This document shows positions 1-64,000 of a stretch of DNA of 64,000 bases, one piece after another. Each line of letters opens with the position of its first letter. The stretch's first letter is position 1. The notes below the pieces were generated by a model, which saw nothing but the letters and a program-made list of their open reading frames with translations, ran no database searches and was not told the DNA's origin. The position numbers and the translations under genes were made by a program. The DNA is from Methanomicrobiales archaeon HGW-Methanomicrobiales-3 (GTDB lineage Archaea; Halobacteriota; Methanomicrobia; Methanomicrobiales; Methanospirillaceae): the NCBI GenBank assembly GCA_002839605.1, contig PGYK01000012.1, forward strand, positions 1 through 64,000. Reading direction: 5' to 3'.

Positions 1-333
1 AAATTCTCAATTATACTTCCGAGTTAGTTGATATCGTCCATTTGCTCGGACCGCCAGTTGAAAAATATTACTCGCTCAAAAATTAATGCCGAATGTCGGT
101 TTCATGGGAAAAACTGCGATGGATATGCATTGGGTTGCGATGGGACCACGGGCGCTCGGGGTCTCATCGACCCTCGCCCCGTAGAGCAGGCCGTTAATAG
201 GCACCGGAAACTGAATGATAGAACCGGGGGTCAAGGAGGCTTGCCCCCTTGGTGTGCCTCCCCCTCTGGGGGAGAGAGGGGGTCACCATCGTAATTCCAC
301 AAAAGGATGCTATGTGAATGATTTCTTCAGAGC
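1..333 (-). repeat. Interspersed element, partial inverted copy
   Basis: This gene-free stretch is a reversed partial copy of the element found whole at 30001-30680, 57103-57712 and 63286-63964. Read on the minus strand it begins at 333 with GCTCTGAAGAAATCATTC, runs through the TTTTGTGGAATTACGATGG box, the GAGAGGGGG hairpin, the GGGGGCAAGCC hairpin and the GGGTCGATGAGACCC hairpin, and fades out near 120. The remainder to position 1 shows no clear match. The T-tract at 341-347 flanks its outer end, as in other copies. The open frame across 28-294 is discussed as part of the element and not called as a gene. Confidence 0.8.
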
Positions 334-422
334 AGAATTATTTTTTTATGATTTTTTGAAGAATCGCAAATGTGAAATGAAGGGATTAAATATCAGTCAG
401 TCGATATTTCAGGTTAGTGATC

Positions 423-2699
423 ATGATGAGATCTACTAACTACTTCTTGTATGCAGGATTGATTCTCCTGCTCGCAGCCCTGGTTATGCCAGGCGTCGCA
501 GCATCCAGCAGCACACAGCCGGGTTATATCACCGTAGGACTTGCCCCGGTTGCCCAGTTTGATGCGCACTATGCGTTCACTACGCTGCCGACAACCGTCA
601 GATTTATTGACAACTCTCTTGGGTCAACCCCCATGACGTACGCATGGGACTTCGGCGACGGGCAAACCTCAACCGAACAGAACCCGAGCCACATCTATAC
701 CCAGCGCGGCACGTACACGGTCTCCCTCACGGTCAAGAATGCCTATGGGACCAGCACCGCGATCAAGCGGAACTTTGTCACAGTAGGGATGGCACCACGG
801 CCTGACTTTGTCGGCGCACCGGTGTCCGGCGAGGTTCCCCACACCGTGAAGTTCACGGACATGACCTCCGGCCAGGTCAACAGCTGGCGCTGGGACTTCG
901 GCGACGGCAAGGCATCAACCGAGCAGAACCCGACCCACACCTACTGGACTCACGGGGTCTACAACGTCATCCTGACGGTATCGAACGAGTACGGACAGGC
1001 TGATGTGACCAAGAACAACTACATTACCGTTATCGGTGACCTCAAGGCAAATTTTGCCGCAGATCCCGCATCCGGTAAGGCTCCCCTTGCCGTAAGGTTC
1101 GAGGACCGCTCCGTTGGCGGACCGACTGCATGGGCCTGGGACTTTGGTGACGGAACAACCGCAGATGTTCAGAACCCGACCCACACCTTCACAACCGCAG
1201 GATCCTACGATGTCAAGCTGACCGTGACCCGCGACGATGTGACGGACTCAACAACCCAGGTCATGAATGTCGGCGGCGTACCCAACACGGACTTTGTGGC
1301 AAACGCGCTTGAAGTCAGTGTCGGCGACATCATCCAGTTCACTGACAAGACCACCAATGCACCCACGACATGGAGCTGGAACTTCGGCGACATGGCGGAA
1401 TCCACGTACCAGAACCCGACCCACGCCTACCAGCTCAAGGGCGTGTACACGGTATCCCTGACCACCCGCAACGCGAATGGCAGGGACACGGAAATTAAAA
1501 AGCAGTACATCAACGTTGGCATGGCCCCCAAGGCCGATTTCCGGCAGGTCATCAGCCCGTATCACATGTACAGTGTCCCCAAGGTCGTGTACTTTGTTGA
1601 CCAGTCCGAACGCGCCCCGACCTCATGGCTCTGGGACTTCGGCGACGGGCAAACCTCAACCGAACAGAATCCCCGGCATGTGTACATGACCGAGGGTACC
1701 TACACGGTCAAACTCACCGCGAAGAACTCCTTTGGTGAAGACACGAATGTCAAGACCGATCTGATCACCATCGGTGGCGGCGCTGACGTTGACTTTACCG
1801 CGGACAAGACCACCGTTGGGGTTGGCAGGGTAATCTCGTTCACCGATCTCTCCACCATCAGCCCGACCTCATGGGTCTGGGACTTTGGCGATGGTTCGAC
1901 CGGTTCCGGCGCGAATCCGGACCACGCATACCGTGCAGTAGGCGTCTATGATGTCACCCTGACGGCATCCAACTTATACCAGACAAACAGCAGGACCCGG
2001 AACATGTACATCACGGTCCTGAACATCCCGCGGGCAGACTTTGATGCTGACAAGACCCGGGGCGGCGCACCCATGGATGTCCAGTTTACGGACAAGTCGA
2101 CCGGTGCACCCACAACATGGAAGTGGGACTTTGGCGATGGTGCAAGCTCAACCGAGCAGAACCCGAAGCACACTTACACCACCCTTGGAACCTACACAGT
2201 AACCCTGACGGCATCCAACGAGAATGGATCCGACACCACTTCCAAGACCAACCTGATTGTCACTACGCTGGCACCGGTTGCCGACTTCAAGGCTGACCGG
2301 CAGGTTGGCAAGGCTCCGTTCATCGTCACCTTTACCGATCTCTCCAAGGGCAACCCGACCTCATGGATCTGGGACTTTGGTGACGGCACCTCCTCCTACG
2401 AACAGAACCCCCGTCATATCTACATGAGGGAAGGTTCCTATGATGTCCGCCTTACCGTAACCAACCAGTACGGCAGTGACTCAATGTTCAAGACCGGGAC
2501 CGGATCCACTACACCGGCAGCAGCAGTAGTAGACACAACCGCTGCACCGGCAACCGCACCGGCAACCCCGGGCACCACCGGCACCGAAACACCGGTCAAG
2601 CCGGCAGCAACCCCCACCAAGGCACCCCTGTCACCCTATGTGACGATCGTTGCAGCAATGATGGGGCTGTTTGCAATCGTTGTTGCAAACAGAAAATAA
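423..2699 (+). CDS. Surface protein with eight PKD domains
   Basis: Predicted exported cell-surface protein of 758 residues, probably an adhesin or S-layer-associated protein. A hydrophobic signal segment lies at about residues 7-30. Eight PKD repeats of about 80-85 residues follow, each with the core WDFGDG then xQNPxHxY; the fourth is degenerate (WNFGDM) and the sixth reads GANPDHAY. The C-terminal 80 residues are a Thr/Pro/Ala-rich linker, a hydrophobic segment (SPYVTIVAAMMGLFAIVVA) and a short basic end, the layout of an anchor or sorting signal. I chose ATG 423, preceded by AGGTTAGTGATC; ATG 426 and GTG 417 are alternatives. The gene is single, with a T-rich tract after its stop. PKD arrays are typical of Methanomicrobia surfaces; the ligand is unknown. 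Confidence 0.9.
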   Translation: MMRSTNYFLYAGLILLLAALVMPGVAASSSTQPGYITVGLAPVAQFDAHYAFTTLPTTVRFIDNSLGSTPMTYAWDFGDGQTSTEQNPSHIYTQRGTYTVSLTVKNAYGTSTAIKRNFVTVGMAPRPDFVGAPVSGEVPHTVKFTDMTSGQVNSWRWDFGDGKASTEQNPTHTYWTHGVYNVILTVSNEYGQADVTKNNYITVIGDLKANFAADPASGKAPLAVRFEDRSVGGPTAWAWDFGDGTTADVQNPTHTFTTAGSYDVKLTVTRDDVTDSTTQVMNVGGVPNTDFVANALEVSVGDIIQFTDKTTNAPTTWSWNFGDMAESTYQNPTHAYQLKGVYTVSLTTRNANGRDTEIKKQYINVGMAPKADFRQVISPYHMYSVPKVVYFVDQSERAPTSWLWDFGDGQTSTEQNPRHVYMTEGTYTVKLTAKNSFGEDTNVKTDLITIGGGADVDFTADKTTVGVGRVISFTDLSTISPTSWVWDFGDGSTGSGANPDHAYRAVGVYDVTLTASNLYQTNSRTRNMYITVLNIPRADFDADKTRGGAPMDVQFTDKSTGAPTTWKWDFGDGASSTEQNPKHTYTTLGTYTVTLTASNENGSDTTSKTNLIVTTLAPVADFKADRQVGKAPFIVTFTDLSKGNPTSWIWDFGDGTSSYEQNPRHIYMREGSYDVRLTVTNQYGSDSMFKTGTGSTTPAAAVVDTTAAPATAPATPGTTGTETPVKPAATPTKAPLSPYVTIVAAMMGLFAIVVANRK

Positions 2700-2736
2700 T
2701 CTCTTTTTTCCAGTTTCCGGATCGTTTCCGGCTTTG

Positions 2737-3207
2737 TCATTCGTTCTTTTCAGCAAGCACGTGCCCGTGGATATCGATCTCGCCTTTGTAAATCCGCGTG
2801 CTTGAGATCCACCGGCCGTCATCGGCAAGCACACAACTGATCTGGTGGATATCCACTTTTTTAGCCCCCCGCTCCCGGCGCATCCGGTTGATCTCCATGG
2901 CAACCGGCAGCGTCTCTTCAGAAACCACAATGGCATCGAAATCTGCTTCAAGGGCAGAACCGAACCGGTCCTTCAGGGGCTCAATCACCCACCCGGTTTC
3001 ATACCGGTTCCCCGTAATATAGTTCACCAGATCAAATTTCCGCACATCAAACGGGCGGATGGGGTGAATCTTCCTGCTGGCAAAGGTGTCGGTGGTCAGG
3101 CCGACTACGACATGACCCTCCGGCCCGGCGATCTCGAATGAGCGGCTGATGAGGCGTTTGTGCCCGTCATGCAGGGGATCGAATGTTCCCCCTACCATAA
3201 CCTTCAT
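2737..3207 (-). CDS. coaD: Phosphopantetheine adenylyltransferase (archaeal type)
   Basis: Converts 4'-phosphopantetheine plus ATP to dephospho-CoA, the fourth step of coenzyme A synthesis, in the cytoplasm. The 156-residue protein starts with the nucleotidyltransferase signature GGTFDPLHDGHKRLI at residues 6-20, with the two histidines of the (H/T)xGH class, and has ISSTRI near residue 134, the C-terminal ATP-contacting motif of the family. Length fits the archaeal PPAT family. It is divergent from the next gene with only 30 bp between start codons, so promoters must overlap or reach into the neighbour. It ends convergently 38 bp from the PKD protein gene. Confidence 0.93.
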   Translation of the reverse strand: MKVMVGGTFDPLHDGHKRLISRSFEIAGPEGHVVVGLTTDTFASRKIHPIRPFDVRKFDLVNYITGNRYETGWVIEPLKDRFGSALEADFDAIVVSEETLPVAMEINRMRRERGAKKVDIHQISCVLADDGRWISSTRIYKGEIDIHGHVLAEKNE

Positions 3208-3237
3208 ACTCTTTGATTCTTAATTTTCTATGTTATT

Positions 3238-3735
3238 ATGTACACGGATGGGAAGGTCTCCGGCACCCCCTTGTTCAGGGCAGCAAATGCCACCGTCATC
3301 GGGAACGTTACAATCGGAAAAGAGGTGGGGATCTGGTTTGGTGCCGTTGTCAGGGCTGACAGGGATCGGATCAGGCTCGGAGATCGCACCAATATCCAGG
3401 ATAACTGCGTTGTACATACCACCGTGGGTCACCCCGTCATCGTGGGTGATGAGGTTTCCGTTGGCCACGGGGCAATCCTCCACGGGTGTACCATCGGCAA
3501 CCGGGTCCTTGTCGGGATGGGAGCGATCATCCTCAATGGAGCGGTTGTTGGGGATGGTTCTGTTATCGGTGCCGGGGCAGTCGTAAAGGAAGGCATGGAA
3601 GTCCCGCCAGGTTCGGTCGTTGTCGGCATTCCCGGAAAGATCATCAAGCAGGCTTCCGAAGAACAGCAGAAGCACATCATAGCCAACGCAGCCACCTACG
3701 TGGAACTTGCCGGGGAGTATTCCCGCCATGGGTAA
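3238..3735 (+). CDS. Gamma-carbonic anhydrase-like hexapeptide protein
   Basis: A 165-residue left-handed beta-helix protein built of hexapeptide repeats (for example VIGNVTIGKEVGIW, ILNGAVVGDG). Three histidines at residues 60, 77 and 82 keep the 17/5 spacing of the metal ligands of the CamH/YrdA branch of gamma carbonic anhydrases (VVHTTVGHP, GHGAILHGC). It may hydrate CO2 reversibly, useful for a CO2-reducing methanogen, but many relatives have no proven activity. The short length lacks the acidic loop of the Methanosarcina Cam enzyme. No ribosome binding site is visible before ATG 3238. Its last codons overlap the start of the HdrA-like gene (ATGGGTAA), suggesting coupled translation. Confidence 0.82.
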   Translation: MYTDGKVSGTPLFRAANATVIGNVTIGKEVGIWFGAVVRADRDRIRLGDRTNIQDNCVVHTTVGHPVIVGDEVSVGHGAILHGCTIGNRVLVGMGAIILNGAVVGDGSVIGAGAVVKEGMEVPPGSVVVGIPGKIIKQASEEQQKHIIANAATYVELAGEYSRHG

Positions 3736-5008
3736 CGTCGTCGTCATCGGAGCCGGTGTTGCCGGGATCCAGGCGGCTCTCGATATTGCCGGACACGGGA
3801 TCCATGTCCACCTGGTGGAGCGGGAGCCGACCATCGGCGGCCATATGGCCCAGCTCGACAAGACGTTTCCGACAAACGACTGCTCGATGTGCATCCTCTC
3901 GCCCAAGATGGTTGACGTTGCCCGCCACCCGTATATTACCATCCATACCTGTACAGAAGTCGAGTCGATTGAGGGCGAAGTGGGTAATTTCCAGGTGACC
4001 CTCCGGAAATTCCCGCGGTTCGTGGATGAAGTCGCCTGTACCGGGTGCGGGGACTGCGTCGAAGTCTGCCCGGTCGAGGTCTACAACCGGTTTGATGCCG
4101 GTGTGGGGGTCAGGAAGGCCATTTACAAGCCGCACCCGCAGGCAGTCCCCGATATCGTGATAAAAGATTCTGAGCACTGCATTGAATGCGGGCTCTGCTA
4201 CGACGTCTGCGGCCTGGAAGCGGTGAAGCGGAAGGATGCGGAGACAACCCTGACCGTCACTGCTGCAAGTATCATCATCACCACGGGCTATTCCGTCTTC
4301 GATGCCTGCAACAAGAGCCAGCTCGGGTACCTGAAACTTCCCGATGTGGTGACCAGCCTTGAACTGGAGCGGATGATCAATGCCAGCGGCCCGACCGGTG
4401 GCAAGGTCAAGCGGCTCAGTGACGGGAAGATAGCCCAATCCATCGTCTTTATCCAGTGCGTGGGATCCCGGGACATGAGCATTGGCCGGCCGGCCTGCTC
4501 CTGCGTCTGCTGTATGCAGGCGATAAAAAACGCGATGCTCATCAAGGAGAAGAACCCCGCAATAGAGGTGACGATCTGTTACATGGACCTGCGGACGTAC
4601 GGGAAGGGGTACGAGGAGTACCTGGAACGGGCTAAAGCGCTCGGGATCCGGTTCCTGCGGGGGATGCCATCCGATGTCCTTGCCGACAAAAACGGGATGA
4701 CCCTCCAGGTGGAGAACACGGAGACTTCGGAAGTGATGGTCCTCCACCCGGACCTTGTCGTCCTCTCGGTCGGGATCGGTCCTGCCGATGACACCGATAA
4801 ACTGGCGGAAAAGTTCGGTCTTGCCCGGGAGGAGACCGGTTTCATACAACCGGTCAACGATGCCGTGGATACGGTCGCCACCCTCCGCCCGGGCATCTAC
4901 ATCGCCGGTACAACAATGGCGGCAAAGGATATTCCCGACAGCGTGGCATCTGCGGGATCCGCAGCAATGCGGGCCTATATCGATGCCGTCAGGACGCGGT
5001 CAGCGTGA
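3728..5008 (+). CDS. HdrA-like FAD/iron-sulfur oxidoreductase
   Basis: A 426-residue flavoprotein related to HdrA, the electron-bifurcating subunit of heterodisulfide reductase. Seen: N-terminal FAD-binding GAGVAGIQAALD (about residues 7-18), CSMCILSPKM as in HdrA, two ferredoxin-type clusters near residues 104 and 144 (CTGCGDCVEVCP and CIECGLCYDVC, the second lacking the usual proline after its last Cys), QCVGSRD and CSCVCCMQAIKNAM typical of HdrA, and a C-terminal GIYIAGTTMAAKDIP second flavin-contact motif. It is shorter than canonical HdrA (about 650 residues) and has no hdrB, hdrC or mvhD next to it. The start ATG 3728 replaces an upstream in-frame TTG, with GGGGAG 12 nt before. It overlaps mtnA by 4 nt. 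Redox partner unknown. Confidence 0.85.
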   Translation: MGNVVVIGAGVAGIQAALDIAGHGIHVHLVEREPTIGGHMAQLDKTFPTNDCSMCILSPKMVDVARHPYITIHTCTEVESIEGEVGNFQVTLRKFPRFVDEVACTGCGDCVEVCPVEVYNRFDAGVGVRKAIYKPHPQAVPDIVIKDSEHCIECGLCYDVCGLEAVKRKDAETTLTVTAASIIITTGYSVFDACNKSQLGYLKLPDVVTSLELERMINASGPTGGKVKRLSDGKIAQSIVFIQCVGSRDMSIGRPACSCVCCMQAIKNAMLIKEKNPAIEVTICYMDLRTYGKGYEEYLERAKALGIRFLRGMPSDVLADKNGMTLQVENTETSEVMVLHPDLVVLSVGIGPADDTDKLAEKFGLAREETGFIQPVNDAVDTVATLRPGIYIAGTTMAAKDIPDSVASAGSAAMRAYIDAVRTRSA

Positions 5009-6042
5009 CGGAGTCTCGCACGCTCTGGTGGGATGATGCGCTGGGCGGCATCAGGTACATTGAGCAGACCCTCCTGCCATCAGAGTACACGATCATCGAT
5101 TGCACGAGCGTCGACCGGCTGGCAACCGCAATCCGCCGGCTTGAGATCCGCGGTGCTCCTGCGCTGGGAGTGGCAGGTGCGTTTGGCGTGGCACTCGCGG
5201 CCCGGTCCTGCGCTGCCAAAACGTTTCCGGAGTTCTGTGCCCTGGTCGAAAAGGACGCAGCACTGCTCCGCTCGACCCGCCCGACCGCCATAAACCTGGC
5301 ATGGGGTATCGACCGGGTCATGGCGCGGATGATCCGAAAAAAGGACATTGTGTCAGCCCAAAAAGCCGCTCTTGACGAGGCAGAGCAAATCGCCCGAGAG
5401 GACACGGACTGCTGCCACGCCATCGGGAAACACGGAGCATTGCTCCTGCCCGATACCTGCACGGTGCTGACCCACTGCAATGCCGGCGCCCTTGCCTGTT
5501 CTTCGTGGGGGACGGCCCTTGGTGTGATCCGGTCAGCGATACAGGCAAAAAAGAAGGTGAACGTCATCTCCTGCGAGACACGCCCGCTCCTGCAGGGAGC
5601 GCGGCTCACGGCATGGGAACTCTCCCGCGATGCGATTCCGGTGACGGTTATCACCGACTCCATGGCAGCACATTTTATGCGCGCAGGAACCATCGATGCT
5701 GTCGTTGTCGGGGCGGACCGGATCACGGAGGACGCGGTCTTCAACAAGATCGGGACCTATATGCACGCGATCTGTGCCCGTCATCACGAGATCCCGTTCT
5801 ATGTCGCTGCCCCAATCTCGACATTCGATCGCATAAAACGCGAATCCGATGTCATCATCGAAGAGCGGGGCAGGGACGAGGTGACCACAATGGGGAACCG
5901 GGTATTTGTTCCACCGGAAGCCGCTGTGAAGAACCCGGCATTCGATGCAACGCCCATGGAACTCGTGACGGCAATCATCACGGAGAACGGCATTATCCGG
6001 CCACCCTTTGCCATGGATGACGTATTTCCCGACAAAGACTAA
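5005..6042 (+). CDS. mtnA: Methylthioribose-1-phosphate isomerase family protein
   Basis: 345 residues of the MtnA/eIF2B-like isomerase family, which converts 5-methylthioribose-1-phosphate to the ribulose form in methionine salvage. The key residues of the family are visible: RGAPALGVAG near residue 49, the catalytic Cys in THCNAGALA (about residue 158), CETRPLLQG, and the catalytic Asp in VVVGADRI (about residue 236). The start is GTG 5005 inside the previous stop codon (GTGA), so it is translationally coupled to the HdrA-like gene; the functional reason for that pairing is unclear. Ribose-1,5-bisphosphate isomerases are close relatives, but the motifs fit MtnA better. Confidence 0.88.
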   Translation: MTESRTLWWDDALGGIRYIEQTLLPSEYTIIDCTSVDRLATAIRRLEIRGAPALGVAGAFGVALAARSCAAKTFPEFCALVEKDAALLRSTRPTAINLAWGIDRVMARMIRKKDIVSAQKAALDEAEQIAREDTDCCHAIGKHGALLLPDTCTVLTHCNAGALACSSWGTALGVIRSAIQAKKKVNVISCETRPLLQGARLTAWELSRDAIPVTVITDSMAAHFMRAGTIDAVVVGADRITEDAVFNKIGTYMHAICARHHEIPFYVAAPISTFDRIKRESDVIIEERGRDEVTTMGNRVFVPPEAAVKNPAFDATPMELVTAIITENGIIRPPFAMDDVFPDKD

Positions 6043-6072
6043 ATAATCACGCACCCCACAAGCGAGAGAAGA

Positions 6073-6774
6073 ATGGATCTGGATTTTCTTACCTGGAACT
6101 ACCTGATGTATGTTATCGGGGAACTTACGGTTCTTGTCATCCTCGGCGCCCTGGTGATATCGTTTATTCTTGTCATCATCTCGCTCTATTCCATCAAGAA
6201 AAAACACCTCTATTTCCCCCAGCTCATCAAATCCGGTCTCGTCTTTCTCGAAGGGCTGATGAAAGCGATGTTCCGGTTCCTGGGACTGGAAGACCGGGAG
6301 ATGCTGGCATTTTTTATCAATCTCCAGAACGCCATGAATGCTGCCGAGTTTGGGAAGGTTCCGGTTGAAGAACGGGCAATATTCATGCCGCAATGCCTCC
6401 GGTCTTCGCAGTGCCCGGCCCATCTTACGCCCGAAGGGCTCAAGTGCCGGAACTGCGGCCAGTGCGAGGTGGGTGCGGCCCGGGTTCTGCTGGAGCGGAT
6501 GGGATACAAGGTCTTTATCGTTCCCGGTTCATCGTTCATCAAGCGGATGGTCAAGAAATACCGGCCGCGGGCGATCATGGGTATCGGCTGCCTCTCGGAA
6601 GTAAAAGAAGGGATCGACATGGCTGACAAGATGGGTCTTGTCGTCATGGGAGTCGTTACCTTAAAAGAGGGGTGCGTGGAGACGCTGGTCAGCTGGCCGG
6701 ATGTCTATGAAGTGGCAGTCCTGGGAATTCCGCCAGAATCAATTCCCGAGGACCTTCATGGTTTTACCCACTAG
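6073..6774 (+). CDS. DUF116 membrane protein
   Basis: 233-residue protein of the DUF116 family, of unknown function. Residues 10-40 form a strong transmembrane segment followed by a basic stretch (SIKKKHLYF), so the C-terminal domain is likely cytoplasmic. That domain carries the family's cysteines: MPQCLRSSQCPA, LKCRNCGQCEVGA, GIGCLSEV and KEGCVETL, a set able to hold an iron-sulfur cluster or zinc. DUF116 proteins recur in methanogens and anaerobes. The gene ends inside the convergent bactofilin-like gene with a 36-bp overlap. Start ATG 6073 follows AGAGAAGA. Confidence 0.85.
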   Translation: MDLDFLTWNYLMYVIGELTVLVILGALVISFILVIISLYSIKKKHLYFPQLIKSGLVFLEGLMKAMFRFLGLEDREMLAFFINLQNAMNAAEFGKVPVEERAIFMPQCLRSSQCPAHLTPEGLKCRNCGQCEVGAARVLLERMGYKVFIVPGSSFIKRMVKKYRPRAIMGIGCLSEVKEGIDMADKMGLVVMGVVTLKEGCVETLVSWPDVYEVAVLGIPPESIPEDLHGFTH

Positions 6775-7152
6775 GTTCCCGCTCTTTATCCGGCCGTGAA
6801 CGGTTATCGTGTCGCCACTGGTCACGTCACCGACACTTACACCGGTCCGGAGGATCACTTTTCCGCCGGCCTGCACGGAGTGCACAACGGCGTGGTCAAG
6901 GATCGTCACGTCCCCCCGGGCAGCGATTGGTCCCTTGATACGGCACTGTCCCCCGATGATCGCGTTATTGCAGCTGACATCCAGGGTCACGCTTGACCGG
7001 GGGCCAAGTTCCAGGTCTCCCGTGACGTGGAGTTTTCCCCAGAAATGGGTACGGGCCGGTACCACAAAATCGCCATCGATCCGCACATTCCCTTCAAAAT
7101 AGGATCCCTCTTGTGCAAAAAACGTTGAACCTTTCCGGATAACAGTCGGCAT
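6739..7152 (-). CDS. Bactofilin-like polymer-forming protein
   Basis: 137-residue protein made almost wholly of short beta repeats (FEGNVRIDGDFVV, FWGKLHVTGDLELG, GPIAARGDVTI), the pattern of the bactofilin/polymer-forming family. Bactofilins form nucleotide-free filaments in bacteria; a scaffold role here is inference. Pro- and Gly-spaced turns every 16-18 residues support a right-handed beta-helix. The stop lies 36 bp inside the end of the convergent DUF116 gene, so the two mRNAs are antisense at their tails. No neighbour suggests a partner. It could instead be a generic hexapeptide-like protein. Confidence 0.72.
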   Translation of the reverse strand: MPTVIRKGSTFFAQEGSYFEGNVRIDGDFVVPARTHFWGKLHVTGDLELGPRSSVTLDVSCNNAIIGGQCRIKGPIAARGDVTILDHAVVHSVQAGGKVILRTGVSVGDVTSGDTITVHGRIKSGNLVGKTMKVLGN

Positions 7153-7220
7153 TGGTCTCTCAGGGTACCTGTTGTACCATCAGGCATAAACTTGTTGCTC
7201 GCTCCCCGACAGGTTGCTGG

Positions 7221-8060
7221 TCAGAGGAAGAGTGCAGAGAGCGTGAATATGATTAACGACGCAAACATCCCCAGCTTGAGAAGCATGGATGCTCCCGACG
7301 ACTTCAATGCGACGGCAGTCTGGCACCGGACTGCTTTTACGCACGCAAAGAGGAGAATGGCATCGACTACCAGGATGCCACCAAGGTACCCGATCCCCCA
7401 CCAGGTAAAGGGAATGAAACTTGCAAACGTTCCAAGGATCGCACAGACAAGGGCAAGAGCTGCTGTTGTGCGGATCCCGTAGCGTATGGGAACCGTGACT
7501 GCCCCGCTTATCTGATCCCCTTCAACATCCTCTGCATCCTTGACCAGCTCCCGGGCGAGCATGGCAAAGAAGGTCATGACCGCAAACGGCAGGACATGGA
7601 TGATCCCCTCTGTCCCGCTCAATGCCCCGCCAAAGAGGAACATGCTCCCGGCAAGATAGGAAACCGCAAGGTTACCGATAAGAGGAAGCCGTTTCAGCCG
7701 CGCTGCATACGCAATGAGGAGAAGTGCGTTGAAGACGGCTATCGCGATACAAAATAGGTTTGTCGGGATGCAGACAAGAATGCCGGCCAGGAAGAGCGTC
7801 GCAGCATATGCCCGGGCCGCACGCGGGGTCACCTCACCGGAAGGGATGGGACGGTCCGGCCGGTTCACCCGGTCTATTTCAATATCAAAATAATCATTGA
7901 TGACATTCCCCGCTGCCGTGATCAAAAGAACCACAAAAAAGAGCAGTGCGACCGCGGGAACAAGGGTCCCGGTTGCAATAAGGTACGCGACGATTGCGGC
8001 AAGGCCGGCAGCGGCAGCATTGGCCGGGCGGGTGATCCAGAACAGCCCTGCGATAGTCAT
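7221..8060 (-). CDS. Digeranylgeranylglyceryl phosphate synthase (UbiA family)
   Basis: Integral membrane prenyltransferase of 279 residues that attaches the second geranylgeranyl chain to geranylgeranylglyceryl phosphate in archaeal ether-lipid synthesis. Evidence: first Asp-rich motif NDYFDIEIDRVNRPDRPIPSG-like (about residues 51-71), second motif DAEDVEGDQISG (about residue 171), and eight or nine hydrophobic segments. These are hallmark motifs of the archaeal DGGGPS branch; other UbiA enzymes are a less likely reading because methanogens lack ubiquinone. Single gene, preceded on its own strand by tRNA-Arg. Confidence 0.88.
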   Translation of the reverse strand: MTIAGLFWITRPANAAAAGLAAIVAYLIATGTLVPAVALLFFVVLLITAAGNVINDYFDIEIDRVNRPDRPIPSGEVTPRAARAYAATLFLAGILVCIPTNLFCIAIAVFNALLLIAYAARLKRLPLIGNLAVSYLAGSMFLFGGALSGTEGIIHVLPFAVMTFFAMLARELVKDAEDVEGDQISGAVTVPIRYGIRTTAALALVCAILGTFASFIPFTWWGIGYLGGILVVDAILLFACVKAVRCQTAVALKSSGASMLLKLGMFASLIIFTLSALFL

Positions 8061-8108
8061 TGCATAATCCTTGCCGTTCCAGATACATAAAATGCAGAGA
8101 AAAAGAAC

Positions 8109-8182
8109 GGGCGAGGGGGGATTTGAACCCCCGGCGTTCAGCTTAGGAGGCTGACGCTATGTCCGGGCTAAGCCACTCGCCC
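8109..8182 (-). tRNA. tRNA-Arg (anticodon CCT)
   Basis: A 74-nt cloverleaf on the minus strand. Acceptor GGGCGAG (8182-8176) pairs with CTCGCCC (8115-8109). The anticodon stem TCAGC/GCTGA encloses loop CTCCTAA, giving anticodon CCT, which reads AGG. The T arm is GGGGGTTCAAATCCCCC. No CCA is encoded and no intron is visible. It lies between the lipid synthase gene and the divergent tRNA-modifying Trm1 gene. Confidence 0.95.
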
Positions 8183-8202
8183 TGCTCATATCCATTGCAG
8201 GG

Positions 8203-8213
8203 GAATATGTATA
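8203..8213 (+). promoter_or_regulatory. Probable TATA box of trm1
   Basis: ATATGTATAAG lies about 30-40 bp before ATG 8243 in the short divergent gap next to tRNA-Arg. Position and composition suit an archaeal box A element; not otherwise tested. Confidence 0.45.
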
Positions 8214-8242
8214 AGTTTTGCGCGCTGCAACAGATGTGAGAC

Positions 8243-9361
8243 ATGGAGCTTGTTGAGATAACGGAGGGTAAAACCACCGTCCTGATACCGGTGCAGGATG
8301 ACACCACCCAGTTCCCGCCGGGCTCCGCCCCGATCTTCTTTAACCGTCGCATGGAACTGAACCGGGATGTGACCATCCTCCTTCTCTCAATACTCCAGCC
8401 ATCGGATTACCTGGATGCCATGGGAGCCACCGGTATCCGCGGCATCCGGGTGGCTACCGAATGCGGGATACCGGTCACGATCAGCGACCGGGAACCCTCC
8501 GCTATTAACCTGATCCGGAAGAATACCGAACGTTCCGGATTGGCGATTAAGGTTATTGAGAGGGATGCCAATGCCCTCCTCTCCGAACAGTCGTTTGATG
8601 CGGTTGATCTCGACCCGTTCGGCACCCCAGCGTGGGTGATCGATGCCGCGATCCGGGGCACCCGCCGGTTCCTCTTCGTGACCGCGACCGATACTGCTCC
8701 GTTGTGCGGGGCGCACCTCAAGGCAGGAATACGGAGGTATGGTGCGGAACCGATGAACACGGAGTACCACAGCGAGGTTGGCCTGCGCATCCTGCTCGGG
8801 TTCGTGGTCCGGGAGACCGTGAAGTACGACCGCGGGATCGAGCCGGTCTTCTGCTATGCCCGGGAACACTTCACCCGTCTCCATCTCCGGATCCTGCGGG
8901 GCGCAAAAGCTGCCGACGAGACGCTTTCGCATATCGGGTTCATCCACCAGTGCAAAAAGTGCCCGTACCGGGAGGAACAGGCCGGGCTCCACACGGTCTC
9001 GATCACCTGCCCGCTCTGCGGTGAGCCGCTGCACCCGATTGGCCCGCTCTGGCTGGGTAGTATCCAGAGGGACGGAATTACTAAAGAACTCAAAACGCTC
9101 GCGGATACTCACGAGCCCGGCTCAAAAAAGGATTTACTGAAACTGCTGGATGCCTGCGAGGAGGAACTTCCCACCTCGTCGTTTTACGATTACCATGTGC
9201 TGGCAAAACGGCTGGGATGCTCGCCGCCCGCCATCTCAGTAGTACTGGAACGGATCCGGGCCGGCGGGTATGCGGTAAGCCGGACCCATTTCTCCGGCTA
9301 TGGCATCAAGACCGATGCCCCGCTCGAAATCGTCTTTGACGCGATCAGCGCTCAGCAATGA
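8243..9361 (+). CDS. trm1: tRNA (guanine-26 N2) dimethyltransferase
   Basis: SAM-dependent enzyme of 372 residues that dimethylates G26 of tRNAs. Seen: N-terminal Trm1 signature (FFNRRMELNRDVT), the SAM-binding DAMGATGIRGIRVA near residue 55, DLDPFGTP (about residue 117) as the catalytic motif of the family, and a C-terminal Cys4 zinc pattern CKKCPYR...CPLCG (about residues 236-261). Length is normal for archaeal Trm1. It sits 60 bp from a tRNA gene and overlaps the convergent GTPase gene by 17 bp. Confidence 0.95.
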   Translation: MELVEITEGKTTVLIPVQDDTTQFPPGSAPIFFNRRMELNRDVTILLLSILQPSDYLDAMGATGIRGIRVATECGIPVTISDREPSAINLIRKNTERSGLAIKVIERDANALLSEQSFDAVDLDPFGTPAWVIDAAIRGTRRFLFVTATDTAPLCGAHLKAGIRRYGAEPMNTEYHSEVGLRILLGFVVRETVKYDRGIEPVFCYAREHFTRLHLRILRGAKAADETLSHIGFIHQCKKCPYREEQAGLHTVSITCPLCGEPLHPIGPLWLGSIQRDGITKELKTLADTHEPGSKKDLLKLLDACEEELPTSSFYDYHVLAKRLGCSPPAISVVLERIRAGGYAVSRTHFSGYGIKTDAPLEIVFDAISAQQ

Positions 9362-10457
9362 TGGTTAAGAGATCCGAGTCGGCGAGGTTATGGGTCAGGC
9401 CAACCCTCTGGCCCGGGTGCTTGACGGACTTGCCCCAGATCCGGGCATACCGGAATTTCTGTGCAAAGTCCCGGTGGAGCTTGTTACAGACATCCTCGAC
9501 CGTGCTGCCGGTTCTGATGATGAGCGGTTCATCGAGATCTGCCTCGCCACCATGAGGTTTGAGGTACACCCGCATGAACCCGAGGCAGTCATAGATCGCA
9601 TCCTTTGTCTCTTCAAGGTGATACCCGGCAGCAGCCGAGATCATCAGGGGCGGGCTGCCGAACCGTTCGGCAATGTCATGCTCGATCTCAAGGAAACGTT
9701 CCTTGTCCACGAGATCGACCTTGTTGACCGCAATGAACGCCGGGATGTAGACGCGGTTGCCCTGGATGGCGTCGATGAGGTCGTCCTGCGTTGCGTTCCC
9801 GCGGATCAGGATGTCGGCGTTCATCATCTTGCTCTCGGCAAGGATCGACCGGACTTCCTCGATATCAAGATCGAGCGTCCCCACCGCGTTGAGCCGGACG
9901 CCGCCATGGGAGCTCTTCTTGATGGTGATGTCGGGTTTCGGGACATTGATCCGTATCCCGGCATCGTAGAGTTCCTTGATGAGCACATCGAAGTGCCGCT
10001 CGTTGAAGACGTCCACGAGAATAATGACAATATCTGCCCCGCGGACCACCGCGATGACTTCCTTGCCACGCCCTTTTCCCATCGCAGCGCCTGCGATGAG
10101 ACCGGGGATATCGAGCAGCTGGATCTTTGCCCCCTTGTGTTCAAGGGCACCGGGAACGACCGTTAAGGTGGTGAACGCATACGCCCCGACAGCACTTTCC
10201 GTACCGGTGAGCTTGTTCAAGAGCGTGCTTTTACCCGTTGAGGGGAACCCCACAAGAACCGCGGTGGCGTCCCCGGACTTCTTGACCGAGTATCCTTCGC
10301 CCCCGCCACCGGCTTTCATGGCACGGTTGACCGCATCGTCCTTGAGGCGTGCGATCTTTGCCTTGACCCGCCCGATATGCTTCGAGGTAGCCTTGTTGTA
10401 CGGAGTCTTGACTAATTCGTCCTCAAGCTCCTTGATCTGTTCCTCAAGACTACTCAT
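9345..10457 (-). CDS. DRG-family GTPase with TGS domain
   Basis: 370-residue archaeal homologue of eukaryotic DRG1/DRG2, Obg-superfamily GTPases linked to ribosomes. G1 is GFPSTGKSTLLNKLTG (about residue 69), G3 is DIPGLIAGAAMGKGRG (about residue 115), G4 is NKVD (about residue 246), and residues 300-370 form the TGS domain (HGGEADLDEPLIIRTGSTVE region). The N-terminal helix-rich part (residues 1-50) is also typical. Single gene; its 3' end overlaps trm1. The 280 bp before its start hold only the tRNA-Glu promoter. Confidence 0.95.
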   Translation of the reverse strand: MSSLEEQIKELEDELVKTPYNKATSKHIGRVKAKIARLKDDAVNRAMKAGGGGEGYSVKKSGDATAVLVGFPSTGKSTLLNKLTGTESAVGAYAFTTLTVVPGALEHKGAKIQLLDIPGLIAGAAMGKGRGKEVIAVVRGADIVIILVDVFNERHFDVLIKELYDAGIRINVPKPDITIKKSSHGGVRLNAVGTLDLDIEEVRSILAESKMMNADILIRGNATQDDLIDAIQGNRVYIPAFIAVNKVDLVDKERFLEIEHDIAERFGSPPLMISAAAGYHLEETKDAIYDCLGFMRVYLKPHGGEADLDEPLIIRTGSTVEDVCNKLHRDFAQKFRYARIWGKSVKHPGQRVGLTHNLADSDLLTIIAER

Positions 10458-10737
10458 TCCTATATTAATCCCCCCACGTCCGAGATATAGTTGTTCATCA
10501 CCGGAAAAACCGGGGGGGATATTTCACAAAGCCGGAACAAGTCCCGCCGGCCCTGCGAGGGGAAGTTGCCGGATATTTTTCTCGTAATACGGCAGAAGCA
10601 GTTTTGGTTCCCGTATCGCAGATTATTCCGGACCGGTCATTCCCCTCACCGGAAATTGGCCGGTTTTTTCCCGGGTTACGAAGAGCAGTTGTAAAAAACT
10701 ATAAGTAAAAATATCGCCCATTTAAGTGAGCAACTCT
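10458..10737. promoter_or_regulatory. Intergenic region with tRNA-Glu promoter
   Basis: No gene is convincing in this gap between the divergent DRG and tRNA-Glu genes. AT-rich sequence at 10692-10714 (ACTATAAGTAAAAATAT) places a TATA-like element 24-38 bp before the tRNA start, the expected spacing. The stretch 10490-10690 has several CCGG-rich pieces but no element I recognise. Confidence 0.5.
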
Positions 10738-10812
10738 GCTGCTATAGTGTAGTCCGGCCAATCATGCGAGCCTCTCACGCTCGCGACTGGGGTTCGAATC
10801 CCCATAGCAGCA
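10738..10812 (+). tRNA. tRNA-Glu (anticodon CTC)
   Basis: A 75-nt cloverleaf. Acceptor GCTGCTA (10738-10744) pairs with TAGCAGC (10805-10811), discriminator A. The anticodon stem CGAGC/GCTCG holds loop CTCTCAC, anticodon CTC, reading GAG. The T arm is CTGGGGTTCGAATCCCCAT. CCA is not encoded. Confidence 0.95.
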
Positions 10813-10829
10813 CTCCGTTTTGTGATTGT

Positions 10830-11018
10830 TCACATCGCACGGAACCGTTTCACCACGATATCCATGCCCTTCTTCTTGATCTCGATCTTGATCTTGGTAT
10901 CTTTGTACCTGATTTCATGAACCCCTGTCTTCCCGGATGCCACAAGACGTTCCAGTGCGAGCAGATCAGCCCGGTGCATCCTCTTGAAATCGTCACCTTC
11001 ATAGATCACTTTTACCAT
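10830..11018 (-). CDS. Small conserved-type hypothetical protein
   Basis: A 62-residue protein, rich in Lys, Arg and Ile, beginning MVKVIYEGDDFKRMHRAD. I do not recognise its family. Beta-strand-like segments at each end (VKVIYEG; IRYKDTKIKIEIKKKGMDI) and a helix in the middle suggest a small compact alpha/beta fold. The start at 11018 is chosen because GGAGGAGA precedes it directly; an in-frame ATG at 11051 would swallow that site. Convergent with tRNA-Glu, 17 bp away. Confidence 0.65.
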   Translation of the reverse strand: MVKVIYEGDDFKRMHRADLLALERLVASGKTGVHEIRYKDTKIKIEIKKKGMDIVVKRFRAM

Positions 11019-11192
11019 TGCTCTCCTCCACCTGAATGATACATGGGACAATTAACCAGAGCACTTATCAATTTTGTGCGTTGCGTGTTTAGACCACCCT
11101 GTACAACGATTACACCGATTCCAGCGTAATTTCGTCGTTTTTCGACCAAAGGGTTAAATAACGTATCCCGGCATATCCGTATATGAAGAGTT

Positions 11193-11564
11193 ATGGGCAG
11201 AGAGAAGATCAAAGTCCCGGTAAAAGTCTATGATGAGTTACTCGCTCTCAAGCGCGAGATCCACTCAACGCTCGATCTTGCTGACACCATCAGGAAGGCA
11301 GAAGATCGTGGTTACATGAAAGCTGCCACCTGGATCCGGCAGAACGAGAATGCCTACAAGGTCGGGTTTACCTGGGGTTTCGAGGCGGACACCCATGAAC
11401 CACAGGGAACCCTGCGGGACATTCCCGCTCCCGAAGCTCCCATGAAGAAACGAACCATCTCCCGCCCGATCGACACCATGGAGCCCCGCAGCAGCAAGAA
11501 ATCCTCCGGTTCGGGAAAATCACCAGGCATCATTGCCCGCATTAAAAACTGGTTTGGGAAATAA
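11193..11564 (+). CDS. Hypothetical protein, coiled N-terminus and basic tail
   Basis: 123 residues, family not recognised. Residues 1-55 are predicted helical (VPVKVYDELLALKREIHSTL, then AEDRGYMKAATWI); the middle is Pro-rich; the C-terminus is basic and Ser/Lys-rich, ending in an amphipathic stretch IIARIKNWFGK that could touch a membrane. Start ATG 11193 follows a TATA-like ATATCCGTATATG region at short distance. A T-tract at 11578-11584 follows. It is codirectional with the small genes downstream. Confidence 0.7.
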   Translation: MGREKIKVPVKVYDELLALKREIHSTLDLADTIRKAEDRGYMKAATWIRQNENAYKVGFTWGFEADTHEPQGTLRDIPAPEAPMKKRTISRPIDTMEPRSSKKSSGSGKSPGIIARIKNWFGK

Positions 11565-11577
11565 TTCACCCCCATCA

Positions 11578-11596
11578 TTTTTTTCTATCTTTTCAG
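11578..11596 (+). terminator. T-tract terminator
   Basis: Seven T residues at 11578-11584 followed by CTATCTTTT directly downstream of the 11193-11564 gene, the form of an archaeal T-tract terminator. Confidence 0.4.
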
Positions 11597-11650
11597 GGTA
11601 TTCCACTCACCCGGCGAAAAGGATATTTTGTTTGGCGCTGACCATCCCCT

Positions 11651-11797
11651 ATGCCCACCTGTGAAGACTGTTTGTCATATGTGCCCCGGACAAAAGATTC
11701 CGGCGACTGCAGGATCAACGGCCCCGTCCCGGCGGACCGGGACAGTGACCGGTGCCCGTCCCGCACGTTTATTGGAAAAGCCGGCCAAATGAAGTGA
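11651..11797 (+). CDS. Small four-cysteine protein (48 aa)
   Basis: A 48-residue frame starting MPTCEDCLSYVPRTKDSGDC with cysteines at 4, 7, 20 and 35. The spacing CxxC-x12-C-x14-C followed by a Pro/Ser/Arg/Phe run resembles small iron-sulfur or zinc proteins such as the small subunits of the benzylsuccinate synthase type, but I do not assign it to a family. It lies in a 250-bp gap on the same strand as its neighbours and stops 16 bp before the next gene; the ribosome binding site is weak. Real gene probable, function unknown. Confidence 0.6.
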   Translation: MPTCEDCLSYVPRTKDSGDCRINGPVPADRDSDRCPSRTFIGKAGQMK

Positions 11798-11813
11798 AAG
11801 GACGTTGTAACTT

Positions 11814-12164
11814 ATGCCCCGTGAACTTGACGACAGAGATATCGCCATCTTAAAGAAACTGGCCCCGGAATGTGCGGAGATGACCTGCTCGGGATCGGGC
11901 CATATGTTCCACTCCATCCTGCCCCCGGTCTCCAACCATTTCTCCGAGGACGGCGCGGATTTTCTCCGGCGCATCAGTATTCTTAGTAACGAGGAACTTG
12001 CCTACCTGTGCGAGGTTATCGACAAAGGGACCGAGAGTATGGGCTGCCTGCCGGTCGAAGACGTTGAGGCTTTTGTTGCTCTTGTGCATGACCGGGTCTC
12101 ACCGGAAGCAGCACAGAAGGTAATCCGGGCCCATGAATCCGGGTACGAGTGCGAACAGCAATGA
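11814..12164 (+). CDS. Hypothetical protein (116 aa)
   Basis: Acidic, mostly helical protein beginning MPRELDDRDIAILKKLAPEC. It has five cysteines (residues 20, 25, 67, 78, 113) and HMFHSILPP, without a motif I recognise. Hydrophobic helices at 50-70 and 85-105 look like a small helical bundle. It follows the small Cys protein by 16 bp and precedes the HEAT gene by 16 bp, so the three probably share a transcript. AAAGGA upstream is a plausible ribosome binding site. Confidence 0.7.
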   Translation: MPRELDDRDIAILKKLAPECAEMTCSGSGHMFHSILPPVSNHFSEDGADFLRRISILSNEELAYLCEVIDKGTESMGCLPVEDVEAFVALVHDRVSPEAAQKVIRAHESGYECEQQ

Positions 12165-12180
12165 TCCTGCCTGATACCCG

Positions 12181-12663
12181 ATGACAGCATTTTCCGTCCT
12201 TGAGATACAACTGCGGGACGGTACAGTACAGAAACGCAGGGAAGCTGCACGCGATCTTGGCAGATCCAAAAAAAGCGCGGCAATACCCATTCTTTGTGCT
12301 GCCCTGACTGACCCGCACCCCAAAGTGAGGGCAGAAATCACCGGAGCACTCGGAATTCTTGATGATTCATCTGCGTTACCATGCCTCCTTATAGCACTCA
12401 GTGATAATGAGCCCGAAGTCCGTCTTGCTGCCATAGCGGCACTCGGAAGGATCGGCGAACCGGATGCCGGGGATGCTCTGGTATCCTGCCTGAAGGACAA
12501 CGCGATGGTTGTCAGGATCGGGGCTTGCAATGTATTGGGAAAAATGAGGTGGAAGCGGGCCGGACCTGCCATCGAATCTCTCCTTGACGATCCCTTCTCA
12601 GAAGTACGGGATGCGGCGGAGGGGGCGCTAAACCGGATCCGCAAAAAACATTTCACTGATTGA
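12181..12663 (+). CDS. HEAT-repeat protein
   Basis: 160 residues composed of about four HEAT/PBS-lyase-type repeats of 31 residues, visible as periodic segments: DPHPKVRAEITGALGILDD, DNEPEVRLAAIAALGRIGE, DNAMVVRIGACNVLGKMR and DDPFSEVRDAAEGALNRI. Such alpha-solenoids bind other proteins; the partner is not evident. Likely co-transcribed with the two upstream small genes. Confidence 0.85.
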   Translation: MTAFSVLEIQLRDGTVQKRREAARDLGRSKKSAAIPILCAALTDPHPKVRAEITGALGILDDSSALPCLLIALSDNEPEVRLAAIAALGRIGEPDAGDALVSCLKDNAMVVRIGACNVLGKMRWKRAGPAIESLLDDPFSEVRDAAEGALNRIRKKHFTD

Positions 12664-12784
12664 CGTTTGCAGATCCGGAATACCGGTAGTATTCCCACAC
12701 ATCAAGCGGCCCCATACAACACGTTCTCTATTGAGCGTTCTTTTATTCCCCCGCACCCAATTCTGATACGTGAGGTGATCTGTC

Positions 12785-13693
12785 ATGCCCCCGGTTATCA
12801 TTGCAGAAGAACTCAAAAAGACCTACGGCACAACCAGTGCTGTCGATGGCATTCATTTCACCGTACATAAAGGGGAGATCTTCGGCTTCCTCGGGCCAAA
12901 CGGTGCCGGGAAGACCACGACCATGAAGCTCCTCACCTGCGTCTCCCCCCGTACTTCAGGCACCCTGCAGGTCCTTGGCATGGACCCGGATACTGAACCG
13001 GCGGCAATCAAGGCCCGGCTCGGGATCGTCCCGCAGGAGACGAACCTGGACCCGGACTTCACCTGCCATGCGAATCTTGTCACCTATGCAGGCTATTTTG
13101 ATATCCCGCGCGATCAGGCAGCAAAAAAGGCGGACGAACTCTTGGAATTTGTCCAGCTCCAGGACAAGCGGGATGTTGCCATCGACAAGCTCTCCGGGGG
13201 GATGAAGCGCCGCCTGATCCTTGCCCGGGCGCTGGTCAATTCCCCAGACCTCCTGATCCTTGACGAACCCACCATCGGGCTCGACCCGCAGGCACGCCAC
13301 CTGATCTGGGAGCGGCTGAAACTTTTACAGGCACAGGGCAACACCGTTGTCCTGACCACCCATTACCTTGACGAGGCTGCCCGGCTCTGCGACCGGCTCG
13401 TCATCATGGACAATGGCCGGATCCTTGTTCTGGGATCCCCGGCAGATCTCGTGAAAGAGCATGTCGGGGACGAGATTGTCGAAGTGGAGCACAGCATCGA
13501 GATCGTAACCTGCCTCGAAAAGACCGGGATCCGGTTTGAGATATTCGGGGATACCGTCCAGATTGTCACCACCTCTGCACGGGACGTTGCCCGCACCCTG
13601 TTCGAGCACTGCCAGCCAAAAAAGATGATCACGCGGCCGGCAACGCTTGAAGATGTATTCTTAAAACTGGCCGGAAGGACCTTAAAGGAATGA
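12785..13693 (+). CDS. ABC transporter ATP-binding protein (exporter type)
   Basis: 302-residue ATPase of the DrrA/CcmA-like group that powers an ABC-2 exporter. Walker A GPNGAGKTTTMKLL (about residue 38), Q-loop near residue 83, signature LSGGMKRR (about residue 138), Walker B LLILDEPTIGLD (about residue 158) and switch His in TTHYLDEA are all present. The C-terminal 80 residues form the accessory domain of this subgroup. GAGGTGATC just before ATG 12785 is a strong ribosome binding site. The stop overlaps the permease start (ATGA). Substrate unknown. Confidence 0.93.
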   Translation: MPPVIIAEELKKTYGTTSAVDGIHFTVHKGEIFGFLGPNGAGKTTTMKLLTCVSPRTSGTLQVLGMDPDTEPAAIKARLGIVPQETNLDPDFTCHANLVTYAGYFDIPRDQAAKKADELLEFVQLQDKRDVAIDKLSGGMKRRLILARALVNSPDLLILDEPTIGLDPQARHLIWERLKLLQAQGNTVVLTTHYLDEAARLCDRLVIMDNGRILVLGSPADLVKEHVGDEIVEVEHSIEIVTCLEKTGIRFEIFGDTVQIVTTSARDVARTLFEHCQPKKMITRPATLEDVFLKLAGRTLKE

Positions 13694-14481
13694 CCCTGAT
13701 GACGCTCTTTGCAATCCCACGGGTTTCGTACCGGGCATGGAAGGTCTGGTACCGCAATCTTTTCGTCTTTATCAGGACCTGGAAGGTCAACTTCTTTCCC
13801 CCGTTCATCGAGGCGTTCCTCTACCTCTCCGCCATCGGTCTTGGCATCGGCACCTATGTCGGTTCCATTGACGGCATCCCGTACGTGAACTTCATTGCGC
13901 CGGCGATCCTTGCCATCTCGGTCATGAACTCGGCCTTCTTCGAATGCACGTACGGCTCCTATGTCCGGATGTATTACCAGAAGAGTTTCGACGCCATGAT
14001 CGCAACCCCGCTCTCCATCGAGGACGTGATTGCCGGTGAACTTCTCTGGGGCGCCACCCGGAGCGTGATGTACGTTGCCATCATGCTTCCGGTCCTTGCC
14101 GCGTTCGGCGTCATCTCGCTTCCGGCTTCCCTGCTCGCCATCCCGCTGGCGTTCATCGGCGGGCTGATGTTTGCCGCAATCGGCATGTGCTTTACCGGCA
14201 TCACGCCGGGCCTTGAGACCCTGAATTACCCGGCATACCTGTTCATCACCCCCATGACCCTCTTCTCGGGAACATTCTTCCCGCTCGCACTCCTGCCGGC
14301 AGTCTTTGGGTATATTGCCGTACTCTTCTTCCCGCTCACGCACCTGGTTGCAGCCATGCGGATGTGCACGATTCCTGACTTCTCCCCTGCAATCCTTGTG
14401 CACCTCTCATGGATGGTTGCGGTAACCGGGGTGCTCTGTATCGTGTCGATCAACCTGATGAAACGCCGGTTGATCGTGTAG
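13690..14481 (+). CDS. ABC-2 type permease
   Basis: 263-residue membrane partner of the preceding ATPase, NodJ/DrrB-like, with about six hydrophobic segments and the ABC-2 signature region LFSGTFFPLALLP (about residue 195) between the last helices. The start ATG 13690 overlaps the ATPase stop by four bases, so translation is coupled. The pair exports an unknown compound, perhaps a lipid, polysaccharide or drug. Confidence 0.9.
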   Translation: MTLMTLFAIPRVSYRAWKVWYRNLFVFIRTWKVNFFPPFIEAFLYLSAIGLGIGTYVGSIDGIPYVNFIAPAILAISVMNSAFFECTYGSYVRMYYQKSFDAMIATPLSIEDVIAGELLWGATRSVMYVAIMLPVLAAFGVISLPASLLAIPLAFIGGLMFAAIGMCFTGITPGLETLNYPAYLFITPMTLFSGTFFPLALLPAVFGYIAVLFFPLTHLVAAMRMCTIPDFSPAILVHLSWMVAVTGVLCIVSINLMKRRLIV

Positions 14482-14582
14482 GCAGACCGTATGGGGCAAC
14501 GGGCCGGGTTACCCGCCGGGTGGACCATGGATGAGGAAGATATTATGCGATCTGCTGCGAAGAGTAGAACAGGACAATACCC

Positions 14583-14750
14583 ATGGCCCGGATCGCGCTC
14601 CTGTATTACCTCTTCTTATTCTCAACAGCCGGGCTGATGCTCTCTTTAGTGCTCCTCGCAGATATGGCATGGCTCATGCCCGCCCTGATGATCGTCGGGA
14701 TCATCCTGCTGACCAACACCATCGTGTTTGTGATGAAGCTGCACATGTGA
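14583..14750 (+). CDS. Small two-helix membrane protein (55 aa)
   Basis: A 55-residue frame starting MARIALLYYLFLFSTAGL with two strongly hydrophobic segments (about residues 5-27 and 31-52) and ending MKLHM. It lies 100 bp downstream of the ABC permease on the same strand and could be an accessory membrane subunit or simply a small membrane protein. Acidic and basic residues are few. Low-complexity chance hydrophobicity cannot be ruled out, but the codon use matches its neighbours. Confidence 0.55.
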   Translation: MARIALLYYLFLFSTAGLMLSLVLLADMAWLMPALMIVGIILLTNTIVFVMKLHM

Positions 14751-14771
14751 TGCAGGGCAGTTCCATTCGGT

Positions 14772-15326
14772 TCAGACGGCACGGGTTATCCGGAGGATAT
14801 ACAGCATTTCGTCTTCAACCACCTCATCAAGCATAATTCCTGCCGCAAAGCCGTAACGGGAGATGAGTCTCATTACCGGATCGAGTCCCGTAAGCGAGGA
14901 GATCAAAAGAAGGATCCTCCCTTCCGGCGCCAGCAGGGGTCCGGCACCGGCCAGAAACCGTTCAATCACCACTCTTCCACTGGTTCCTCCGTCAAGGGCA
15001 TATTCGAGCCAGTCATCGATCCGCTCTTCGGGCTCTGTCGGGAGGTACGGCGGGTTGAAGAGGATCAGGTCAAAGGTGCCCTGGATGCCGCAGAAGAGAT
15101 CGGTCCGTACCACGGAGACCCCTTTCTGCCGTGCACAGGCAACCGCGTGGGGGTTGATATCCGTTGCAATAATTTCGTGGGCAGGAGGAAGCCCGGCAGC
15201 AACCGTTCCCGAACCCGTTCCGATCTCCAGCACCCGGTCACCGGCCCGGACTTCTGCCTGTGCAGCCTTCAGCAGCAGGAACGTATCCGCTTCCGGCTGG
15301 TATACCTGGGCGGGATCGAAGAGCAT
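14772..15326 (-). CDS. HemK2/Mtq2-like N5-glutamine methyltransferase
   Basis: 184-residue SAM methyltransferase of the archaeal HemK2/Mtq2 family, which in eukaryotes methylates the GGQ glutamine of release factor eRF1. Seen: VYQPEADTFLLLKAA at the N-terminus, SAM-binding VLEIGTGSGTVAAGL (about residue 33) and the catalytic NPPY in LILFNPPYLPTEPEE. I start it at 15326 (MLFDPAQVYQPEA), matching family N-termini; ATG 15377 upstream would add 17 residues. In many euryarchaea this gene directly follows ksgA; here DUF1848 and thiC separate them. Confidence 0.86.
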   Translation of the reverse strand: MLFDPAQVYQPEADTFLLLKAAQAEVRAGDRVLEIGTGSGTVAAGLPPAHEIIATDINPHAVACARQKGVSVVRTDLFCGIQGTFDLILFNPPYLPTEPEERIDDWLEYALDGGTSGRVVIERFLAGAGPLLAPEGRILLLISSLTGLDPVMRLISRYGFAAGIMLDEVVEDEMLYILRITRAV

Positions 15327-15615
15327 TGCCGGAGAAATATGCCGGGGCGGATGAAAAAGGAATGGGCTGGCATTCATCCGTCCGAATGACAATCATGCCC
15401 GGCAGGGATCTGGTAAATGCCATATACTCACCGGTAGTTTATTTCAGGAATTTTCCTGATTCCGGACTCAATTGCGGGCATTCATCGCTGGACGCGGGAG
15501 AACGCAAGCAGCAGGGAGGGGAAAATACGGTTGTACCGGTTGTCTGGTGCATGAGAGAATCATATGGTCCCGGCGCAAAGATAGTACAGGAGAAGATTCA
15601 TACCGGGAGACAGGC

Positions 15616-16842
15616 ATGGATACGCTGGTTGACAAGGCAAAGAACGGGACGATAACCGCTCCCATGAAGGCAGTGGCACAGGCCGAGGGCAGGGACGCAG
15701 AAGTCCTCTGCCGGCAGATAGCGGAGGGGAGCGTTGTCATCATGCAGCGCAAAAAGCGCTCGCTTGGAATCGGAAAAGGCTTGTCCACCAAGATCAATGT
15801 CAATCTCGGGACCTCCACGGGAAAGGTCAGCATCGAAGACGAGATCCAAAAAGCTCGGATTGCCGAGGAGTTCGGGGCCGACACCATCAGCGATCTCTCG
15901 ATGGGCGGGGATATAACCGCAATACGGAAGGAGATCTTCTCCTGCACTACCCTCCCCATAACCACGGTTCCCGTGTACCAGGCGGTCGTCGAGCATGGCC
16001 TCAAGGAGATGACTGCCGACGACATCCTGAGGACTTTAAAGATGCAGGCTGACGAGGGAGTAAGCTCGGTTGTCGTGCATTGCGCAAGCAGGAAGATGCT
16101 CTCGGCATTCAAAAAGAAGAAGCGGGTCCTCGGCATGGTCTCCAAGGGCGGATCGATCACCAGTGCATTCATGCTCCTCAACCAGTGCGAGAACCCGTAC
16201 GTCGAACATTTCGATGACATCCTCTCAATCTGCAGGAAACACGATATCGTCCTCTCGCTGGGGAACACGGCCCGGAGCGGGTGTATCCACGATCTCCGCG
16301 ATCCGTTCCAGCTCGCAGAGATCCGGCAGAATGTTGCGCTTGCCCACCACGCACGGGAATCCGGTGTCCAGGTCATCATCGAAGGTGCCGGCGGGCATAT
16401 CCGCAGCGACCGGATCCCGGGATATATCCGGTATTACAAGAAGCAGTCACCGTTCCCGCTCTTTGTTGCCGGCCCCCTGCCCACGGATATCGGCATCGGG
16501 TACGACCACATCGCCGGTGCCTGCGGGGGAAGTGCGGCCAGTGCGGCCGGAGCTGACTACCTCTGCTACATCACGCCGGCCGAGCACCTTGGCCTCCCCA
16601 CCCCTGATGCAGTGAAGGAGGGGCTCATCGCGTTCCGCATAGCGGCACATATCGGGGATACCGTAAAATACGGGCGGGATGCACCGGACCGTAAAGTGGC
16701 GATGCTCCGTGCGGATCTCGACCGCGAGGGGCAGATCCGGTGTGCGATGGATCCAGCCCGGGCCCGGGAACTCTCTGATGGGGAAGAGGAATGCACCATG
16801 TGCGGGAAGTTCTGCGCGATTAAGATTATGCGGGAGTTGTAA
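15616..16842 (+). CDS. thiC: Phosphomethylpyrimidine synthase (ThiC)
   Basis: 408-residue radical-SAM enzyme that rearranges aminoimidazole ribotide to the thiamine pyrimidine HMP-P. Family motifs are plain: LSTKINVNLGTS, DLSMGGDI, VPVYQAVVEHG, ISxxSKGGSI-like MVSKGGSITSAFML, EGAGGHI and GPLPTDIGIGYDHI. The C-terminal cluster motif is CTMCGKFC, spacing Cx2Cx3C, one residue shorter than the bacterial Cx2Cx4C. The start is ATG 15616, with GGGAG before it. I saw no TPP riboswitch in the 220 bp upstream. Convergent with DUF1848, 16 bp apart. Confidence 0.93.
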   Translation: MDTLVDKAKNGTITAPMKAVAQAEGRDAEVLCRQIAEGSVVIMQRKKRSLGIGKGLSTKINVNLGTSTGKVSIEDEIQKARIAEEFGADTISDLSMGGDITAIRKEIFSCTTLPITTVPVYQAVVEHGLKEMTADDILRTLKMQADEGVSSVVVHCASRKMLSAFKKKKRVLGMVSKGGSITSAFMLLNQCENPYVEHFDDILSICRKHDIVLSLGNTARSGCIHDLRDPFQLAEIRQNVALAHHARESGVQVIIEGAGGHIRSDRIPGYIRYYKKQSPFPLFVAGPLPTDIGIGYDHIAGACGGSAASAAGADYLCYITPAEHLGLPTPDAVKEGLIAFRIAAHIGDTVKYGRDAPDRKVAMLRADLDREGQIRCAMDPARARELSDGEEECTMCGKFCAIKIMREL

Positions 16843-16858
16843 GAGGCATGCGGCCCCC

Positions 16859-17914
16859 TTACCCGGTGATCGTATCGGAGAAGATCCCGCGTTCCTTCAA
16901 TGCAGTGTACCGATCGTAGTTGCGTTGGACACGGGCTGATGAGGTGTTTGCATAGCAGTATGCGCACAGGTGCATACAGGTGGAATACTGGCCGATATCC
17001 TTTGAGACAATGCACCGGCAGGCATTCCGCTGTCCCGGGTCCTTTAAAAAATTCTCCGGTCGCGCTCCCCGTGCATTCCCAAAAAGGGCCTGCTGACCAT
17101 CCATGCTGAGGAATTTCATCAGTTCTGTATCACCGGAGAATTCCCGCACCATCAGGTCGTGACTGATGCACTGCCCCCGCCCGATGCCATACAGCGCGAG
17201 GTCGCGCTGTTCGCCGCATGCCGAAAGGGTGAGCCCCCATTTTTGGTTCAAGGATGCAAGGCGGGTGCAGAACTCCAAAACTTCCTCGTCCGTAAACTCC
17301 CGGGCCCCCTTACTACCCGCAGCGTTCAGGTTCCGTTTCACTTTCCCGTACTTTTCGATATCCACAAGACTGAAGACCAGCCGTTCGGTGAAAGGCGCAA
17401 TCCGGGCCCCGATCTTCTGTATCTTCCGGAGCAGGCCGGCAACAGTAATCTGGTCAGATAATACCAGCGGGTCGAACCGCCAGACCACCCGTCCTTTTCC
17501 GATCCGTTCGGAGAGCCGGATGAAGGTCGCAATCCGCTCATTGAGCGGGGGAACATTCGGCTCAAGCCCCTCTTCTTCGTAATCGTTGAGCGAGAAGAGG
17601 AAGTAATACTGTAATCCCCGTCGGTCGAGAGTATCAAGGTGAGGGAGGAAAGGAGCCGGGTTCTTTGACCAGAAGACAATTACGCGGGTTTTGGCAAACG
17701 AGACATAGACCGGCTCTCCCCCAAACGGGTTCTTCCACGTCACAAAGCCCGCATTGAGCCGGGCCATGAACCAGTCACCATAGAACGCGGGGATATCGGT
17801 GGAGCGGCTGGCAGAGACGATGACCGGGGCTATGGCTTCGACCGTCCGCGTTCCCGACAGGGAGGATGGATCTGGTACCTGAAGCGGGATCTTCTCCCAG
17901 CTTTTCCACTTCAT
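16859..17914 (-). CDS. DUF1848 family protein
   Basis: 351-residue protein of family DUF1848, function unknown. Typical features: IVSASRSTDIPAFYGDWF near the N-terminus, VIVFWSKNPAPFLPHL, VVWRFDPLVL, LTLSACGEQRDL, and a C-terminal cysteine cluster C-R-C, then CMHLCAYCYAN (about residue 320), which suggests an iron-sulfur cluster and a possible radical-SAM-like or redox role. It is 78 bp downstream of ksgA on the same strand and could be read through from that operon. Confidence 0.85.
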   Translation of the reverse strand: MKWKSWEKIPLQVPDPSSLSGTRTVEAIAPVIVSASRSTDIPAFYGDWFMARLNAGFVTWKNPFGGEPVYVSFAKTRVIVFWSKNPAPFLPHLDTLDRRGLQYYFLFSLNDYEEEGLEPNVPPLNERIATFIRLSERIGKGRVVWRFDPLVLSDQITVAGLLRKIQKIGARIAPFTERLVFSLVDIEKYGKVKRNLNAAGSKGAREFTDEEVLEFCTRLASLNQKWGLTLSACGEQRDLALYGIGRGQCISHDLMVREFSGDTELMKFLSMDGQQALFGNARGARPENFLKDPGQRNACRCIVSKDIGQYSTCMHLCAYCYANTSSARVQRNYDRYTALKERGIFSDTITG

Positions 17915-17992
17915 GGAGGGTCACGCAATGATAGCAGTAGAACAAGGAGTGTAAAAAAGGCATTCCCCCGGATCCGAATTTGCCGCAGGGTA

Positions 17993-18760
17993 TCAGGGAA
18001 TATTTGCGATCGTGGCAAAGTCCTCTAAATACAGCTGCTCCGGCCGGCTTTTTAAGATATCCTCCGGTAATTCCTCAAGTACCCGTTCAACCCAGATCCC
18101 GGAGAGCATGCTCCCGGTCGATCCTTTCAGGCAGTTGCGGACCGTCTTTCTCCGGTGGGAGAAGAGGGCCCGGACAACATCCGCATACAGCCGCCGGTCA
18201 TTGATGGGAAAGATCGGTTCCCGGGGAAAGATCTTCACGACCGTGGAATTGACCTGCGGGTGGGGGGAGAATGCCTGCGGCGGGAGCCGGAAGCAGGTCT
18301 GGACGGCAGCATAGGTCTGGACCATGATCGATAACCGCCCGCAGTCCTTGGTGCCGGCCGGGGCCACCATGCGATCGGCAAACTCGGACTGGTACATCAG
18401 GACCGCAACCTCAAAGCCGATATCCAGGAGCCGGAACGTGATCTTCGAGGAGGCAGAATAGGGAAGGTTGGAGACCGTAATGTCAAACGGGGGTACCGGG
18501 CACCGGGTGGCATCGCCATGCTGCAGCACCAGCTGGCCGGAAGCAATCTCGGGTGCAAACGTGTCAGCGAGCTGTTCGCAGAGGATGCTGTCGAGTTCGA
18601 TAGCATGAACCCGGGCACCCCGGTCGAGGAGTGCACGGGTGAGTGCCCCGTTGCCCGGCCCGACTTCCAGCACCTTCCTGTCCCGCACATCTGCGAGATC
18701 GGCTATCCGGCTGATTGCGTGTTTGTCGATGAGGAAGTGCTGGTCGTGGTATGCTTTCAT
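17993..18760 (-). CDS. ksgA: 16S rRNA dimethyladenosine transferase
   Basis: 255-residue RsmA/KsgA/Dim1 enzyme that dimethylates the two adjacent adenosines in the 3'-terminal helix of 16S rRNA late in small-subunit assembly. Seen: QHFLIDKHAISRIAD, SAM motif VGPGNGALTRALL (about residue 37), catalytic NLPYSASSKI (about residue 102) and FSPHPQVNSTVV. Its ATG overlaps the DUF655 stop (ATGA). It is the last gene of the pfdA-to-ksgA run. Confidence 0.95.
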   Translation of the reverse strand: MKAYHDQHFLIDKHAISRIADLADVRDRKVLEVGPGNGALTRALLDRGARVHAIELDSILCEQLADTFAPEIASGQLVLQHGDATRCPVPPFDITVSNLPYSASSKITFRLLDIGFEVAVLMYQSEFADRMVAPAGTKDCGRLSIMVQTYAAVQTCFRLPPQAFSPHPQVNSTVVKIFPREPIFPINDRRLYADVVRALFSHRRKTVRNCLKGSTGSMLSGIWVERVLEELPEDILKSRPEQLYLEDFATIANIP

Positions 18761-19320
18761 TTCGAGGTGAAGAGGTGATACTTGACTTCCTTGTCCTCGA
18801 GTTCCTCGAGGATCCGGGCCTGAATCATCTTCTCGGGATGGGGGAGGGATTTTATCCGCCCACTGATATCAGCAAAACTCTCAAACGGCTTCCTGTTCCG
18901 CGACTCAAGAATCTCCCACATCAGTTTTTTGCCGATACCCGGAAGCAGGTGCAGCATGTGCAGTTTGGGCGTGATGGAGATGGATTTGTTAAAAAACGTA
19001 ACAAAATCCGCTTCCCGGGCCCTGACAACCTCCTCGATAATGAACGGGAGTTCCCCCTGTGCCGTATGCGTGAGCTCAGAAAAACCGATCCGGCGTTTCA
19101 CGCGTTCGACCTTATCGCGTTCGGCATCCCCGATATAGACTTTCTCGTGGATATCGATGATAACGCCGCTTTTCGGCACAAGCTCTAAGAGTTTGAACTG
19201 CTCAATTCCCATTGCCTGGACAAGGGGTTCCCGCTTGAAAGGGGGACGGGGATCGTCCGGGTGCCCTTTTAGGAGCACATCGAGTACGATCGCATTGACC
19301 TCTTTTTTTTCCGCCTTCAT
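18757..19320 (-). CDS. DUF655 protein
   Basis: 187-residue archaeal DUF655 family member: an OB-like N-terminal half and a C-terminal helix-hairpin-helix region (HLLPGIGKKLMWEILESR, about residue 120) that should bind nucleic acid. In euryarchaea the family sits between rpo4/L21e and ksgA, as here, implying a role in rRNA or tRNA metabolism. GAGGTGAGGGG precedes the ATG. Overlaps ksgA by 4 nt. Confidence 0.9.
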   Translation of the reverse strand: MKAEKKEVNAIVLDVLLKGHPDDPRPPFKREPLVQAMGIEQFKLLELVPKSGVIIDIHEKVYIGDAERDKVERVKRRIGFSELTHTAQGELPFIIEEVVRAREADFVTFFNKSISITPKLHMLHLLPGIGKKLMWEILESRNRKPFESFADISGRIKSLPHPEKMIQARILEELEDKEVKYHLFTSK

Positions 19321-19329
19321 CCCCTCACC

Positions 19330-19680
19330 TCAGAAGTGGGTCATGACGAGTTCGACAATACTGTCGAGCTCTTCAGGAGAGAGCGTGTATCGTTCCTTGG
19401 CAAAGATCGCCCGCACTTCGTCGCGGTTCTTTGGCATGAGATTGGCGATACGGTACGCAATCTCGGGCTTCATCTTCTCCATCTTGGAGAGTTCTGCCAC
19501 AAGATCCGCGGACTTGTCGGGCGTTGTCTTTGCAAGCTGATTGGCATGCTCGATACTGCGCCGGAATTCGTAGGACATCTCCTTTTCGGCAGCGATCCGT
19601 TCAGACTCTACCCCTAAAAGGACGCCACGCATCTCCGGAAGCGTGACCTTCTCTTCGCTAATTATACCCTTAACTTTCAT
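19330..19680 (-). CDS. rpo4: RNA polymerase subunit Rpo4 (F)
   Basis: 116-residue archaeal RNA polymerase stalk subunit, homologue of eukaryotic Rpb4, which pairs with Rpo7 at the polymerase. The HRDC-like helical C-terminus (LMPKNRDEVRAIFAKERYTL) is characteristic. ATG 19680 is chosen since AGGTGATT lies five bases upstream; the GTG at 19689 is part of that site. Located between L21e and DUF655 as in many euryarchaea. Confidence 0.93.
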   Translation of the reverse strand: MKVKGIISEEKVTLPEMRGVLLGVESERIAAEKEMSYEFRRSIEHANQLAKTTPDKSADLVAELSKMEKMKPEIAYRIANLMPKNRDEVRAIFAKERYTLSPEELDSIVELVMTHF

Positions 19681-19701
19681 GCCAATCACCTGACAGTGAA
19701 T

Positions 19702-19992
19702 TTACTTTTGTGCTTTTAGATGTTGTGGTCTGGCGATGACGGTTTTGTCGGCGTCGCCGTCGCGGATGGTGAGCATCCATGCACGGCCACGCTGGCCGAT
19801 GACCGTCCCGGTCTTCCCGTGGAAGCGGCGGTGGGGCATGCCTTTCTGGATGCTGGGTTCGACAACTACGTGGACCCGGTCACCGATCTCGAAGTGCTGG
19901 ATAACCGAGGTTACCGGCGGGAGCCCGCGCTTTCTCAAATCTTTCTTGAACTTATACCGTGTCTTTTTTCGTGGACCATTGTGATGTGCCAT
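19702..19992 (-). CDS. rpl21e: 50S ribosomal protein L21e
   Basis: 96-residue ribosomal protein specific to archaea and eukaryotes. N-terminus MAHHNGPRKKTRYKFKKD, SH3-like core (IGDRVHVVVEPSIQKGMPHR, GKTGTVIGQRGRAW) and basic tail are typical, and length is normal. It follows pus10 by 2 bp in the operon. Confidence 0.96.
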   Translation of the reverse strand: MAHHNGPRKKTRYKFKKDLRKRGLPPVTSVIQHFEIGDRVHVVVEPSIQKGMPHRRFHGKTGTVIGQRGRAWMLTIRDGDADKTVIARPQHLKAQK

Positions 19993-19994
19993 GA

Positions 19995-21227
19995 TTACTC
20001 TCCCTCCTTTGCTCCTTCCACCTGCGTTACGTCGAGGCTGGTGACGTGAGCCTTCTTCTTCAGGATCTCGGCAAGACTTGGGACGGTTCTGCCTGAGTCC
20101 CCTGATACGAGTTCCTTGATGTAGAGGCCGGCTTCGCCCAGGACTTCAACAATAAATTTGTCGTCCTGCTGCCCTACACACTCGATATCGAGGACCTTTC
20201 GCTCCCGGATCTTGTCTGCTCTCCGGTGGGCGACCCTTTCGGGCGTGCGCTGCTGTATTGTGACGCCCTGTAAGGTTTTTACGGCAATTCCGAACTCATC
20301 CGCAGAGACTGCGCCGTCAACCTCGACCAGGATCCTGTATTTTTTATGCGCTTTGTTTGATTTAAGGGTTTCCACCTCTGCACGATCCGCCCACCGGGTC
20401 AGGGCAACCGAAACACGGCCATCTGCGGTCCGGTTTATCTCCGCTTCCATGGCAGCAAGGTCGATGGAACGCTTCTTTGGCTCAACCACTTCGAGAATGA
20501 AGGGTCGGCCGGTGCCCACCATGCGGGCATCGATATCTTCCCTCCCCGCGCCATGCAGAACCGCATTGGTGGCTTCAAAGGCTGCAATAACCGGCCGGCC
20601 GATCAGTTCCTCAACAGAGTCCAGGTACTGGGCGCCGGTGAAGTTGCACTTCTCGCACCCCTTGCCCCTACAGACCCGGCAGTCCCAGTGCGTCTGGGGA
20701 ATGCCCCGCTCGAACTTCTGGTACCGCCCGTAGAAGAAGACCGAGTTGACCTGCACCTCCACGTTCCCGCCAAGGGCATCGAGGATGAGTACCACATCGG
20801 GTTTCTTGAAATCCACGACCTTCCCGGTCCGTGCCGAGACTGCCTTTCCCACTTCCCGGTTCACTTCAGACTTGAAAGGTTCCGGGTCGGTGAGCGATAA
20901 GTCGCTCCAAACCATCTCTTCATTCTCCGCGATCATCGGGGGGACCCGGCAGCCCACGAGGAGCGTTGTAAACTCAAGGTCTTTGACCGCTTCGACAACC
21001 CGGTCAGCCCAGAGCGGGACGTCATCAAAGAAGTTTCCGCAGACCCAGCAGGTTCCGGGGGCTTTTGCATATGGCGTGTTCGTGGCAAGGGCATGGGCGA
21101 TTCTCAGGCCTCTCCCGCGCTCGTCATTTGAAAGGCCGAAGGAGCGTTTCCCGAAGAAACGGCCAAGGCAGTGGTCGCAGATCCCGCCATAGGCAAGGAT
21201 CGCCGTTACATTCTCGTTTATGTCCAT
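19995..21227 (-). CDS. pus10: tRNA pseudouridine synthase Pus10
   Basis: 410-residue enzyme that makes pseudouridine 54 (and often 55) in archaeal tRNAs. The N-terminal zinc-binding region has two CxxC pairs, CDHCLGRFFG and CWVCGNFF; a THUMP-like part follows, with another Cys group CRVCRGKGCEKC near residue 208; the catalytic aspartate is in GREDIDARMVGTGRPF (about residue 245). The start at 21227 (MDINENVTAILAYGG) is inside the last codons of trmY, giving a 10-bp overlap. The following enzyme in the pathway is encoded just upstream. Confidence 0.93.
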   Translation of the reverse strand: MDINENVTAILAYGGICDHCLGRFFGKRSFGLSNDERGRGLRIAHALATNTPYAKAPGTCWVCGNFFDDVPLWADRVVEAVKDLEFTTLLVGCRVPPMIAENEEMVWSDLSLTDPEPFKSEVNREVGKAVSARTGKVVDFKKPDVVLILDALGGNVEVQVNSVFFYGRYQKFERGIPQTHWDCRVCRGKGCEKCNFTGAQYLDSVEELIGRPVIAAFEATNAVLHGAGREDIDARMVGTGRPFILEVVEPKKRSIDLAAMEAEINRTADGRVSVALTRWADRAEVETLKSNKAHKKYRILVEVDGAVSADEFGIAVKTLQGVTIQQRTPERVAHRRADKIRERKVLDIECVGQQDDKFIVEVLGEAGLYIKELVSGDSGRTVPSLAEILKKKAHVTSLDVTQVEGAKEGE

Positions 21228-21796
21228 GATGCAGTTCTCCGGTCCAGTTCGTTGTGCAGTACGGTGATGGTATGATCGGCATGCAGGCACTTTGGCCCCA
21301 CCGAATAGCGCGGGCAGTCGCGGAGCAGGGCTTCTTCCGTGTCGGTAAAGTTCAGGTGGTCCGAGAGGATAAAAGCATCCGTAAGATCCGTTGCCTTCCT
21401 GATATCCGTTCCCTTCTCGTCCAGCACCGCAAACCGGTGCTCCGTAAGGAGCCGTTCAAGGCCGCCTTTTCGTATGAACACTCCCTGCGCCGCTTCCCGG
21501 AACTCGCTTCCGCAGGGCGTATCGATGACCTTTTTTACCAGCGCCCCGGCGCTCCGTTCATCCGGAGAAAGGGACCGCACCAGAGCACCGGAAAATTTCA
21601 CGGTCTTTGGCCCGGCGGGTTCCCCGCAGAGGATAAGGTAACAGTCCACGTCCCGTCGCAGGTCATGCGAGAGGAAGAGTGACGCGTTCACGCACCGGCA
21701 GAGCACATCCATGCGCCCGCCGCTCCCGGGCAGGTCATTGAGAGAGAATCCCCCGTCCGTCCGGGCAAGGTGCCCGATGATGGCAAAGGACGTCAT
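21218..21796 (-). CDS. trmY: tRNA pseudouridine-54 N1-methyltransferase TrmY
   Basis: 192-residue SPOUT methyltransferase that converts pseudouridine 54 into N1-methylpseudouridine in archaeal tRNA. Family features: DLPGSGGRMDVLCRCVNAS, YLILCGEPAGPKTVKF, and the knot-forming C-terminal part FILSDHLNFTDTEE and LHADHTITVLHNELDR. It overlaps pus10, whose product is its substrate-forming enzyme, so the two steps of m1-Psi54 synthesis are translationally coupled. Confidence 0.92.
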   Translation of the reverse strand: MTSFAIIGHLARTDGGFSLNDLPGSGGRMDVLCRCVNASLFLSHDLRRDVDCYLILCGEPAGPKTVKFSGALVRSLSPDERSAGALVKKVIDTPCGSEFREAAQGVFIRKGGLERLLTEHRFAVLDEKGTDIRKATDLTDAFILSDHLNFTDTEEALLRDCPRYSVGPKCLHADHTITVLHNELDRRTASWT

Positions 21797-21797
21797 C

Positions 21798-23123
21798 TCA
21801 CTGCATTCCGCTGAAGCGCTTCATCAAGCGCTGCATGTTGAATTTCCCGCCGCTTGCACCGCGCATGCCTTTGAGGGTCCGCTGCATCATCTTGTAGTAC
21901 TTGAGCAGTTCGCGCACTTCGTCGGGAGTTGCGCCGGCACCATGGGCGATCCGCTGCATGCGGGAGCTGTTGATGAGGGCCGGATCATCGAGTTCGCCGG
22001 GAGTCATCGAATCCATGATGATCCGGTACCGCACCATCTTCGTACTGGTGACATCGTACACACCTTCAGGCAGCTGCATGTTCCCGAGCGGGAGCATCCC
22101 CATGATCTGCTTTAGGGGGCCCATCTTGTTGAGCGCCTCAAGCTGCTTGTACATGTCGCGGAGGGTGAATTTGCCCTTCATCAGGGCATTGACATCGACA
22201 TCTTCGGGTTTGAGCGCCTCACCGGCCTTCTCCATGAGGGCCTTCATGTCGCCCATACCAAGGAGCCGGGAGATGAACCCGTCCGGGTCGAACCTTTCGA
22301 GATCTTCGATGGTCTCCCCGCTGCCGATGAACGCAATGCCACTCTTGGTCTCGGCAACCGCAGACATTGCACCGCCGCCTTTTGCGGTACCGTCCATCTT
22401 GGTGATGATGACCCCGTCGATCCCGATCGCCTCGTGGAACCGCCGGGCCTGCTCGCTTGCCTGCTGGCCGAGCGCCGCATCGATGACAAGCCAGCGGTGC
22501 GTTGCTTTGGTGAGTTCGTTTAAGTCGATGATCTCCTGGATCAGATCCGGTTCGAGCGCGTGGCGTCCCTGCGTATCGACAATGATCAGTTCCTGGTCTT
22601 TGAGAGCAACAAGACCCTCACGGGTTATCTTTATTGCGTCTTTCTCCTGCGCATTCCCAAAGCACGGGACATGGACCCTGGCACAGAGCGTCGAGATCTG
22701 GTCATAAGCACCCGGCCGGAACGTGTCGGCACAGATGACCCCGACTTTCATCCCTTTCTTCTGGAAATACCGGGCAAGCTTTCCCGTCGTGGTGGTCTTT
22801 CCGCTCCCCTGCAACCCTGCCATCAGGATGATCTGGGGCTCCAGCCGGACCTCGGTTGATGCCCAGACAAGCCTCACCAGTTCCTGGTACACGATCCGGA
22901 GCACATGCTCCCGTAGGTTCATGCCCCGGGGGAGATCCTCGTCAAGCGACCGGCTGCGGATAGCCTTGCTGAGCTCCATCACGAGCTTGACATTTACGTC
23001 TGCGGAGAGGAGAGCGCGCTGGAGATCTTTTACCAGTTCATCCACCGCGGCCCGGTCAACAACCGTCTTTCCCGCAAGCTTCTTCATCGCGTCCTTGAGC
23101 GAGTTGGAGAGCCCGTCGAGCAT
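21798..23123 (-). CDS. srp54: Signal recognition particle GTPase SRP54
   Basis: 441-residue protein component of SRP that binds signal peptides on ribosomes and 7S RNA. N domain residues 1-90; G domain with [18 protein letters not shown] (about residue 103); Met-containing M domain from about residue 300 ([20 protein letters not shown]). The G3 motif reads DTQGR where SRP GTPases normally have DTAGR, an unusual change next to the nucleotide pocket. G4 is TKMD. Start codon overlaps the ftsY stop by one base. Confidence 0.95.
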
Positions 23124-24187
23124 CAGATACCACCTTCAAGAAGTTCATCGATAACTTTTGCCGGTTCGAACGGCAGGATATCGTCATACGCCTGCCCGAC
23201 GCCCAGGAACATCAGGGGTTTTCCGATGGTATGGGCGATCGAGATGGCAGCACCGCCCCGGGAGTCCATGTCAGCCTTGGTCAGGACCACCGCATCAGCG
23301 CCAACCGTCTTGTCGAACTCGAACGCCCGGGTCACGGCATCGTTGCCGGCTACCGCTTCATCGACATACACCACCAGGTCGGGTTTCATGACCCGCTTGA
23401 TCTTCTCAAGCTGGTTCATCAGGTTTGCCTTGTTGTGGAACCGGCCTGCCGTATCTGCGAGGACCACATCGATCTTGTGCGAGCTCGCATACTGGACGGT
23501 ATCGAAGAGGACGGCTGACGGGTCGGCACCTTCCTGGTGCTGGATGATCTTGATACCGAGCCGTTCTGCATGGACGCCGATCTGTTCGATGGCGCCGGCA
23601 CGGTAGGTATCACCGGCGCCGATGACGACCGAGAAGCCCTGGTTTTTCAGGAAGTACCCAATCTTTGCCACCGTGGTAGTCTTACCAGTACCGTTCACGC
23701 CGGTAAAGAGGATCTTCACGGGTTTCTCGTGCTGCCGGATGTATTCGGTGAGATCAAAGCCGTTGCCCAGCACTTCCGCAAGGGCTGTTTTTAAGGAGTT
23801 GACCACCAGGGAATCCACCGACTCGCCAATCTTCCGGTGCTTCCCCACAAGTCCTTTTCTGACCTGTCCGATGATCGCATCCGTTGCCGGGAGGGCAACA
23901 TCGCACTCCAAAAGGGTGATTTCAAGATCCGAGAGCGCCCCGTCGATATCTTTTTCCGAGACGATCAGCTCGCGTTCGATGATGAAGGTCTTGATCTTGT
24001 CCACGAACCCGGCCGGCTTTTTTGCGTCTGGGCCCGGCTCCCCGGTTACGGGCGATTCCGCGGGGAGAGGGGGTTGGGGCGATGACGGTTCCGGGCCCTG
24101 CGCACCCGGAGGTGCTGCAACTGCCTGGATGCTGCTGCCAAGCCGGCTGCGTGCAGCCTGGAGCTTTTCCCGAAGACCCCCGAACAT
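23123..24187 (-). CDS. ftsY: SRP receptor FtsY
   Basis: 354-residue membrane-associated receptor for the SRP-ribosome complex. Residues 1-60 form a Pro/Gly/Ala-rich A domain after a short basic helix ([18 protein letters not shown]); the N domain follows; the G domain has [18 protein letters not shown] (about residue 162), [15 protein letters not shown] and TKAD. Placed between pfdA and srp54 as in other euryarchaea; the srp54 start overlaps its stop. Confidence 0.95.
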
Positions 24188-24203
24188 GGTAGGAATGAAC
24201 CTC

Positions 24204-24656
24204 TTATTCCTGCATCTCGCCGGATGCCATGGCCTGCTGGTAGCCGGACTCGATACGCTTGTTGATCTCGTTCATCTGGCCACGGAGGCGGTCGATGGTT
24301 TCGGCAACCTTCTTTGCCGAGGCTTCCATCTCCATGACCCGCTCTTTTAAGAATTCAACAGCATCCTTGTTCGAACGCTCGACAACAACGTCCGCACCGA
24401 TAGCAAGGAGCACCTTTTCAGGTTCCTCTACCCGTGCCCGGACACTGGCTCCGCCGCCAATCTGGAGGAGGACGGTCCCTTCCCCGGCAGTGAGCATATC
24501 CTCTAAGGACTCGATAGCTGCAAGGGCTTCCATCCGCCCGTTCTCCAGAAGCTGGAGCTGCTGCACGAAGATCTCTGCCTGCTGCCCGTATTCCTGCAGG
24601 TATTGCTGGAGCGTCATCAGTTCACGCTGGTCCATGGGTTGCGGTGTTGTTGCCAA
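24204..24656 (-). CDS. pfdA: Prefoldin alpha subunit
   Basis: 150-residue prefoldin alpha, part of the hexameric jellyfish-like chaperone that passes unfolded proteins to the thermosome. Two long coiled-coil helices (residues 8-50 and 100-145) flank a beta-hairpin core (GEGTVLLQIGGGASVRAR). Start TTG 24656 fits GAGGAG nine bases upstream; ATG 24635 is the alternative. It heads the operon running to ksgA. In most euryarchaea rplX lies directly before it; here rplX is 6.3 kb away. Confidence 0.9.
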   Translation of the reverse strand: MATTPQPMDQRELMTLQQYLQEYGQQAEIFVQQLQLLENGRMEALAAIESLEDMLTAGEGTVLLQIGGGASVRARVEEPEKVLLAIGADVVVERSNKDAVEFLKERVMEMEASAKKVAETIDRLRGQMNEINKRIESGYQQAMASGEMQE

Positions 24657-24929
24657 AATCTGCCACTCCTCGTAGGGATTGTAATTGTCAATCCTGACTC
24701 CTGATATGTATGTTCTCCATCATCATAAAAACATCATTGGTGCCGGGTTGCGATCTATCATCGTGAATACCCGGTCAGGAACAATTGCTGCCCCTGAACG
24801 GGAAGACCCGGAGTATCCATGAATACCCCCGGACCATACCACCTCATTATTTTTCCCCGGATTTTCGACGTGTTTAAACCTTTTTATCCCTAATATACCT
24901 GTGCAGACCCTGCGGGCCTGAGGAGGCGT
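24657..24929. promoter_or_regulatory. Divergent promoter region pfdA / homospermidine synthase
   Basis: No gene fits this 273-bp gap. AT-rich segments at 24715-24735 and 24870-24900 (GTTTAAACCTTTTTATCC) are TATA candidates for the two divergent operons. GAGGAGG at 24920-24926 is the ribosome binding site of the plus-strand gene. Confidence 0.4.
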
Positions 24930-26375
24930 ATGATGGAATTCAAAAACAAGGTACTCATTATCGGGTATGGTGCTGTGTGCAAATGCATGCTCCCGATCCT
25001 GCTCCGCCATGTGAACATCCCCTTGGAAAAGATTACCATCATCGACTTCAAGGACAAATCCGCAGACCTCAAGGCATGGACTACCGGTGGCCTCCGCTTT
25101 TTCAAAAAGAAGATCACCCAGGCAAACCTCACAGAGGTCCTGAGTGAATATCTCTCACACGGAGGCCTCCTCATCGACGAAGCCTGGAATATCGACACCT
25201 GCGAGATTCTCCAGTGGTGCCATGACAATGATGTCCTCTACGTGAATACCTCCGTCGAAGCCTGGGACCCGGATGCCGTCAAACATACGGCGAGCCCGTA
25301 CGAGAAGACGTTATACTACCGGCAGATGAAACTCGTTGAGCTGACAAAAGACTGGAAAGACGCCACCACCTGTGTTGTCGACCATGGCGCCAATCCCGGC
25401 CTCATCTCGCATTTTGCCAAGAAGGGGCTCATCGATATTGCCGACCGGATGATTGAAGATGGCATTGCAAAAGATCCGGAACGAATAGAGAAACTGATCC
25501 GCGAGCAGAACTTTGGCGAACTTGCCATGGAGACGGGCGTGAAGGTCATCCACTGTTCGGAACATGATACCCAGATATCCCGCACCCCAAAAAAAGTGGG
25601 AGAGTTCGTGGGCACCTGGTGCATCGAGGGGTTGCACGAAGAGGGGACCGCCCCTGCCGAGATCGGGTGGGGCACGCATGAAAAGACCCTTCCCCCCATG
25701 GCAATCATTCCCCCCGTTGGCCCGAAGAACGGGATCCTCCTCCCGAAGATGGGGATCAACACCTGGGTGAGGTCGTACATCCCCAACCAGGAGATCATCG
25801 GCATGGTCATCCGGCACGGGGAGGCGTTTGGGATCTCGGACCGGTGGACGGTCTGGAAAGACGGAGAAGCGATCTATCGTCCGACGGTCCTCTACGCGTA
25901 CATGCCCTGCGATGCAACGATTGCTTCCCTGCACGAACTGCGGGCGCGCAACTACGTGCTGCAACCCAAGCTCCGTATCATGAGCGATCGCGAGATTATC
26001 ACGGGTGCCGACATCCTTGGCGCGCTCCTGATGGGGCACCCCTACAAATCGTGGTGGACCGGCAGTATCCTTCCCATTGACGTGGCAAAGAAGCTTGCCC
26101 CGGGGCAGAACGCAACCACGATCCAGGTCGCGCTCGGGGTTGTCAGCGCGGTGATGTGGATGATCAAAAATCCACGCGAGGGATTCTGCCTGCCCGACGA
26201 CCTGCCGCACGAGTTCGTGCTCAACATCGCAAAACCCTATATCGGCGAGTTCCGGTCAGCCCCCTCCGACTGGACACCGTTAAAAAACCGCGTGGTCTAC
26301 TTTAAAGAGAACCCGGAGAACAATTATGACCGCGAAGATATCTGGCAATTCAAAAACTTCTTATTCGTGCAATAA
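24930..26375 (+). CDS. Homospermidine synthase
   Basis: 481-residue enzyme of the saccharopine-dehydrogenase-like homospermidine synthase family, which builds sym-homospermidine from two putrescines (or putrescine and spermidine) using NAD. The N-terminal dinucleotide fold is VLIIGYGAVCKCMLPILL (residues 8-25); DEAWNIDTCEIL, NTSVEAWDP, DHGANPGLISHFAKKGL and WTGSILPIDVAKKL match the family. Strong ribosome binding site GAGGAGG; ATG 24930 or the adjacent ATG 24933. A putrescine-forming decarboxylase follows by 12 bp, which supports the assignment. Closest relatives known to me are bacterial, so transfer is possible. Confidence 0.87.
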   Translation: MMEFKNKVLIIGYGAVCKCMLPILLRHVNIPLEKITIIDFKDKSADLKAWTTGGLRFFKKKITQANLTEVLSEYLSHGGLLIDEAWNIDTCEILQWCHDNDVLYVNTSVEAWDPDAVKHTASPYEKTLYYRQMKLVELTKDWKDATTCVVDHGANPGLISHFAKKGLIDIADRMIEDGIAKDPERIEKLIREQNFGELAMETGVKVIHCSEHDTQISRTPKKVGEFVGTWCIEGLHEEGTAPAEIGWGTHEKTLPPMAIIPPVGPKNGILLPKMGINTWVRSYIPNQEIIGMVIRHGEAFGISDRWTVWKDGEAIYRPTVLYAYMPCDATIASLHELRARNYVLQPKLRIMSDREIITGADILGALLMGHPYKSWWTGSILPIDVAKKLAPGQNATTIQVALGVVSAVMWMIKNPREGFCLPDDLPHEFVLNIAKPYIGEFRSAPSDWTPLKNRVVYFKENPENNYDREDIWQFKNFLFVQ

Positions 26376-26387
26376 ATCAATCATATA

Positions 26388-27605
26388 ATGACAAAAGTCG
26401 CGGTGGATGCCAAAAAGAGGCGGAAGAAAAAAGAGACCGGGGAGACCCCGGTCCACCATATCGGGGAAGTAAGTAAAGATCTCCTGCTGGAGCTTGCCGA
26501 AAAGCACGGCACCCCCATTTTTGTAATCGATCACAAGAAACTCCGGGAGAATTACCGCGAGTTCAAACGGCACATGCCGGACGTACAGGTCTATTTTGCG
26601 GTGAAAGCCAATTCCAATCCCGAGATTGTAAAAACCCTGTACGACATCGGATGCAGCTTCGATGTCGCATCCATGCCCGAGTTCATGATCGTGTACGAGA
26701 ACATCAAAAACATGCCAAAGAAGGCACAACAGGAGTATATCTGGGACAAGATCATCTACGCCAACACCATCAAGCCGATTGAAACGCTGGAGGCGCTGGA
26801 CAAGTACAAACCGCTTGTCACTTTCGACAACCACCACGAGATCTTAAAAATCCGCGATCATGCCCCCCATGCAGGACTCGTCCTCCGCATCCTCGTCCCG
26901 AACACCGGCTCCATGGTCGAGCTCTCCAGCAAGTTCGGTGCCCACCCGGGTGAAGCGGTTGACCTGATCATGGAAGCATTCGAGAACGGGCTCGTTGTAG
27001 AAGGCCTGAGTTTCCATGTCGGCAGCCAGTGCACGAACTTTGACAACTACATCCAGGCGCTCCAGATCTCGGCAAATATCATCAAAGAGGTTGAAGACCG
27101 GACCGGCCGGAAGATACGCATCCTTGACATCGGCGGGGGGTTCCCGGTAAAATACCATCCCGGCATACGCTCCATCCGCACCCTTGCCAAGAAACTGAAC
27201 ACCGAGATCAAACGGCTGTTTCCGGAAGATATGGAGATCCTTGCAGAGCCGGGCCGGTTCCTTGTCGCCAATACCTGCACGCTCGTTGCAAAGGTGGTAG
27301 GAAAAGCCGTCCGCGACGGTAAACCCTGTTATTACATCAACGACGGGGTATACCACACGTATTCCGGGCAGGTCTTCGATCACGTCAACTACCCGGTCCT
27401 CCCCTTCAAAGAGGGGGAGACCCAGATCTCGTCTGTCTTCGGCCCCACCTGCGATGCCTTTGACACCATAACCCTGTCAGCAGAGCTCCCCGATCTCGAT
27501 ATCGGGGATCTCGTCTATTCCGAGAACATCGGGGCATACTCCCACGCATCGTCCACGTACTTCAACGGGTTTCCGCCGGCAAAGGTCGTTCACATCAACA
27601 AATAA
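26388..27605 (+). CDS. Ornithine/arginine-type PLP decarboxylase
   Basis: 405-residue fold-type III decarboxylase (ornithine, diaminopimelate, arginine decarboxylase superfamily). The PLP lysine is in VYFAVKANSNPEIV (about residue 63), phosphate binding by GGGFPVKYH, EPGRFLVAN, and active-site CDAFD near residue 358, which resembles ornithine decarboxylases and not the CESGD of LysA. HVGSQC is present. N-terminal 20 residues are very Lys-rich (KKRRKKKETG). With homospermidine synthase 12 bp upstream it probably supplies putrescine. Confidence 0.85.
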   Translation: MTKVAVDAKKRRKKKETGETPVHHIGEVSKDLLLELAEKHGTPIFVIDHKKLRENYREFKRHMPDVQVYFAVKANSNPEIVKTLYDIGCSFDVASMPEFMIVYENIKNMPKKAQQEYIWDKIIYANTIKPIETLEALDKYKPLVTFDNHHEILKIRDHAPHAGLVLRILVPNTGSMVELSSKFGAHPGEAVDLIMEAFENGLVVEGLSFHVGSQCTNFDNYIQALQISANIIKEVEDRTGRKIRILDIGGGFPVKYHPGIRSIRTLAKKLNTEIKRLFPEDMEILAEPGRFLVANTCTLVAKVVGKAVRDGKPCYYINDGVYHTYSGQVFDHVNYPVLPFKEGETQISSVFGPTCDAFDTITLSAELPDLDIGDLVYSENIGAYSHASSTYFNGFPPAKVVHINK

Positions 27606-27611
27606 CCTTCT

Positions 27612-27621
27612 CCTTTTTTTT
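27612..27621 (+). terminator. T-tract terminator of polyamine operon
   Basis: CCTTTTTTTT directly after the decarboxylase stop; no stable stem precedes it, as is usual for archaeal T-tract termination. Confidence 0.4.
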
Positions 27622-27686
27622 CTGCCCGTTGTCCAAAAATTACGGATGACAACACATAATTTCATTCACCATGCAAATAACTGGCC

Positions 27687-28766
27687 ATGCATTACCGTAC
27701 CCCGCTCATCGTAGTGGTTCTCGTTATCCTCAGCTTCGCCGCAGGATGTACAGATAGTATACCCGGTTCATCCATGAGCACCGGTTCGGGAGGGGGCCTG
27801 GATGTCGAGGTCACGACAATGGATACGGTCCTCACCTCAACCTACCTCCAGATGGCGAATCTCGATGTCACCTTCATCGATTTTGAGCTCACCAATCCCA
27901 CGGACAATCCCGTGACCGTAGTCGTTGAATCCGAGATCCTGGGATATACGGAGAAGTCGATCAACACGGTTGTTGTCCCGGCCCGAATCAATAGTACCGT
28001 AGGGCAGACCCCTCCCCTTCGCCCCGGCGCCGTCCCCCGGGAGATGACCCCAGCTGCACTTCATTACCGGGTTGCTTATGCGAACGGAAATGTTATTGAC
28101 GAGCAGACCGTTCCGGTGAAAGTCTATGCCCGTGACACGATGATCTGGGCCGTGTATGATGGTGATGAATTATACGACATGACCCCGTTCATTGCCGCAT
28201 GGGTGACTCCCCATGCAGAAGGAATTGACACGCTGATACGCAGGGCCGCCGATTACCATCCTGATCGGTCGATGAGCGGGTATCAGTGCGGGAGTACCTG
28301 CACGGAAGACGACTGGGAAGGTTACACGAATGCGCAGGTTGAGGCGATCTATACTGCGCTTAAGAACGACTACCAGATCACGTACATCAACTCCGGTATT
28401 GCCTACGGGAAATCCTCCGAGAATCCCCAGCGGATACGGTTGCCGGCCGAGTCCCTGGCATCAGGTTCCGCCAACTGCATTGACGGGGCAGTCCTGTACG
28501 CAGCGGCACTCGAATCCATTGAACTCAATCCCCATCTCATCATCACGTCCGACCACGCCTTTGTCTGCTACGAGGTGGTGCCGGGCACTGATACGATCGC
28601 CTGCCTGGAGACCACGATGACCGGCTCCGCTCCGTTTTCCGATGCGATCGCAGCAGGCCTGCAGGAGTATAACGAAGAGATCGCAAACGGGAACTTTGCG
28701 TCCGGAGAATCCAAGGATCTCTCCATTGCCAGCCTGAGGGAGGAAGGGATCCTCCCGATGCACTGA
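27687..28766 (+). CDS. Lipoprotein with transglutaminase-like domain
   Basis: 359-residue exported protein. Residues 1-20 are a signal peptide ending in the lipobox FAAGC, so Cys21 is probably lipidated. A beta-rich domain (about 35-150) resembles a CARDB/Ig-like fold. The C-terminal part has NCIDGAVLYAAALESI (Cys near residue 266) followed by SDHAFVCYEV and a later acidic residue, the Cys-His-Asp order of the transglutaminase/papain-like core. It may cleave or crosslink surface protein; some such proteins are inactive. Single gene, no clear partner. Confidence 0.72.
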   Translation: MHYRTPLIVVVLVILSFAAGCTDSIPGSSMSTGSGGGLDVEVTTMDTVLTSTYLQMANLDVTFIDFELTNPTDNPVTVVVESEILGYTEKSINTVVVPARINSTVGQTPPLRPGAVPREMTPAALHYRVAYANGNVIDEQTVPVKVYARDTMIWAVYDGDELYDMTPFIAAWVTPHAEGIDTLIRRAADYHPDRSMSGYQCGSTCTEDDWEGYTNAQVEAIYTALKNDYQITYINSGIAYGKSSENPQRIRLPAESLASGSANCIDGAVLYAAALESIELNPHLIITSDHAFVCYEVVPGTDTIACLETTMTGSAPFSDAIAAGLQEYNEEIANGNFASGESKDLSIASLREEGILPMH

Positions 28767-28797
28767 CAAGAACATCCTTTTTGGCTCTTCGCTGATC

Positions 28798-28955
28798 TGT
28801 GTGGGTAACCCGGATCCCGGTAAGCAGGTTGATGGGGGCTGTTTCGCCCCCAGACCCCCATTACGATGAACTCCGCCGCTCCGACGCTGGCGCCCCTGCG
28901 ACGGTTCAGCCAATGCACTGGCAGATGAATTCATCGTTTATCTTACCCACGTGAA
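28798..28955 (+). repeat. Second repeat family, forward copy
   Basis: About 158 bp matching, in inverted orientation, 57731-57895. Shared blocks: GTGYGGGTAMCCC, a GGGGGC...GCCCCC hairpin-like block here, GATGAACTCCGCCG, and GATAAACGATGAATT with TTCACGTG (read on the minus strand). Between the blocks the copies differ by small insertions. It contains no gene and lies in the gap between the lipoprotein and DJ-1 genes. Confidence 0.7.
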
Positions 28956-29018
28956 ATAACAAAGTGCCTCTTTTTTAGGCGAGAGAACCCATTGTGAGAC
29001 GGAGAATTTAAGATAACC

Positions 29019-29660
29019 ATGACTGCAATTTTTCTTTATGTCACCGACACGCTCGCGGACTGGGAGTGTGGACACGTTCTTGCCGAACTCCATTCCGGTC
29101 GTTATTTTACGGATCCAACCCGCCGTTACGATCTTGTCCTGTGCGGACGAACACTGGATGCGGTAACCACCATGGGCGGGCTGCGCCTGAAACCCGATGT
29201 TGCAATTGCATCAATTGATCCGGGCGCTGGTGATCTCCTGCTCCTGCCCGGCGCGGATACCTGGCTCGATCCCGCACAGGCACCGGTCATTGCAAAAGTG
29301 AAGCAGGTACTGGATAGCGATGCGGTGGTGGGGGCGATCTGCGGGGCGACGATGGCCCTTGCCAATGCCGGGCTGCTGGACGAACGCCTGCACACCAGCA
29401 ATGATCTCGCGGTACTCAAGATGTTCTGCCCGGGCTACCATGGCGAACCGTTTTACAAAAACGATCACGCGGTAACGGATGGTAACCTGATCACGGCAGG
29501 CAGCTTTGCACCGGTAGAATTTGCCACCCAGCTGTTCAGGAAACTGGGCGTGATGAGCCCGGCAACCCTTGATGCATGGCACGGGCTCTTTACGACAGGA
29601 AAACCTGAGTGCTTTTACGCGCTGATGGCATCCCTGGAGAAGAACTCCACGGATCCATAA
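29019..29660 (+). CDS. DJ-1/PfpI family protein
   Basis: 213-residue member of the DJ-1/PfpI class I glutamine amidotransferase-like superfamily. The nucleophile elbow is GAICGATMALANAG with Cys near residue 107, and YVTDTLADWECGH, LLLLPGADTW and ITAGSFAPVEFA fit the fold. Members act as proteases, glyoxalases, deglycases or stress chaperones; the specific activity cannot be read from the sequence. Single gene. Confidence 0.85.
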   Translation: MTAIFLYVTDTLADWECGHVLAELHSGRYFTDPTRRYDLVLCGRTLDAVTTMGGLRLKPDVAIASIDPGAGDLLLLPGADTWLDPAQAPVIAKVKQVLDSDAVVGAICGATMALANAGLLDERLHTSNDLAVLKMFCPGYHGEPFYKNDHAVTDGNLITAGSFAPVEFATQLFRKLGVMSPATLDAWHGLFTTGKPECFYALMASLEKNSTDP

Positions 29661-29734
29661 AAATAAACCGGTGATCCAGGGCAAGATTTATCTTCCGGAC
29701 CGGATAGTATTCACGTGTCTGGAGGCAAAACACC

Positions 29735-29983
29735 ATGGAGACCATGATTGGGAGAGTAACCCACTACTACCCGAAGATCAGTGTCGCGGCAGTGGTCCTT
29801 GACGGACATCTTGCCAGAGGTGACCGGATCCACATCCGCGGACCGCACGATGACGTGCACCAATCCGTAACCTCGATGGAACAGGAGCATGTGCCAATTC
29901 AGGAAGCCGATACCGGGCAGGATATCGGCATCAGGGTGATCGAGCGCGTCCATAAGGGGGATGCGGTATTCATCGAGCGTTGA
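29735..29983 (+). CDS. EF-Tu domain-2-like small protein
   Basis: 82-residue beta-barrel protein resembling domain 2 of translational GTPases, with IGRVTHYYPKISVAAVVLDG, LARGDRIHIRGPHDD and DIGIRVIERVHKGDAVF; no GTPase domain is present. Stand-alone domains of this type are widespread in methanogens and some bacteria and have no proven role. The start ATG 29735 follows GGAGGC at good distance (GTCTGGAGGCAAAACACC). It ends before T-tracts and the element at 30001. Confidence 0.8.
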   Translation: METMIGRVTHYYPKISVAAVVLDGHLARGDRIHIRGPHDDVHQSVTSMEQEHVPIQEADTGQDIGIRVIERVHKGDAVFIER

Positions 29984-30018
29984 TTTTTTCACTTTTTTTT
30001 AGCTCTGGAGAAACAGGC

Positions 30019-30147
30019 ATGAACCGATTAGGTTCACACCAGAACGATGAAAAACACATGTTCTGGGGATATTCTTTGAGCACTCTCTGCCCTGGGGCGT
30101 CCCATGCATGGCACGGCGGGGCAATGACCGGTTTGGAAAAATGGTAA
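30019..30147 (+). CDS. Candidate small protein at left end of the element
   Basis: 42-residue frame that starts inside the left inverted repeat: GGAG, eight bases, ATG. Its first 12 residues, MNRLGSHQNDEK, are identical to the frame at 46437-46568; the two DNA differences in that stretch (CGA/CGG, TTA/TTG) are silent. After residue 14 the two proteins diverge. It may be a real microprotein, a relic, or a by-product of the repeat. Confidence 0.3.
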   Translation: MNRLGSHQNDEKHMFWGYSLSTLCPGASHAWHGGAMTGLEKW

Positions 30148-30352
30148 TGAAAGCCGCCGCGGGGCGCCCTTCGGGGCGGCGGCAGTAATCCCCACGGGGT
30201 ATGGGGGCATCAGCCCCCATCAATATTCTTTTCGCGTTTTTCATGGGAAATCATTCCCACAGTGTCATTTTGTGGAATTGCGAGGGTGACCCCCTCTCCC
30301 AAGAGAGGGGGAGGCAGCCTGCGGGGGCAAGCCCCCACAACCCCCGGTTCTA

Positions 30353-30661
30353 TCATTTAGTTTCAGGCGCCCATTTACGGCCTGATCCACAAAGGCGAGG
30401 GTCGATGAGACCCCGAGCGCCCGTGGTTCCATCGCAGATCAATCTATGATCTCTGGCAGGTTTTCTAAATGAAAATATTCGCTGGGTTCCTCTGTCCGAG
30501 TGTCCTGCATGCACGCCAAAATCCGCACAATCGCATCCGCAGCCCGACCATTGCGCGACGCTCTTGGTCCTTGTCGCCCCCATAAGGAGTGCAAGGATGC
30601 GGGCGAGGACGTTATTTTTCTGCATATTTTCATGCTTCGGGTGTGAACCATTCCGGTTCAT
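30353..30661 (-). CDS. Candidate 102-aa protein of the element
   Basis: Open frame of 102 residues entering from the right inverted repeat on the minus strand: GGAG, AAACGAGC, ATG 30661. It begins MNRNGSHPKHEN and contains KNNVLARILALLMGA, AQWSGCG and, near the end, GARGLIDPRLCGSGRK. The same peptides are recognisable in other copies, where the frame is shorter (57531-57692) or shifted (63800-63945). Changes between copies are mostly silent or in-frame. It may be a small gene carried by the element; no family or function is recognised. Confidence 0.4.
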   Translation of the reverse strand: MNRNGSHPKHENMQKNNVLARILALLMGATRTKSVAQWSGCGCDCADFGVHAGHSDRGTQRIFSFRKPARDHRLICDGTTGARGLIDPRLCGSGRKWAPETK

Positions 30662-30944
30662 GCTCGTTTCTCCAGAGCAATTTTTTTTTAAGATAGCAGC
30701 ATCCTGACCATTTCATTAGACGCAAAGCAATACGAAAGTTTTAACCATGGTTTCCACACGAAATGATTGCCTCGCACTAGTGCACAGCACTTAGCTCATT
30801 ATCCGTACAAGGGGAAGATCATCCTCCTGCAGCAGGCACCCATGAGCGGGCGGATCCCAATAGTATTCACGGGAAATGAGCATCCGCTGGAGGTTCAGGT
30901 TTTTTAAAAACTGCTGAAAAGAAAAATGGTACCCAGGGACTGCC

Positions 30945-31130
30945 TTATACAGCCCTGACTGCATCGATCTTGATGTAGCGGCGCGCTAATTTGTGCTTGC
31001 TGCCGATAACGGCGAACGTGCGCTCCTTTGCCTGCTTCTCGTTGGGTGCCTCGATGACCTTGGTATAGGGCATCCAGTCCTCACCCATCAGAAACGTGCC
31101 TTTCACTTCAAACTTCTGCTCTGCTGCCAT
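30945..31130 (-). CDS. rplX: 50S ribosomal protein L18Ae (LX)
   Basis: 61-residue archaeal ribosomal protein LX/L18Ae: FEVKGTFLMGEDWMPYTKVI, AKERTFAVIGSKHKLARR and a short C-terminus IKIDAVRAV are typical. It ends the rps19e-to-rplX operon. In related archaea pfdA follows immediately; here the repeat element does. Confidence 0.94.
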   Translation of the reverse strand: MAAEQKFEVKGTFLMGEDWMPYTKVIEAPNEKQAKERTFAVIGSKHKLARRYIKIDAVRAV

Positions 31131-31136
31131 TAAATC

Positions 31137-31799
31137 TCACTCCAGAAATCCAAATACATCCTCTATCCTGCCCAGTTCAAACCCGCTCGTGGCATTGCCG
31201 GCAATGTAGCCTTTCTCGTTCACGAGAAGGCCGGTGCCGATAAGCCCGCTGCCCATGTTGATGGTACCCGTCCCAACGGGGACCTTTGCCACCGCTTCGA
31301 GCCGGGCGATCTCCTGCGCCGTTGCCCGCGGGTGCACGATGACCCCCTTGTTGGTGGCAACGCCTGCCATCCCGACGGTCTTGACCCCGCCGAGCGTTAA
31401 GAAGATCAGTTCAACGCCGAGGAACTCAGCGATGGCCTTTCCCATATCCACGGGCATATCGGGATGAATCGCGACAAAGGAATCGTTTGCCATGATCACG
31501 TTGCCCGCGGCATTCATGCACTCATTCAAGAGAAGAACCTCGCGGTGCTCCGCAAGCCTGTCGATCTCCTCTTCCGTTGCCAGCCCTGAGACCACAACTC
31601 CCCGGCTGTTGCCGGCAACAAGAGAACCGATGATGGTGCTCCCCTGGATCGTGGTCTCGATGACTTCAGCATCGAGCGCCGCATGTACTGCGGTTTTGAA
31701 CTCCTCCGGTGATTCCGGGGGAATGATGACGATATCCCCGATCACCCGGGCAAAAACCCCGATGTTCGGATCGCCTGCAAACGTGATCGTGCGTTCCAT
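31137..31799 (-). CDS. eif6: Translation initiation factor aIF6
   Basis: 220-residue anti-association factor that binds the large ribosomal subunit and blocks premature joining. The pentein-like fivefold repeat is visible as recurring GxxVxGxLxxxxxxGxxxxxxA segments ([49 protein letters not shown]). Start at 31799 ([19 protein letters not shown]), one base after the L31e stop. Normal length. Confidence 0.95.
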
Positions 31800-31800
31800 C

Positions 31801-32067
31801 TTATGATTCCGGCGCAAGTTCAGCCTGAACCTGCCCGTCCTCCATCTTCATGGCACGGACACGGATCTTTGATGGCGGCTTTGAGCTGCCCCGTGACCAT
31901 ACCTTCTCATTGATACCCTGATCGAGCTTGACATCCTCGCTCTTCATGTGCTTTGCCAGATAGTTCCGGATGTCCTTGATCGCGCCGTTAGCCCGTTTCC
32001 AGCGGGGCATCCTGCGTGCATCCCGGAGGGGGATGATATATACGTGCTCCTGCATCTGTTCTGCCAT
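31801..32067 (-). CDS. rpl31e: 50S ribosomal protein L31e
   Basis: 88-residue archaeal/eukaryotic ribosomal protein located near the exit tunnel. [32 protein letters not shown] and [19 protein letters not shown] are family sequence. Sits three bases after L39e in the conserved order L39e-L31e-aIF6. Confidence 0.95.
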
Positions 32068-32070
32068 GGC

Positions 32071-32223
32071 TCACACCTTCAACGTGCTCTTGCGCCAGTT
32101 ACGCCTTTTGGGGTGCGCAACCACGCCGCGCTTGGTCCTGACCATTACCCACTGGGGCACGCGCCGGTTCTGGTCGCATGCCTTTGCAAGCCGGATCTTC
32201 CTGCCTTTGCTTAATTTGCTCAT
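32071..32223 (-). CDS. rpl39e: 50S ribosomal protein L39e
   Basis: 50-residue very basic protein: starts [20 protein letters not shown] and contains [13 protein letters not shown] and [14 protein letters not shown], diagnostic for L39e, a tunnel-lining protein. Start ATG 32223 and TGA at 32071-32073 were read directly. It lies between the PP-loop gene and rpl31e. Confidence 0.95.
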
Positions 32224-32235
32224 GTTATCCACCAG

Positions 32236-32826
32236 TTAATTGACTTTCCTGCCAACCACAAGCGACTGCTCGTGATGTGCCGGAAACAGGGATGCCGGAT
32301 CGAGCCCGCGGGCCCGGATCGCATCCCGGATCTCTGCTTCGTAATCGCCGTTTGGGATCGTGCCCGTCTCCCCGTATGTTACGGAAAGGAGCTGATCCGC
32401 CAGCCGGTCGACTTCGCGCCTGACAAAGCCGAGCAGGGGTCGCACGTACGAGCACCCTGTCCTGCTGCCAAGACTCTGGACCGCCTCACGGGTGAGCATC
32501 GGGACCCGGTCATCAAACCGTGTGCCGTCCCCGACCACGCTATACTCCCCCGCGAGCGATTCAACAGCCGCCAGGTGGACTGCATTGATGGCATCGTTCG
32601 GATACCCCTGTGCAATCACCATGTCGGCCATCTCGTTCAACATTCCTTTTTCAAATACCCTCTTTTTCAAAGGGTAACCCAATGCTTCAGCCGCAGCCTC
32701 CAGGTGTGGGATCTGGCGGAGCGGGTCGAACACGAACGTGTTGAGTTCGACCTCATAATACGTACCCAGCAGAATTGCTGCAAGGGAACTATCCTTTCCG
32801 CCGCTGTAGAGCACTCCGAGTTTCAT
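32236..32826 (-). CDS. PP-loop superfamily ATPase
   Basis: 196-residue N-type ATP pyrophosphatase with the PP-loop SGGKDSSLAAIL at residues 8-19. VVGDGTRFDDRVPML and RTGCSYVRPLLGFVRREVDR are conserved-looking. Enzymes of this superfamily adenylate RNA bases or amides (thiolation of tRNA, asparagine-type ligation). Its fixed place among ribosomal genes suggests a role in RNA or ribosome modification, but the substrate is unknown. Start overlaps the PDCD5 stop by one base. Confidence 0.8.
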   Translation of the reverse strand: MKLGVLYSGGKDSSLAAILLGTYYEVELNTFVFDPLRQIPHLEAAAEALGYPLKKRVFEKGMLNEMADMVIAQGYPNDAINAVHLAAVESLAGEYSVVGDGTRFDDRVPMLTREAVQSLGSRTGCSYVRPLLGFVRREVDRLADQLLSVTYGETGTIPNGDYEAEIRDAIRARGLDPASLFPAHHEQSLVVGRKVN

Positions 32827-33164
32827 TATCTTCTGGTAATGGAGTAATCCCGCTTCTTTGGCGCGAGCTGCCGGAGCAGCTCCTTGAGCTGTGCATCGGT
32901 TATCTTCTTCTGCAGCCGTCCGCTCTGTGCGAGCGCGACTAACTGCTGCTCAACCGCACCGGCAAACTCGGGTTTGGTCAGCTTGATGGTATTCAGCCGT
33001 TCCCGTGCATCGGGCTCGAGAACCTGCATGAGTATCATCTGAATCTGGGACTTTTGCCGTTCCTGGCGTTCGAGCTCTTCCTGCATGCCCTGCTGATCGC
33101 CAGCCTGCTGTTGCAGCTGTGCCATCCTGCGCCTGCGGAGTTCTGCTAGCTCGTCATCTCCCAT
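32826..33164 (-). CDS. PDCD5-like DNA-binding protein
   Basis: 112-residue member of the PDCD5/TFAR19 family, small helical proteins with DNA affinity. N-terminal highly charged helix ([20 protein letters not shown]) and triple-helix core ([20 protein letters not shown]) with basic tail [11 protein letters not shown] are typical. Placed after rps19e as in other euryarchaea; possibly ribosome-linked. Confidence 0.92.
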
Positions 33165-33173
33165 ACTACAACC

Positions 33174-33764
33174 TCACTGGGGTGCTTCTGCTTTATCTGC
33201 TTTCTTGCCAGCCTTCTTGGTCGGCTTGGCACCTTCGGCACCTTCAGCAGCTGCCTTGTCGCCACCCTTTGCCTTTGCGCCCTTCTTGCCATCGGCTTTC
33301 TTGGGCTCTTCGACTACGGGCTTCACGCGCTTGGGTACCGGTGCCGGCGGGTTCTTCAAGACTTCCTGCGAGAGGTTGTCTAAAAAGGACATGCCTGCGG
33401 GGGAGACCCGGCGCCCGGTCTTGTCGTGGATGATGAGACCGGCGGCTTCGAGCTGCTGGAGGGACTTCCTGAGAACCGAGCCGCTGCCCTTGCGGAACGC
33501 GTTGGGCCGTGAACCGCGGTTCTTGTTGCCTCCGTAGAAACTCCGCATCCGTTCAACGCCCAGGGGGCCGTCGACATAGACGCGTCTCAATACTGCTGCT
33601 GCCCGGATAAACCACCAGTCGGGGTCTTCGGGGGGCATCTCTTTGTGCACACCCGTCTTGGCAAAGGCAGCCCACGCGGGGGGAACGATCTCCTTACGCG
33701 TCTTGAGCTCCTCTGCGACCCGCCTGATGATGTGGTCCGGAGGGACATCGTATACTGTTGTCAT
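33174..33764 (-). CDS. rps19e: 30S ribosomal protein S19e with Lys/Ala tail
   Basis: 196-residue protein. Residues 1-145 match S19e (PPAWAAFAKTGVHKEMPPED, DWWFIRAAAVLRRVY, YGGNKNRGSRPNAFRKGSGS, LQQLEAAGLI), needed for late small-subunit maturation. The last 50 residues are a low-complexity Lys/Ala/Gly/Glu tail (for example KKAGKKADKAEAPQ) beyond the usual length of about 150. Head of the operon to rplX. The 225 bp upstream (33765-33989) carry an AT-rich segment at 33775-33800 but no gene. Confidence 0.94.
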   Translation of the reverse strand: MTTVYDVPPDHIIRRVAEELKTRKEIVPPAWAAFAKTGVHKEMPPEDPDWWFIRAAAVLRRVYVDGPLGVERMRSFYGGNKNRGSRPNAFRKGSGSVLRKSLQQLEAAGLIIHDKTGRRVSPAGMSFLDNLSQEVLKNPPAPVPKRVKPVVEEPKKADGKKGAKAKGGDKAAAEGAEGAKPTKKAGKKADKAEAPQ

Positions 33765-33989
33765 CTGATACCTCTACTGTTGATAATGAAATAACAGTCT
33801 TAACTAATTGGTCAGGAGGGTTCTTATACGTTTCCAACGGGAGAAAGGCCGACGGCCGGGAGAGACCCGGAAAAGAGAATGATGGTGTTAAAAACCAGCC
33901 TGAAATCATGGGGACGTGGTCAGCCGTCACCCTGATCCCCTTATGCGTGCACGGGCATTTCCCGAAGCTTCTACCTGCGGGAACGAACC

Positions 33990-34307
33990 TCACTTCTTTG
34001 CACGCTGCATCCTGCCGGTCTCCCGCGCGGTTCGCGGAGCTGGTTTCTTTGAGGCAGTGGCCGGAAGGGCAGGTCCCCTCCCTTTCAGTACCATCGTCCT
34101 CCCGCGGACTTCGATGAGGGTTGCCTTTGCCTGCAGGGCGATTGCCTCCGGGTCAACTTCCGTGTTCTGGAGCCATTTCACCTTGATCAGCCTGCGCTTC
34201 TTGAGCTGCGCGGTGATCTCTTCAATCATCGTCTCCGTGCAGCCCTGCTTGCCGATCCAGACGGTCGGCTTGAGGTCCTGCATGGACCGGTCAGTTTCTT
34301 CAGACAT
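33990..34307 (-). CDS. YhbY/CRM-domain RNA-binding protein
   Basis: 105-residue protein with a single CRM domain: PTVWIGKQGCTETMIEEITA with the GKQG loop (GxxG) that contacts RNA, then LKKRRLIKVKWL and GRTMVLKGRG. YhbY proteins associate with pre-50S particles. A basic tail (PRTARETGRMQRAKK) follows. Its start overlaps the rnp4 end by 8 bp. Confidence 0.9.
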   Translation of the reverse strand: MSEETDRSMQDLKPTVWIGKQGCTETMIEEITAQLKKRRLIKVKWLQNTEVDPEAIALQAKATLIEVRGRTMVLKGRGPALPATASKKPAPRTARETGRMQRAKK

Positions 34308-34620
34308 GGTTGGGTCTCACCACTCGATAGCGTGTTGTTTTGTTACAGAGTTTACAGGTCACGACGACATTTCCCCGGTGCACCCGCACCCGCATGTTCT
34401 GTCCGGGCACGAGATACGCGGAGCAGTGATGGCAGAACCGGCGCCGGAACTCCCGGTCGATCCGGATCCGCTGGCGCATGGCGATCTTCCGGGCAAGCTC
34501 AACGTAACGGTTGCTCCGTTCAGGATGCAGGGCAAATGCCTGTTCTGCCTCCCGGAAGAGCACGGCGACACGCTCGCGGGAGATCTGTTTTGCTCCGGGT
34601 TTTTTCGATCGTGGTTTCAT
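34300..34620 (-). CDS. rnp4: Ribonuclease P protein component 4
   Basis: 106-residue Rpr2/Rpp21 homologue, a protein of archaeal RNase P that trims tRNA 5' ends. Helical N-terminal half (ARKIAMRQRIRIDREFRRRF) and zinc ribbon CHHC...CKLC with KTTRYRVVRP. ATG 34620 (MKPRSKKPGAKQISR) is the family start; longer in-frame extensions run into the divergent gene's upstream region. Confidence 0.92.
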   Translation of the reverse strand: MKPRSKKPGAKQISRERVAVLFREAEQAFALHPERSNRYVELARKIAMRQRIRIDREFRRRFCHHCSAYLVPGQNMRVRVHRGNVVVTCKLCNKTTRYRVVRPNHV

Positions 34621-34793
34621 ACCTTGTGAATGTCGTTGAGGAGATTGTTCCAATGTATCAGCGTCCCGGGTGATAAACATCGGGGTGTCCCCGTACACCA
34701 ATCCCAAAAAGAGCGCTCGGCCCTGCAGGATCCCGGGAAAAACATTTGAAATGATTTTTATCAAATCACGGGATAATTCCCTTCTGCGAGATA

Positions 34794-35186
34794 ATGCTGT
34801 TGCCACAATACCAACGGTACCTGGCACTCGTGCTGGCCCTTGTCCTCACCGTTGCCCTGATGGTAATTATTCCGGCATACTGCCAGGGATTTCCCGCGCC
34901 GGTCATTTCCCAGGTGCGATTGTCCGAAGCCTCCTCATCAGGAACCGGGAGCATGGTTTTTTTCATGAATACCACGATTGTCAACAAGGGAACCGGGGGT
35001 AATGTGATAATCTGTACAAAACTGGTGAACGCATCCCGGAATTCCATTGAGGGAAGATCCACCCGGACCCTGTATATGACCAGAGGGGAAACGCGAATTT
35101 TCCGGACAACCGTCAACGGCCCGGCAGGGTCGCCGTACACCATCGTGGTAGACGCAGAGAAAAAGACGGCATTTAACGCCGGATAG
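34794..35186 (+). CDS. Exported or anchored hypothetical protein
   Basis: 130 residues: a hydrophobic segment LALVLALVLTVALMVIIPAY at about residues 10-29, then an 95-residue extracellular domain with alternating beta strands (QVRLSEASSSGTGSMVFFMN, GETRIFRTTVNGPAGSPYTI) like a small Ig/CARDB-type fold. Family not recognised. Its 3' end overlaps convergent purN by 14 bp. Secreted function likely; nothing more can be said. Confidence 0.65.
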   Translation: MLLPQYQRYLALVLALVLTVALMVIIPAYCQGFPAPVISQVRLSEASSSGTGSMVFFMNTTIVNKGTGGNVIICTKLVNASRNSIEGRSTRTLYMTRGETRIFRTTVNGPAGSPYTIVVDAEKKTAFNAG

Positions 35187-35781
35187 TAACCCGCCGCCCG
35201 ACAATCGTCAGACGGTCCTCGCAGAAGAGGCGGATCGCTTCCGGAAACGCAATATGCTCCTCATAAAGGATGCGTTCTGCCAGGGAATCCTCATCGTCCG
35301 TCTCCAGCACCGGAACGCACCGCTGGAGGATGATGGGGCCGCAGTCAAGATGCTCGTCCACGAAATGTACGGTACATCCCGCAACTTTTACCCCGTATTC
35401 CACTGCCTGCCGCTGGGCGTGCAGCCCGGTAAAGGAAGGAAGGAGCGCGGGGTGGATGTTCACCATCTTACCGGAAAATGCCTGCACAATGCCTTTCCCA
35501 AGGATGCGCATGTAGCCTGCAAGCACATAGAGATCGGCATCCAGCTGCTGCATTGCTGACAGCAGGGCACGCTCGTACAGGTCGCGGGAGGGGAACGAGC
35601 GATAGTCGATCACGAGAACCGGGATATTGGCCTTCTCTGCCCGGACGATAGCATACGCCTCCGGGTTGTCGGTGATCAGCCCAACACAGCAGGCAGGAAT
35701 CGTGCCGGCCTGGATCGCATCGATGACCGCCTGGAAATTGGATCCCCGGCCCGATGCGATGACGGCAATTCGCCTCATCAT
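35173..35781 (-). CDS. purN: Phosphoribosylglycinamide formyltransferase (PurN)
   Basis: 202-residue folate-dependent GAR transformylase, third step of purine synthesis. VIASGRGSNFQAVIDA (residues 7-22) binds the phosphoribosyl substrate; the catalytic set is in GKMVNIHPALLPSF (Asn-His) and VDEHLDCGPIILQ (Asp). Length normal. ATG overlaps the stop of the upstream CorC-like gene by four bases. Confidence 0.93.
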   Translation of the reverse strand: MMRRIAVIASGRGSNFQAVIDAIQAGTIPACCVGLITDNPEAYAIVRAEKANIPVLVIDYRSFPSRDLYERALLSAMQQLDADLYVLAGYMRILGKGIVQAFSGKMVNIHPALLPSFTGLHAQRQAVEYGVKVAGCTVHFVDEHLDCGPIILQRCVPVLETDDEDSLAERILYEEHIAFPEAIRLFCEDRLTIVGRRVTIRR

Positions 35782-37082
35782 GCATCCTCTCCTTTAAAAT
35801 TTTCCCCGGCCGCTTTCCTGCCGGCACTGGTAACGGCATGAATGAGAATCTTCACCTTGACAATCCGCCGGCCATGCATCTGCATAACCGAGAGCGTGAT
35901 ATTCTCGGTGGGGATCTCCACCTTCTCCCCCGGGTGCAGGGGAAGATGGCCGAGGCGGTCGATCACCAGCCCACCGATAGTCTCGTAGGACTCATCGGTC
36001 GGCAGGTTGATGGAAAGCCGCTCGTTCGCGTCCACGACCCACATCTGTGCATCAACAACAAAGACGCCCGGGGCAATCTCCTGGACATCGGGTTCTTCCT
36101 GGTCATGCTCATCCATGATGTCGCCAACCAGTTCTTCGAGGATATCCTCGACCGTCACGATCCCGACAAAACTGCTGTATTCATCGATTACAATGGCAAT
36201 CTGCACCCGGTTGACCTGGAGTTCCTTTAACAGGTCGTCGATCTTCTTCGTCTCCGGGACAAAGGTCGGATCGTACATGACCTCCCGGATGGTCGACTCC
36301 TGCCTTCGGGAGACCATGGCAGCGAAGATGTCCTTGACATTCAGGATCCCGATGATATTGTCGATCCGGTCATGAAAGACCGGGATGCGGGAGAAACCGG
36401 TATCATTGAAGATCCGTATCGCGTCCTCGATACTGCTGGTGTCCTCGATTAAGACAACATCAACCCGGGGCGTCATGATCTCGCGGGCCGTGGTATCGCC
36501 GAACTCAAGCACCGAGTAGAGCAGGTCCTGCTCGTCCTGCTCGATCGTTCCCTCTTCTTTCCCGACATCGATCCATTCCTTGATCTCTTCCTCGGTCACA
36601 GCGGGTTCAGAAGAGTCCCTGCCTCCGCCGAGCCGGGGGTTCACTTTGATGATAAGCCAGATGATGGGCCCAAACAGGCGGGACAGGGCAAAGATGACGG
36701 GTGCAATCGTCAGGGCAAAACTCTCCGTTGCCCGTGCTGCATAGATCTTGGGGCCGATCTCGCCAAAGAAGAGAAGGACGAGCACGACAAAGCCCGTCGC
36801 GATCCCGACACCAATGTCACCAAAGATTTGGATGGCAACCGCAGTCGCAAGAGACGCTGCCGCCACGTTGACGATATTGTTCCCGATAAGGATCGTTATC
36901 AGGAGGTGTTCAGGCGATTCTTTGAGCTTTGCCAGGGCAATAGATCCCGGACGGTTCTCGTTCACCAGCGTCCTCACCTTTGCCCGGGTCATGGCAATCA
37001 GGGCAACCTCTGAGGCCGAGAAGAATGCGGAGAGGATGATACAGAGAATGAAAAGGAAGATCGTAAGAGCGTTTTCCATCAT
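35778..37082 (-). CDS. CNNM/CorC-type membrane transporter
   Basis: 434-residue protein with a DUF21 transmembrane domain (about residues 1-185, four hydrophobic segments), a pair of CBS domains (about 205-330; REIMTPRVDVVLIED, VPETKKIDDLLKELQ) and a C-terminal CorC_HlyC domain (about 345-420; TDESYETIGGLVIDRLGHLP). The family handles magnesium or cobalt efflux or sodium-coupled export; CBS domains sense adenosine nucleotides. Overlaps purN by 4 bp, though the link is probably just compact arrangement. Confidence 0.9.
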   Translation of the reverse strand: MMENALTIFLFILCIILSAFFSASEVALIAMTRAKVRTLVNENRPGSIALAKLKESPEHLLITILIGNNIVNVAAASLATAVAIQIFGDIGVGIATGFVVLVLLFFGEIGPKIYAARATESFALTIAPVIFALSRLFGPIIWLIIKVNPRLGGGRDSSEPAVTEEEIKEWIDVGKEEGTIEQDEQDLLYSVLEFGDTTAREIMTPRVDVVLIEDTSSIEDAIRIFNDTGFSRIPVFHDRIDNIIGILNVKDIFAAMVSRRQESTIREVMYDPTFVPETKKIDDLLKELQVNRVQIAIVIDEYSSFVGIVTVEDILEELVGDIMDEHDQEEPDVQEIAPGVFVVDAQMWVVDANERLSINLPTDESYETIGGLVIDRLGHLPLHPGEKVEIPTENITLSVMQMHGRRIVKVKILIHAVTSAGRKAAGENFKGEDA

Positions 37083-37155
37083 TATGATTCACAACGTGCG
37101 GGTGCACGATACACGGTTTCGCCGGAAAGGGTACCAGTATATTCGGGAACATATT

Positions 37156-37992
37156 TTATAAAACCAGCGCCTGATCCATGCATTCCCGCATGAAGGCGCG
37201 GTCACGTGCGAGGATGGCAATCTTCTCATCAGCAGACAGCGGCTGATGGAGATTCAGGTCGTCGATTTCGAGAGTCAGGGGACCGGCATAACCCGCATCC
37301 CGTAAATCCTTCATTACGCCCGCCATCACCGGGCTCCGGTCAAGCGGGAGGTGCAGGGTCCGGCCCTCTTTTTTGCTGATATGGACATTTGCAATCCGGT
37401 CATGGCAGAGCTCGATGAACCGTTTCGGTGCCTCGTCGGATGCTGCCAGTGCATGGGCAATGTCGAGTGTGAAAAAGAGCCAGGGTTCATCATCCAGCAG
37501 CTGCCGCATGCGTTCCGGCGTGCAGAGCAGCGAGTTTATCGCCGGCTCCATATTCTCCATGCAGATTTTTATGGAATTTCGCTTCGCAGTTTTCCGGAGA
37601 GCGGAAATATACGTTTCAAACCGTACCGCATCGGCCTCTACCGGGGGACGTTTTGCCGTTCGCCGGCCCGGGTGGAGAGTGAGTACCGTGGCGCCGAGCT
37701 GTGCGGCGATTTCGATCGACTGCACCGCATACTGTATCGAAACCTCCGCAACATCCGGGTTGATCGAACAGGGATTCAGGTCAAGGACCGGGGCATGAAC
37801 CGTAAGGTTGGGGATCTCCGTATGCTGCTTCCGGCAGGTTAAAACTTCGCTGACCGGAAGATCGCGGAGCCAGAAATGCGGGGTCTCGATCCAGTATTCG
37901 ATCCCGTCAAGACCTGCGCGGGAGACAAATGAAAAGATCTCCGGAGTCGTGTATTCGTGGAAGAACATGCTCGATACGGCGAACGAAACCAT
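37156..37992 (-). CDS. Xylose-isomerase-like TIM barrel protein
   Basis: 278-residue sugar phosphate isomerase/epimerase or endonuclease IV-like TIM barrel. Metal-ligand type motifs: HAPVLDLNP, TLHPGRRTAKRPP, ICMENMEP, FFTLDIAHALAAS, NVHISKKEGR and LTLEIDD. Substrate unknown. Start ATG 37992 (MVSFAVSSMFFHEYTTPEIF) matches the first strand of the barrel; upstream in-frame sequence belongs to the divergent xseA region. Confidence 0.8.
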   Translation of the reverse strand: MVSFAVSSMFFHEYTTPEIFSFVSRAGLDGIEYWIETPHFWLRDLPVSEVLTCRKQHTEIPNLTVHAPVLDLNPCSINPDVAEVSIQYAVQSIEIAAQLGATVLTLHPGRRTAKRPPVEADAVRFETYISALRKTAKRNSIKICMENMEPAINSLLCTPERMRQLLDDEPWLFFTLDIAHALAASDEAPKRFIELCHDRIANVHISKKEGRTLHLPLDRSPVMAGVMKDLRDAGYAGPLTLEIDDLNLHQPLSADEKIAILARDRAFMRECMDQALVL

Positions 37993-38034
37993 GACAGTAC
38001 TATTTGATATGCGGTTTTGTCCTAATAGTTGTTG

Positions 38035-39276
38035 ATGGACTGGTTCACTACCAAGACTGAACCCCCGGGGGGAAAGGCGGCACCCCTCCTGGTCTCCGAG
38101 GTCTCGGCAATCATCCGGGAACTTCTCGATGATCCCCGGCTTCTGGATATCCGGGTGCGGGGCGAGGTGACCAATTACAAGCACCACGGGCGGGGGCACC
38201 GGTATTTCTCCTTATCCGAGAAAGGGGGCGGGAGCACCGCAGCGGTCATCAAGTGCGTGATGTGGAAGTCGGATGCCGACCGGCTCCCGTTCACTCCCGA
38301 AGAGGGGATGGAGGTGATAGTCTCCGGGTCCGTCACCCTCTATGCACCCCATGGGGCATACCAGCTGCAGGTCAGAGCCATGGAGAAGGCCGGCCTTGGC
38401 GAGAAGTATCTCCTTGTAGAAAAGTGGAAGAAGGAACTTGCGGCTCTTGGCCTCTTTGATACGGATCGGAAACGGGAGCTTCCCGCATTTCCGGCAAAAA
38501 TCGGCGTTGTGACCTCGGAGACCGGCGCGGTCATCCACGATATCAAAAATGTTGTAGCGCGGCGGTACCCCCTTGAGATCATCATCTCGCCCACTGCCGT
38601 TCAGGGGGAAGACGCACACCGCGCGATCGCAGAGGCCATCCGTCGGGTTGCCGGCCGGGTCGATCTGGTCATTGTTGCCCGCGGGGGCGGGAGTTTTGAG
38701 GACCTGTTTCCCTTCAACCACCCGGATGTGGTGCATGCCATTGCGTCCTGCCCGGTGCCGGTCGTGAGTGCCATCGGCCATGAGGTCGATGTCACGCTCG
38801 CTGACCTTGCCGCAGATGTCCGGGCACCAACCCCCTCTGCTGCCGCCGAACTTGCCGTGCCTGACCGGACCGCCCTTCTCCACCGGTTACAGGAACAGAA
38901 GATCCGTATTGAGACGGCGTTGCAGGGCAGGGTGGCATGGGCACGCGAAGAGCTGCAGGGTCTCCGTGACCGGCTCCGGCCACAGAAGTTTACCCGGAAG
39001 ATCGGGGAGCGGCGGCAGTATACTGCCGATAGTGCCGAACGGCTGGACCGGGCTTTCACTACCCGGATTGAACGGGAGCGTCTCCTCTTGTTACGGATGA
39101 AGACAGCCCTTGAGGCTGGGAACCCGCTCTGTGTCCTGTCACGGGGATACTGTATTGCCGAAAAGGACGGGAAACTGGTGAAAGGCGTGCGTGCTCTTAC
39201 AAAAGACGACCGGCTGAAGATCCGGTTTTACGATGGCAGCAGCCAGGTGATCGTGGAGCGTACAGACCATGACTGA
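38035..39276 (+). CDS. xseA: Exodeoxyribonuclease VII large subunit
   Basis: 413-residue catalytic subunit of exonuclease VII, which degrades single-stranded DNA from both ends. N-terminal OB fold (LLDIRVRGEVTNYKHHGRGH, VIVSGSVTLYAPHGAYQL), catalytic domain with VVARGGGSFEDLFPFN and PVVSAIGHEVDVTLADLAAD, then a coiled coil and C-terminal RGYCIAEKDGKLVKGV. Mostly a bacterial enzyme; in methanogens it is likely an acquired trait. Divergent from the TIM-barrel gene by 42 bp; overlaps xseB by 8 bp. Confidence 0.93.
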   Translation: MDWFTTKTEPPGGKAAPLLVSEVSAIIRELLDDPRLLDIRVRGEVTNYKHHGRGHRYFSLSEKGGGSTAAVIKCVMWKSDADRLPFTPEEGMEVIVSGSVTLYAPHGAYQLQVRAMEKAGLGEKYLLVEKWKKELAALGLFDTDRKRELPAFPAKIGVVTSETGAVIHDIKNVVARRYPLEIIISPTAVQGEDAHRAIAEAIRRVAGRVDLVIVARGGGSFEDLFPFNHPDVVHAIASCPVPVVSAIGHEVDVTLADLAADVRAPTPSAAAELAVPDRTALLHRLQEQKIRIETALQGRVAWAREELQGLRDRLRPQKFTRKIGERRQYTADSAERLDRAFTTRIERERLLLLRMKTALEAGNPLCVLSRGYCIAEKDGKLVKGVRALTKDDRLKIRFYDGSSQVIVERTDHD

Positions 39277-39442
39277 TACATATGAAACAAAAGTTGAGCG
39301 ATTAAAAGAGATCATCGCAAAGATCGAAGACGGGAATACCAGCCTTGACGAGAGCATGAAACTCTACGAGCAGGGAGCAGTCTTAATTAAGCAGTGCGAA
39401 ACGATGCTTGCCGAGGCTGAACTGAAGATATCCACCCTTTAA
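39269..39442 (+). CDS. xseB: Exodeoxyribonuclease VII small subunit
   Basis: 57-residue coiled-coil small subunit, starting MTDTYETKVERLKEIIAKIE with the family pattern LEDGNTSLDESMKLYEQG-like sequence and CETMLAEAELKI. It binds XseA in several copies. ATG 39269 overlaps the xseA stop (ATGACTGA), and its TAA overlaps the convergent DUF371 stop by four bases. Confidence 0.9.
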   Translation: MTDTYETKVERLKEIIAKIEDGNTSLDESMKLYEQGAVLIKQCETMLAEAELKISTL

Positions 39443-39867
39443 TCGGGACGCGCAGCAGTAAGGGTAACGATCATCTCGTTTCCTGAAACGAGATTGCTGA
39501 TAAGATCCCGGGGAAGGGTCAGCGCAACAGCGTCTGAGAGGATGCCGATGGTGCGCCCGCAGACAAACGTGCTCTTTCTCCAGACCAGATCGGCTGGATG
39601 GTTGAGCATCATCTGCGATGACCCGCGGGAGCGTATCTCTGCAACAACGCCCCCGCAATCGATGCGGGTTACCAGGACGGCCTCATCATGCGCGAGCACC
39701 GATTTGAACGCGGGTGCGAGGCCAAGGCATCCCTTGTCCGCCGCAATCCCGATGATGCAGTTGCCGTTTATAGTCAGGTGGTCCTCGGCAGTCACTTCAA
39801 AGGTTGTCGGGTGGGTACCGAGGACCAGCGGGTGGCCACGGGCCCGGATTGTCTCCTGCGCCTCCAT
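39439..39867 (-). CDS. DUF371 protein
   Basis: 142-residue archaeal DUF371 member, function unknown. Recognisable parts: IRARGHPLVLGTHPTTFEVT, HLTINGNCIIGIAADKGC, RIDCGGVVAEIRSRGS and FVCGRTIGILSDAVALTLPR. Seemingly an all-beta small enzyme or binding protein. Divergent from the zinc-finger gene with 33 bp between starts. Confidence 0.85.
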   Translation of the reverse strand: MEAQETIRARGHPLVLGTHPTTFEVTAEDHLTINGNCIIGIAADKGCLGLAPAFKSVLAHDEAVLVTRIDCGGVVAEIRSRGSSQMMLNHPADLVWRKSTFVCGRTIGILSDAVALTLPRDLISNLVSGNEMIVTLTAARPD

Positions 39868-39900
39868 GCTTTATCATGTGAGGGTTGCCAATCATATTCA

Positions 39901-40476
39901 ATGTTTATCACCGCCCACTGCCCCGAGTGCAAAGACGAGACCGAGCATGAGGTGGTCGCCGAGACCCGCGACGTACTCATCCGGTGCACAACCTGCGGTC
40001 ACCACCAGCGGATCCCAAAAGAACGCGAACCCCAGGCCCTCATGATCAAGGCAATCGTCTCCCGCGAAGGAACCTCCCGGGTCTGCGGAATCGAGCTTGC
40101 CGAAGAAGACGAATGCAATGCCGGAGACCACCTGGTCGCTGAATGCGGGGAGGATGCTTTCGGTGTCGAAGTCACCTCCATTGAATGCGGGGACAAGAGG
40201 GTGCAGCGCGCAAAAGCCGCTGATATCACGGCACTCTGGACCCGGGCTATCGAGCAGGTGATTGTCAAGATCTCGATCCATGACGGGAGAAAGACGATCC
40301 CCGTCTACATGGAATGCGACGGCGAACAGGAGTTTGTGGTGAACGAGATGTACGTGGTCTCGGGAAAACGTTTCAAAATATCCCACCTCAAACTCCGGGA
40401 CGGTCCGCTCATGCGAAAGGAAGGGTGGAAGGCGATCGCCCACCGGATCAAGCGGATCTACGGGACACGCTTATAG
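39901..40476 (+). CDS. HVO_0476-type zinc-finger protein
   Basis: 191-residue archaeal protein with an N-terminal zinc ribbon (CPECKDETEHEVV...CTTCGHHQ, residues 7-38) and a C-terminal beta-rich domain (VKISIHDGRKTIPVYMECDG, VVSGKRFKISHLKLRDG). This matches the HVO_0476 zinc finger family of euryarchaea; role unknown, probably nucleic-acid or ribosome associated. The start ATG 39901 directly precedes the zinc ribbon. Tail overlaps the convergent thioredoxin gene by 6 bp. Confidence 0.82.
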   Translation: MFITAHCPECKDETEHEVVAETRDVLIRCTTCGHHQRIPKEREPQALMIKAIVSREGTSRVCGIELAEEDECNAGDHLVAECGEDAFGVEVTSIECGDKRVQRAKAADITALWTRAIEQVIVKISIHDGRKTIPVYMECDGEQEFVVNEMYVVSGKRFKISHLKLRDGPLMRKEGWKAIAHRIKRIYGTRL

Positions 40477-40731
40477 ATATTTTTTTAGCGCCGCCTCAAA
40501 CTGTTCTGCGTGAACAACCCCTTCAAACCTTTCAACCGTTTTTCCATCCACAAGGATTAGGATAGTCGGGGTTGCCTTCAGCTGGTATTCACTGATATAC
40601 TGCCGGTTTTTCATCGCATCGATCTCCTCGATGGGGATCTGCAATGACCGGAATACCTCACGATTGATCGCTTCCTGTTCCATGCATCCCATGCAGCCCG
40701 GCTGGAAAAAGCAGAGTACCCGCAGTGTCAT
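40471..40731 (-). CDS. Thioredoxin-like protein (CMGC)
   Basis: 86-residue minimal thioredoxin fold with redox motif PGCMGCMEQE (Cys13, Cys16) and cis-Pro region ATPTILILVDGKTVERFEG. Cytoplasmic disulfide reductase or electron carrier; small thioredoxins of this length are common in methanogens. No dedicated reductase lies nearby. Confidence 0.88.
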   Translation of the reverse strand: MTLRVLCFFQPGCMGCMEQEAINREVFRSLQIPIEEIDAMKNRQYISEYQLKATPTILILVDGKTVERFEGVVHAEQFEAALKKYL

Positions 40732-40776
40732 GAAAGGGAATGAACCGCGAATTGTAAAAAGAGTATGGATGATAGA

Positions 40777-41469
40777 TCAGCTGCTGCCGAACGCGACAAC
40801 GCGGATATCCATACGGGGATAATTCCCGTCCACAACGATCCCGCCGGCAGTCTTCCTCGTAATCTCACCAAGGCGCAGATAGGCAGCCGGGGTAGAATTC
40901 GCGGTCGGGAATTTTTCTGTGAATCCAAAGACGGTCATACCCAGCACATCCCCATTTGTGACATTTGCAATACCAATTCCGGAATCTTCGAGATCCTCAA
41001 GATCATTGAATTTTTCCAGCTCCGGTGTCGGGAGGATAGTAAGGGTCTTTTTCTCATTTGTTCTCATGCCGACAAGCGCTGAACTGATCGCATCGTACTC
41101 ATTGGCAGTGATGCCAAAAGCCGAAACCTGTCCGGTGGTCGGAACATAGGCATCTACCGGATAATAATCGAGGTCCAGGCTCTGGTTTGCAACAAGGGTT
41201 ATGGTTTGTGCGCCAAGAACTGCCCGCCCCTCGCCGATTCCTTTTGCATAGACATCCTGCTCCGATGTGATGATCGGGTTTCCGGCATTGTCATACAAGG
41301 TAAATGAAACTTCAACTGCCTGGCCGGGTTTGACCGAGCTGAACATCGAAAGCCAGCTGTATCCCATGCCGGATACAATCATCAGCACCACGAAAAGAAC
41401 ACAGGCTCCCACAACAAGAACCTTCTTCCACCGGGCAACCTCTGCTTCTTTTCTCTTCTTTTCACCCAT
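40777..41469 (-). CDS. Membrane-anchored FKBP-like protein
   Basis: 230 residues with a basic N-terminus, a transmembrane helix at about 17-37 (VLVVGACVLFVVLMIVSGMG) and an extracellular domain that starts VKPGQAVEVSFTLYDNAGNP and has FDT-like ITSEQDVYAKGIGEGRAVL, YDAISSALVGMRTNEKKTL, the order of an FKBP-type prolyl isomerase core with inserts. The aromatic active-site residues are not all evident, so isomerase activity is unsure. TAAGGAGG precedes the start. Confidence 0.6.
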   Translation of the reverse strand: MGEKKRKEAEVARWKKVLVVGACVLFVVLMIVSGMGYSWLSMFSSVKPGQAVEVSFTLYDNAGNPIITSEQDVYAKGIGEGRAVLGAQTITLVANQSLDLDYYPVDAYVPTTGQVSAFGITANEYDAISSALVGMRTNEKKTLTILPTPELEKFNDLEDLEDSGIGIANVTNGDVLGMTVFGFTEKFPTANSTPAAYLRLGEITRKTAGGIVVDGNYPRMDIRVVAFGSS

Positions 41470-41586
41470 TTTTTTAGTTCCTCCTTACTACATCGGAATC
41501 CCGGTGTCATAAACTATTCCGAATTGCCGGCACGGGCCAGTAAAGTTTATTAATAATAATGAGTTACGTAGGGTTAACCCCCGATT

Positions 41587-42132
41587 ATGCCGAGCGGGGA
41601 TTTCAGATACGGAGGGAATGGCATGGTATGGAGATGCTATCCATTCGAATCGGTGTGGCGCGGAATGGAGGATATGCGGGCGGAGCTGGGTCACCTGTTC
41701 TTAAAAGAGCGCGGCCGACAACCAGCTCCTCCTGCCCGGAGGTATCGGCGACCGGATGATCCTGGCCATCCGCGGGGAGTGCCAAGTGGATGTCCGGGAA
41801 CAGGAGGATGAGGTGATTGTTGCAGCCGATCTTCCGGGAGTTGAAAAGGAGACCGTGACACTCAGTCTTCGCGAACCCGCGGGCTCTTGAGATCACCTGC
41901 AAGCGGAACCAAAAAGAACGAGGAGAAGGCAGAAGGATATTATGTCCGCGAACGGGTATCCGGCTCCATGCGCCGGATCGTTTGGCTGCCTGCAGAGGTC
42001 ATGGAAGAAAATGCAAGGGCAGGTTTCAAAAACGGGGTTCTGGAAGTGATCTTAAAAAAGCAAAAGGCTCACCAAAGACCCGCATCCGTATCGAATGATC
42101 CCCTGCATTCTTTTTTTACCGATGTCTTTTAG
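41587..42132 (+). pseudogene. Hsp20 small heat-shock protein, frameshifted
   Basis: An Hsp20/alpha-crystallin gene broken into four reading frames. Segment 1 (from ATG 41623) reads MVWRCYPFESVWRGMEDM and ends near 41710; segment 2, another frame, gives NQLLLPGGIGDRM and VDVREQEDEVIVAADLPGVE up to a stop at 41888-41890; segment 3 supplies LEITCKRN (41886-41909); segment 4 gives EEKAEGYYVRERVSGSMRRI and GFKNGVLEVILKK to TAG 42132. In order they make a near-complete crystallin domain, so at least three indels, near 41710, 41886 and 41912, destroyed it. Sequencing error is possible but three in 200 bp is unlikely. Confidence 0.85.
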
Positions 42133-42157
42133 TGCCCCGGGTGGCTAAGCTGTAGTG

Positions 42158-42943
42158 ATGGACAAGAAACGGGTCCGGAATTACATGACCTACGATGTCG
42201 TCAGTGTCGATATCAACGGCACAGCAAAAGACGTTATCGAGAAGATACAAAAGACCCTCCATGACGGCTTTCCGGTGGTTGATAAGGAAACGGTCGTAGG
42301 CTACGTGTCTGCCCGTGACCTTCTCTTCATTCAGCCGGACACACCGGTACGGGAGGTGATGTCCGACCGGCTGATCGTTGCAGATCCCGATATGGACATC
42401 AATGATGCTGCACGGGTCATCTTCCGCTCAGGGATCCAGAAACTACCGGTGGTTGATGAGAAGAGCCACCTGCTTGGGATCATCTCCAACTCCGATGTCA
42501 TCCGTTCCCAGATCGAGCACGTGTCCCCGGAAAAAGTCTTTAATTTCATCAGTACGCTCAAGAAACTGTACGGGGTTGACCCGGCCCTCAACCGGGGAAC
42601 GGTTCCGGTAAAGGACCTCCTGCCCACCCAGTCAAAGATTTACGAGGACGAACTCGAAGGGCGTATCTACGAGATCAAGAAGGGGCTTGCAGAGCCGATC
42701 ATTGTTGTGCGCCGGCCGGGAAGGATCATCCTTGTCGATGGCCATCACCGTGCGGTTGCCGCAAAAAGGATGGGGATCACCGCACTCGACGCTTACATCA
42801 TCGAGATCAAGGAGGACATCGAACTGGGCATGGAGCGGACGGCCCACACGATGAATTTAAAGAACCTTGACGATATCCAGATCCTTGATTATGCCCGCCA
42901 CCCGCTCGTTGCCATCACCAACCGGCTGGTGAAGCGGGACTAA
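42158..42943 (+). CDS. CBS-pair protein with ParB-like domain
   Basis: 261-residue fusion. Residues 1-120 are two CBS domains (VRNYMTYDVVSVDINGTAKD, VREVMSDRLIVADPDMDIND) that likely sense adenine nucleotides. Residues 150-225 look like a ParB/sulfiredoxin-type domain: LPTQSKIYEDELEGRIYEI, then EPIIVVRRPGRIILVDGHHR with the GHHR motif and AAKRMGI. ParB-like domains bind or hydrolyse CTP or act as nucleases or kinases. Function unknown. ATG 42158 preferred over GTG 42155. Seen in several methanogens, to my knowledge always uncharacterised. Confidence 0.8.
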   Translation: MDKKRVRNYMTYDVVSVDINGTAKDVIEKIQKTLHDGFPVVDKETVVGYVSARDLLFIQPDTPVREVMSDRLIVADPDMDINDAARVIFRSGIQKLPVVDEKSHLLGIISNSDVIRSQIEHVSPEKVFNFISTLKKLYGVDPALNRGTVPVKDLLPTQSKIYEDELEGRIYEIKKGLAEPIIVVRRPGRIILVDGHHRAVAAKRMGITALDAYIIEIKEDIELGMERTAHTMNLKNLDDIQILDYARHPLVAITNRLVKRD

Positions 42944-43184
42944 ATTTCTGGGATAATACAGGGAAAGGTTCTTTTCCTGCTGAACCTCTTTTTTGTCAGG
43001 ATCATTTCCATTTCGGATCTCTCCGTGGGGTCATCGGGTTGAATCGATTTTGGAAAAATACTCTGTCCAAATCATCAAAATCCTCAGGCGCACTCAAAGC
43101 CTCTCCCATTCCTTCCGTGGCACTCCCGTATGCGATGATAACGCAGCACCCACACGCCATAATGAATTTTTTAGGCACATTTGG

Positions 43185-43393
43185 GGGTACAGGCAATTGA
43201 AGCCACCGCGGGAGTGCCCCCGCGGGGGCGGCGGCAGGAATCGCAAACGGGGTATGGGGGCATCAGCCCCCATAATCTATTCTTCTGGAAATTTTGTTTT
43301 TCATGGGAAATCCTTACAACCTTTCTGAATTCGATTGCGATAGAGCCACGGGCGCTCGGGGTCTCGTCGACCCTCGCCTTTGTGGAGCATGAA
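43185..43393 (-). repeat. Interspersed element, partial inverted copy
   Basis: In the 513-bp gap 42944-43456. It is colinear with the reverse of 63413-63630: AATTGAAGCC, a GCCCCCGCGGGGGC hairpin, TATGGGGGCATCAGCCCCCAT (43253-43273), TTTTTCATGGGAAATCC, TTCGATTGCGAT, then GGGCGCTCGGGGTCTCGTCG and CTTTGTGGAGCA. Both terminal inverted repeats are missing. Positions 42944-43184 and 43394-43456 hold no gene I trust; a 52-64 residue minus-strand frame there is unsupported. Confidence 0.75.
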
Positions 43394-43456
43394 CGAGGTA
43401 GAGGTTTTTTGAATGAAAATTGCTAAAAAAATGCCCGACAAAAAAAGGAAAACACC

Positions 43457-44635
43457 TTACGATCCTTCGCACCGGAGGTCGAATTTGTCGTTGAGGACAT
43501 GCTCCTTGACAATGGTATCGTCTCTTACCATCACTTCGGGCCAGAGCCGGGTCTTGGAGTGGACAACAACCCGATCCCGGAGGACAACGCGCGGACCTAT
43601 CACGGTATCGTTCTCGATGCTGCAGTCCTCACCGATATGGGTGTCGTTGTCCATGATACTGCCGGATATGGTGCTGTTTGCGCCAACCAGCACGCGGTTG
43701 TAGAGCGAGGAGCTGAAGATCTTCACGTTGTTCCGGATAATGCACTTCTCCCCGATGCTTGTATAGGGGCCGACTAAGACATTGTCGCCAATGGTCGTCC
43801 CGCTCCCGATGGAGACCGGCCCGATGATCTTGGTGTTGTTCCCAAGACTGATGGACCCGCCCAGCTGGACCGGTCCCCGCACCTGTGCGCCATGCATGGA
43901 GAGGTCCCCGACAATATCCGTGACCGCAAGATCCTGTAGTTTCCACCGCTCAGCCTGCCGGAGGGAGTGCGGGCTCCCGACATCGGTCCAGTTCCCTCGG
44001 GCAAGCCAGCCCTTGAGAGTGTGCCCCTCCTCCATCAGTTTCGGGAACAGGTCCCGGGCAAAATCATATTTTGTGCCGGGTGGGATATGATCGAAGATTT
44101 CGGGCTTGCAGACATACATCCCGGTGCTGGCAAGGTTACTGAAGATCTCTCCCGGCGAGGGTTTCTCCTTGAACCGCTTGATCTCGTAACTCGCGTCAAT
44201 CTCCGCAATACCATATTCGGACGGGTCATCGATGGAGATGAGACCAATCGTTGTCGTGGACTTCTCTTTCTGGTGCGTGCGGTAAAACTCCAGAACATTC
44301 AGGTCGGTGACGTGGTCCCCGCCGACAACAAGGAAGTCCTGCCCTTCTAAGTATTTCTGGGCGTTCTTGACGCTGCCGGCGGTCCCCAGTTTGGTCTTCT
44401 CGTGGACATACGTGATCTCGGCGCCATACAGCGACCCGTCACCCAGTGCGTCCTCGATGGCGTTTCCGAGATAGCCTAGCGTGAGCACGATCTCCCGGAA
44501 GCCCAGGTTCGCGAGGTGTGCAACGAGATGCTCGATGGATGGGCGGTTAACGATAGGGATACAGGGTTTTGGCCGTTCGAACGTGAGGGGGCGGAGCCGT
44601 GTCCCTTCCCCGCCGCACATAATACACACCTTCAT
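43457..44635 (-). CDS. NDP-sugar pyrophosphorylase
   Basis: 392-residue nucleotidyltransferase that activates a sugar-1-phosphate (glucose or mannose type) to an NDP-sugar for glycans or glycoproteins. N-terminal signature GGEGTRLRPLTFERPKP at about residues 8-24 with the uridylyl/guanylyl-binding Lys, LVVGGDHVTDLN (metal Asp), then KFKEKP-like KRFKEKPSPGE. C-terminal residues 250-380 are hexapeptide beta-helix repeats (GPVSIGSGTTIGDNVLVGPY). Start ATG 44635 places the signature at the N-terminus. Which sugar is used is not decided by sequence alone. Confidence 0.88.
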   Translation of the reverse strand: MKVCIMCGGEGTRLRPLTFERPKPCIPIVNRPSIEHLVAHLANLGFREIVLTLGYLGNAIEDALGDGSLYGAEITYVHEKTKLGTAGSVKNAQKYLEGQDFLVVGGDHVTDLNVLEFYRTHQKEKSTTTIGLISIDDPSEYGIAEIDASYEIKRFKEKPSPGEIFSNLASTGMYVCKPEIFDHIPPGTKYDFARDLFPKLMEEGHTLKGWLARGNWTDVGSPHSLRQAERWKLQDLAVTDIVGDLSMHGAQVRGPVQLGGSISLGNNTKIIGPVSIGSGTTIGDNVLVGPYTSIGEKCIIRNNVKIFSSSLYNRVLVGANSTISGSIMDNDTHIGEDCSIENDTVIGPRVVLRDRVVVHSKTRLWPEVMVRDDTIVKEHVLNDKFDLRCEGS

Positions 44636-44800
44636 ACCAGCAGGTTTCGTGCTGAACAGTTTTAAGGATAGTGCTGGAAGGGGAAGGTGCAATCCGGTAA
44701 TGATGGCACAGGGTGGCAGCCAGCGTATCTCCGTATGAGGTTGACCGCGAACTGCCGGTTTATGAGATCCTGCGATCCATCCGGTAGTGGAGAAGGAAAA

Positions 44801-45067
44801 ATGGGAGATGAGGAGTACCGTATCCTGCCGGTAAGAAACGGTGAAGTGCAATGCCTTGCAGACAAGCGCGAACCGGTTGAGAACTGCAGCTTCTGCATCC
44901 ACTGCCGGGAGTTCCGTGTCGGGGACCGGTTCATCAAATCGCCCTCGCTGCTCTATTGCACGAAATGCCGGATCACCGAGCGGGTTGATCCTGCCAAAGC
45001 CAATGCCGTGAAATGCGCTGACCGACAGGGCGGCGGGTTCCACAGCATCACAAACCTCATCAGCTGA
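44801..45067 (+). CDS. Small Cys-rich hypothetical protein
   Basis: 88 residues beginning MGDEEYRILPVRNGEVQCLA, with cysteines in the cluster NCSFCIHCREF and YCTKCRITER, then KCADRQ, spacing suitable for one or two zinc or iron-sulfur sites. Family not recognised. ATG 44801 follows GGAGAAGG; an in-frame upstream start at 44687 is less likely. Divergent from the sugar pyrophosphorylase gene and convergent with the antiporter gene, 3 bp apart. Confidence 0.7.
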   Translation: MGDEEYRILPVRNGEVQCLADKREPVENCSFCIHCREFRVGDRFIKSPSLLYCTKCRITERVDPAKANAVKCADRQGGGFHSITNLIS

Positions 45068-45070
45068 TTC

Positions 45071-46306
45071 TTATGACGGGCTGAACCGGGAAAAAACCCG
45101 ACGGTAAATACGAGCAAATGCGGTTTTGTCTATCAGGATGATGAGCAGGGAGTTGATGACGATACTGAATAAAACGATCGCATACGTTGCCTCCTGGATG
45201 AACATCCCCTCCGGGTACGCCTGCTGGAGCGGCATGGAGGCAAGGACTGCTGTGGCAAGCCCTTTTGGGATCATAACCGCCATCACGCTTGCATCCCACA
45301 CGGGTGTTGAGCGGGGAATGGAGAAGAGGACTGCCGGTATCCGGATACTGTACAACAGGAGCGTCACCAGCAGGCCAAGGACAAAGATGTTTTTGTGATC
45401 GAACTGGATTGAAAGCCCGATGTAGATGAAGAAGAATGTCCGGAGCAGGAATACTATTTCACCAAAGAACGCTTTTTCCGTCTCCGTCAGTTCAATCTGC
45501 TTCACGTCCAGGTCATAGACCGGTGCGAATATGCCCCGGAAATAGGTGAGATTTCCTAACGTTATCCCGAACACCAGCGCAGCAACCGCGCCGGAAAACC
45601 CGATCATTTCGATAAAGCCATACAGGATAAAGATGAACGCGGGGATAGCAAAGATCTTGTTAAAAAATTCAACCCGTTTCCGTATTACCGACCATGCAAT
45701 ACCGCCGGCAATACCGACAATGATCGCGATAACAAACGAGCCGACCAGCGTCTCGCCCGCCTCCACGAAACTGAATTTGTGCAGCTGGTATGCCTGCAGG
45801 GCGATGAGGAGGAGAACGATACTCAGTACATCAGTCAGTGCGGACTCGATAGAGAGGATGGTCTGGCTCTTCTCGGTCAATCCCAGCTGGCGGATGAGCG
45901 GGATAACGACTGACGGGCTCGTCCCGGCAACGATGATGGCGAGCATGAACGCCGTTAAGGGATCGTACCCTGAAAGGACGAGGACTACGAGCGTTGTAAC
46001 ACAAATTGCGCCGCAGAAGTTTACCAAAGTCAGGCTGAAGCATTCCCTGAACGTGCTCCGTATTGCCTCGATGCGGAGGTTCAGTCCGCCTTCGAAGAGG
46101 ATGACGATGAGGGATATCGTGGAGAAGATCGGACCAAGGATCCCAAACATCTCGGGTGTGACGAGACCGAGTACCGGGCCAAGGATGAGGCCGATGATAA
46201 GCAGGAAGAGGAGATCGGGGACCTTCGTGCGGGTGAACACCTCGCTTAAGACATGCCCGAGGATGATGAGAATACCAATAAAAAAAACAAGGACCGCAAT
46301 ATCCAT
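45071..46306 (-). CDS. Cation:proton antiporter (CPA family)
   Basis: 411-residue membrane protein with about twelve hydrophobic segments, NapA/KefB/CvrA-like. PDLLFLLIIGLILGPVLGLV, VILFEGGLNLRIEAI, AIIVAGTSPSVVIPLIRQLG and TEKSQTILSIESALTDVLS are typical core-helix motifs; the ESxLTD segment carries the likely ion-site acid. Exchanges Na+ or K+ for H+. No TrkA-type C-terminal regulatory domain. Gap 46307-46730 upstream carries an element fragment. Confidence 0.9.
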   Translation of the reverse strand: MDIAVLVFFIGILIILGHVLSEVFTRTKVPDLLFLLIIGLILGPVLGLVTPEMFGILGPIFSTISLIVILFEGGLNLRIEAIRSTFRECFSLTLVNFCGAICVTTLVVLVLSGYDPLTAFMLAIIVAGTSPSVVIPLIRQLGLTEKSQTILSIESALTDVLSIVLLLIALQAYQLHKFSFVEAGETLVGSFVIAIIVGIAGGIAWSVIRKRVEFFNKIFAIPAFIFILYGFIEMIGFSGAVAALVFGITLGNLTYFRGIFAPVYDLDVKQIELTETEKAFFGEIVFLLRTFFFIYIGLSIQFDHKNIFVLGLLVTLLLYSIRIPAVLFSIPRSTPVWDASVMAVMIPKGLATAVLASMPLQQAYPEGMFIQEATYAIVLFSIVINSLLIILIDKTAFARIYRRVFSRFSPS

Positions 46307-46427
46307 TATTTCACGGAAGTGACGTTACCGCCATGATTTTTATCTCTTTCGATATTTGCGACAGAGGGTTTTTCTGTCGTTGCATTTTTATGGCAATCAT
46401 GAAAAGATTGGATGAAATCCCGGTGGT

Positions 46428-46729
46428 GAAACAGGCATGAACCGGTTGGGTTCACACCAGAACGATGAAAAACGCATGCCCGGGGGAGATCTTTTGGGCA
46501 CTTCCCGATTCAGGGCACAACACAGGGAACGCAAGGAGGAAACCCCGGCCCGGAAAACCGGTAATTGAAGCCGCCGCACAGGCGCCCATTTTTGTCGGCG
46601 ATCGTTCATCACATCCATGGGTGTCGTGGCAGCGTACCCCCATGATAATGTCATTTCATGTTTTTCACGGGAAAAACCAGGAGCGCCCCATGGGATGGCA
46701 TGGTGGCATGACAGAGATGCGGGGGGGAG
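46428..46729 (+). repeat. Interspersed element, left-end fragment
   Basis: Fills most of the 423-bp gap before cobQ. From 46428 GAAACAGGCATGAACCGG, GGTTCACACCAGAACGATGA and AAACGCATG match the left inverted repeat at 30010-30060, with the outer GCTCTGGA degraded. Next come CCGGTAATTGAAGCCGCCGC and TTTTTCACGGGAAAAACC, as in the other copies. The hairpin boxes and the right end are absent. A 43-residue frame at 46437-46568 starts MNRLGSHQNDEK. The stretch 46307-46427 shows nothing else. Confidence 0.75.
46437..46568 (+). CDS. Candidate microprotein at element left end
   Basis: 43-residue frame whose first 12 residues (MNRLGSHQNDEK) equal those of 30019-30147, with only silent differences; the rest is Arg/Lys/Glu-rich. 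The ribosome binding site is weak here because the outer inverted repeat is damaged. Possibly a relic. Confidence 0.25.
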   Translation: MNRLGSHQNDEKRMPGGDLLGTSRFRAQHRERKEETPARKTGN

Positions 46730-48175
46730 TTATCCGTTCCTCACCAGGGCCTCAACCGCGTCCATATCGACATGTTCCTCGAACAGGTCCGCAAGAACGG
46801 TATAGGGATCCGCATCTAACCCGGTGATGGGTTCAAACGGCAGCCCTTTTTTTCCGTGCAGGAAGGAGAGGAGGGCATTGGCTGCCTGGACATTCTGGAA
46901 TAGCCCGTGCATGTACGTGCCGAAGACCAGCCCGTCGCCACTCACCCGGCCATCGCCATCGAGCGCCTCACGATCCTGCCCGGACTCCGTTACCCCCATG
47001 TGAATCTCGTAGCCGGTCACCTGCCCCATTGCGGACAGGATGGGTGAAATATCCCGGGCAGCCCGGGTGACCTGCGTGGTACTCTTGTCGTATGACGAGA
47101 AGCGGGTGATGCAGTCCAGAAGACCCAGCCCGTCATAGGTGCCGGCTTCGGACTCATAGCCGGCATCCACAAGAGTCCTGCCGAGCATCTGGTACCCGCC
47201 GCAGATACCGATGACCGGAATCCCGTTTTTGCGGAGGCGGACGATCTCCTTACCGGTTCCTGAGCTTTTAAGGGCCTGCAGATCATCAATGGTGTTCTTG
47301 GTCCCGGGCAGGATCACGCAGTCGAACCCGTCAAGCGATCTTCCCGGTTCCACATACTCAACCGCGGCGTGCTGCTCCAGCAGTTCAAAGTCCGTAAAAT
47401 TAGAGATCTTCGGCAGCCGGATAACCGCAATCCGTACGCCGGAACCCCGAATTTTCTTGTCTTCTATCGAGAGCGAGTCCTCGCTTGGCAGCGGGAGGGA
47501 GAAGTACGGGACAACGCCCAGCACCGGCACGCCGCAGAGATCCTCGATCATCGTAACACCGGGCGCAAAGATCGCCGGATCGCCCCGGAACTTGTTGATG
47601 ATGATCCCCTTCACGAGCGGCCGGATCTCATCGGGGAGGAGACGGATGGTCCCGTACACCTGCGCAAACACCCCGCCGCGCTCGATATCGGCAACGAGGA
47701 TGAGGGGGATCTTGAGGGCCAGAGCCAGCTGCGTGTTGGCGATATCCCGGTCGTACAGGTTCAGCTCGGCGGCACCTCCGGCGCCTTCCACGACAACCTG
47801 CCCGAACTCCGTTTCCAGCCGGTGATAGGACTCCAGCGCCTTTTTTAAAAGTTGCGGGGTTTCCCGGTAATACTCCGTTATCGGGACATCCTTGTACGGC
47901 CGACCGTTCAGCACCACCTGCGACACGCAGTCTCCTTTTGGTTTGAGAAGGACCGGGTTCATGTCCGTGTGAGGGGACACCCGGGCAGCGATCGCCTGCA
48001 TAGCCTGCGCCATCCCGATCTCCCCGCCACCTGGGGTAACAAACGAGTTCAGGCTCATGTTCTGGGACTTGAAGGGCGCAACGGTAATCCCGCGCCGCAC
48101 CAGGCACCGGCAGATGGCAGCAACGATCACGCTCTTTCCCACGTGGGATGCAGTCCCCACCACAAACAGCGACAT
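46730..48175 (-). CDS. cobQ: Cobyric acid synthase
   Basis: 481-residue CobQ/CbiP enzyme that amidates cobyrinic acid side chains with glutamine and ATP in cobamide synthesis, needed for methyl transfer corrinoids. N-terminal dethiobiotin-synthetase-like ATPase with VGTASHVGKSVIVAAIC, SFVTPGGGEIGMAQAMQA; C-terminal class I glutaminase with nucleophile in VIGICGGYQMLG (about residue 334) and His in FGTYMHGLFQN. Start ATG 48175 (MSLFVVGTASHVGKS). Single gene. Confidence 0.94.
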   Translation of the reverse strand: MSLFVVGTASHVGKSVIVAAICRCLVRRGITVAPFKSQNMSLNSFVTPGGGEIGMAQAMQAIAARVSPHTDMNPVLLKPKGDCVSQVVLNGRPYKDVPITEYYRETPQLLKKALESYHRLETEFGQVVVEGAGGAAELNLYDRDIANTQLALALKIPLILVADIERGGVFAQVYGTIRLLPDEIRPLVKGIIINKFRGDPAIFAPGVTMIEDLCGVPVLGVVPYFSLPLPSEDSLSIEDKKIRGSGVRIAVIRLPKISNFTDFELLEQHAAVEYVEPGRSLDGFDCVILPGTKNTIDDLQALKSSGTGKEIVRLRKNGIPVIGICGGYQMLGRTLVDAGYESEAGTYDGLGLLDCITRFSSYDKSTTQVTRAARDISPILSAMGQVTGYEIHMGVTESGQDREALDGDGRVSGDGLVFGTYMHGLFQNVQAANALLSFLHGKKGLPFEPITGLDADPYTVLADLFEEHVDMDAVEALVRNG

Positions 48176-48314
48176 AACTTGGGTACTAGGTTCCGGTTCG
48201 GATGATAAAAACTGCTGCTCTTTGAGCCAAAGGGTGATCGGGAGATAGCTGGATCTCCCAAAATGACCTGTATTTCCCGATTCCCCCACAAAATATCCGC
48301 CGGCAATGCCAAGT

Positions 48315-48322
48315 AATATATA
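48315..48322 (+). promoter_or_regulatory. TATA box of aIF1 gene
   Basis: AATATATA at 48315-48322 centres about 29 bp before ATG 48348, so the transcript probably starts at or next to the start codon. Confidence 0.5.
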
Positions 48323-48347
48323 ACGAGGGCACCTACAGGTAATTGAA

Positions 48348-48653
48348 ATGATTGGTGGTATTTGCCCGACGTGTGGGCTACCTAAGGAACTGTGTATCTG
48401 TGAGGAGGTAGCAAAGGAACAGCAGAGGATCAATGTCAAAGTCAATAAACGCCGGTACGGGAAAGAAGTGACCGTTATCGAGGGCCTTGATCCTACCGAC
48501 ATCGATCTTGACGATCTTCAGAAATTCCTGAAAGGGAAACTCGCCTGCGGGGGAACCGTCAAGGGCAGCTCCATCGAGTTGCAGGGCAACCACCGCGATC
48601 GTGTCAAGGAACTGCTCTCCCTCAAAGGGTACAGTACCGAAAACATCTCCTGA
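48348..48653 (+). CDS. Translation initiation factor aIF1 (SUI1)
   Basis: 101-residue SUI1-family factor that guards start codon selection on the 30S subunit. The core is [40 protein letters not shown] and [12 protein letters not shown] Cys-rich N-terminus ([16 protein letters not shown]) could bind zinc, as in several archaeal aIF1. The start lies where transcription should begin. T-tracts follow the stop. Confidence 0.94.
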
Positions 48654-48669
48654 TTTTTTTATCTTTTTT
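48654..48669 (+). terminator. T-tract terminator of aIF1 gene
   Basis: Two T-runs, 48654-48660 and 48664-48669, directly after the stop codon. Confidence 0.45.
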
Positions 48670-48757
48670 CAAATTCGTAAGCAGATCTTTTTTTCCGCAA
48701 CAAAACCTTCCCGCATACCAGCGGGTTCACTCAACCAAAAAAAAGGGACGATTCCGG

Positions 48758-49792
48758 TTAAATAAAGAACCGGAACGTTGCCCACGCGATGATGAGCATC
48801 AGGGCAGAATATTTCAGGCCGGCAATAAAGCGTCCCTCACCCATCTGGCCTGCCACCATGCCGGAGAAGAATCCCTGCAGCATTGCGGCGTGCGAGAAGA
48901 GCCGCTTGTACACAAAAATATCAATAATTCCACCAAAGCCCTTGGCCCCGGAAGCAGTTGCCGTTGCGCCGGCGGTTGCCATCGTGCTCAGGAAGGACGA
49001 GACAAGGATGGCAATGACGAAAAGGAAGACCGCAAATGCCACCAGCACGATGATGACATAGATGAGCATGTTGTTGCTCCGCTCCGTCTGGAGGTTTACG
49101 ACCTCAAACGTATCCTTTGCAGCAGCCCGGAGAACCTCACTTACATCTCCGCCGGCCTTACTTGCCTTTGCAATCAGGTCGACACTCCGGTCGGCAAGCC
49201 TTGTGCCGAGACCTTCACCGAACCGGAAGAGGGCTTCGACGAAATTGACCCCCCATGACATCTCGTTGTCCAGTTTCCGGATGTGCGGGGTCAGGGTTCC
49301 GTATTCCGCTCCAGCCACAAGATGGACGGCAGTCGGAAGCGTCATGCCGGAATCATTCATGCCGGCAAGATCACGGAAGAAGTTCGGCAGCGCGTTCTCG
49401 AGATTCGTTACCCGCATATGCTCCTTGAGGTCGAGAATTGCCACCGGCACGATACAGATGAGAACGGCAAAGACGGCAAAGTCATCAATGGAGGTGGATT
49501 TGAAGAGGACGTCCATCCCGTACGTCTGGATCATGTACACGGATCCGACAATAAACAAAAGGAAACCCAGCGGGACGCATACGATAAGGATGTTCTCCGG
49601 CCGCTCGGTGAGCACCTTGAGCGGGTGTTTCATGAACCTGCCCACACCCTCGCGGCTCTTGCGTTCCTGTTCGAGCTTGCTCGTTATCTGCTGGAACTCA
49701 TCCTCCATGGTGGAGAGATCGGTTGGTTTTGCCAGTTCCGGCTGGGGCTCGGCCTTGTTGAGCAGGTTATTTTTGATATCCTTTAATCCCAT
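48758..49792 (-). CDS. Type II/IV secretion membrane protein (TadC/GspF-like)
   Basis: 344-residue inner-membrane platform protein of archaeal type IV filament systems. Hydrophobic segments at about residues 68-90, 98-120, 255-280 and 310-340 flank the cytoplasmic T2SSF domain (LENALPNFFRDLAGMNDSGM, EMSWGVNFVEALFRFGEGLG, LIAKASKAGGDVSEVLRAAA). It starts 2 bp after the partner gene ends. Two separate F-type proteins recall TadB/TadC. It probably anchors the ATPase and extrudes a pilus or secretes substrates. Confidence 0.88.
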   Translation of the reverse strand: MGLKDIKNNLLNKAEPQPELAKPTDLSTMEDEFQQITSKLEQERKSREGVGRFMKHPLKVLTERPENILIVCVPLGFLLFIVGSVYMIQTYGMDVLFKSTSIDDFAVFAVLICIVPVAILDLKEHMRVTNLENALPNFFRDLAGMNDSGMTLPTAVHLVAGAEYGTLTPHIRKLDNEMSWGVNFVEALFRFGEGLGTRLADRSVDLIAKASKAGGDVSEVLRAAAKDTFEVVNLQTERSNNMLIYVIIVLVAFAVFLFVIAILVSSFLSTMATAGATATASGAKGFGGIIDIFVYKRLFSHAAMLQGFFSGMVAGQMGEGRFIAGLKYSALMLIIAWATFRFFI

Positions 49793-49794
49793 AA

Positions 49795-50718
49795 TCAGGA
49801 CTCCGGTGTCATCGAACTGATCATAATCACGAATGCGGCACTCCCAAGCGGGATCATGATGTAGATGATTGCATACAGGAAGAGCGGGTTGTTATCCCCC
49901 GAAAGAACCGACATGATGGACTGCAGGATGATTAAAAAGAGCGTGCCTGCGACCATCGCCGTCACATACGATTCGGAGATGAGCGCCAGCATATCGAGAA
50001 ACTGTTTCTGGGTCTGCCGGTTCTCGAGCGCATACTGGTCAGCCTTGGTCCGGAAATAATCCGTGAGGTTGCCTCCTGACGAGATGCTCGCCATGGCACC
50101 CTGCAAAAACTCCTTCATCCGTTTGCTGGGGGTGCTGGCAGAGACCAGCCGCAATGCATCGATGAGATCGCGGCCGAAGATATCGATCTCCCGTGCAATA
50201 TACCGCGCTTCAACAGAACTTTCCCCGTAAATCGGGCTGTCACCCAGCAGCCGGAAGACTTCTGCCGGAGTGATGCCGGCTGTTGACATTGACGTCACGT
50301 AATTGATTGCGTATGGCAGCGTTGCATCGATGTTCCGGCACCGGTTACCGGCCTCAATGCCGGGATAGACAATGAAGATGGCGTACGTGATCCCGCCAAA
50401 GACCAGCAGGGAGAAGATAGTGATCGCGATGGTGCCGATGAGAAGGCTGTGTTCCGCAAGGGCGAGGAGCGCACCCGGGACAGCACCTTTGTACTGGATG
50501 TACTTGGGGAGCTCGAGGATCCAGGACAATGCTCCGATGAAGACGGCCGCGAGGAGCCCGACAACAATCGAGCTGAAAAATGCTGTCGAGAGGTAAACCT
50601 CAAACGGGGTCTTGAACCGCGCGGAGAGGAGATCGTTCCTGAGCTGTGCATACTCCTCCCGCCTGCCTTTCATCCGGTTGCCGAGGAGGTTGAAACAGAA
50701 GCGCTCGTAACTATTCAT
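49795..50718 (-). CDS. Type II/IV secretion membrane protein (TadB/GspF-like)
   Basis: 307-residue second platform protein. Four transmembrane segments in pairs (about residues 40-65, 85-115, 245-265, 280-300) around a T2SSF domain with TLPYAINYVTSMSTAGITPA, RYIAREIDIFGRDLIDALRL and GAMASISSGGNLTDYFRTKA. Its start overlaps the ATPase stop by 8 bp, so the ATPase and both F proteins are one operon. Confidence 0.9.
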   Translation of the reverse strand: MNSYERFCFNLLGNRMKGRREEYAQLRNDLLSARFKTPFEVYLSTAFFSSIVVGLLAAVFIGALSWILELPKYIQYKGAVPGALLALAEHSLLIGTIAITIFSLLVFGGITYAIFIVYPGIEAGNRCRNIDATLPYAINYVTSMSTAGITPAEVFRLLGDSPIYGESSVEARYIAREIDIFGRDLIDALRLVSASTPSKRMKEFLQGAMASISSGGNLTDYFRTKADQYALENRQTQKQFLDMLALISESYVTAMVAGTLFLIILQSIMSVLSGDNNPLFLYAIIYIMIPLGSAAFVIMISSMTPES

Positions 50719-53290
50719 ACAGATCCTTCCTTACTTTCTCGATAACAGCTTCAGGGTCACGGTGGTACGATATGAGGATCTTTGCCACGTCCTTGTAGTG
50801 CCGGATCTTCTTGATCCGCATCCATTCAAGGACTTCCTGCCGGCGTTTGAGTTCCTCCCTCATCCGGTTCTCGTTCCAGCCTTTGGACTCCATAATCTCT
50901 TCAAGAACATAGGATTTACCGGAGTAGGTGTGCTCATCGGTAGCCGACCGCCACTTGAAGACCTCGTTGGTGATGAGTTCGTTTGTTCTCGGATCAATGT
51001 CGAGCACCTCCACGATCTGCTTGTTGCGCCGGATACGCTTGCCCCCGACCCGGGCCTGCACCTGGATACAGATGAAGTCGAGCGCCGAGAGCATGTTCCG
51101 CGGCACATCCATGGGCGGGTTCTCGATACGGTGAACCACCGAAGCAACGGAATCCGCGTGCGTTGTGGAGTACGTGACGTGGCCCGTGCTCATCGCCTGG
51201 AAGAGGGTCTGGCATTCCTTGCCACGGACCTCACCCACGATGATGTATTCAGGCCTCTGACGCATTGCAGCCCGGAGCAGTTCGTACATGTTGATCTCGC
51301 CCCTTCCTGCGGTATCGAACGAGTCCCGCGTCACGCTCGGGATCCAGTTCGGGTGCGGGAGTTTCACTTCACGGGTATCTTCAAGCGAGACGATTTTCGC
51401 CATCGGCGGGATGAAGAGCGAGATGGCGTTGAGGGCCGTTGTCTTACCGGATGCGGTCCCGCCGGCAAAGATGGAGGACTTGCCGTTCTCGACCGCAAGC
51501 CAGATGTAAGAGATCGCAAGCGGCGAGAAGGTGTGCCACTCGATAAGATCGGTTGGCGTGATAGGCTCGTCCTTGAACTTACGGATGGTGAACGTGGACC
51601 CGTGAGCGGTCACTTCGGTCCCGAGCGTCATCTGGATACGGGAACCGTCCTGCATGGTTGCATCGAGGATCGGTTCTGCAATCGAGATGTACTTGCCTGC
51701 CCGCTGGGCGAGCTTGGTAACAAACGAGTCAAGATCTTCGCCCACATGGTAAGCGAGCGTGGTCTTCATCGATTCATAACTCGAATGGAAGGCAAAGATG
51801 GGGGTGTGGACACCGTCGCACGAGATATCTTCGATGTATTTGTCGTGCATGATCGGGTCAATGAGCCCGTCCCCGAGGAAATCCTTGTGCATGTTGTAAT
51901 GGATCTTCTCGATCTGGACAGGGTCCAGTTTGATCCCGTAATCATGGATGATATCTTCGGTTGCAGTCCGGAGTTTCTTGCGCGCTTCGTCCCGGGAAAT
52001 GTCCTTGGTGTTGATATCAAGGGTCTCAAAGAGCCGCTCCTTTAACTCTTTTAAGAGATCTTTTTCGGGATCGGTCAGTTGTGGTTCAAGGACATGGTAG
52101 GTGTATTCATGGGTTGAGTGGTCGTAGGTGATGCGGATGTAGGCGTACGGTTCATTGACCGGGTACATCTCCATCTCCTCAAGACCGGGTTTGGGATGGA
52201 AACTGAGGTCGACAAGGGGGCCGTGTTTCTTGGGATCATAGCTCTCCTGCTCGGCTCGGATAACCTTAAAGAGGGAAGAGAAACCGAACCGTTTGGCTTC
52301 CGGTTTAATCGTTGCCTTCTCGGTAACCATCTCTTCTTCGATATCAAGATCCTTGAACCCGGCCGTTGAGAACTCTTTCTTCCAGATCTCGTCAAATTCC
52401 GGGGGGAGTGCACTGCTGCCGGTTCCTTCGAACGCGTTGATGCGACCATGGAGCTTGAGTTCTTCGATCTGGAAGGTTGCACCTTTGGGCAGGATCAGGC
52501 CGGAGAAGTCCGTGATCTGGTCAACAGAGATGATCTTCTCATCTGCTTCGGTCTCTTTTCCGGCCGGTACAAGTTCTTCAGTTGCCAGTCGAACCTTCTT
52601 TGCTGCCTTGGCCTTCCTGAGCGCGGCCTTGGGATCCTCATCAATGATCTCGACGATCAATTCTTTTCGCGGGGGTTCCTGATCGAGAGGTTCCGGTTCA
52701 GCAGGAGCAGGCACCATAGGTTCGCGGGCCGGGGGTTGTGGGGGAGCCGGATCGAAAGAGGGAGGATCCTGCGGTTGCGCGGGAGAAGATTCCTGGGTCT
52801 TGCCCATGGTTGCCAGCAGCCTTCCCAGGGTTTCCCGCACATCTTTTCCACCGGCATCGGGCTTTGGGCCATCCATGGATTCCCGAACCGGTTCCGGCAC
52901 CGGAACGGCTGCTGGTTCCGGAGCCGGGACGGGGGCCGGTTCAGGAGTGGAGGGGGATTCATCTTCCAGCAAATCTTCAAAATCCAAAATCTCTTCTACA
53001 GGTGTAACCACGGGCCTGCGGGGAGCTGGCGAAGTCCGGGCCGGTTCCTGCGCGGGGGCAGGTGCGGGTACCGGTTCTGGTTTTTTTGCCATGCCCAGTT
53101 TTTTCATCAGGGCGGAGAAGTCGCCCTTGCCGGCGCCAGAGTCAGGGATTCCTGATCCGGGAGGCAGAACCTCTCGTGCAGGTTCATCAGCACCGGCCGG
53201 TTCCTTTACCGGGGCTTTCTTCTTTGCCCCCCCGATCATCTTCATCAATGAATTTACATCGTCAAGCGTATCGTCATCATCGTTACTCAT
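50711..53290 (-). CDS. Type II/IV secretion ATPase with Pro-rich N-terminus
   Basis: 859-residue assembly ATPase (archaeal GspE/TadA-like). The C-terminal 550 residues hold FAGGTASGKTTALNAI (Walker A), IVSLEDTREVKLPHPN (Asp box), RPEYIIVGEVRGKE (Walker B) and GHVTYSTTHADSV (His box). The N-terminal 250 residues are disordered, Pro/Glu/Ala-rich, and carry a repeated motif: DVNSLMKMIGGAKKKAP at 11-27 and DFSALMKKLGMAKKPEP at 57-73, plus a weaker DVRETLGRLLATMGK. Typical archaeal ATPases lack such an extension; it could dock regulators or localise the machine. Start ATG 53290 chosen over an upstream in-frame codon at 53308. Confidence 0.9.
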   Translation of the reverse strand: MSNDDDDTLDDVNSLMKMIGGAKKKAPVKEPAGADEPAREVLPPGSGIPDSGAGKGDFSALMKKLGMAKKPEPVPAPAPAQEPARTSPAPRRPVVTPVEEILDFEDLLEDESPSTPEPAPVPAPEPAAVPVPEPVRESMDGPKPDAGGKDVRETLGRLLATMGKTQESSPAQPQDPPSFDPAPPQPPAREPMVPAPAEPEPLDQEPPRKELIVEIIDEDPKAALRKAKAAKKVRLATEELVPAGKETEADEKIISVDQITDFSGLILPKGATFQIEELKLHGRINAFEGTGSSALPPEFDEIWKKEFSTAGFKDLDIEEEMVTEKATIKPEAKRFGFSSLFKVIRAEQESYDPKKHGPLVDLSFHPKPGLEEMEMYPVNEPYAYIRITYDHSTHEYTYHVLEPQLTDPEKDLLKELKERLFETLDINTKDISRDEARKKLRTATEDIIHDYGIKLDPVQIEKIHYNMHKDFLGDGLIDPIMHDKYIEDISCDGVHTPIFAFHSSYESMKTTLAYHVGEDLDSFVTKLAQRAGKYISIAEPILDATMQDGSRIQMTLGTEVTAHGSTFTIRKFKDEPITPTDLIEWHTFSPLAISYIWLAVENGKSSIFAGGTASGKTTALNAISLFIPPMAKIVSLEDTREVKLPHPNWIPSVTRDSFDTAGRGEINMYELLRAAMRQRPEYIIVGEVRGKECQTLFQAMSTGHVTYSTTHADSVASVVHRIENPPMDVPRNMLSALDFICIQVQARVGGKRIRRNKQIVEVLDIDPRTNELITNEVFKWRSATDEHTYSGKSYVLEEIMESKGWNENRMREELKRRQEVLEWMRIKKIRHYKDVAKILISYHRDPEAVIEKVRKDLYE

Positions 53291-53480
53291 GTCTGACCTC
53301 CCCCGCAATTATCTGCAAAACCAGGAGCTGGTCGCACTGCAGACTCGTACCCGGTATTCTATAAAAGATAATTTTGTCTGGGAGTATATCTATGCTGCGG
53401 AATTGGCCGGCTGATTTTGCGCGCCCCAAACACAGATACTCCAGCATTTTGAGGAATTTATGAGATTGTGCGGGGAGAGA

Positions 53481-54221
53481 TTATCCATCGATCTCTTTCT
53501 GGATGCTTTTGAGGACAACCCGGATAAGCCCCAGCTGGGCATCAGCTTTGGTAAAAATGCAGAGATACAGGTCGCCGCAGGGAGCAATGATAAACTTGTT
53601 TGTTGGCGTCTCAAGGATGAGCTGATCGAGATTGCCAATAGCCATCTCCTGGGCAATTTTTGTTCCGGCCCGGGCGAAATCCTCAGCCGATGCTGCAACG
53701 TGCTCAAAGTCTGCATCGCCAAGCGACTGGACTGGAAATCCCTCGAAGAACGCGGAGACCGCAAGTACCCCGGGCTGGCTTAAGATCTTGTTGAGCTTGC
53801 TCTCATCGAGGAGATGTGGGCCTTCAGGCAGGGTTTTTTCTTCTTTTGCAGGAGGTGTCGCCACGGGAGATGCTGCCACAGGAGCCGGACTTTCCCGTGC
53901 AAGAAGAAGCTGTTCGTTTTCGGAGATCCGGATTGCCTGGCTGAACTCATCGGGACTATACCGATGGAGGCTGAAGGTCTGGGACGAGTCGTCATCTCCC
54001 GGATCCAGCGTCATGCGGGAGAGGGCCTCCGCTCCCTTAAATTCACCGGCCCCATCCTTGAAATAGGCCGATATCAGCCGGCCGTTGTCGGTCAGGATGA
54101 ACCCATGACCGGTCCCGGTTGAAATCTCGATGGCCCCGCAAAAGGACATCATCTCCCGGATGAATCCTTCATCCTGCGGATTGGAGATTGTACCTCCATC
54201 GGTCCCCGCTGGAAATTTCAT
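53481..54221 (-). CDS. Roadblock/LC7 protein with DUF4388-like N-domain
   Basis: 246 residues in two parts. N-terminal about 1-105 resembles the DUF4388/DUF2226 type (GHGFILTDNGRLISAYFKDG, KGAEALSRMTLD). A Pro/Ala linker leads to a C-terminal roadblock/LC7 fold, residues 135-245 (LNKILSQPGVLAVSAFFEGF, ILETPTNKFIIAPCGDLYLC, LGLIRVVLKSIQKEI). LC7 proteins of bacteria and archaea (MglB type) regulate small GTPases or act as dimer platforms. Codirectional with the secretion ATPase and 15 bp after another LC7 gene. Domain calls are by pattern only. Confidence 0.7.
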   Translation of the reverse strand: MKFPAGTDGGTISNPQDEGFIREMMSFCGAIEISTGTGHGFILTDNGRLISAYFKDGAGEFKGAEALSRMTLDPGDDDSSQTFSLHRYSPDEFSQAIRISENEQLLLARESPAPVAASPVATPPAKEEKTLPEGPHLLDESKLNKILSQPGVLAVSAFFEGFPVQSLGDADFEHVAASAEDFARAGTKIAQEMAIGNLDQLILETPTNKFIIAPCGDLYLCIFTKADAQLGLIRVVLKSIQKEIDG

Positions 54222-54236
54222 AAAAAGAGGGGAAGA

Positions 54237-54584
54237 TTACAGGGCAGCAACAATGCGCTCTTTGTTCTTCTTCAGTTCGTACCGGATCCTGCCGACATTT
54301 GCCGTCGTATCTGCAACAATGGCTATCAGTTCATCGGCCGAAAGCGGAGAGAGAATAATGGGTCCTTTTTCGAGTTCAACGAGCATCTGGGAGAGTTCAC
54401 CCTTCCCAAGCGTATTCCCCATTGCTTCTGAAGTTCCGAGACCGGTCGAGGCCATGGCACCCAGGGCTTCAATATCAACTTTGCCGGAAACGGCACTCTC
54501 AATAACGAACCCATCTCTTCCCACGACTACTGCCGCTGATACCCCTTCCACCTTTAGAAATTCCTCAAGTAATGGTTTCAGCAT
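54237..54584 (-). CDS. Roadblock/LC7 domain protein (MglB-like)
   Basis: 115-residue stand-alone roadblock/LC7 domain: FLKVEGVSAAVVVGRDGFVI, ALGAMASTGLGTSEAMGNTL, MLVELEKGPIILSPLSADEL and IAIVADTTANVGRIRYELKK are the classic alternating helix and strand pattern. MglB of Myxococcus activates the Ras-like GTPase MglA to set cell polarity; no MglA-type GTPase is seen here, so the partner may be elsewhere or MinD may take that part. First gene of the minus-strand secretion operon. Confidence 0.88.
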   Translation of the reverse strand: MLKPLLEEFLKVEGVSAAVVVGRDGFVIESAVSGKVDIEALGAMASTGLGTSEAMGNTLGKGELSQMLVELEKGPIILSPLSADELIAIVADTTANVGRIRYELKKNKERIVAAL

Positions 54585-54834
54585 ATGTGCACCACGTAAT
54601 AAATGTATCTTCTAATTCTTTTTCTATTAAAGGTTTGGTCTTTGTATCTCGCATTCTTGAAAAACCAGAGCCTGCAAGAGCTCGATTTGCCCCGGTTTCT
54701 CTTTCGGATCGTTCATGCAAAACAGAACAGTTATAAAGGATGATCCTGCTCACGGCACCCCCAACGCAGGTGCGCATACCGTTAATCCTGGATAAAAAGA
54801 AACTATATACCAGAATGCCGCTAAAGTAACAGTG
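54585..54834. promoter_or_regulatory. Divergent promoter region of secretion/LC7 locus
   Basis: About 250 bp between LC7 and the Pro-rich protein gene. CTATATAC at 54803-54810 lies about 28 bp before ATG 54835, placing the plus-strand start of transcription nearly on the ATG. On the minus side AT-rich sequence at 54600-54640 is a candidate for the LC7 operon. A shared promoter would tie both halves of the locus together. Confidence 0.5.
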
Positions 54835-55593
54835 ATGCAATTACCGAGGGGTACGTTCCGCGAGATCAAGAAAGGCGCGACCATTGAAGCCCTCTTATCC
54901 GAACTTGAGAGTTCACGTTTCTCCGGCCTCTGCAGCATCTCCTCTGATGCAGGGACCGGAACCCTTGTCTTTAAATCCGGCAAGTGTATTCTTGTCAAAT
55001 TTCTTGGGAAATCCGGAGATGCCGGGTGCACCGAACTGCAGCAGAAACGGAAGAGTGAGGTGGACGCTGCACTCTCCACTCTAGACGATGCACAGATCCA
55101 GCTCTCACTCGAGTTCAACAAGACCTGCCGCCTCGTAAAGGTGACACGGCCCCTTGATGAACCCCAAAAATCCCCACAACCATCCAGGGAACCGGTAAAA
55201 AAACCCGCCCCGCCCGTTCATTCTGCAGCACCTGCACCGGTAGTGAAAACACCCCCCCAGAAACCCCCGGCATCCTCCCTGTTCCAGCGCCCGGCCCCAC
55301 CTGCACAGCCGACGGAAGTTCCAGAAACAAAACCCCGGCCGGCAGGACCCGCATTCCACCGTCCTGCCATGCCGGCTTTTCCGGCAACCCGGGCCCCACC
55401 TGTTTCACAACCCAAAACCGCAAATGCGGACACGGCCGGGGAAATCGCAGATACTCCGGTGCAGGACAGCAGCTTTGAGAAGGATATCGATACCTTTGAC
55501 ACCATGGATCTGGAAAATGTCACGGACAAGATTCGCAATGACTGCAAGACCATGATCAAACAACTTCATCTCGAACACCTGATGGAACGCTGA
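54835..55593 (+). CDS. Pro-rich protein with DUF4388-like N-domain
   Basis: 252 residues. Residues 1-100 are folded (LLSELESSRFSGLCSISSDA, GTGTLVFKSGKCILVKFLGK, ALSTLDDAQIQLSLEFNKTC) and look like the DUF4388/DUF2226 class; 105-205 are disordered Pro/Ala-rich; the last 45 are acidic helix (DTMDLENVTDKIRNDCKTMI) suited to a protein contact. It resembles the N-half of the LC7 protein at 53481-54221. Apparently leaderless. First gene of the plus-strand half. Confidence 0.65.
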   Translation: MQLPRGTFREIKKGATIEALLSELESSRFSGLCSISSDAGTGTLVFKSGKCILVKFLGKSGDAGCTELQQKRKSEVDAALSTLDDAQIQLSLEFNKTCRLVKVTRPLDEPQKSPQPSREPVKKPAPPVHSAAPAPVVKTPPQKPPASSLFQRPAPPAQPTEVPETKPRPAGPAFHRPAMPAFPATRAPPVSQPKTANADTAGEIADTPVQDSSFEKDIDTFDTMDLENVTDKIRNDCKTMIKQLHLEHLMER

Positions 55594-55606
55594 TTTTTCT
55601 CATGAG

Positions 55607-56197
55607 ATGATCACCATGGCATTTGTTTTTTCACTTTCGGATCCTCTGGTTATCACCGGAATCATCGGGGGGATAATCCTGGTTGTGGGAGTTCTCGCAG
55701 CCCTGTACCTCCAGAAGAGACGCCAGGCGGGATCTCCTGGCGAGGGAATTCCCGTTTCCGATGCCGGAAGGCTCGCATACCAGCCCGAGGCCCGCCCGAT
55801 CCCCGCGGTCTCAAAGGGCGCCATTCCAAAGCCCGCCCGAAAATCACCAATAATGCCATCCCTAAAAGAGATCAGTCTTCTCGAGGACAGGAAAGACATT
55901 TCCGAAAGCCTCCAGGCGCTGAAAGAGAAATATTCGCTTGATGCGTTCACGATTGCCACGGCCGATGGTCTGGTCTTTGCATCGGGTGGCGGTACCGATT
56001 CCCAGACTGATGCGGCACAATACAGCGAGATCTTCAACAACGACCCGCTCTCTGAGACCCCTGGTGTTGTCCTGACCGGCATAGAACACAAGGGATCCAG
56101 CCTTGTCCTGATCATCCGGACGCAGATTCCCGTGCCCGATGAGATCCGGATGCGGATTGAGAACGATACAAAAGATATTTTAAACTGGTGGATATAA
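55607..56197 (+). CDS. Membrane-anchored LC7-like protein
   Basis: 196 residues: transmembrane helix at about 13-36 (VITGIIGGIILVVGVLAALY), a basic Pro-rich linker, then a C-terminal alpha/beta domain (LKEKYSLDAFTIATADGLVF, YSEIFNNDPLSETPGVVLTG, SSLVLIIRTQIPVPDEIRMR) with the helix-strand order of a roadblock/LC7 fold. It could hold LC7 partners or MinD at the membrane beside the secretion platform. ATG 55607 or ATG 55616; the choice is not certain. Confidence 0.6.
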   Translation: MITMAFVFSLSDPLVITGIIGGIILVVGVLAALYLQKRRQAGSPGEGIPVSDAGRLAYQPEARPIPAVSKGAIPKPARKSPIMPSLKEISLLEDRKDISESLQALKEKYSLDAFTIATADGLVFASGGGTDSQTDAAQYSEIFNNDPLSETPGVVLTGIEHKGSSLVLIIRTQIPVPDEIRMRIENDTKDILNWWI

Positions 56198-56231
56198 CAC
56201 GTTATGAACCAAATGCAGTAATCTTATATCA

Positions 56232-56239
56232 ATATAATA
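56232..56239 (+). promoter_or_regulatory. TATA box of minD-like gene
   Basis: ATATAATA at 56232-56239, about 28-35 bp before ATG 56267, in an otherwise GC-rich area; suggests an own, nearly leaderless transcript. Confidence 0.5.
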
Positions 56240-56266
56240 GAAATACTCATCACCACAGGGTGTTCA

Positions 56267-57061
56267 ATGGTCAAGGTTTACACGATAGCATCCGGAAAAG
56301 GCGGAACCGGCAAGACAACCGTCTCGGTCAACCTCGGAACAATGCTCGCTCAGCTCGGCAAGGAGACCTATCTCATGGATGCCGACATCGGCATGGCCAA
56401 CGTCGGTCTTGTCCTGGGTCTGCAGGATGCTCCCGTCACCCTTCACGAGATTCTTGCCGGCAAAGGCAATATCAATGATGCCATCTACGAAGGCCCGGCC
56501 GGTCTCAAAGTCATCCCGAGCGGCATCTCCCTCCAGGGATTCCAGCAGGCAGACCCGGACCGGATCCGGGATGTTATGAGCGAACTGGTCAAACGCTGCG
56601 AATTCCTCTTGATCGATGCTCCTGCCGGCATCAGCAAAGACGGCGTGGTCCCCCTCGCTGTTGCCGATGAAGTTATCCTGGTGGTCAACCCCGAACTCTC
56701 CAGTATCGTTGATGCGCTCAAGACCAAGATCCTCACCGAAGTGGTCGGGGGTCATGTGCTCGGCTCCATCATCAACCGGGTCGACCAGGACAAAACCGAC
56801 ATCATAACCAAGAAGATGGAAAAAGTCCTTGGCGTCAAAGTCATCGGCATCATCCCGGAGGACACCAATGTCCGGCGGGCATCGTCTGCCAAGACCCCCA
56901 TCGTGATCAAGTTCCCGACATCCCCCGCCTCAAAGGCAATAAGGCGGATCGCATCCGACCTTGTTGGTGTTGCATACAAGGAAGAGAAGACAGTCGAGGT
57001 CAAGGAAGGGTTCATCGAACGGTTCAGCAAGGCCCTCTTCAAGAAGAAATCCGAACAATAA
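56267..57061 (+). CDS. minD: MinD/ParA-family ATPase
   Basis: 264-residue deviant Walker ATPase: SGKGGTGKTTVSVNLG at residues 9-24, DADIGMANVGLVLGLQ, LLIDAPAGISKDGV and SIINRVDQDKT. The C-terminus ends in an amphipathic basic helix, FIERFSKALFKKKS, like the membrane-targeting end of MinD. Such ATPases position division, flagella, pili or chemosensory arrays. Its place beside LC7 proteins and a secretion machine suggests it sets the cellular position of that machine. An alternative is cell-division placement. Confidence 0.88.
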   Translation: MVKVYTIASGKGGTGKTTVSVNLGTMLAQLGKETYLMDADIGMANVGLVLGLQDAPVTLHEILAGKGNINDAIYEGPAGLKVIPSGISLQGFQQADPDRIRDVMSELVKRCEFLLIDAPAGISKDGVVPLAVADEVILVVNPELSSIVDALKTKILTEVVGGHVLGSIINRVDQDKTDIITKKMEKVLGVKVIGIIPEDTNVRRASSAKTPIVIKFPTSPASKAIRRIASDLVGVAYKEEKTVEVKEGFIERFSKALFKKKSEQ

Positions 57062-57093
57062 TAGCATCCTGAAAAATAATTCTTGGTTACCTC

Positions 57094-57102
57094 TTTTTTT
57101 TT
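57094..57102 (+). terminator. T-tract after minD, left flank of element
   Basis: Nine T residues 33 bp after the minD stop, touching the start of the element at 57103; it doubles as terminator and element flank. Confidence 0.45.
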
Positions 57103-57712
57103 AGCTCTGTTGAAATTATTCCCACAGCGCCCTTTTGTGGAATTACGATGGTGAATCCCTCTCTCCACCAGAAAGGGAGACCCCCCAAGGGGGCAAGCCC
57201 CCAAAACCCCCCGTTTCAATCATCTATTTTCAGGTACCCATTAACGGCCTGCTCCACGGATCAAGGGGCGAGAGACCCCGACCGCCCGTGGCTCCATCGC
57301 AACCCATATTTATCGATCGCAGGATTTCTCCCATGAAAACACCCACGATGCCTGCGGCCACAGGAAAACAGACTGGAAATGGAATCTTTTATTTCCCTAT
57401 TAAATCACCATCGACAAGCATTTCCAGAACTGTTGTTGTTTTATTGCGATGCCTGCCGCCACCCCCGCGGGGCGCCCCCGTGGCGGCCTCAATCCGGATT
57501 CACCATTAAAAATTCCCGGAAATCACCTGTTTAAGGGGCTAATATATGGGCTATTTGGGGCACAATCGCTTCCGCAGCCTGACCATTGGCCGACGATGGG
57601 GGCCTTGCCGCCCCCATAAGGAGTGCAAGGATGCGGGCGAGGACATTATTTTTCAGAGTATTTTCATACTTCGGGTGTGAGTGCCCGTTCATTTGCGTTT
57701 CTCCAGAGCACC
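57103..57712 (+). repeat. Interspersed element, full-length copy
   Basis: 610 bp from AGCTCTGTTGAAA (left, one arm mutated) to TTTCTCCAGAGC (57698-57709, right), flanked by T-tracts at 57094-57102 and 57713-57718. Internal order: TTTTGTGGAATTACGATGG, AGGGA hairpin, GGGGGCAAGCCCCC hairpin, the GGGGCGAGAGACCCC region, then a GCCGCC/GGCGGC module in reverse orientation (57447-57492), then GGGGCACAATCGCTTCCGCA and CCCCCATAAGGAGTGCAAGG. Its right end opens a 53-residue minus-strand frame (57531-57692). Confidence 0.85.
57531..57692 (-). CDS. Candidate 53-aa protein at element right end
   Basis: Minus-strand frame opening in the right inverted repeat: GGAG, AAACGCAA, ATG 57692. It begins MNGHSHPKYENT and shares KNNVLARILALLMGA with 30353-30661, one codon shorter before that block, so the frame is kept. 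After residue 34 the frame differs from the other copies. Candidate only. Confidence 0.35.
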   Translation of the reverse strand: MNGHSHPKYENTLKNNVLARILALLMGAARPPSSANGQAAEAIVPQIAHILAP

Positions 57713-57730
57713 TTTTTTCTCTTCGTTTTT

Positions 57731-57895
57731 TCACGTGAGTAAGATAAACGATGAATTGATCTGCCTTTGCATTGCGTGAGCCGCCGATGGGGCATCCCTG
57801 TTCAGGGCGGCGGAGTTCATCTTAATCAGGCTTTTTTTTTAAAGAGAGATTGCCCCCCGTCAGCATGTTTTCCGGGCTTGGGGTACCCGCACAAA
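57731..57895 (-). repeat. Second repeat family, inverted copy
   Basis: Inverted match of 28798-28955, directly after the first element. Shared: TTCACGTG, GTAAGATAAACGATGAATT, GGCGGAGTTCATC, and near 57895 GGGGTACCCGCAC. A T-run insert at 57830-57841 interrupts it relative to the other copy. The remaining 57896-57967 is a G-rich stretch without a gene. Confidence 0.7.
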
Positions 57896-57967
57896 AAAGA
57901 GCCCCTCGTTTCTCATGCAGGAAACCAGAGGGGGGAGGGGGGGAAAACGCTGCTGCCGATCCTGGAC

Positions 57968-58714
57968 TTAGTCGTTGAGCCAGCTCAGGTCCTGGAGTTC
58001 CTCGATCTGGTTGATATCAACCGCAAGGTCCGCTGCCTGCTGGTTACTCATCACCGCCCTGCCGTGATTACCGTTGATCCCTGATTCGGCATGCCGGGGA
58101 TTGCCGGCAGCTAGTTCTGCGGATATGGCTGATGCGTGCTGCCGGTACACTCCGGTATCACGGAAAGCCCCTTCAACCCCATCTGCGAAGATCTCCCCAA
58201 ACGCACTCCGGCACGATTGCTGGTTCTCAAATTCCGAGAGGAGCGGTGAACCGGACCGGATTGACTGCGCAATCGCGTGGAGTTTCTCCACAATGAGGCT
58301 TGCAAGCATCGCCCCGTCATGCCTTCCACCGGATGAGATAAAGAGCATATTGAAATCGTCAGAATAGATCCACTGGGTCTCGCTGGTTTTGCTTTCCGAC
58401 CGGATCCGTTCGGTGATCATCCAGCTGCCGCGCCGTATACGGAACTTCAGGATATGCCAGTCGGGTTTCCTCCGTGCCCGGACCGGCCAGATATTCTTAA
58501 AAACAAAGGACCGGGATCCACCGGACTGTATCTCGTCTATCTCGATCTCGAAGTAGCGGGTGGACGGGTGAGGGGGATCGAGCAGGCGGTCTTCAAATAG
58601 ATCGGATATCTCGAGCTCGCGGATCTCGATATCACATCCGACATCGACAAGATAGGTGTGGCGTGAATGGTGCCAGCCGATGCGATGGTTTTTATGGAAT
58701 ACGATGCCGTTCAC
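57968..58714 (-). CDS. Unrecognised 248-aa protein
   Basis: Family not recognised. Residues 15-105 look beta-rich with many Trp, Arg and Asp (TYLVDVGCDIEIRELEISDL, FEIEIDEIQSGGSRSFVFKN, KPDWHILKFRIRRGSWMIT), and the C-terminal 80 residues are helical and Asn/Gln/Ala-rich. His cluster at 7-19 (HKNHRIGWHHSRH). It sits between repeat elements and the response regulator, on the same strand as the latter but 150 bp downstream of its stop. Two-thirds of it reads as normal protein; could be a lineage-specific gene. Confidence 0.55.
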   Translation of the reverse strand: MNGIVFHKNHRIGWHHSRHTYLVDVGCDIEIRELEISDLFEDRLLDPPHPSTRYFEIEIDEIQSGGSRSFVFKNIWPVRARRKPDWHILKFRIRRGSWMITERIRSESKTSETQWIYSDDFNMLFISSGGRHDGAMLASLIVEKLHAIAQSIRSGSPLLSEFENQQSCRSAFGEIFADGVEGAFRDTGVYRQHASAISAELAAGNPRHAESGINGNHGRAVMSNQQAADLAVDINQIEELQDLSWLND

Positions 58715-58862
58715 GCTATCATCCGGTTTGCCGGTAGTTATCCATGATCTGCGAAAGATCAGGATGCCGGAAAGAATCCTGTTCTTAACGGTTGGACGTA
58801 GCTTTACTTAAAAATTGGGATACAGCCAAATGACATCAGCGGCGGGAAAAAGATAGCAAAAA

Positions 58863-59657
58863 TCAGGCTTTCTTTGCAGCCATCCGGATCTGGTCAAGGG
58901 TCTTTTCCCTTATGTGCATGAAAACACCGATGAGCTCGTGCTGGTCGTCCTTAATGGGCCGGATAACGGCACTCACCTTCTTTGTCTTGTTGGACCGGGT
59001 TACTACCGCCGTGTTGAAGTCATGCGACACCACGAGCATCTGCTTGACCACCTCCGGCACCGGGTCCGGGAGCTGCTCGCCCGTCATATCGTTGATGAGC
59101 ATCAGGGTGTCGCGCCAGTGGTGCATGAGAATATCCTTTTCCGGCAGGTTGAGGAACCGGGGAGTATACGGGTTATAAAAGATGATCCGGCCCTTGAGGT
59201 CCAGGATCAGGATGAGATCTAAGGCAGCAATGAGCTTCTTTGGTTCCCCGACCGGGTACATATCGAGATACTTTTTCCGGATAGCATGATTGTAGAGCGC
59301 CAGTTCGACATTTGAAGAGAGATCCTTGTCCGTGAACGGCTTGAGAATGTACCCGAGCGGCTGGGCATGCTTTGCCCGTTCGAGAAGCCCGTCATCGCAG
59401 AGAGCAGTCAGAAACACGATCGGGTAATGGAAGAGCTGGAAGATATACCGGGCTGCAGCAACGCCGTCCATCGTTCCTCCGAGATGAATATCCATCAAAA
59501 TAAGGTCGGGCTCCAGCTCGGCAGCCTTCATGATGGACTCTTCACCTGTGCTGATATTCCCGACAACGGCATACCCTTTCTTCTCGAGCATGGTCGTGAT
59601 CAGGTTGCAGATGATCTCGTCATCTTCAACAATGAGAATACGGGGAATAGGTGCCAT
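58863..59657 (-). CDS. Response regulator with PAS domain
   Basis: 264 residues. Receiver domain at 1-125: RILIVEDDEI with the acidic pair, phospho-acceptor Asp in LILMDIHLGG (about residue 57), Thr in FLTAL and Lys in LKPFTDKDL. Then a PAS-like domain at about 140-255 (LILILDLKGRIIFYNPYTPR, FNTAVVTRSNKTKKVSAVIR). No output DNA-binding or kinase domain. Typical of methanogen signalling; the partner histidine kinase is not in the window. 58715-58862 is free of genes. Confidence 0.9.
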   Translation of the reverse strand: MAPIPRILIVEDDEIICNLITTMLEKKGYAVVGNISTGEESIMKAAELEPDLILMDIHLGGTMDGVAAARYIFQLFHYPIVFLTALCDDGLLERAKHAQPLGYILKPFTDKDLSSNVELALYNHAIRKKYLDMYPVGEPKKLIAALDLILILDLKGRIIFYNPYTPRFLNLPEKDILMHHWRDTLMLINDMTGEQLPDPVPEVVKQMLVVSHDFNTAVVTRSNKTKKVSAVIRPIKDDQHELIGVFMHIREKTLDQIRMAAKKA

Positions 59658-59724
59658 GGGGATCCGGAAGAGTTTAGCGTCTGATGATAAGGATTATGCC
59701 GATATAATATTTAAAAAAATAGGT

Positions 59725-60855
59725 TTATTCGGGTTTGTTGGTTATCGTGAAGACACAGTGCTCGTCACCCTTTGACTTGCACTTGATCTCTTTTGCCTGG
59801 ACCCGGATACCAAACGACCCCTCGATGATACCGGCAAGAAGACCGGCCGTGCAGAAGCAGACGTTTTTGCCGGTGTTTCCAAAGGACTCGGACTCGACCG
59901 TGTGGGAGAGCGTGATGGTCTTCATCTTGGTCTTCTCGTCCCACTCCTCTTTAACGAAATTGAACCAACCCATCTGCGAATAGAAGGCAAAGGCCATATC
60001 GGAGAGGATCTTGGGGTTCGTGATACCCATCTTCTTATAGTGCTCAACATTCTCTCTTCCCATGTCCATGTAGGCACGGTAGTTGACCCCGCTTGCCGGG
60101 GCTTCACCCATGGTCTTCTTCAAGGACTGGGTCATGGACGTGAAGATGAACCGGGGCATCATAACAACCGGTTCATCGATCAAGGAGATCTTGCCCTCCA
60201 GGGGTTTGTGCTCGATGAACTCGGTGATGGCAGATTCGCCCTTGACAACGGCTTCTGCCTTGAACTTCCAGCTTGCGGAAACCTGGTCTGCCTGGAATGT
60301 GCAGTACTCGTCACCCTTTGCATGACAGGTCTTCTCAAGGCAATACCATGAATTGCCGGTCACGGCTGTCAGGACACCTTCGATCCAGCCCTGGTGGATA
60401 CCGCAGACGGACATGTTCCAGTCCTTGAGAACCTCGGATTCAAACGTATGCTTGGTCCTGATGACGATCCGCTTCTCGCTTGCCTCGACGAGTTCGAACG
60501 GGGCACCCCATCCCTGCTGGTGCTGGAGCTTGAAGACGAGCATTAAGAACTCCTCGGGCTTCAGTTCCATGCCAAGTTTCTTTAAGAGATTGTTGAGCCC
60601 GACCGAACCGGCACCGACCGAGCGGTAGAGTTTCCGTACCGCTTTGACTGCCAGTTTCTTGTTCAGGTTCTGCTCGTACATCTCGTACACGGCCTTGACC
60701 ATGTAATTCGGGTTGCTTGCCGTCTTGACACCAAAAACGGAATATGTGCCGGCAAGCGGATCCAGCTCGACATACGGGGCGATGGTCTTGTCGCCTTTGA
60801 TCAGCGCCTCGAAATCCTCACGTCCTATCTTCATAAATGACTGATCTGTATTCAT
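59725..60855 (-). CDS. Protein with two V4R domains
   Basis: 376-residue protein. Two V4R (4-vinyl reductase-like) small-molecule-binding domains are visible by their C-terminal motifs CHAKGDEYCTFQAD (about residue 187) and KCKSKGDEHCVFTI (about residue 362), each a Cys/Asp/Glu/His set that can bind a metal or ligand. N-terminal half of each contains helix-strand pieces such as VGAGSVGLNNLLKKLGMELK. V4R proteins are abundant in methanogens and thought to sense or carry ligands; the ligand is unknown. ATG 60855 or 60834. Confidence 0.82.
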   Translation of the reverse strand: MNTDQSFMKIGREDFEALIKGDKTIAPYVELDPLAGTYSVFGVKTASNPNYMVKAVYEMYEQNLNKKLAVKAVRKLYRSVGAGSVGLNNLLKKLGMELKPEEFLMLVFKLQHQQGWGAPFELVEASEKRIVIRTKHTFESEVLKDWNMSVCGIHQGWIEGVLTAVTGNSWYCLEKTCHAKGDEYCTFQADQVSASWKFKAEAVVKGESAITEFIEHKPLEGKISLIDEPVVMMPRFIFTSMTQSLKKTMGEAPASGVNYRAYMDMGRENVEHYKKMGITNPKILSDMAFAFYSQMGWFNFVKEEWDEKTKMKTITLSHTVESESFGNTGKNVCFCTAGLLAGIIEGSFGIRVQAKEIKCKSKGDEHCVFTITNKPE

Positions 60856-60941
60856 CCAATTAAAGCGTTTCGTCTTAACTGTCTGAAAAAAAGAGGGAAA
60901 AATCGGGCGATATTTGAAAAATAAGGGTGAAAATGAAAGAA

Positions 60942-61553
60942 TCAGAGCCCGAGGGTGATACGGGGATGGGCTGCATCGAACGTGATGCGGCGGGTGGTGA
61001 TCATCTGGTTGCGATCCTGCAGGACACAGTCATAGGTCCCAAACATGATCCGGAAACCGACACTCCCGTCACTGGTGGTAACATCGCTGCCGACAATCTG
61101 GCCGTTTTTTCGGATGGAGACGCGGATACCGTTCTCGGGCACATCGCCCTGCAGAACAATAAGCGTGAGGTTCCCAATACCGGTGCTCTTCATGCCAAAT
61201 TCCGGCAGCTCGACACTGGTTTTGGTCTCAAGCCGGGATTTTTTAAAGATCCTGCAACCCATGACAACGGCATCGATGAACTCCTTTTGTACGTCGTGGA
61301 GCGTGAACTGTTCCCCGCCACGGATCAGCATGACCGCATTGTCCCCGAAGAGCTCCCCCTTGGGATCGATATAGATTGCCCCTTCCGGTTCGCCGCCGAT
61401 GAATGCAAGGTAGAGGTCCTTTTCCTCGCCATGGGATTCAGCTATGCCATCTATGGTGTTTTTCCGGGCATAACTGACGAGTTCGCTGACAGGAAACGTA
61501 CCACGCTCCGGGGAATTTTTGAGGAGCGTTGCCATCATATCGGAAATTTTCAT
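60942..61553 (-). CDS. Hypothetical protein, DUF4388-like plus beta-sandwich
   Basis: 203 residues. N-terminal part (FPVSELVSYARKNTIDGIAE, YLAFIGGEPEGAIYIDPKGE, VMLIRGGEQFTLHDVQKEFI) has the look of the DUF4388/DUF2226 group also seen at 53481 and 54835. C-terminal 75 residues (NGIRVSIRKNGQIVGSDVTT, GFRIMFGTYDCVLQDRN) resemble a carboxypeptidase-regulatory-like beta sandwich. Both calls are by pattern. Divergent from the A24 peptidase gene with 160 bp between. Confidence 0.6.
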   Translation of the reverse strand: MKISDMMATLLKNSPERGTFPVSELVSYARKNTIDGIAESHGEEKDLYLAFIGGEPEGAIYIDPKGELFGDNAVMLIRGGEQFTLHDVQKEFIDAVVMGCRIFKKSRLETKTSVELPEFGMKSTGIGNLTLIVLQGDVPENGIRVSIRKNGQIVGSDVTTSDGSVGFRIMFGTYDCVLQDRNQMITTRRITFDAAHPRITLGL

Positions 61554-61714
61554 GCGATCGTCCTTTTCGATGTATGACTCGTGAACCGGAGATACCTGCC
61601 CGGTTCCCGTTCATGATAGTGTTTGCAGGAGTGCAATATATATTTACGGAATCCTTCAACAGGTTCCTGCCGCCATATTTTATTCCTTGAAAAGAGAAAG
61701 GTACCGTGCAGATT

Positions 61715-62890
61715 ATGGATCTCTTCTGGCCTATGGCCGTATCGGCAACCGCGGTCCTTCTTACCCTCATCTACACCTCGTACCTCGATATCCGGGATCG
61801 GCGTGTTCCATTTGTCCACTGGATGCCGATGATCGCAGTCGGCATCTGCTGTACCGGGTATCTCCTCTGGCAGATGACCGCCAATGCCAGCCTTGTTGCC
61901 GGATACCTTGCCCTTGTCGCAGGTTTCCTGTACACCGATTACCTTGACAACCGGGGCAGAACGGATTCACTGTACCTGACCGGGTATTACCGGAAGCAGA
62001 ATATCTGGATTTTTCTGGCGATCGCGCTCATTCTGCCGGCCTTGTCATGGTTTGTCCTTGCTCCTTCCATCACCATCCAGATCGTCCCGTGGTACGCCAT
62101 GTTTGCCGGCATTTTCGGGTACATCTCATGGATGGAATACAAAGGCAGGTTTGACGAGGATCCGAAAAAGAAGAAGAAGCGCGACACCATGGCCGAAGTT
62201 CTCGGCCGCTGGTACTTTGTCCTGATCGTGCTGATCTTCATGATCGTCACCGTCCAGATGCTCGTTGCCCCGGATGGCTGGGGATCGCCGGCACTTGTGA
62301 TCCTCTTCCTCTCGGTCTTCTGCGGGGTCTTTTACACGTTTGGCCGGATGCACTTTTTTGGGGGTGCGGACGCATGGGCGCTCATCTTCATCGCGTTTGC
62401 CGTGCCGGTGTTTCCCTTCGAACCGCTTCTTGGCACTCCGCCGCTCGGGTTCCTCGCGTTTTCCGTCCTGATAAACGCGCTGCTCCTCAACCTGGTCACC
62501 CCAATCGGGATCTTCCTTGTCAATGTTCTGCATCGCAACCGGGCACCGCTCATGTACCTCTTCTTCGGCTTTCCGGTACAGGGCGATGCCATCAGTAAGG
62601 AGTGGGGCTTTGTCATGGAAGATTTCGAGGAGAAGGACGGGATCGTGTCCCGGAAGTTCATCGGGTTCTGGGACGCGATCCGGCGGATGTATGCCGGGGA
62701 GAACCGGGTGTATACCAAAGATCTCCGGGAACACCCCGAAGAGTTCCGACAGGAACTCGCCCTGTACCGGAAGGCCGGCACGGTCTGGATCTCGTATGCC
62801 GTCCCGTTCATCATCCCCATCACTGCAGGATTTGTGACCGCCATCATTTTTGGCGATTTTTTACTCATCGTCATGAACATTTTCGTATAA
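61715..62890 (+). CDS. A24 prepilin peptidase (FlaK/PibD-like)
   Basis: 391-residue membrane aspartic protease that removes class III signal peptides from archaeal pilins or archaellins. Catalytic aspartates: first in TSYLDIRDRRVPFVHWMP (about residue 25), second in HFFGGADAWALIFIAFAV (about residue 221), matching D...GxGD-type A24 sites in GADA form. About eight hydrophobic segments. A long cytoplasmic insertion (about 145-165, KKKKKRDTM) and a C-terminal extension past residue 300 add to the usual 230-260 residues. Start ATG 61715 or GTG 61706. It serves the same filament system as the F-proteins and ATPase upstream, by inference. Confidence 0.82.
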   Translation: MDLFWPMAVSATAVLLTLIYTSYLDIRDRRVPFVHWMPMIAVGICCTGYLLWQMTANASLVAGYLALVAGFLYTDYLDNRGRTDSLYLTGYYRKQNIWIFLAIALILPALSWFVLAPSITIQIVPWYAMFAGIFGYISWMEYKGRFDEDPKKKKKRDTMAEVLGRWYFVLIVLIFMIVTVQMLVAPDGWGSPALVILFLSVFCGVFYTFGRMHFFGGADAWALIFIAFAVPVFPFEPLLGTPPLGFLAFSVLINALLLNLVTPIGIFLVNVLHRNRAPLMYLFFGFPVQGDAISKEWGFVMEDFEEKDGIVSRKFIGFWDAIRRMYAGENRVYTKDLREHPEEFRQELALYRKAGTVWISYAVPFIIPITAGFVTAIIFGDFLLIVMNIFV

Positions 62891-62902
62891 GACGTGAATA
62901 CC

Positions 62903-63265
62903 ATGCTGAACCTGAAATTTGAGAACAACCTCATCCCGGTCATTGTGCAGGATGAGAAGAGCAGCGAAGTACTGATGATGGCATATGCAAACGAAGAGGC
63001 AGTCCGGCTCACGCAGGAGACCGGCTTTGCCCACTATTACAGCCGGAGCAGGAAAAAGCTCTGGAAGAAAGGCGAAGAAAGCGGCCATTTTCAGAGAGTT
63101 TCAAAAATCCTCACCGACTGCGACGAGGACTGCCTCATTTACGCTGTCGAGCAGACCGGTGCAGCCTGCCATACCGGGTACCGGTCCTGTTTCTACCGCA
63201 CGCTGGATGGCGCTGTGGTGGGGACAAAAGTCTTTGACCCGGAGAAAGTCTACGGGAAGAAATAG
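62903..63265 (+). CDS. hisI: Phosphoribosyl-AMP cyclohydrolase
   Basis: 120-residue third-step enzyme of histidine synthesis, opening the purine ring of phosphoribosyl-AMP. Metal and substrate motifs are clear: [59 protein letters not shown] and YRSCFYR. Stand-alone HisI without the HisE domain, as in many archaea. ATG 62903; GTG 62894 is possible. Downstream lies the element at 63286. Confidence 0.95.
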
Positions 63266-63285
63266 TTCAGGCTCCCCCTTTTTTT

Positions 63286-63964
63286 GCTCTGGAGAAATCA
63301 TTCCCACTGTGTCCTTTTGTAAAAATAACGATGGTGACCCCCTCTCCCCGGGGGGAGGCAGCCTGCGGGGGCAAGCCCTAAAAACCCCCGGTTTCAATCG
63401 TCCATTTTCAGGTGCCCGTTTACGGCCTGCTCCACAAAGACGAGGGTCGATGAGACCCCGGGCGCCCAAATCACCATCGCAATCGAATCCAGAAGGGTGG
63501 TGAGGATTTCCCATGAAAAACGGATTTTAAGAAGATTAGATTATGGGGGCTGATGCCCCCATACCCCCGTGGGGATTACTGCCGCCGCCCCGTAGGGCGC
63601 CCCGCGGCGGCCTCAATTACCGGTTTCACGAACCGGAAATTGCCCCGCCGTAATCCGCGAGGGGGCCAGAATCGGTTTCGCTCAAAGAAATCTCCTGTTT
63701 AGCGTTTTTCATTATTTGGGCGCGAACTCCCGTTCATGGTTGTTTCCCATGAAAATACTCCAACCGATCTCTTCTGTACGGGGTCCCTCATGAAGCCATA
63801 AGGGGCACTATCGCTTCCGCAGCCCGACCATTGCGCGGGCGATGGGGGCCTCGCCGCCCCCATAAGGAGCGCAAGGATACGGGCGAGGACGGTATGTTCA
63901 AATGTTCATCTGATTTTCATCATTCGGGTGTGAACTCCCGTTCATGTGCGTTTCTCAAGAGCAC
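63286..63964 (+). repeat. Interspersed element, full-length copy
   Basis: 679 bp from GCTCTGGAGAAA (63286) to TTTCTCAAGAGC (63951-63962), flanked by T-tracts 63279-63285 and 63965-63969. Order: TTTTGTAAAAATAACGATGG, CCCCGGGGGG hairpin, GGGTCGATGAGACCC (63444-63458), reversed TATGGGGGC module (63542-63564), reversed GCCGCC/GGCGGC hairpin (63580-63610), GGGGCACTATCGCTTCCGCA and CCCCCATAAGGAGCGCAAGG. The small frame from the right end (ATG 63945) is stopped after 15 codons and its continuation is frameshifted, so this copy looks decayed. 63970-64000 is unassigned. Confidence 0.85.
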
Positions 63965-64000
63965 CTTTTTATCTCTCCCTCCGGGTCACAATGTTTATCA

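Follow-up and report, generated by a model that had tools for sequence, protein, structure and literature searches.

The repeat at 30001-30679 of the window (the whole 64,000-nt stretch of DNA that was analysed) is very probably a non-autonomous composite MITE, presumably moved by an IS5-family transposase, that of an insertion sequence (IS) with which it shares the terminus TGCTCTGTAGAAA. A shared terminal inverted repeat (TIR), 8-bp target-site duplications (TSDs), an IS partner present in relatives and as ends in the own genome, a high copy number and a non-coding pattern of change were all observed, and the element is without a conserved protein product. Its ends of ~45 bp, made up of the TIR and a CATGAAC...GTTCACACC dyad, are common as DNA to many MITE variants. 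The ATG in these ends is incidental to the dyad, and the GGAG found here is a sporadic form of a variable part of the TIR, the consensus of which is GTAG.

Limits, ends and setting of the element

The preliminary description had reported an element with inverted repeats at its ends and had drawn its limits at 30001-30680. The inverted repeats are real, with arms (30002-30053 and 30627-30678) of 52 nt each that are 83% complementary, while the right end was moved to 30679, the target duplication lying outside it. The features of this copy are as follows.

30001..30679, no strand: MITE copy under study, A-A type, composite (basis: TIRs, TSD and genome-wide copies)
29993..30000, no strand: left TSD TTTTTTTT (7/8 match to 30680-30687; 8-bp register from 110 TIR pairs)
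30680..30687, no strand: right TSD ATTTTTTT
30001..30013, plus strand: left TIR AGCTCTGGAGAAA (family consensus TGCTCTGTAGAAA)
30667..30679, minus strand: right TIR TGCTCTGGAGAAA
30002..30053, plus strand: type-A end block with ATG at 30019-30021 and dyad TGAACC-N5-GGTTCA
30627..30678, minus strand: type-A end block with ATG at 30661-30659 and dyad
30153..30222, plus strand: GC-rich hairpin module, genus-wide, also away from recognisable TIRs
30247..30470, plus strand: embedded B-C MITE, outer TIR bases lost (basis: stand-alone copies with TIRs and TSDs)

Both arms carry GGAG, eight bases and then ATGAACC-N5-GGTTCACACC, and both ATGs open inward frames (30019-30147 on the plus strand, 42 codons; 30353-30661 on the minus strand, 102 codons), exactly as had been described. 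The element is flanked by an 82-aa gene (29735-29983) and a 61-aa gene (30945-31130), and the left TSD is the poly-T tract behind the former. This TSD is of low complexity (7/8 in poly-T) and by itself weak proof of transposition. Between the same two genes no TIRs were found in the five relatives that keep the pair; the intergenic DNA has diverged in all five, and therefore only the absence of TIRs was demonstrable there, with no exact empty site found.

Target-site duplications

Over 110 TIR pairs, the flanks matched as an 8-bp direct repeat one base outside GCTCTG at 0.616, versus 0.366 +/- 0.019 for re-paired flanks. Agreement of at least 7/8 was reached in 41 of the 110 pairs, and the TSDs at this level were 77% A+T. 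Other repeat lengths and offsets exceeded random only where they overlapped the 8-bp register. The pairs were drawn from the own and related genomes; some of them overlap or are wrongly joined, which dilutes the true TSD signal in these figures. Thus the family duplicates an 8-bp target, as MITEs duplicate theirs.

Copy number, end types and distribution of the family

The own genome, 2.59 Mb in 18 contigs, contains roughly a hundred copies of the element family, complete or incomplete. At E<=1e-3 the element gave 102 matches there, mostly to parts of it, and the 12-bp terminus GCTCTGGAGAAA had 113 matches with at most one mismatch, versus 9 for a reversed control pattern, well above what chance would give. 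The catalogue of copies, built by searches and extracted stretches, is large and non-exhaustive. The part conserved among copies is the terminus TGCTCTGTAGAAA, behind which stands one of several inner end types.

Type A: CATGAAC..GTTCACACC..ATGAAAA
Type B: GAAATCATTCCCAC
Type C: GAAAACCTGCCAGAAATCATAG
Type D: GAAATCCTGACCACC

The elements fall mainly into size classes of about 208-250, 335-490 and 600-700 bp. Copies within the window are situated between genes; the further ones are as follows.

57103..57710, no strand: family member, B end to A end (TSD 6/8)
63285..63963, no strand: family member, B end to A end (TSD 7/8)
46424..46577, plus strand: fragment, degenerate type-A end and inner module
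108..333, minus strand: B-module copy adjoining the contig edge
43206..43389, plus strand: fragment, GC module and part of a B-C MITE

Two other repeats of the window were seen. The first ~100 positions (1-100) recur at the start of another contig of the assembly (C8, L073); this contig-edge repeat is probably the terminal part of a different insertion sequence. At 639-2455 a direct repeat of about 246 bp occurs eight times and encodes WDFGDG...-type units that, judged by eye, are probably PKD-like surface-protein domains.

Matches to the element were present in 33 of 36 genomes of the genus Methanoregula (own included) versus none of 24 from other genera of the order; some of the weaker cross-genome matches are the GC hairpin module alone, and the genus name of the host follows the genome list, not a marker-gene tree. 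Exact type-A ends in named genomes were found in records labelled Methanoregula, unclassified Methanomicrobiales and, once, Methanolinea. The repeats are a high-copy MITE family of Methanoregula, largely confined there, with the many dispersed, mostly intergenic copies of a MITE. The literature searched for MITEs or insertion sequences of Methanoregula contained no description of this family. Thus, of the earlier suggestion of a possibly undescribed selfish or regulatory gene-element family, the selfish repeat family without a description in the literature searched holds, while the gene content does not; the family is ordinary in kind.

The partner insertion sequence

In the own genome, six contig edges break inside two sequences that start with the family TIR, and these two sequences are the two ends of an IS of 939-996 bp in relatives (copies L126, L130 and L133). 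The IS copies in relatives have perfect 8-bp TSDs and a TIR identical to the MITE terminus TGCTCTGTAGAAA; moreover GCTCTGTAGAAA(W)CC is common to all three copies and to the MITEs, the sharing of TIRs with an IS that is typical of MITEs. The transposase of L126 is stop-free throughout and belongs to the IS5 family (NF033579, 5.5e-56, above the cut-off; PF01609, 3.8e-19), while L130 and L133 look frame-damaged. The own contig edges hold a C-terminal stretch of the transposase with 80-82% identity. There is no intact IS interior in the own assembly, and we therefore inferred the partner from its ends and from the relatives.

The ISH1 group of the IS5 family makes 8-bp duplications. The partner IS, of the same family, with 8-bp TSDs and a length near 1 kb, would agree with this group by the duplication alone; unlike the ISH1 group, the MITE itself has no transposase.

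The terminus (~13-16 bp) is the only sequence common to IS and MITE: the IS copies read have other inner end sequences and no type-A dyad. This would fit a second, different transposase moving the type-A MITEs, one whose own IS bears the CATGAAC dyad. Such a second mover appears unlikely, as TIR, TSD length and TSD offset are identical for the IS, the B/C/D-type and the A-type elements, and among the loci read (a non-exhaustive set) no type-A pair enclosed a transposase. In the preferred reading, the transposase of the IS5-family IS would recognise the common terminus TGCTCTGTAGAAA of IS and MITE, mobilise the MITEs and insert them into A/T-rich 8-bp targets, duplicating 8 bp; here the target would be the poly-T tract behind the 82-aa gene. 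The dyad may be kept for mobility, as a binding site or as a hairpin.

Comparison with known MITEs

The archaeal MITEs of Methanosarcina and Methanococcoides with IS5-family partners are 140-252 bp long with 0- or 3-bp duplications (PMC3852290, Table 4), and like the present family they are non-autonomous, multi-copy and geneless, have TSDs and have less than 20 nt in common with an IS5-family IS; other archaeal MITEs likewise share only the terminus with their partner IS (PMC3852290). On the other hand, the present family has 8-bp duplications, ranges from 208 to ~700 bp, is composite and nested, and occurs in Methanoregula. The preliminary description had set the repeats apart from MITEs, mistakenly, since IS-shared termini, 8-bp TSDs and the lack of a transposase or other conserved gene are MITE features. 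Nor are start codons at the ends new among MITEs: MITEAba12 of Acinetobacter (113 bp) has start codons and a few codons in its termini, with possible fusions to neighbour genes (PMC6382973). The present family likewise has start codons, with a few codons after them, in its termini; sequence and host are unrelated, and the frames of MITEAba12 run outward while those described here run inward.

Composite structure and RNA folding

When free, the B-C MITE is about 235 bp and has full TIRs and TSDs, as at C15:42377-42611, where AAAATTTC bounds it left and right. The copy embedded in the larger element has TTTTTCATG in place of its outer bases at one end and ATGAAAA at the other. A junction motif, TTTTTCATGGGAAA or its complement, recurs where inner modules lose the TIR.

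30231-30250, 30465-30478, 43302-43315, 57328-57338, 63505-63517, 63745-63757: sites of the junction motif TTTTTCATGGGAAA

Copies of the GC hairpin module also occur without a TIR within 700 bp, and the module at 30153-30222 may be an independent genus-wide repeat. Conservation of this module between species, about 80-93%, exceeds that of the other parts of the element. Of 92 copies, 58 have C-G and 28 have T-A as the top pair of its hairpin GGGGGC-N4-GCCCCC.

The predicted folding of the whole element was strong (z -9.7), and the alignment of the embedded MITE folded better than column shuffles (z -3.9 / -4.6), which would suit a structured non-coding or regulatory RNA gene that is only incidentally repetitive. 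We consider this very unlikely: the long inverted repeats and GC palindromes explain the folding by themselves, compensatory pairs are almost absent from the embedded MITE, no convincing compensatory change was found in the terminal dyad (mostly invariant or G-U), and modular shuffling and TSDs speak against it. An Rfam search returned no family at the element, the three weak hits being far below gathering scores, and a known structured RNA was rejected on this ground.

Start codons and coding potential

The inverted repeats had been interpreted as ribosome-binding sites and translation starts of small proteins. Consistent with this, GGAG is suitably spaced in both ends of 30001-30679, and 52 of 59 type-A ends read in the own genome keep the ATG. 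However, ATG is kept just as the neighbouring bases of CATGAAC are, being part of a conserved DNA dyad: CATGAAC is the left arm of TGAAC...GTTCA, all five pairs of which are kept in 43 of 56 readable ends, G-U included. GGAG failed the refuting test set in the preliminary description, as it is not conserved across copies. It occurs in 18 of the 59 own ends (GTAG in 17, GGTG in 9) and in 13 of 90 ends of other Methanoregula genomes, where GTAG is the norm (60 ends); the pattern used for the 90 ends left the bases that vary between GGAG and GTAG free among G/T and A/T. Columns 7-8 of GCTCTGNNGAAA, which make the GGAG/GTAG difference, are the least conserved of the 12-bp terminus in the 59 own ends. 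Within the window, the equivalent starts listed at 46437 (plus), 57692 (minus) and 63945 (minus) all have the ATG; GGAG stands only at 57692, with GGTG at 46437 and TTGAG at 63945.

The first ~12 codons from the ATG are alike among copies because they lie inside the end block. Afterwards the frames scatter, the same inner DNA being read in different frames (as VLARILALLMGA in some copies, as SSPASLHPLWRR or RPCPHPCAPYGG in others), and the median frame from a type-A ATG is 19 codons. The 102-codon region was compared over 65 aligned stretches, some of which overlap one another: substitutions by codon position were 422/260/357, with no third-position excess, and 120 of 136 indels were not multiples of three and thus frame-breaking. 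Two further points are in favour of small proteins: the two dyad subgroups differ by 3 nt, and the synonymous share of end-block changes was 0.35 versus 0.23 expected in one of them, where much of the variation sits in the dyad loop (0.21 versus 0.19 expected in the other, i.e., neutral). A Pfam/NCBIfam search of the 102-aa frame gave no family match.

Thus neither a conserved ribosome-binding site with its ATG nor a reading frame conserved between copies was found, and with GGAG unconserved, scattering frames, frame-breaking indels and no family match, a small-protein gene was rejected and a selfish or regulatory gene-element of this design is extremely unlikely.

One locus was seen (L105, G000:C12:139536) at which a truncated type-A end has its ATG in frame ~36 codons upstream of the downstream gene. 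That gene resembles, by eye, a sugar-nucleotide transferase (rfbF-like), and its native start is probably an internal Met.

Implications

It is highly doubtful that the 45-bp end block has been co-opted in some copies, as a leader peptide of ~12-19 codons or as a new start for an adjoining gene; if it were true, the MITE family would spread ready-made translation starts. In Methanoregula genomes the family accounts for many intergenic repeats as well as several breaks in the assemblies, and it calls for caution before frames that begin in MITE ends are annotated as small proteins. Moreover, its MITEs are nested and modular and have a plausible partner IS, which makes them useful for studying the recombination of such families.
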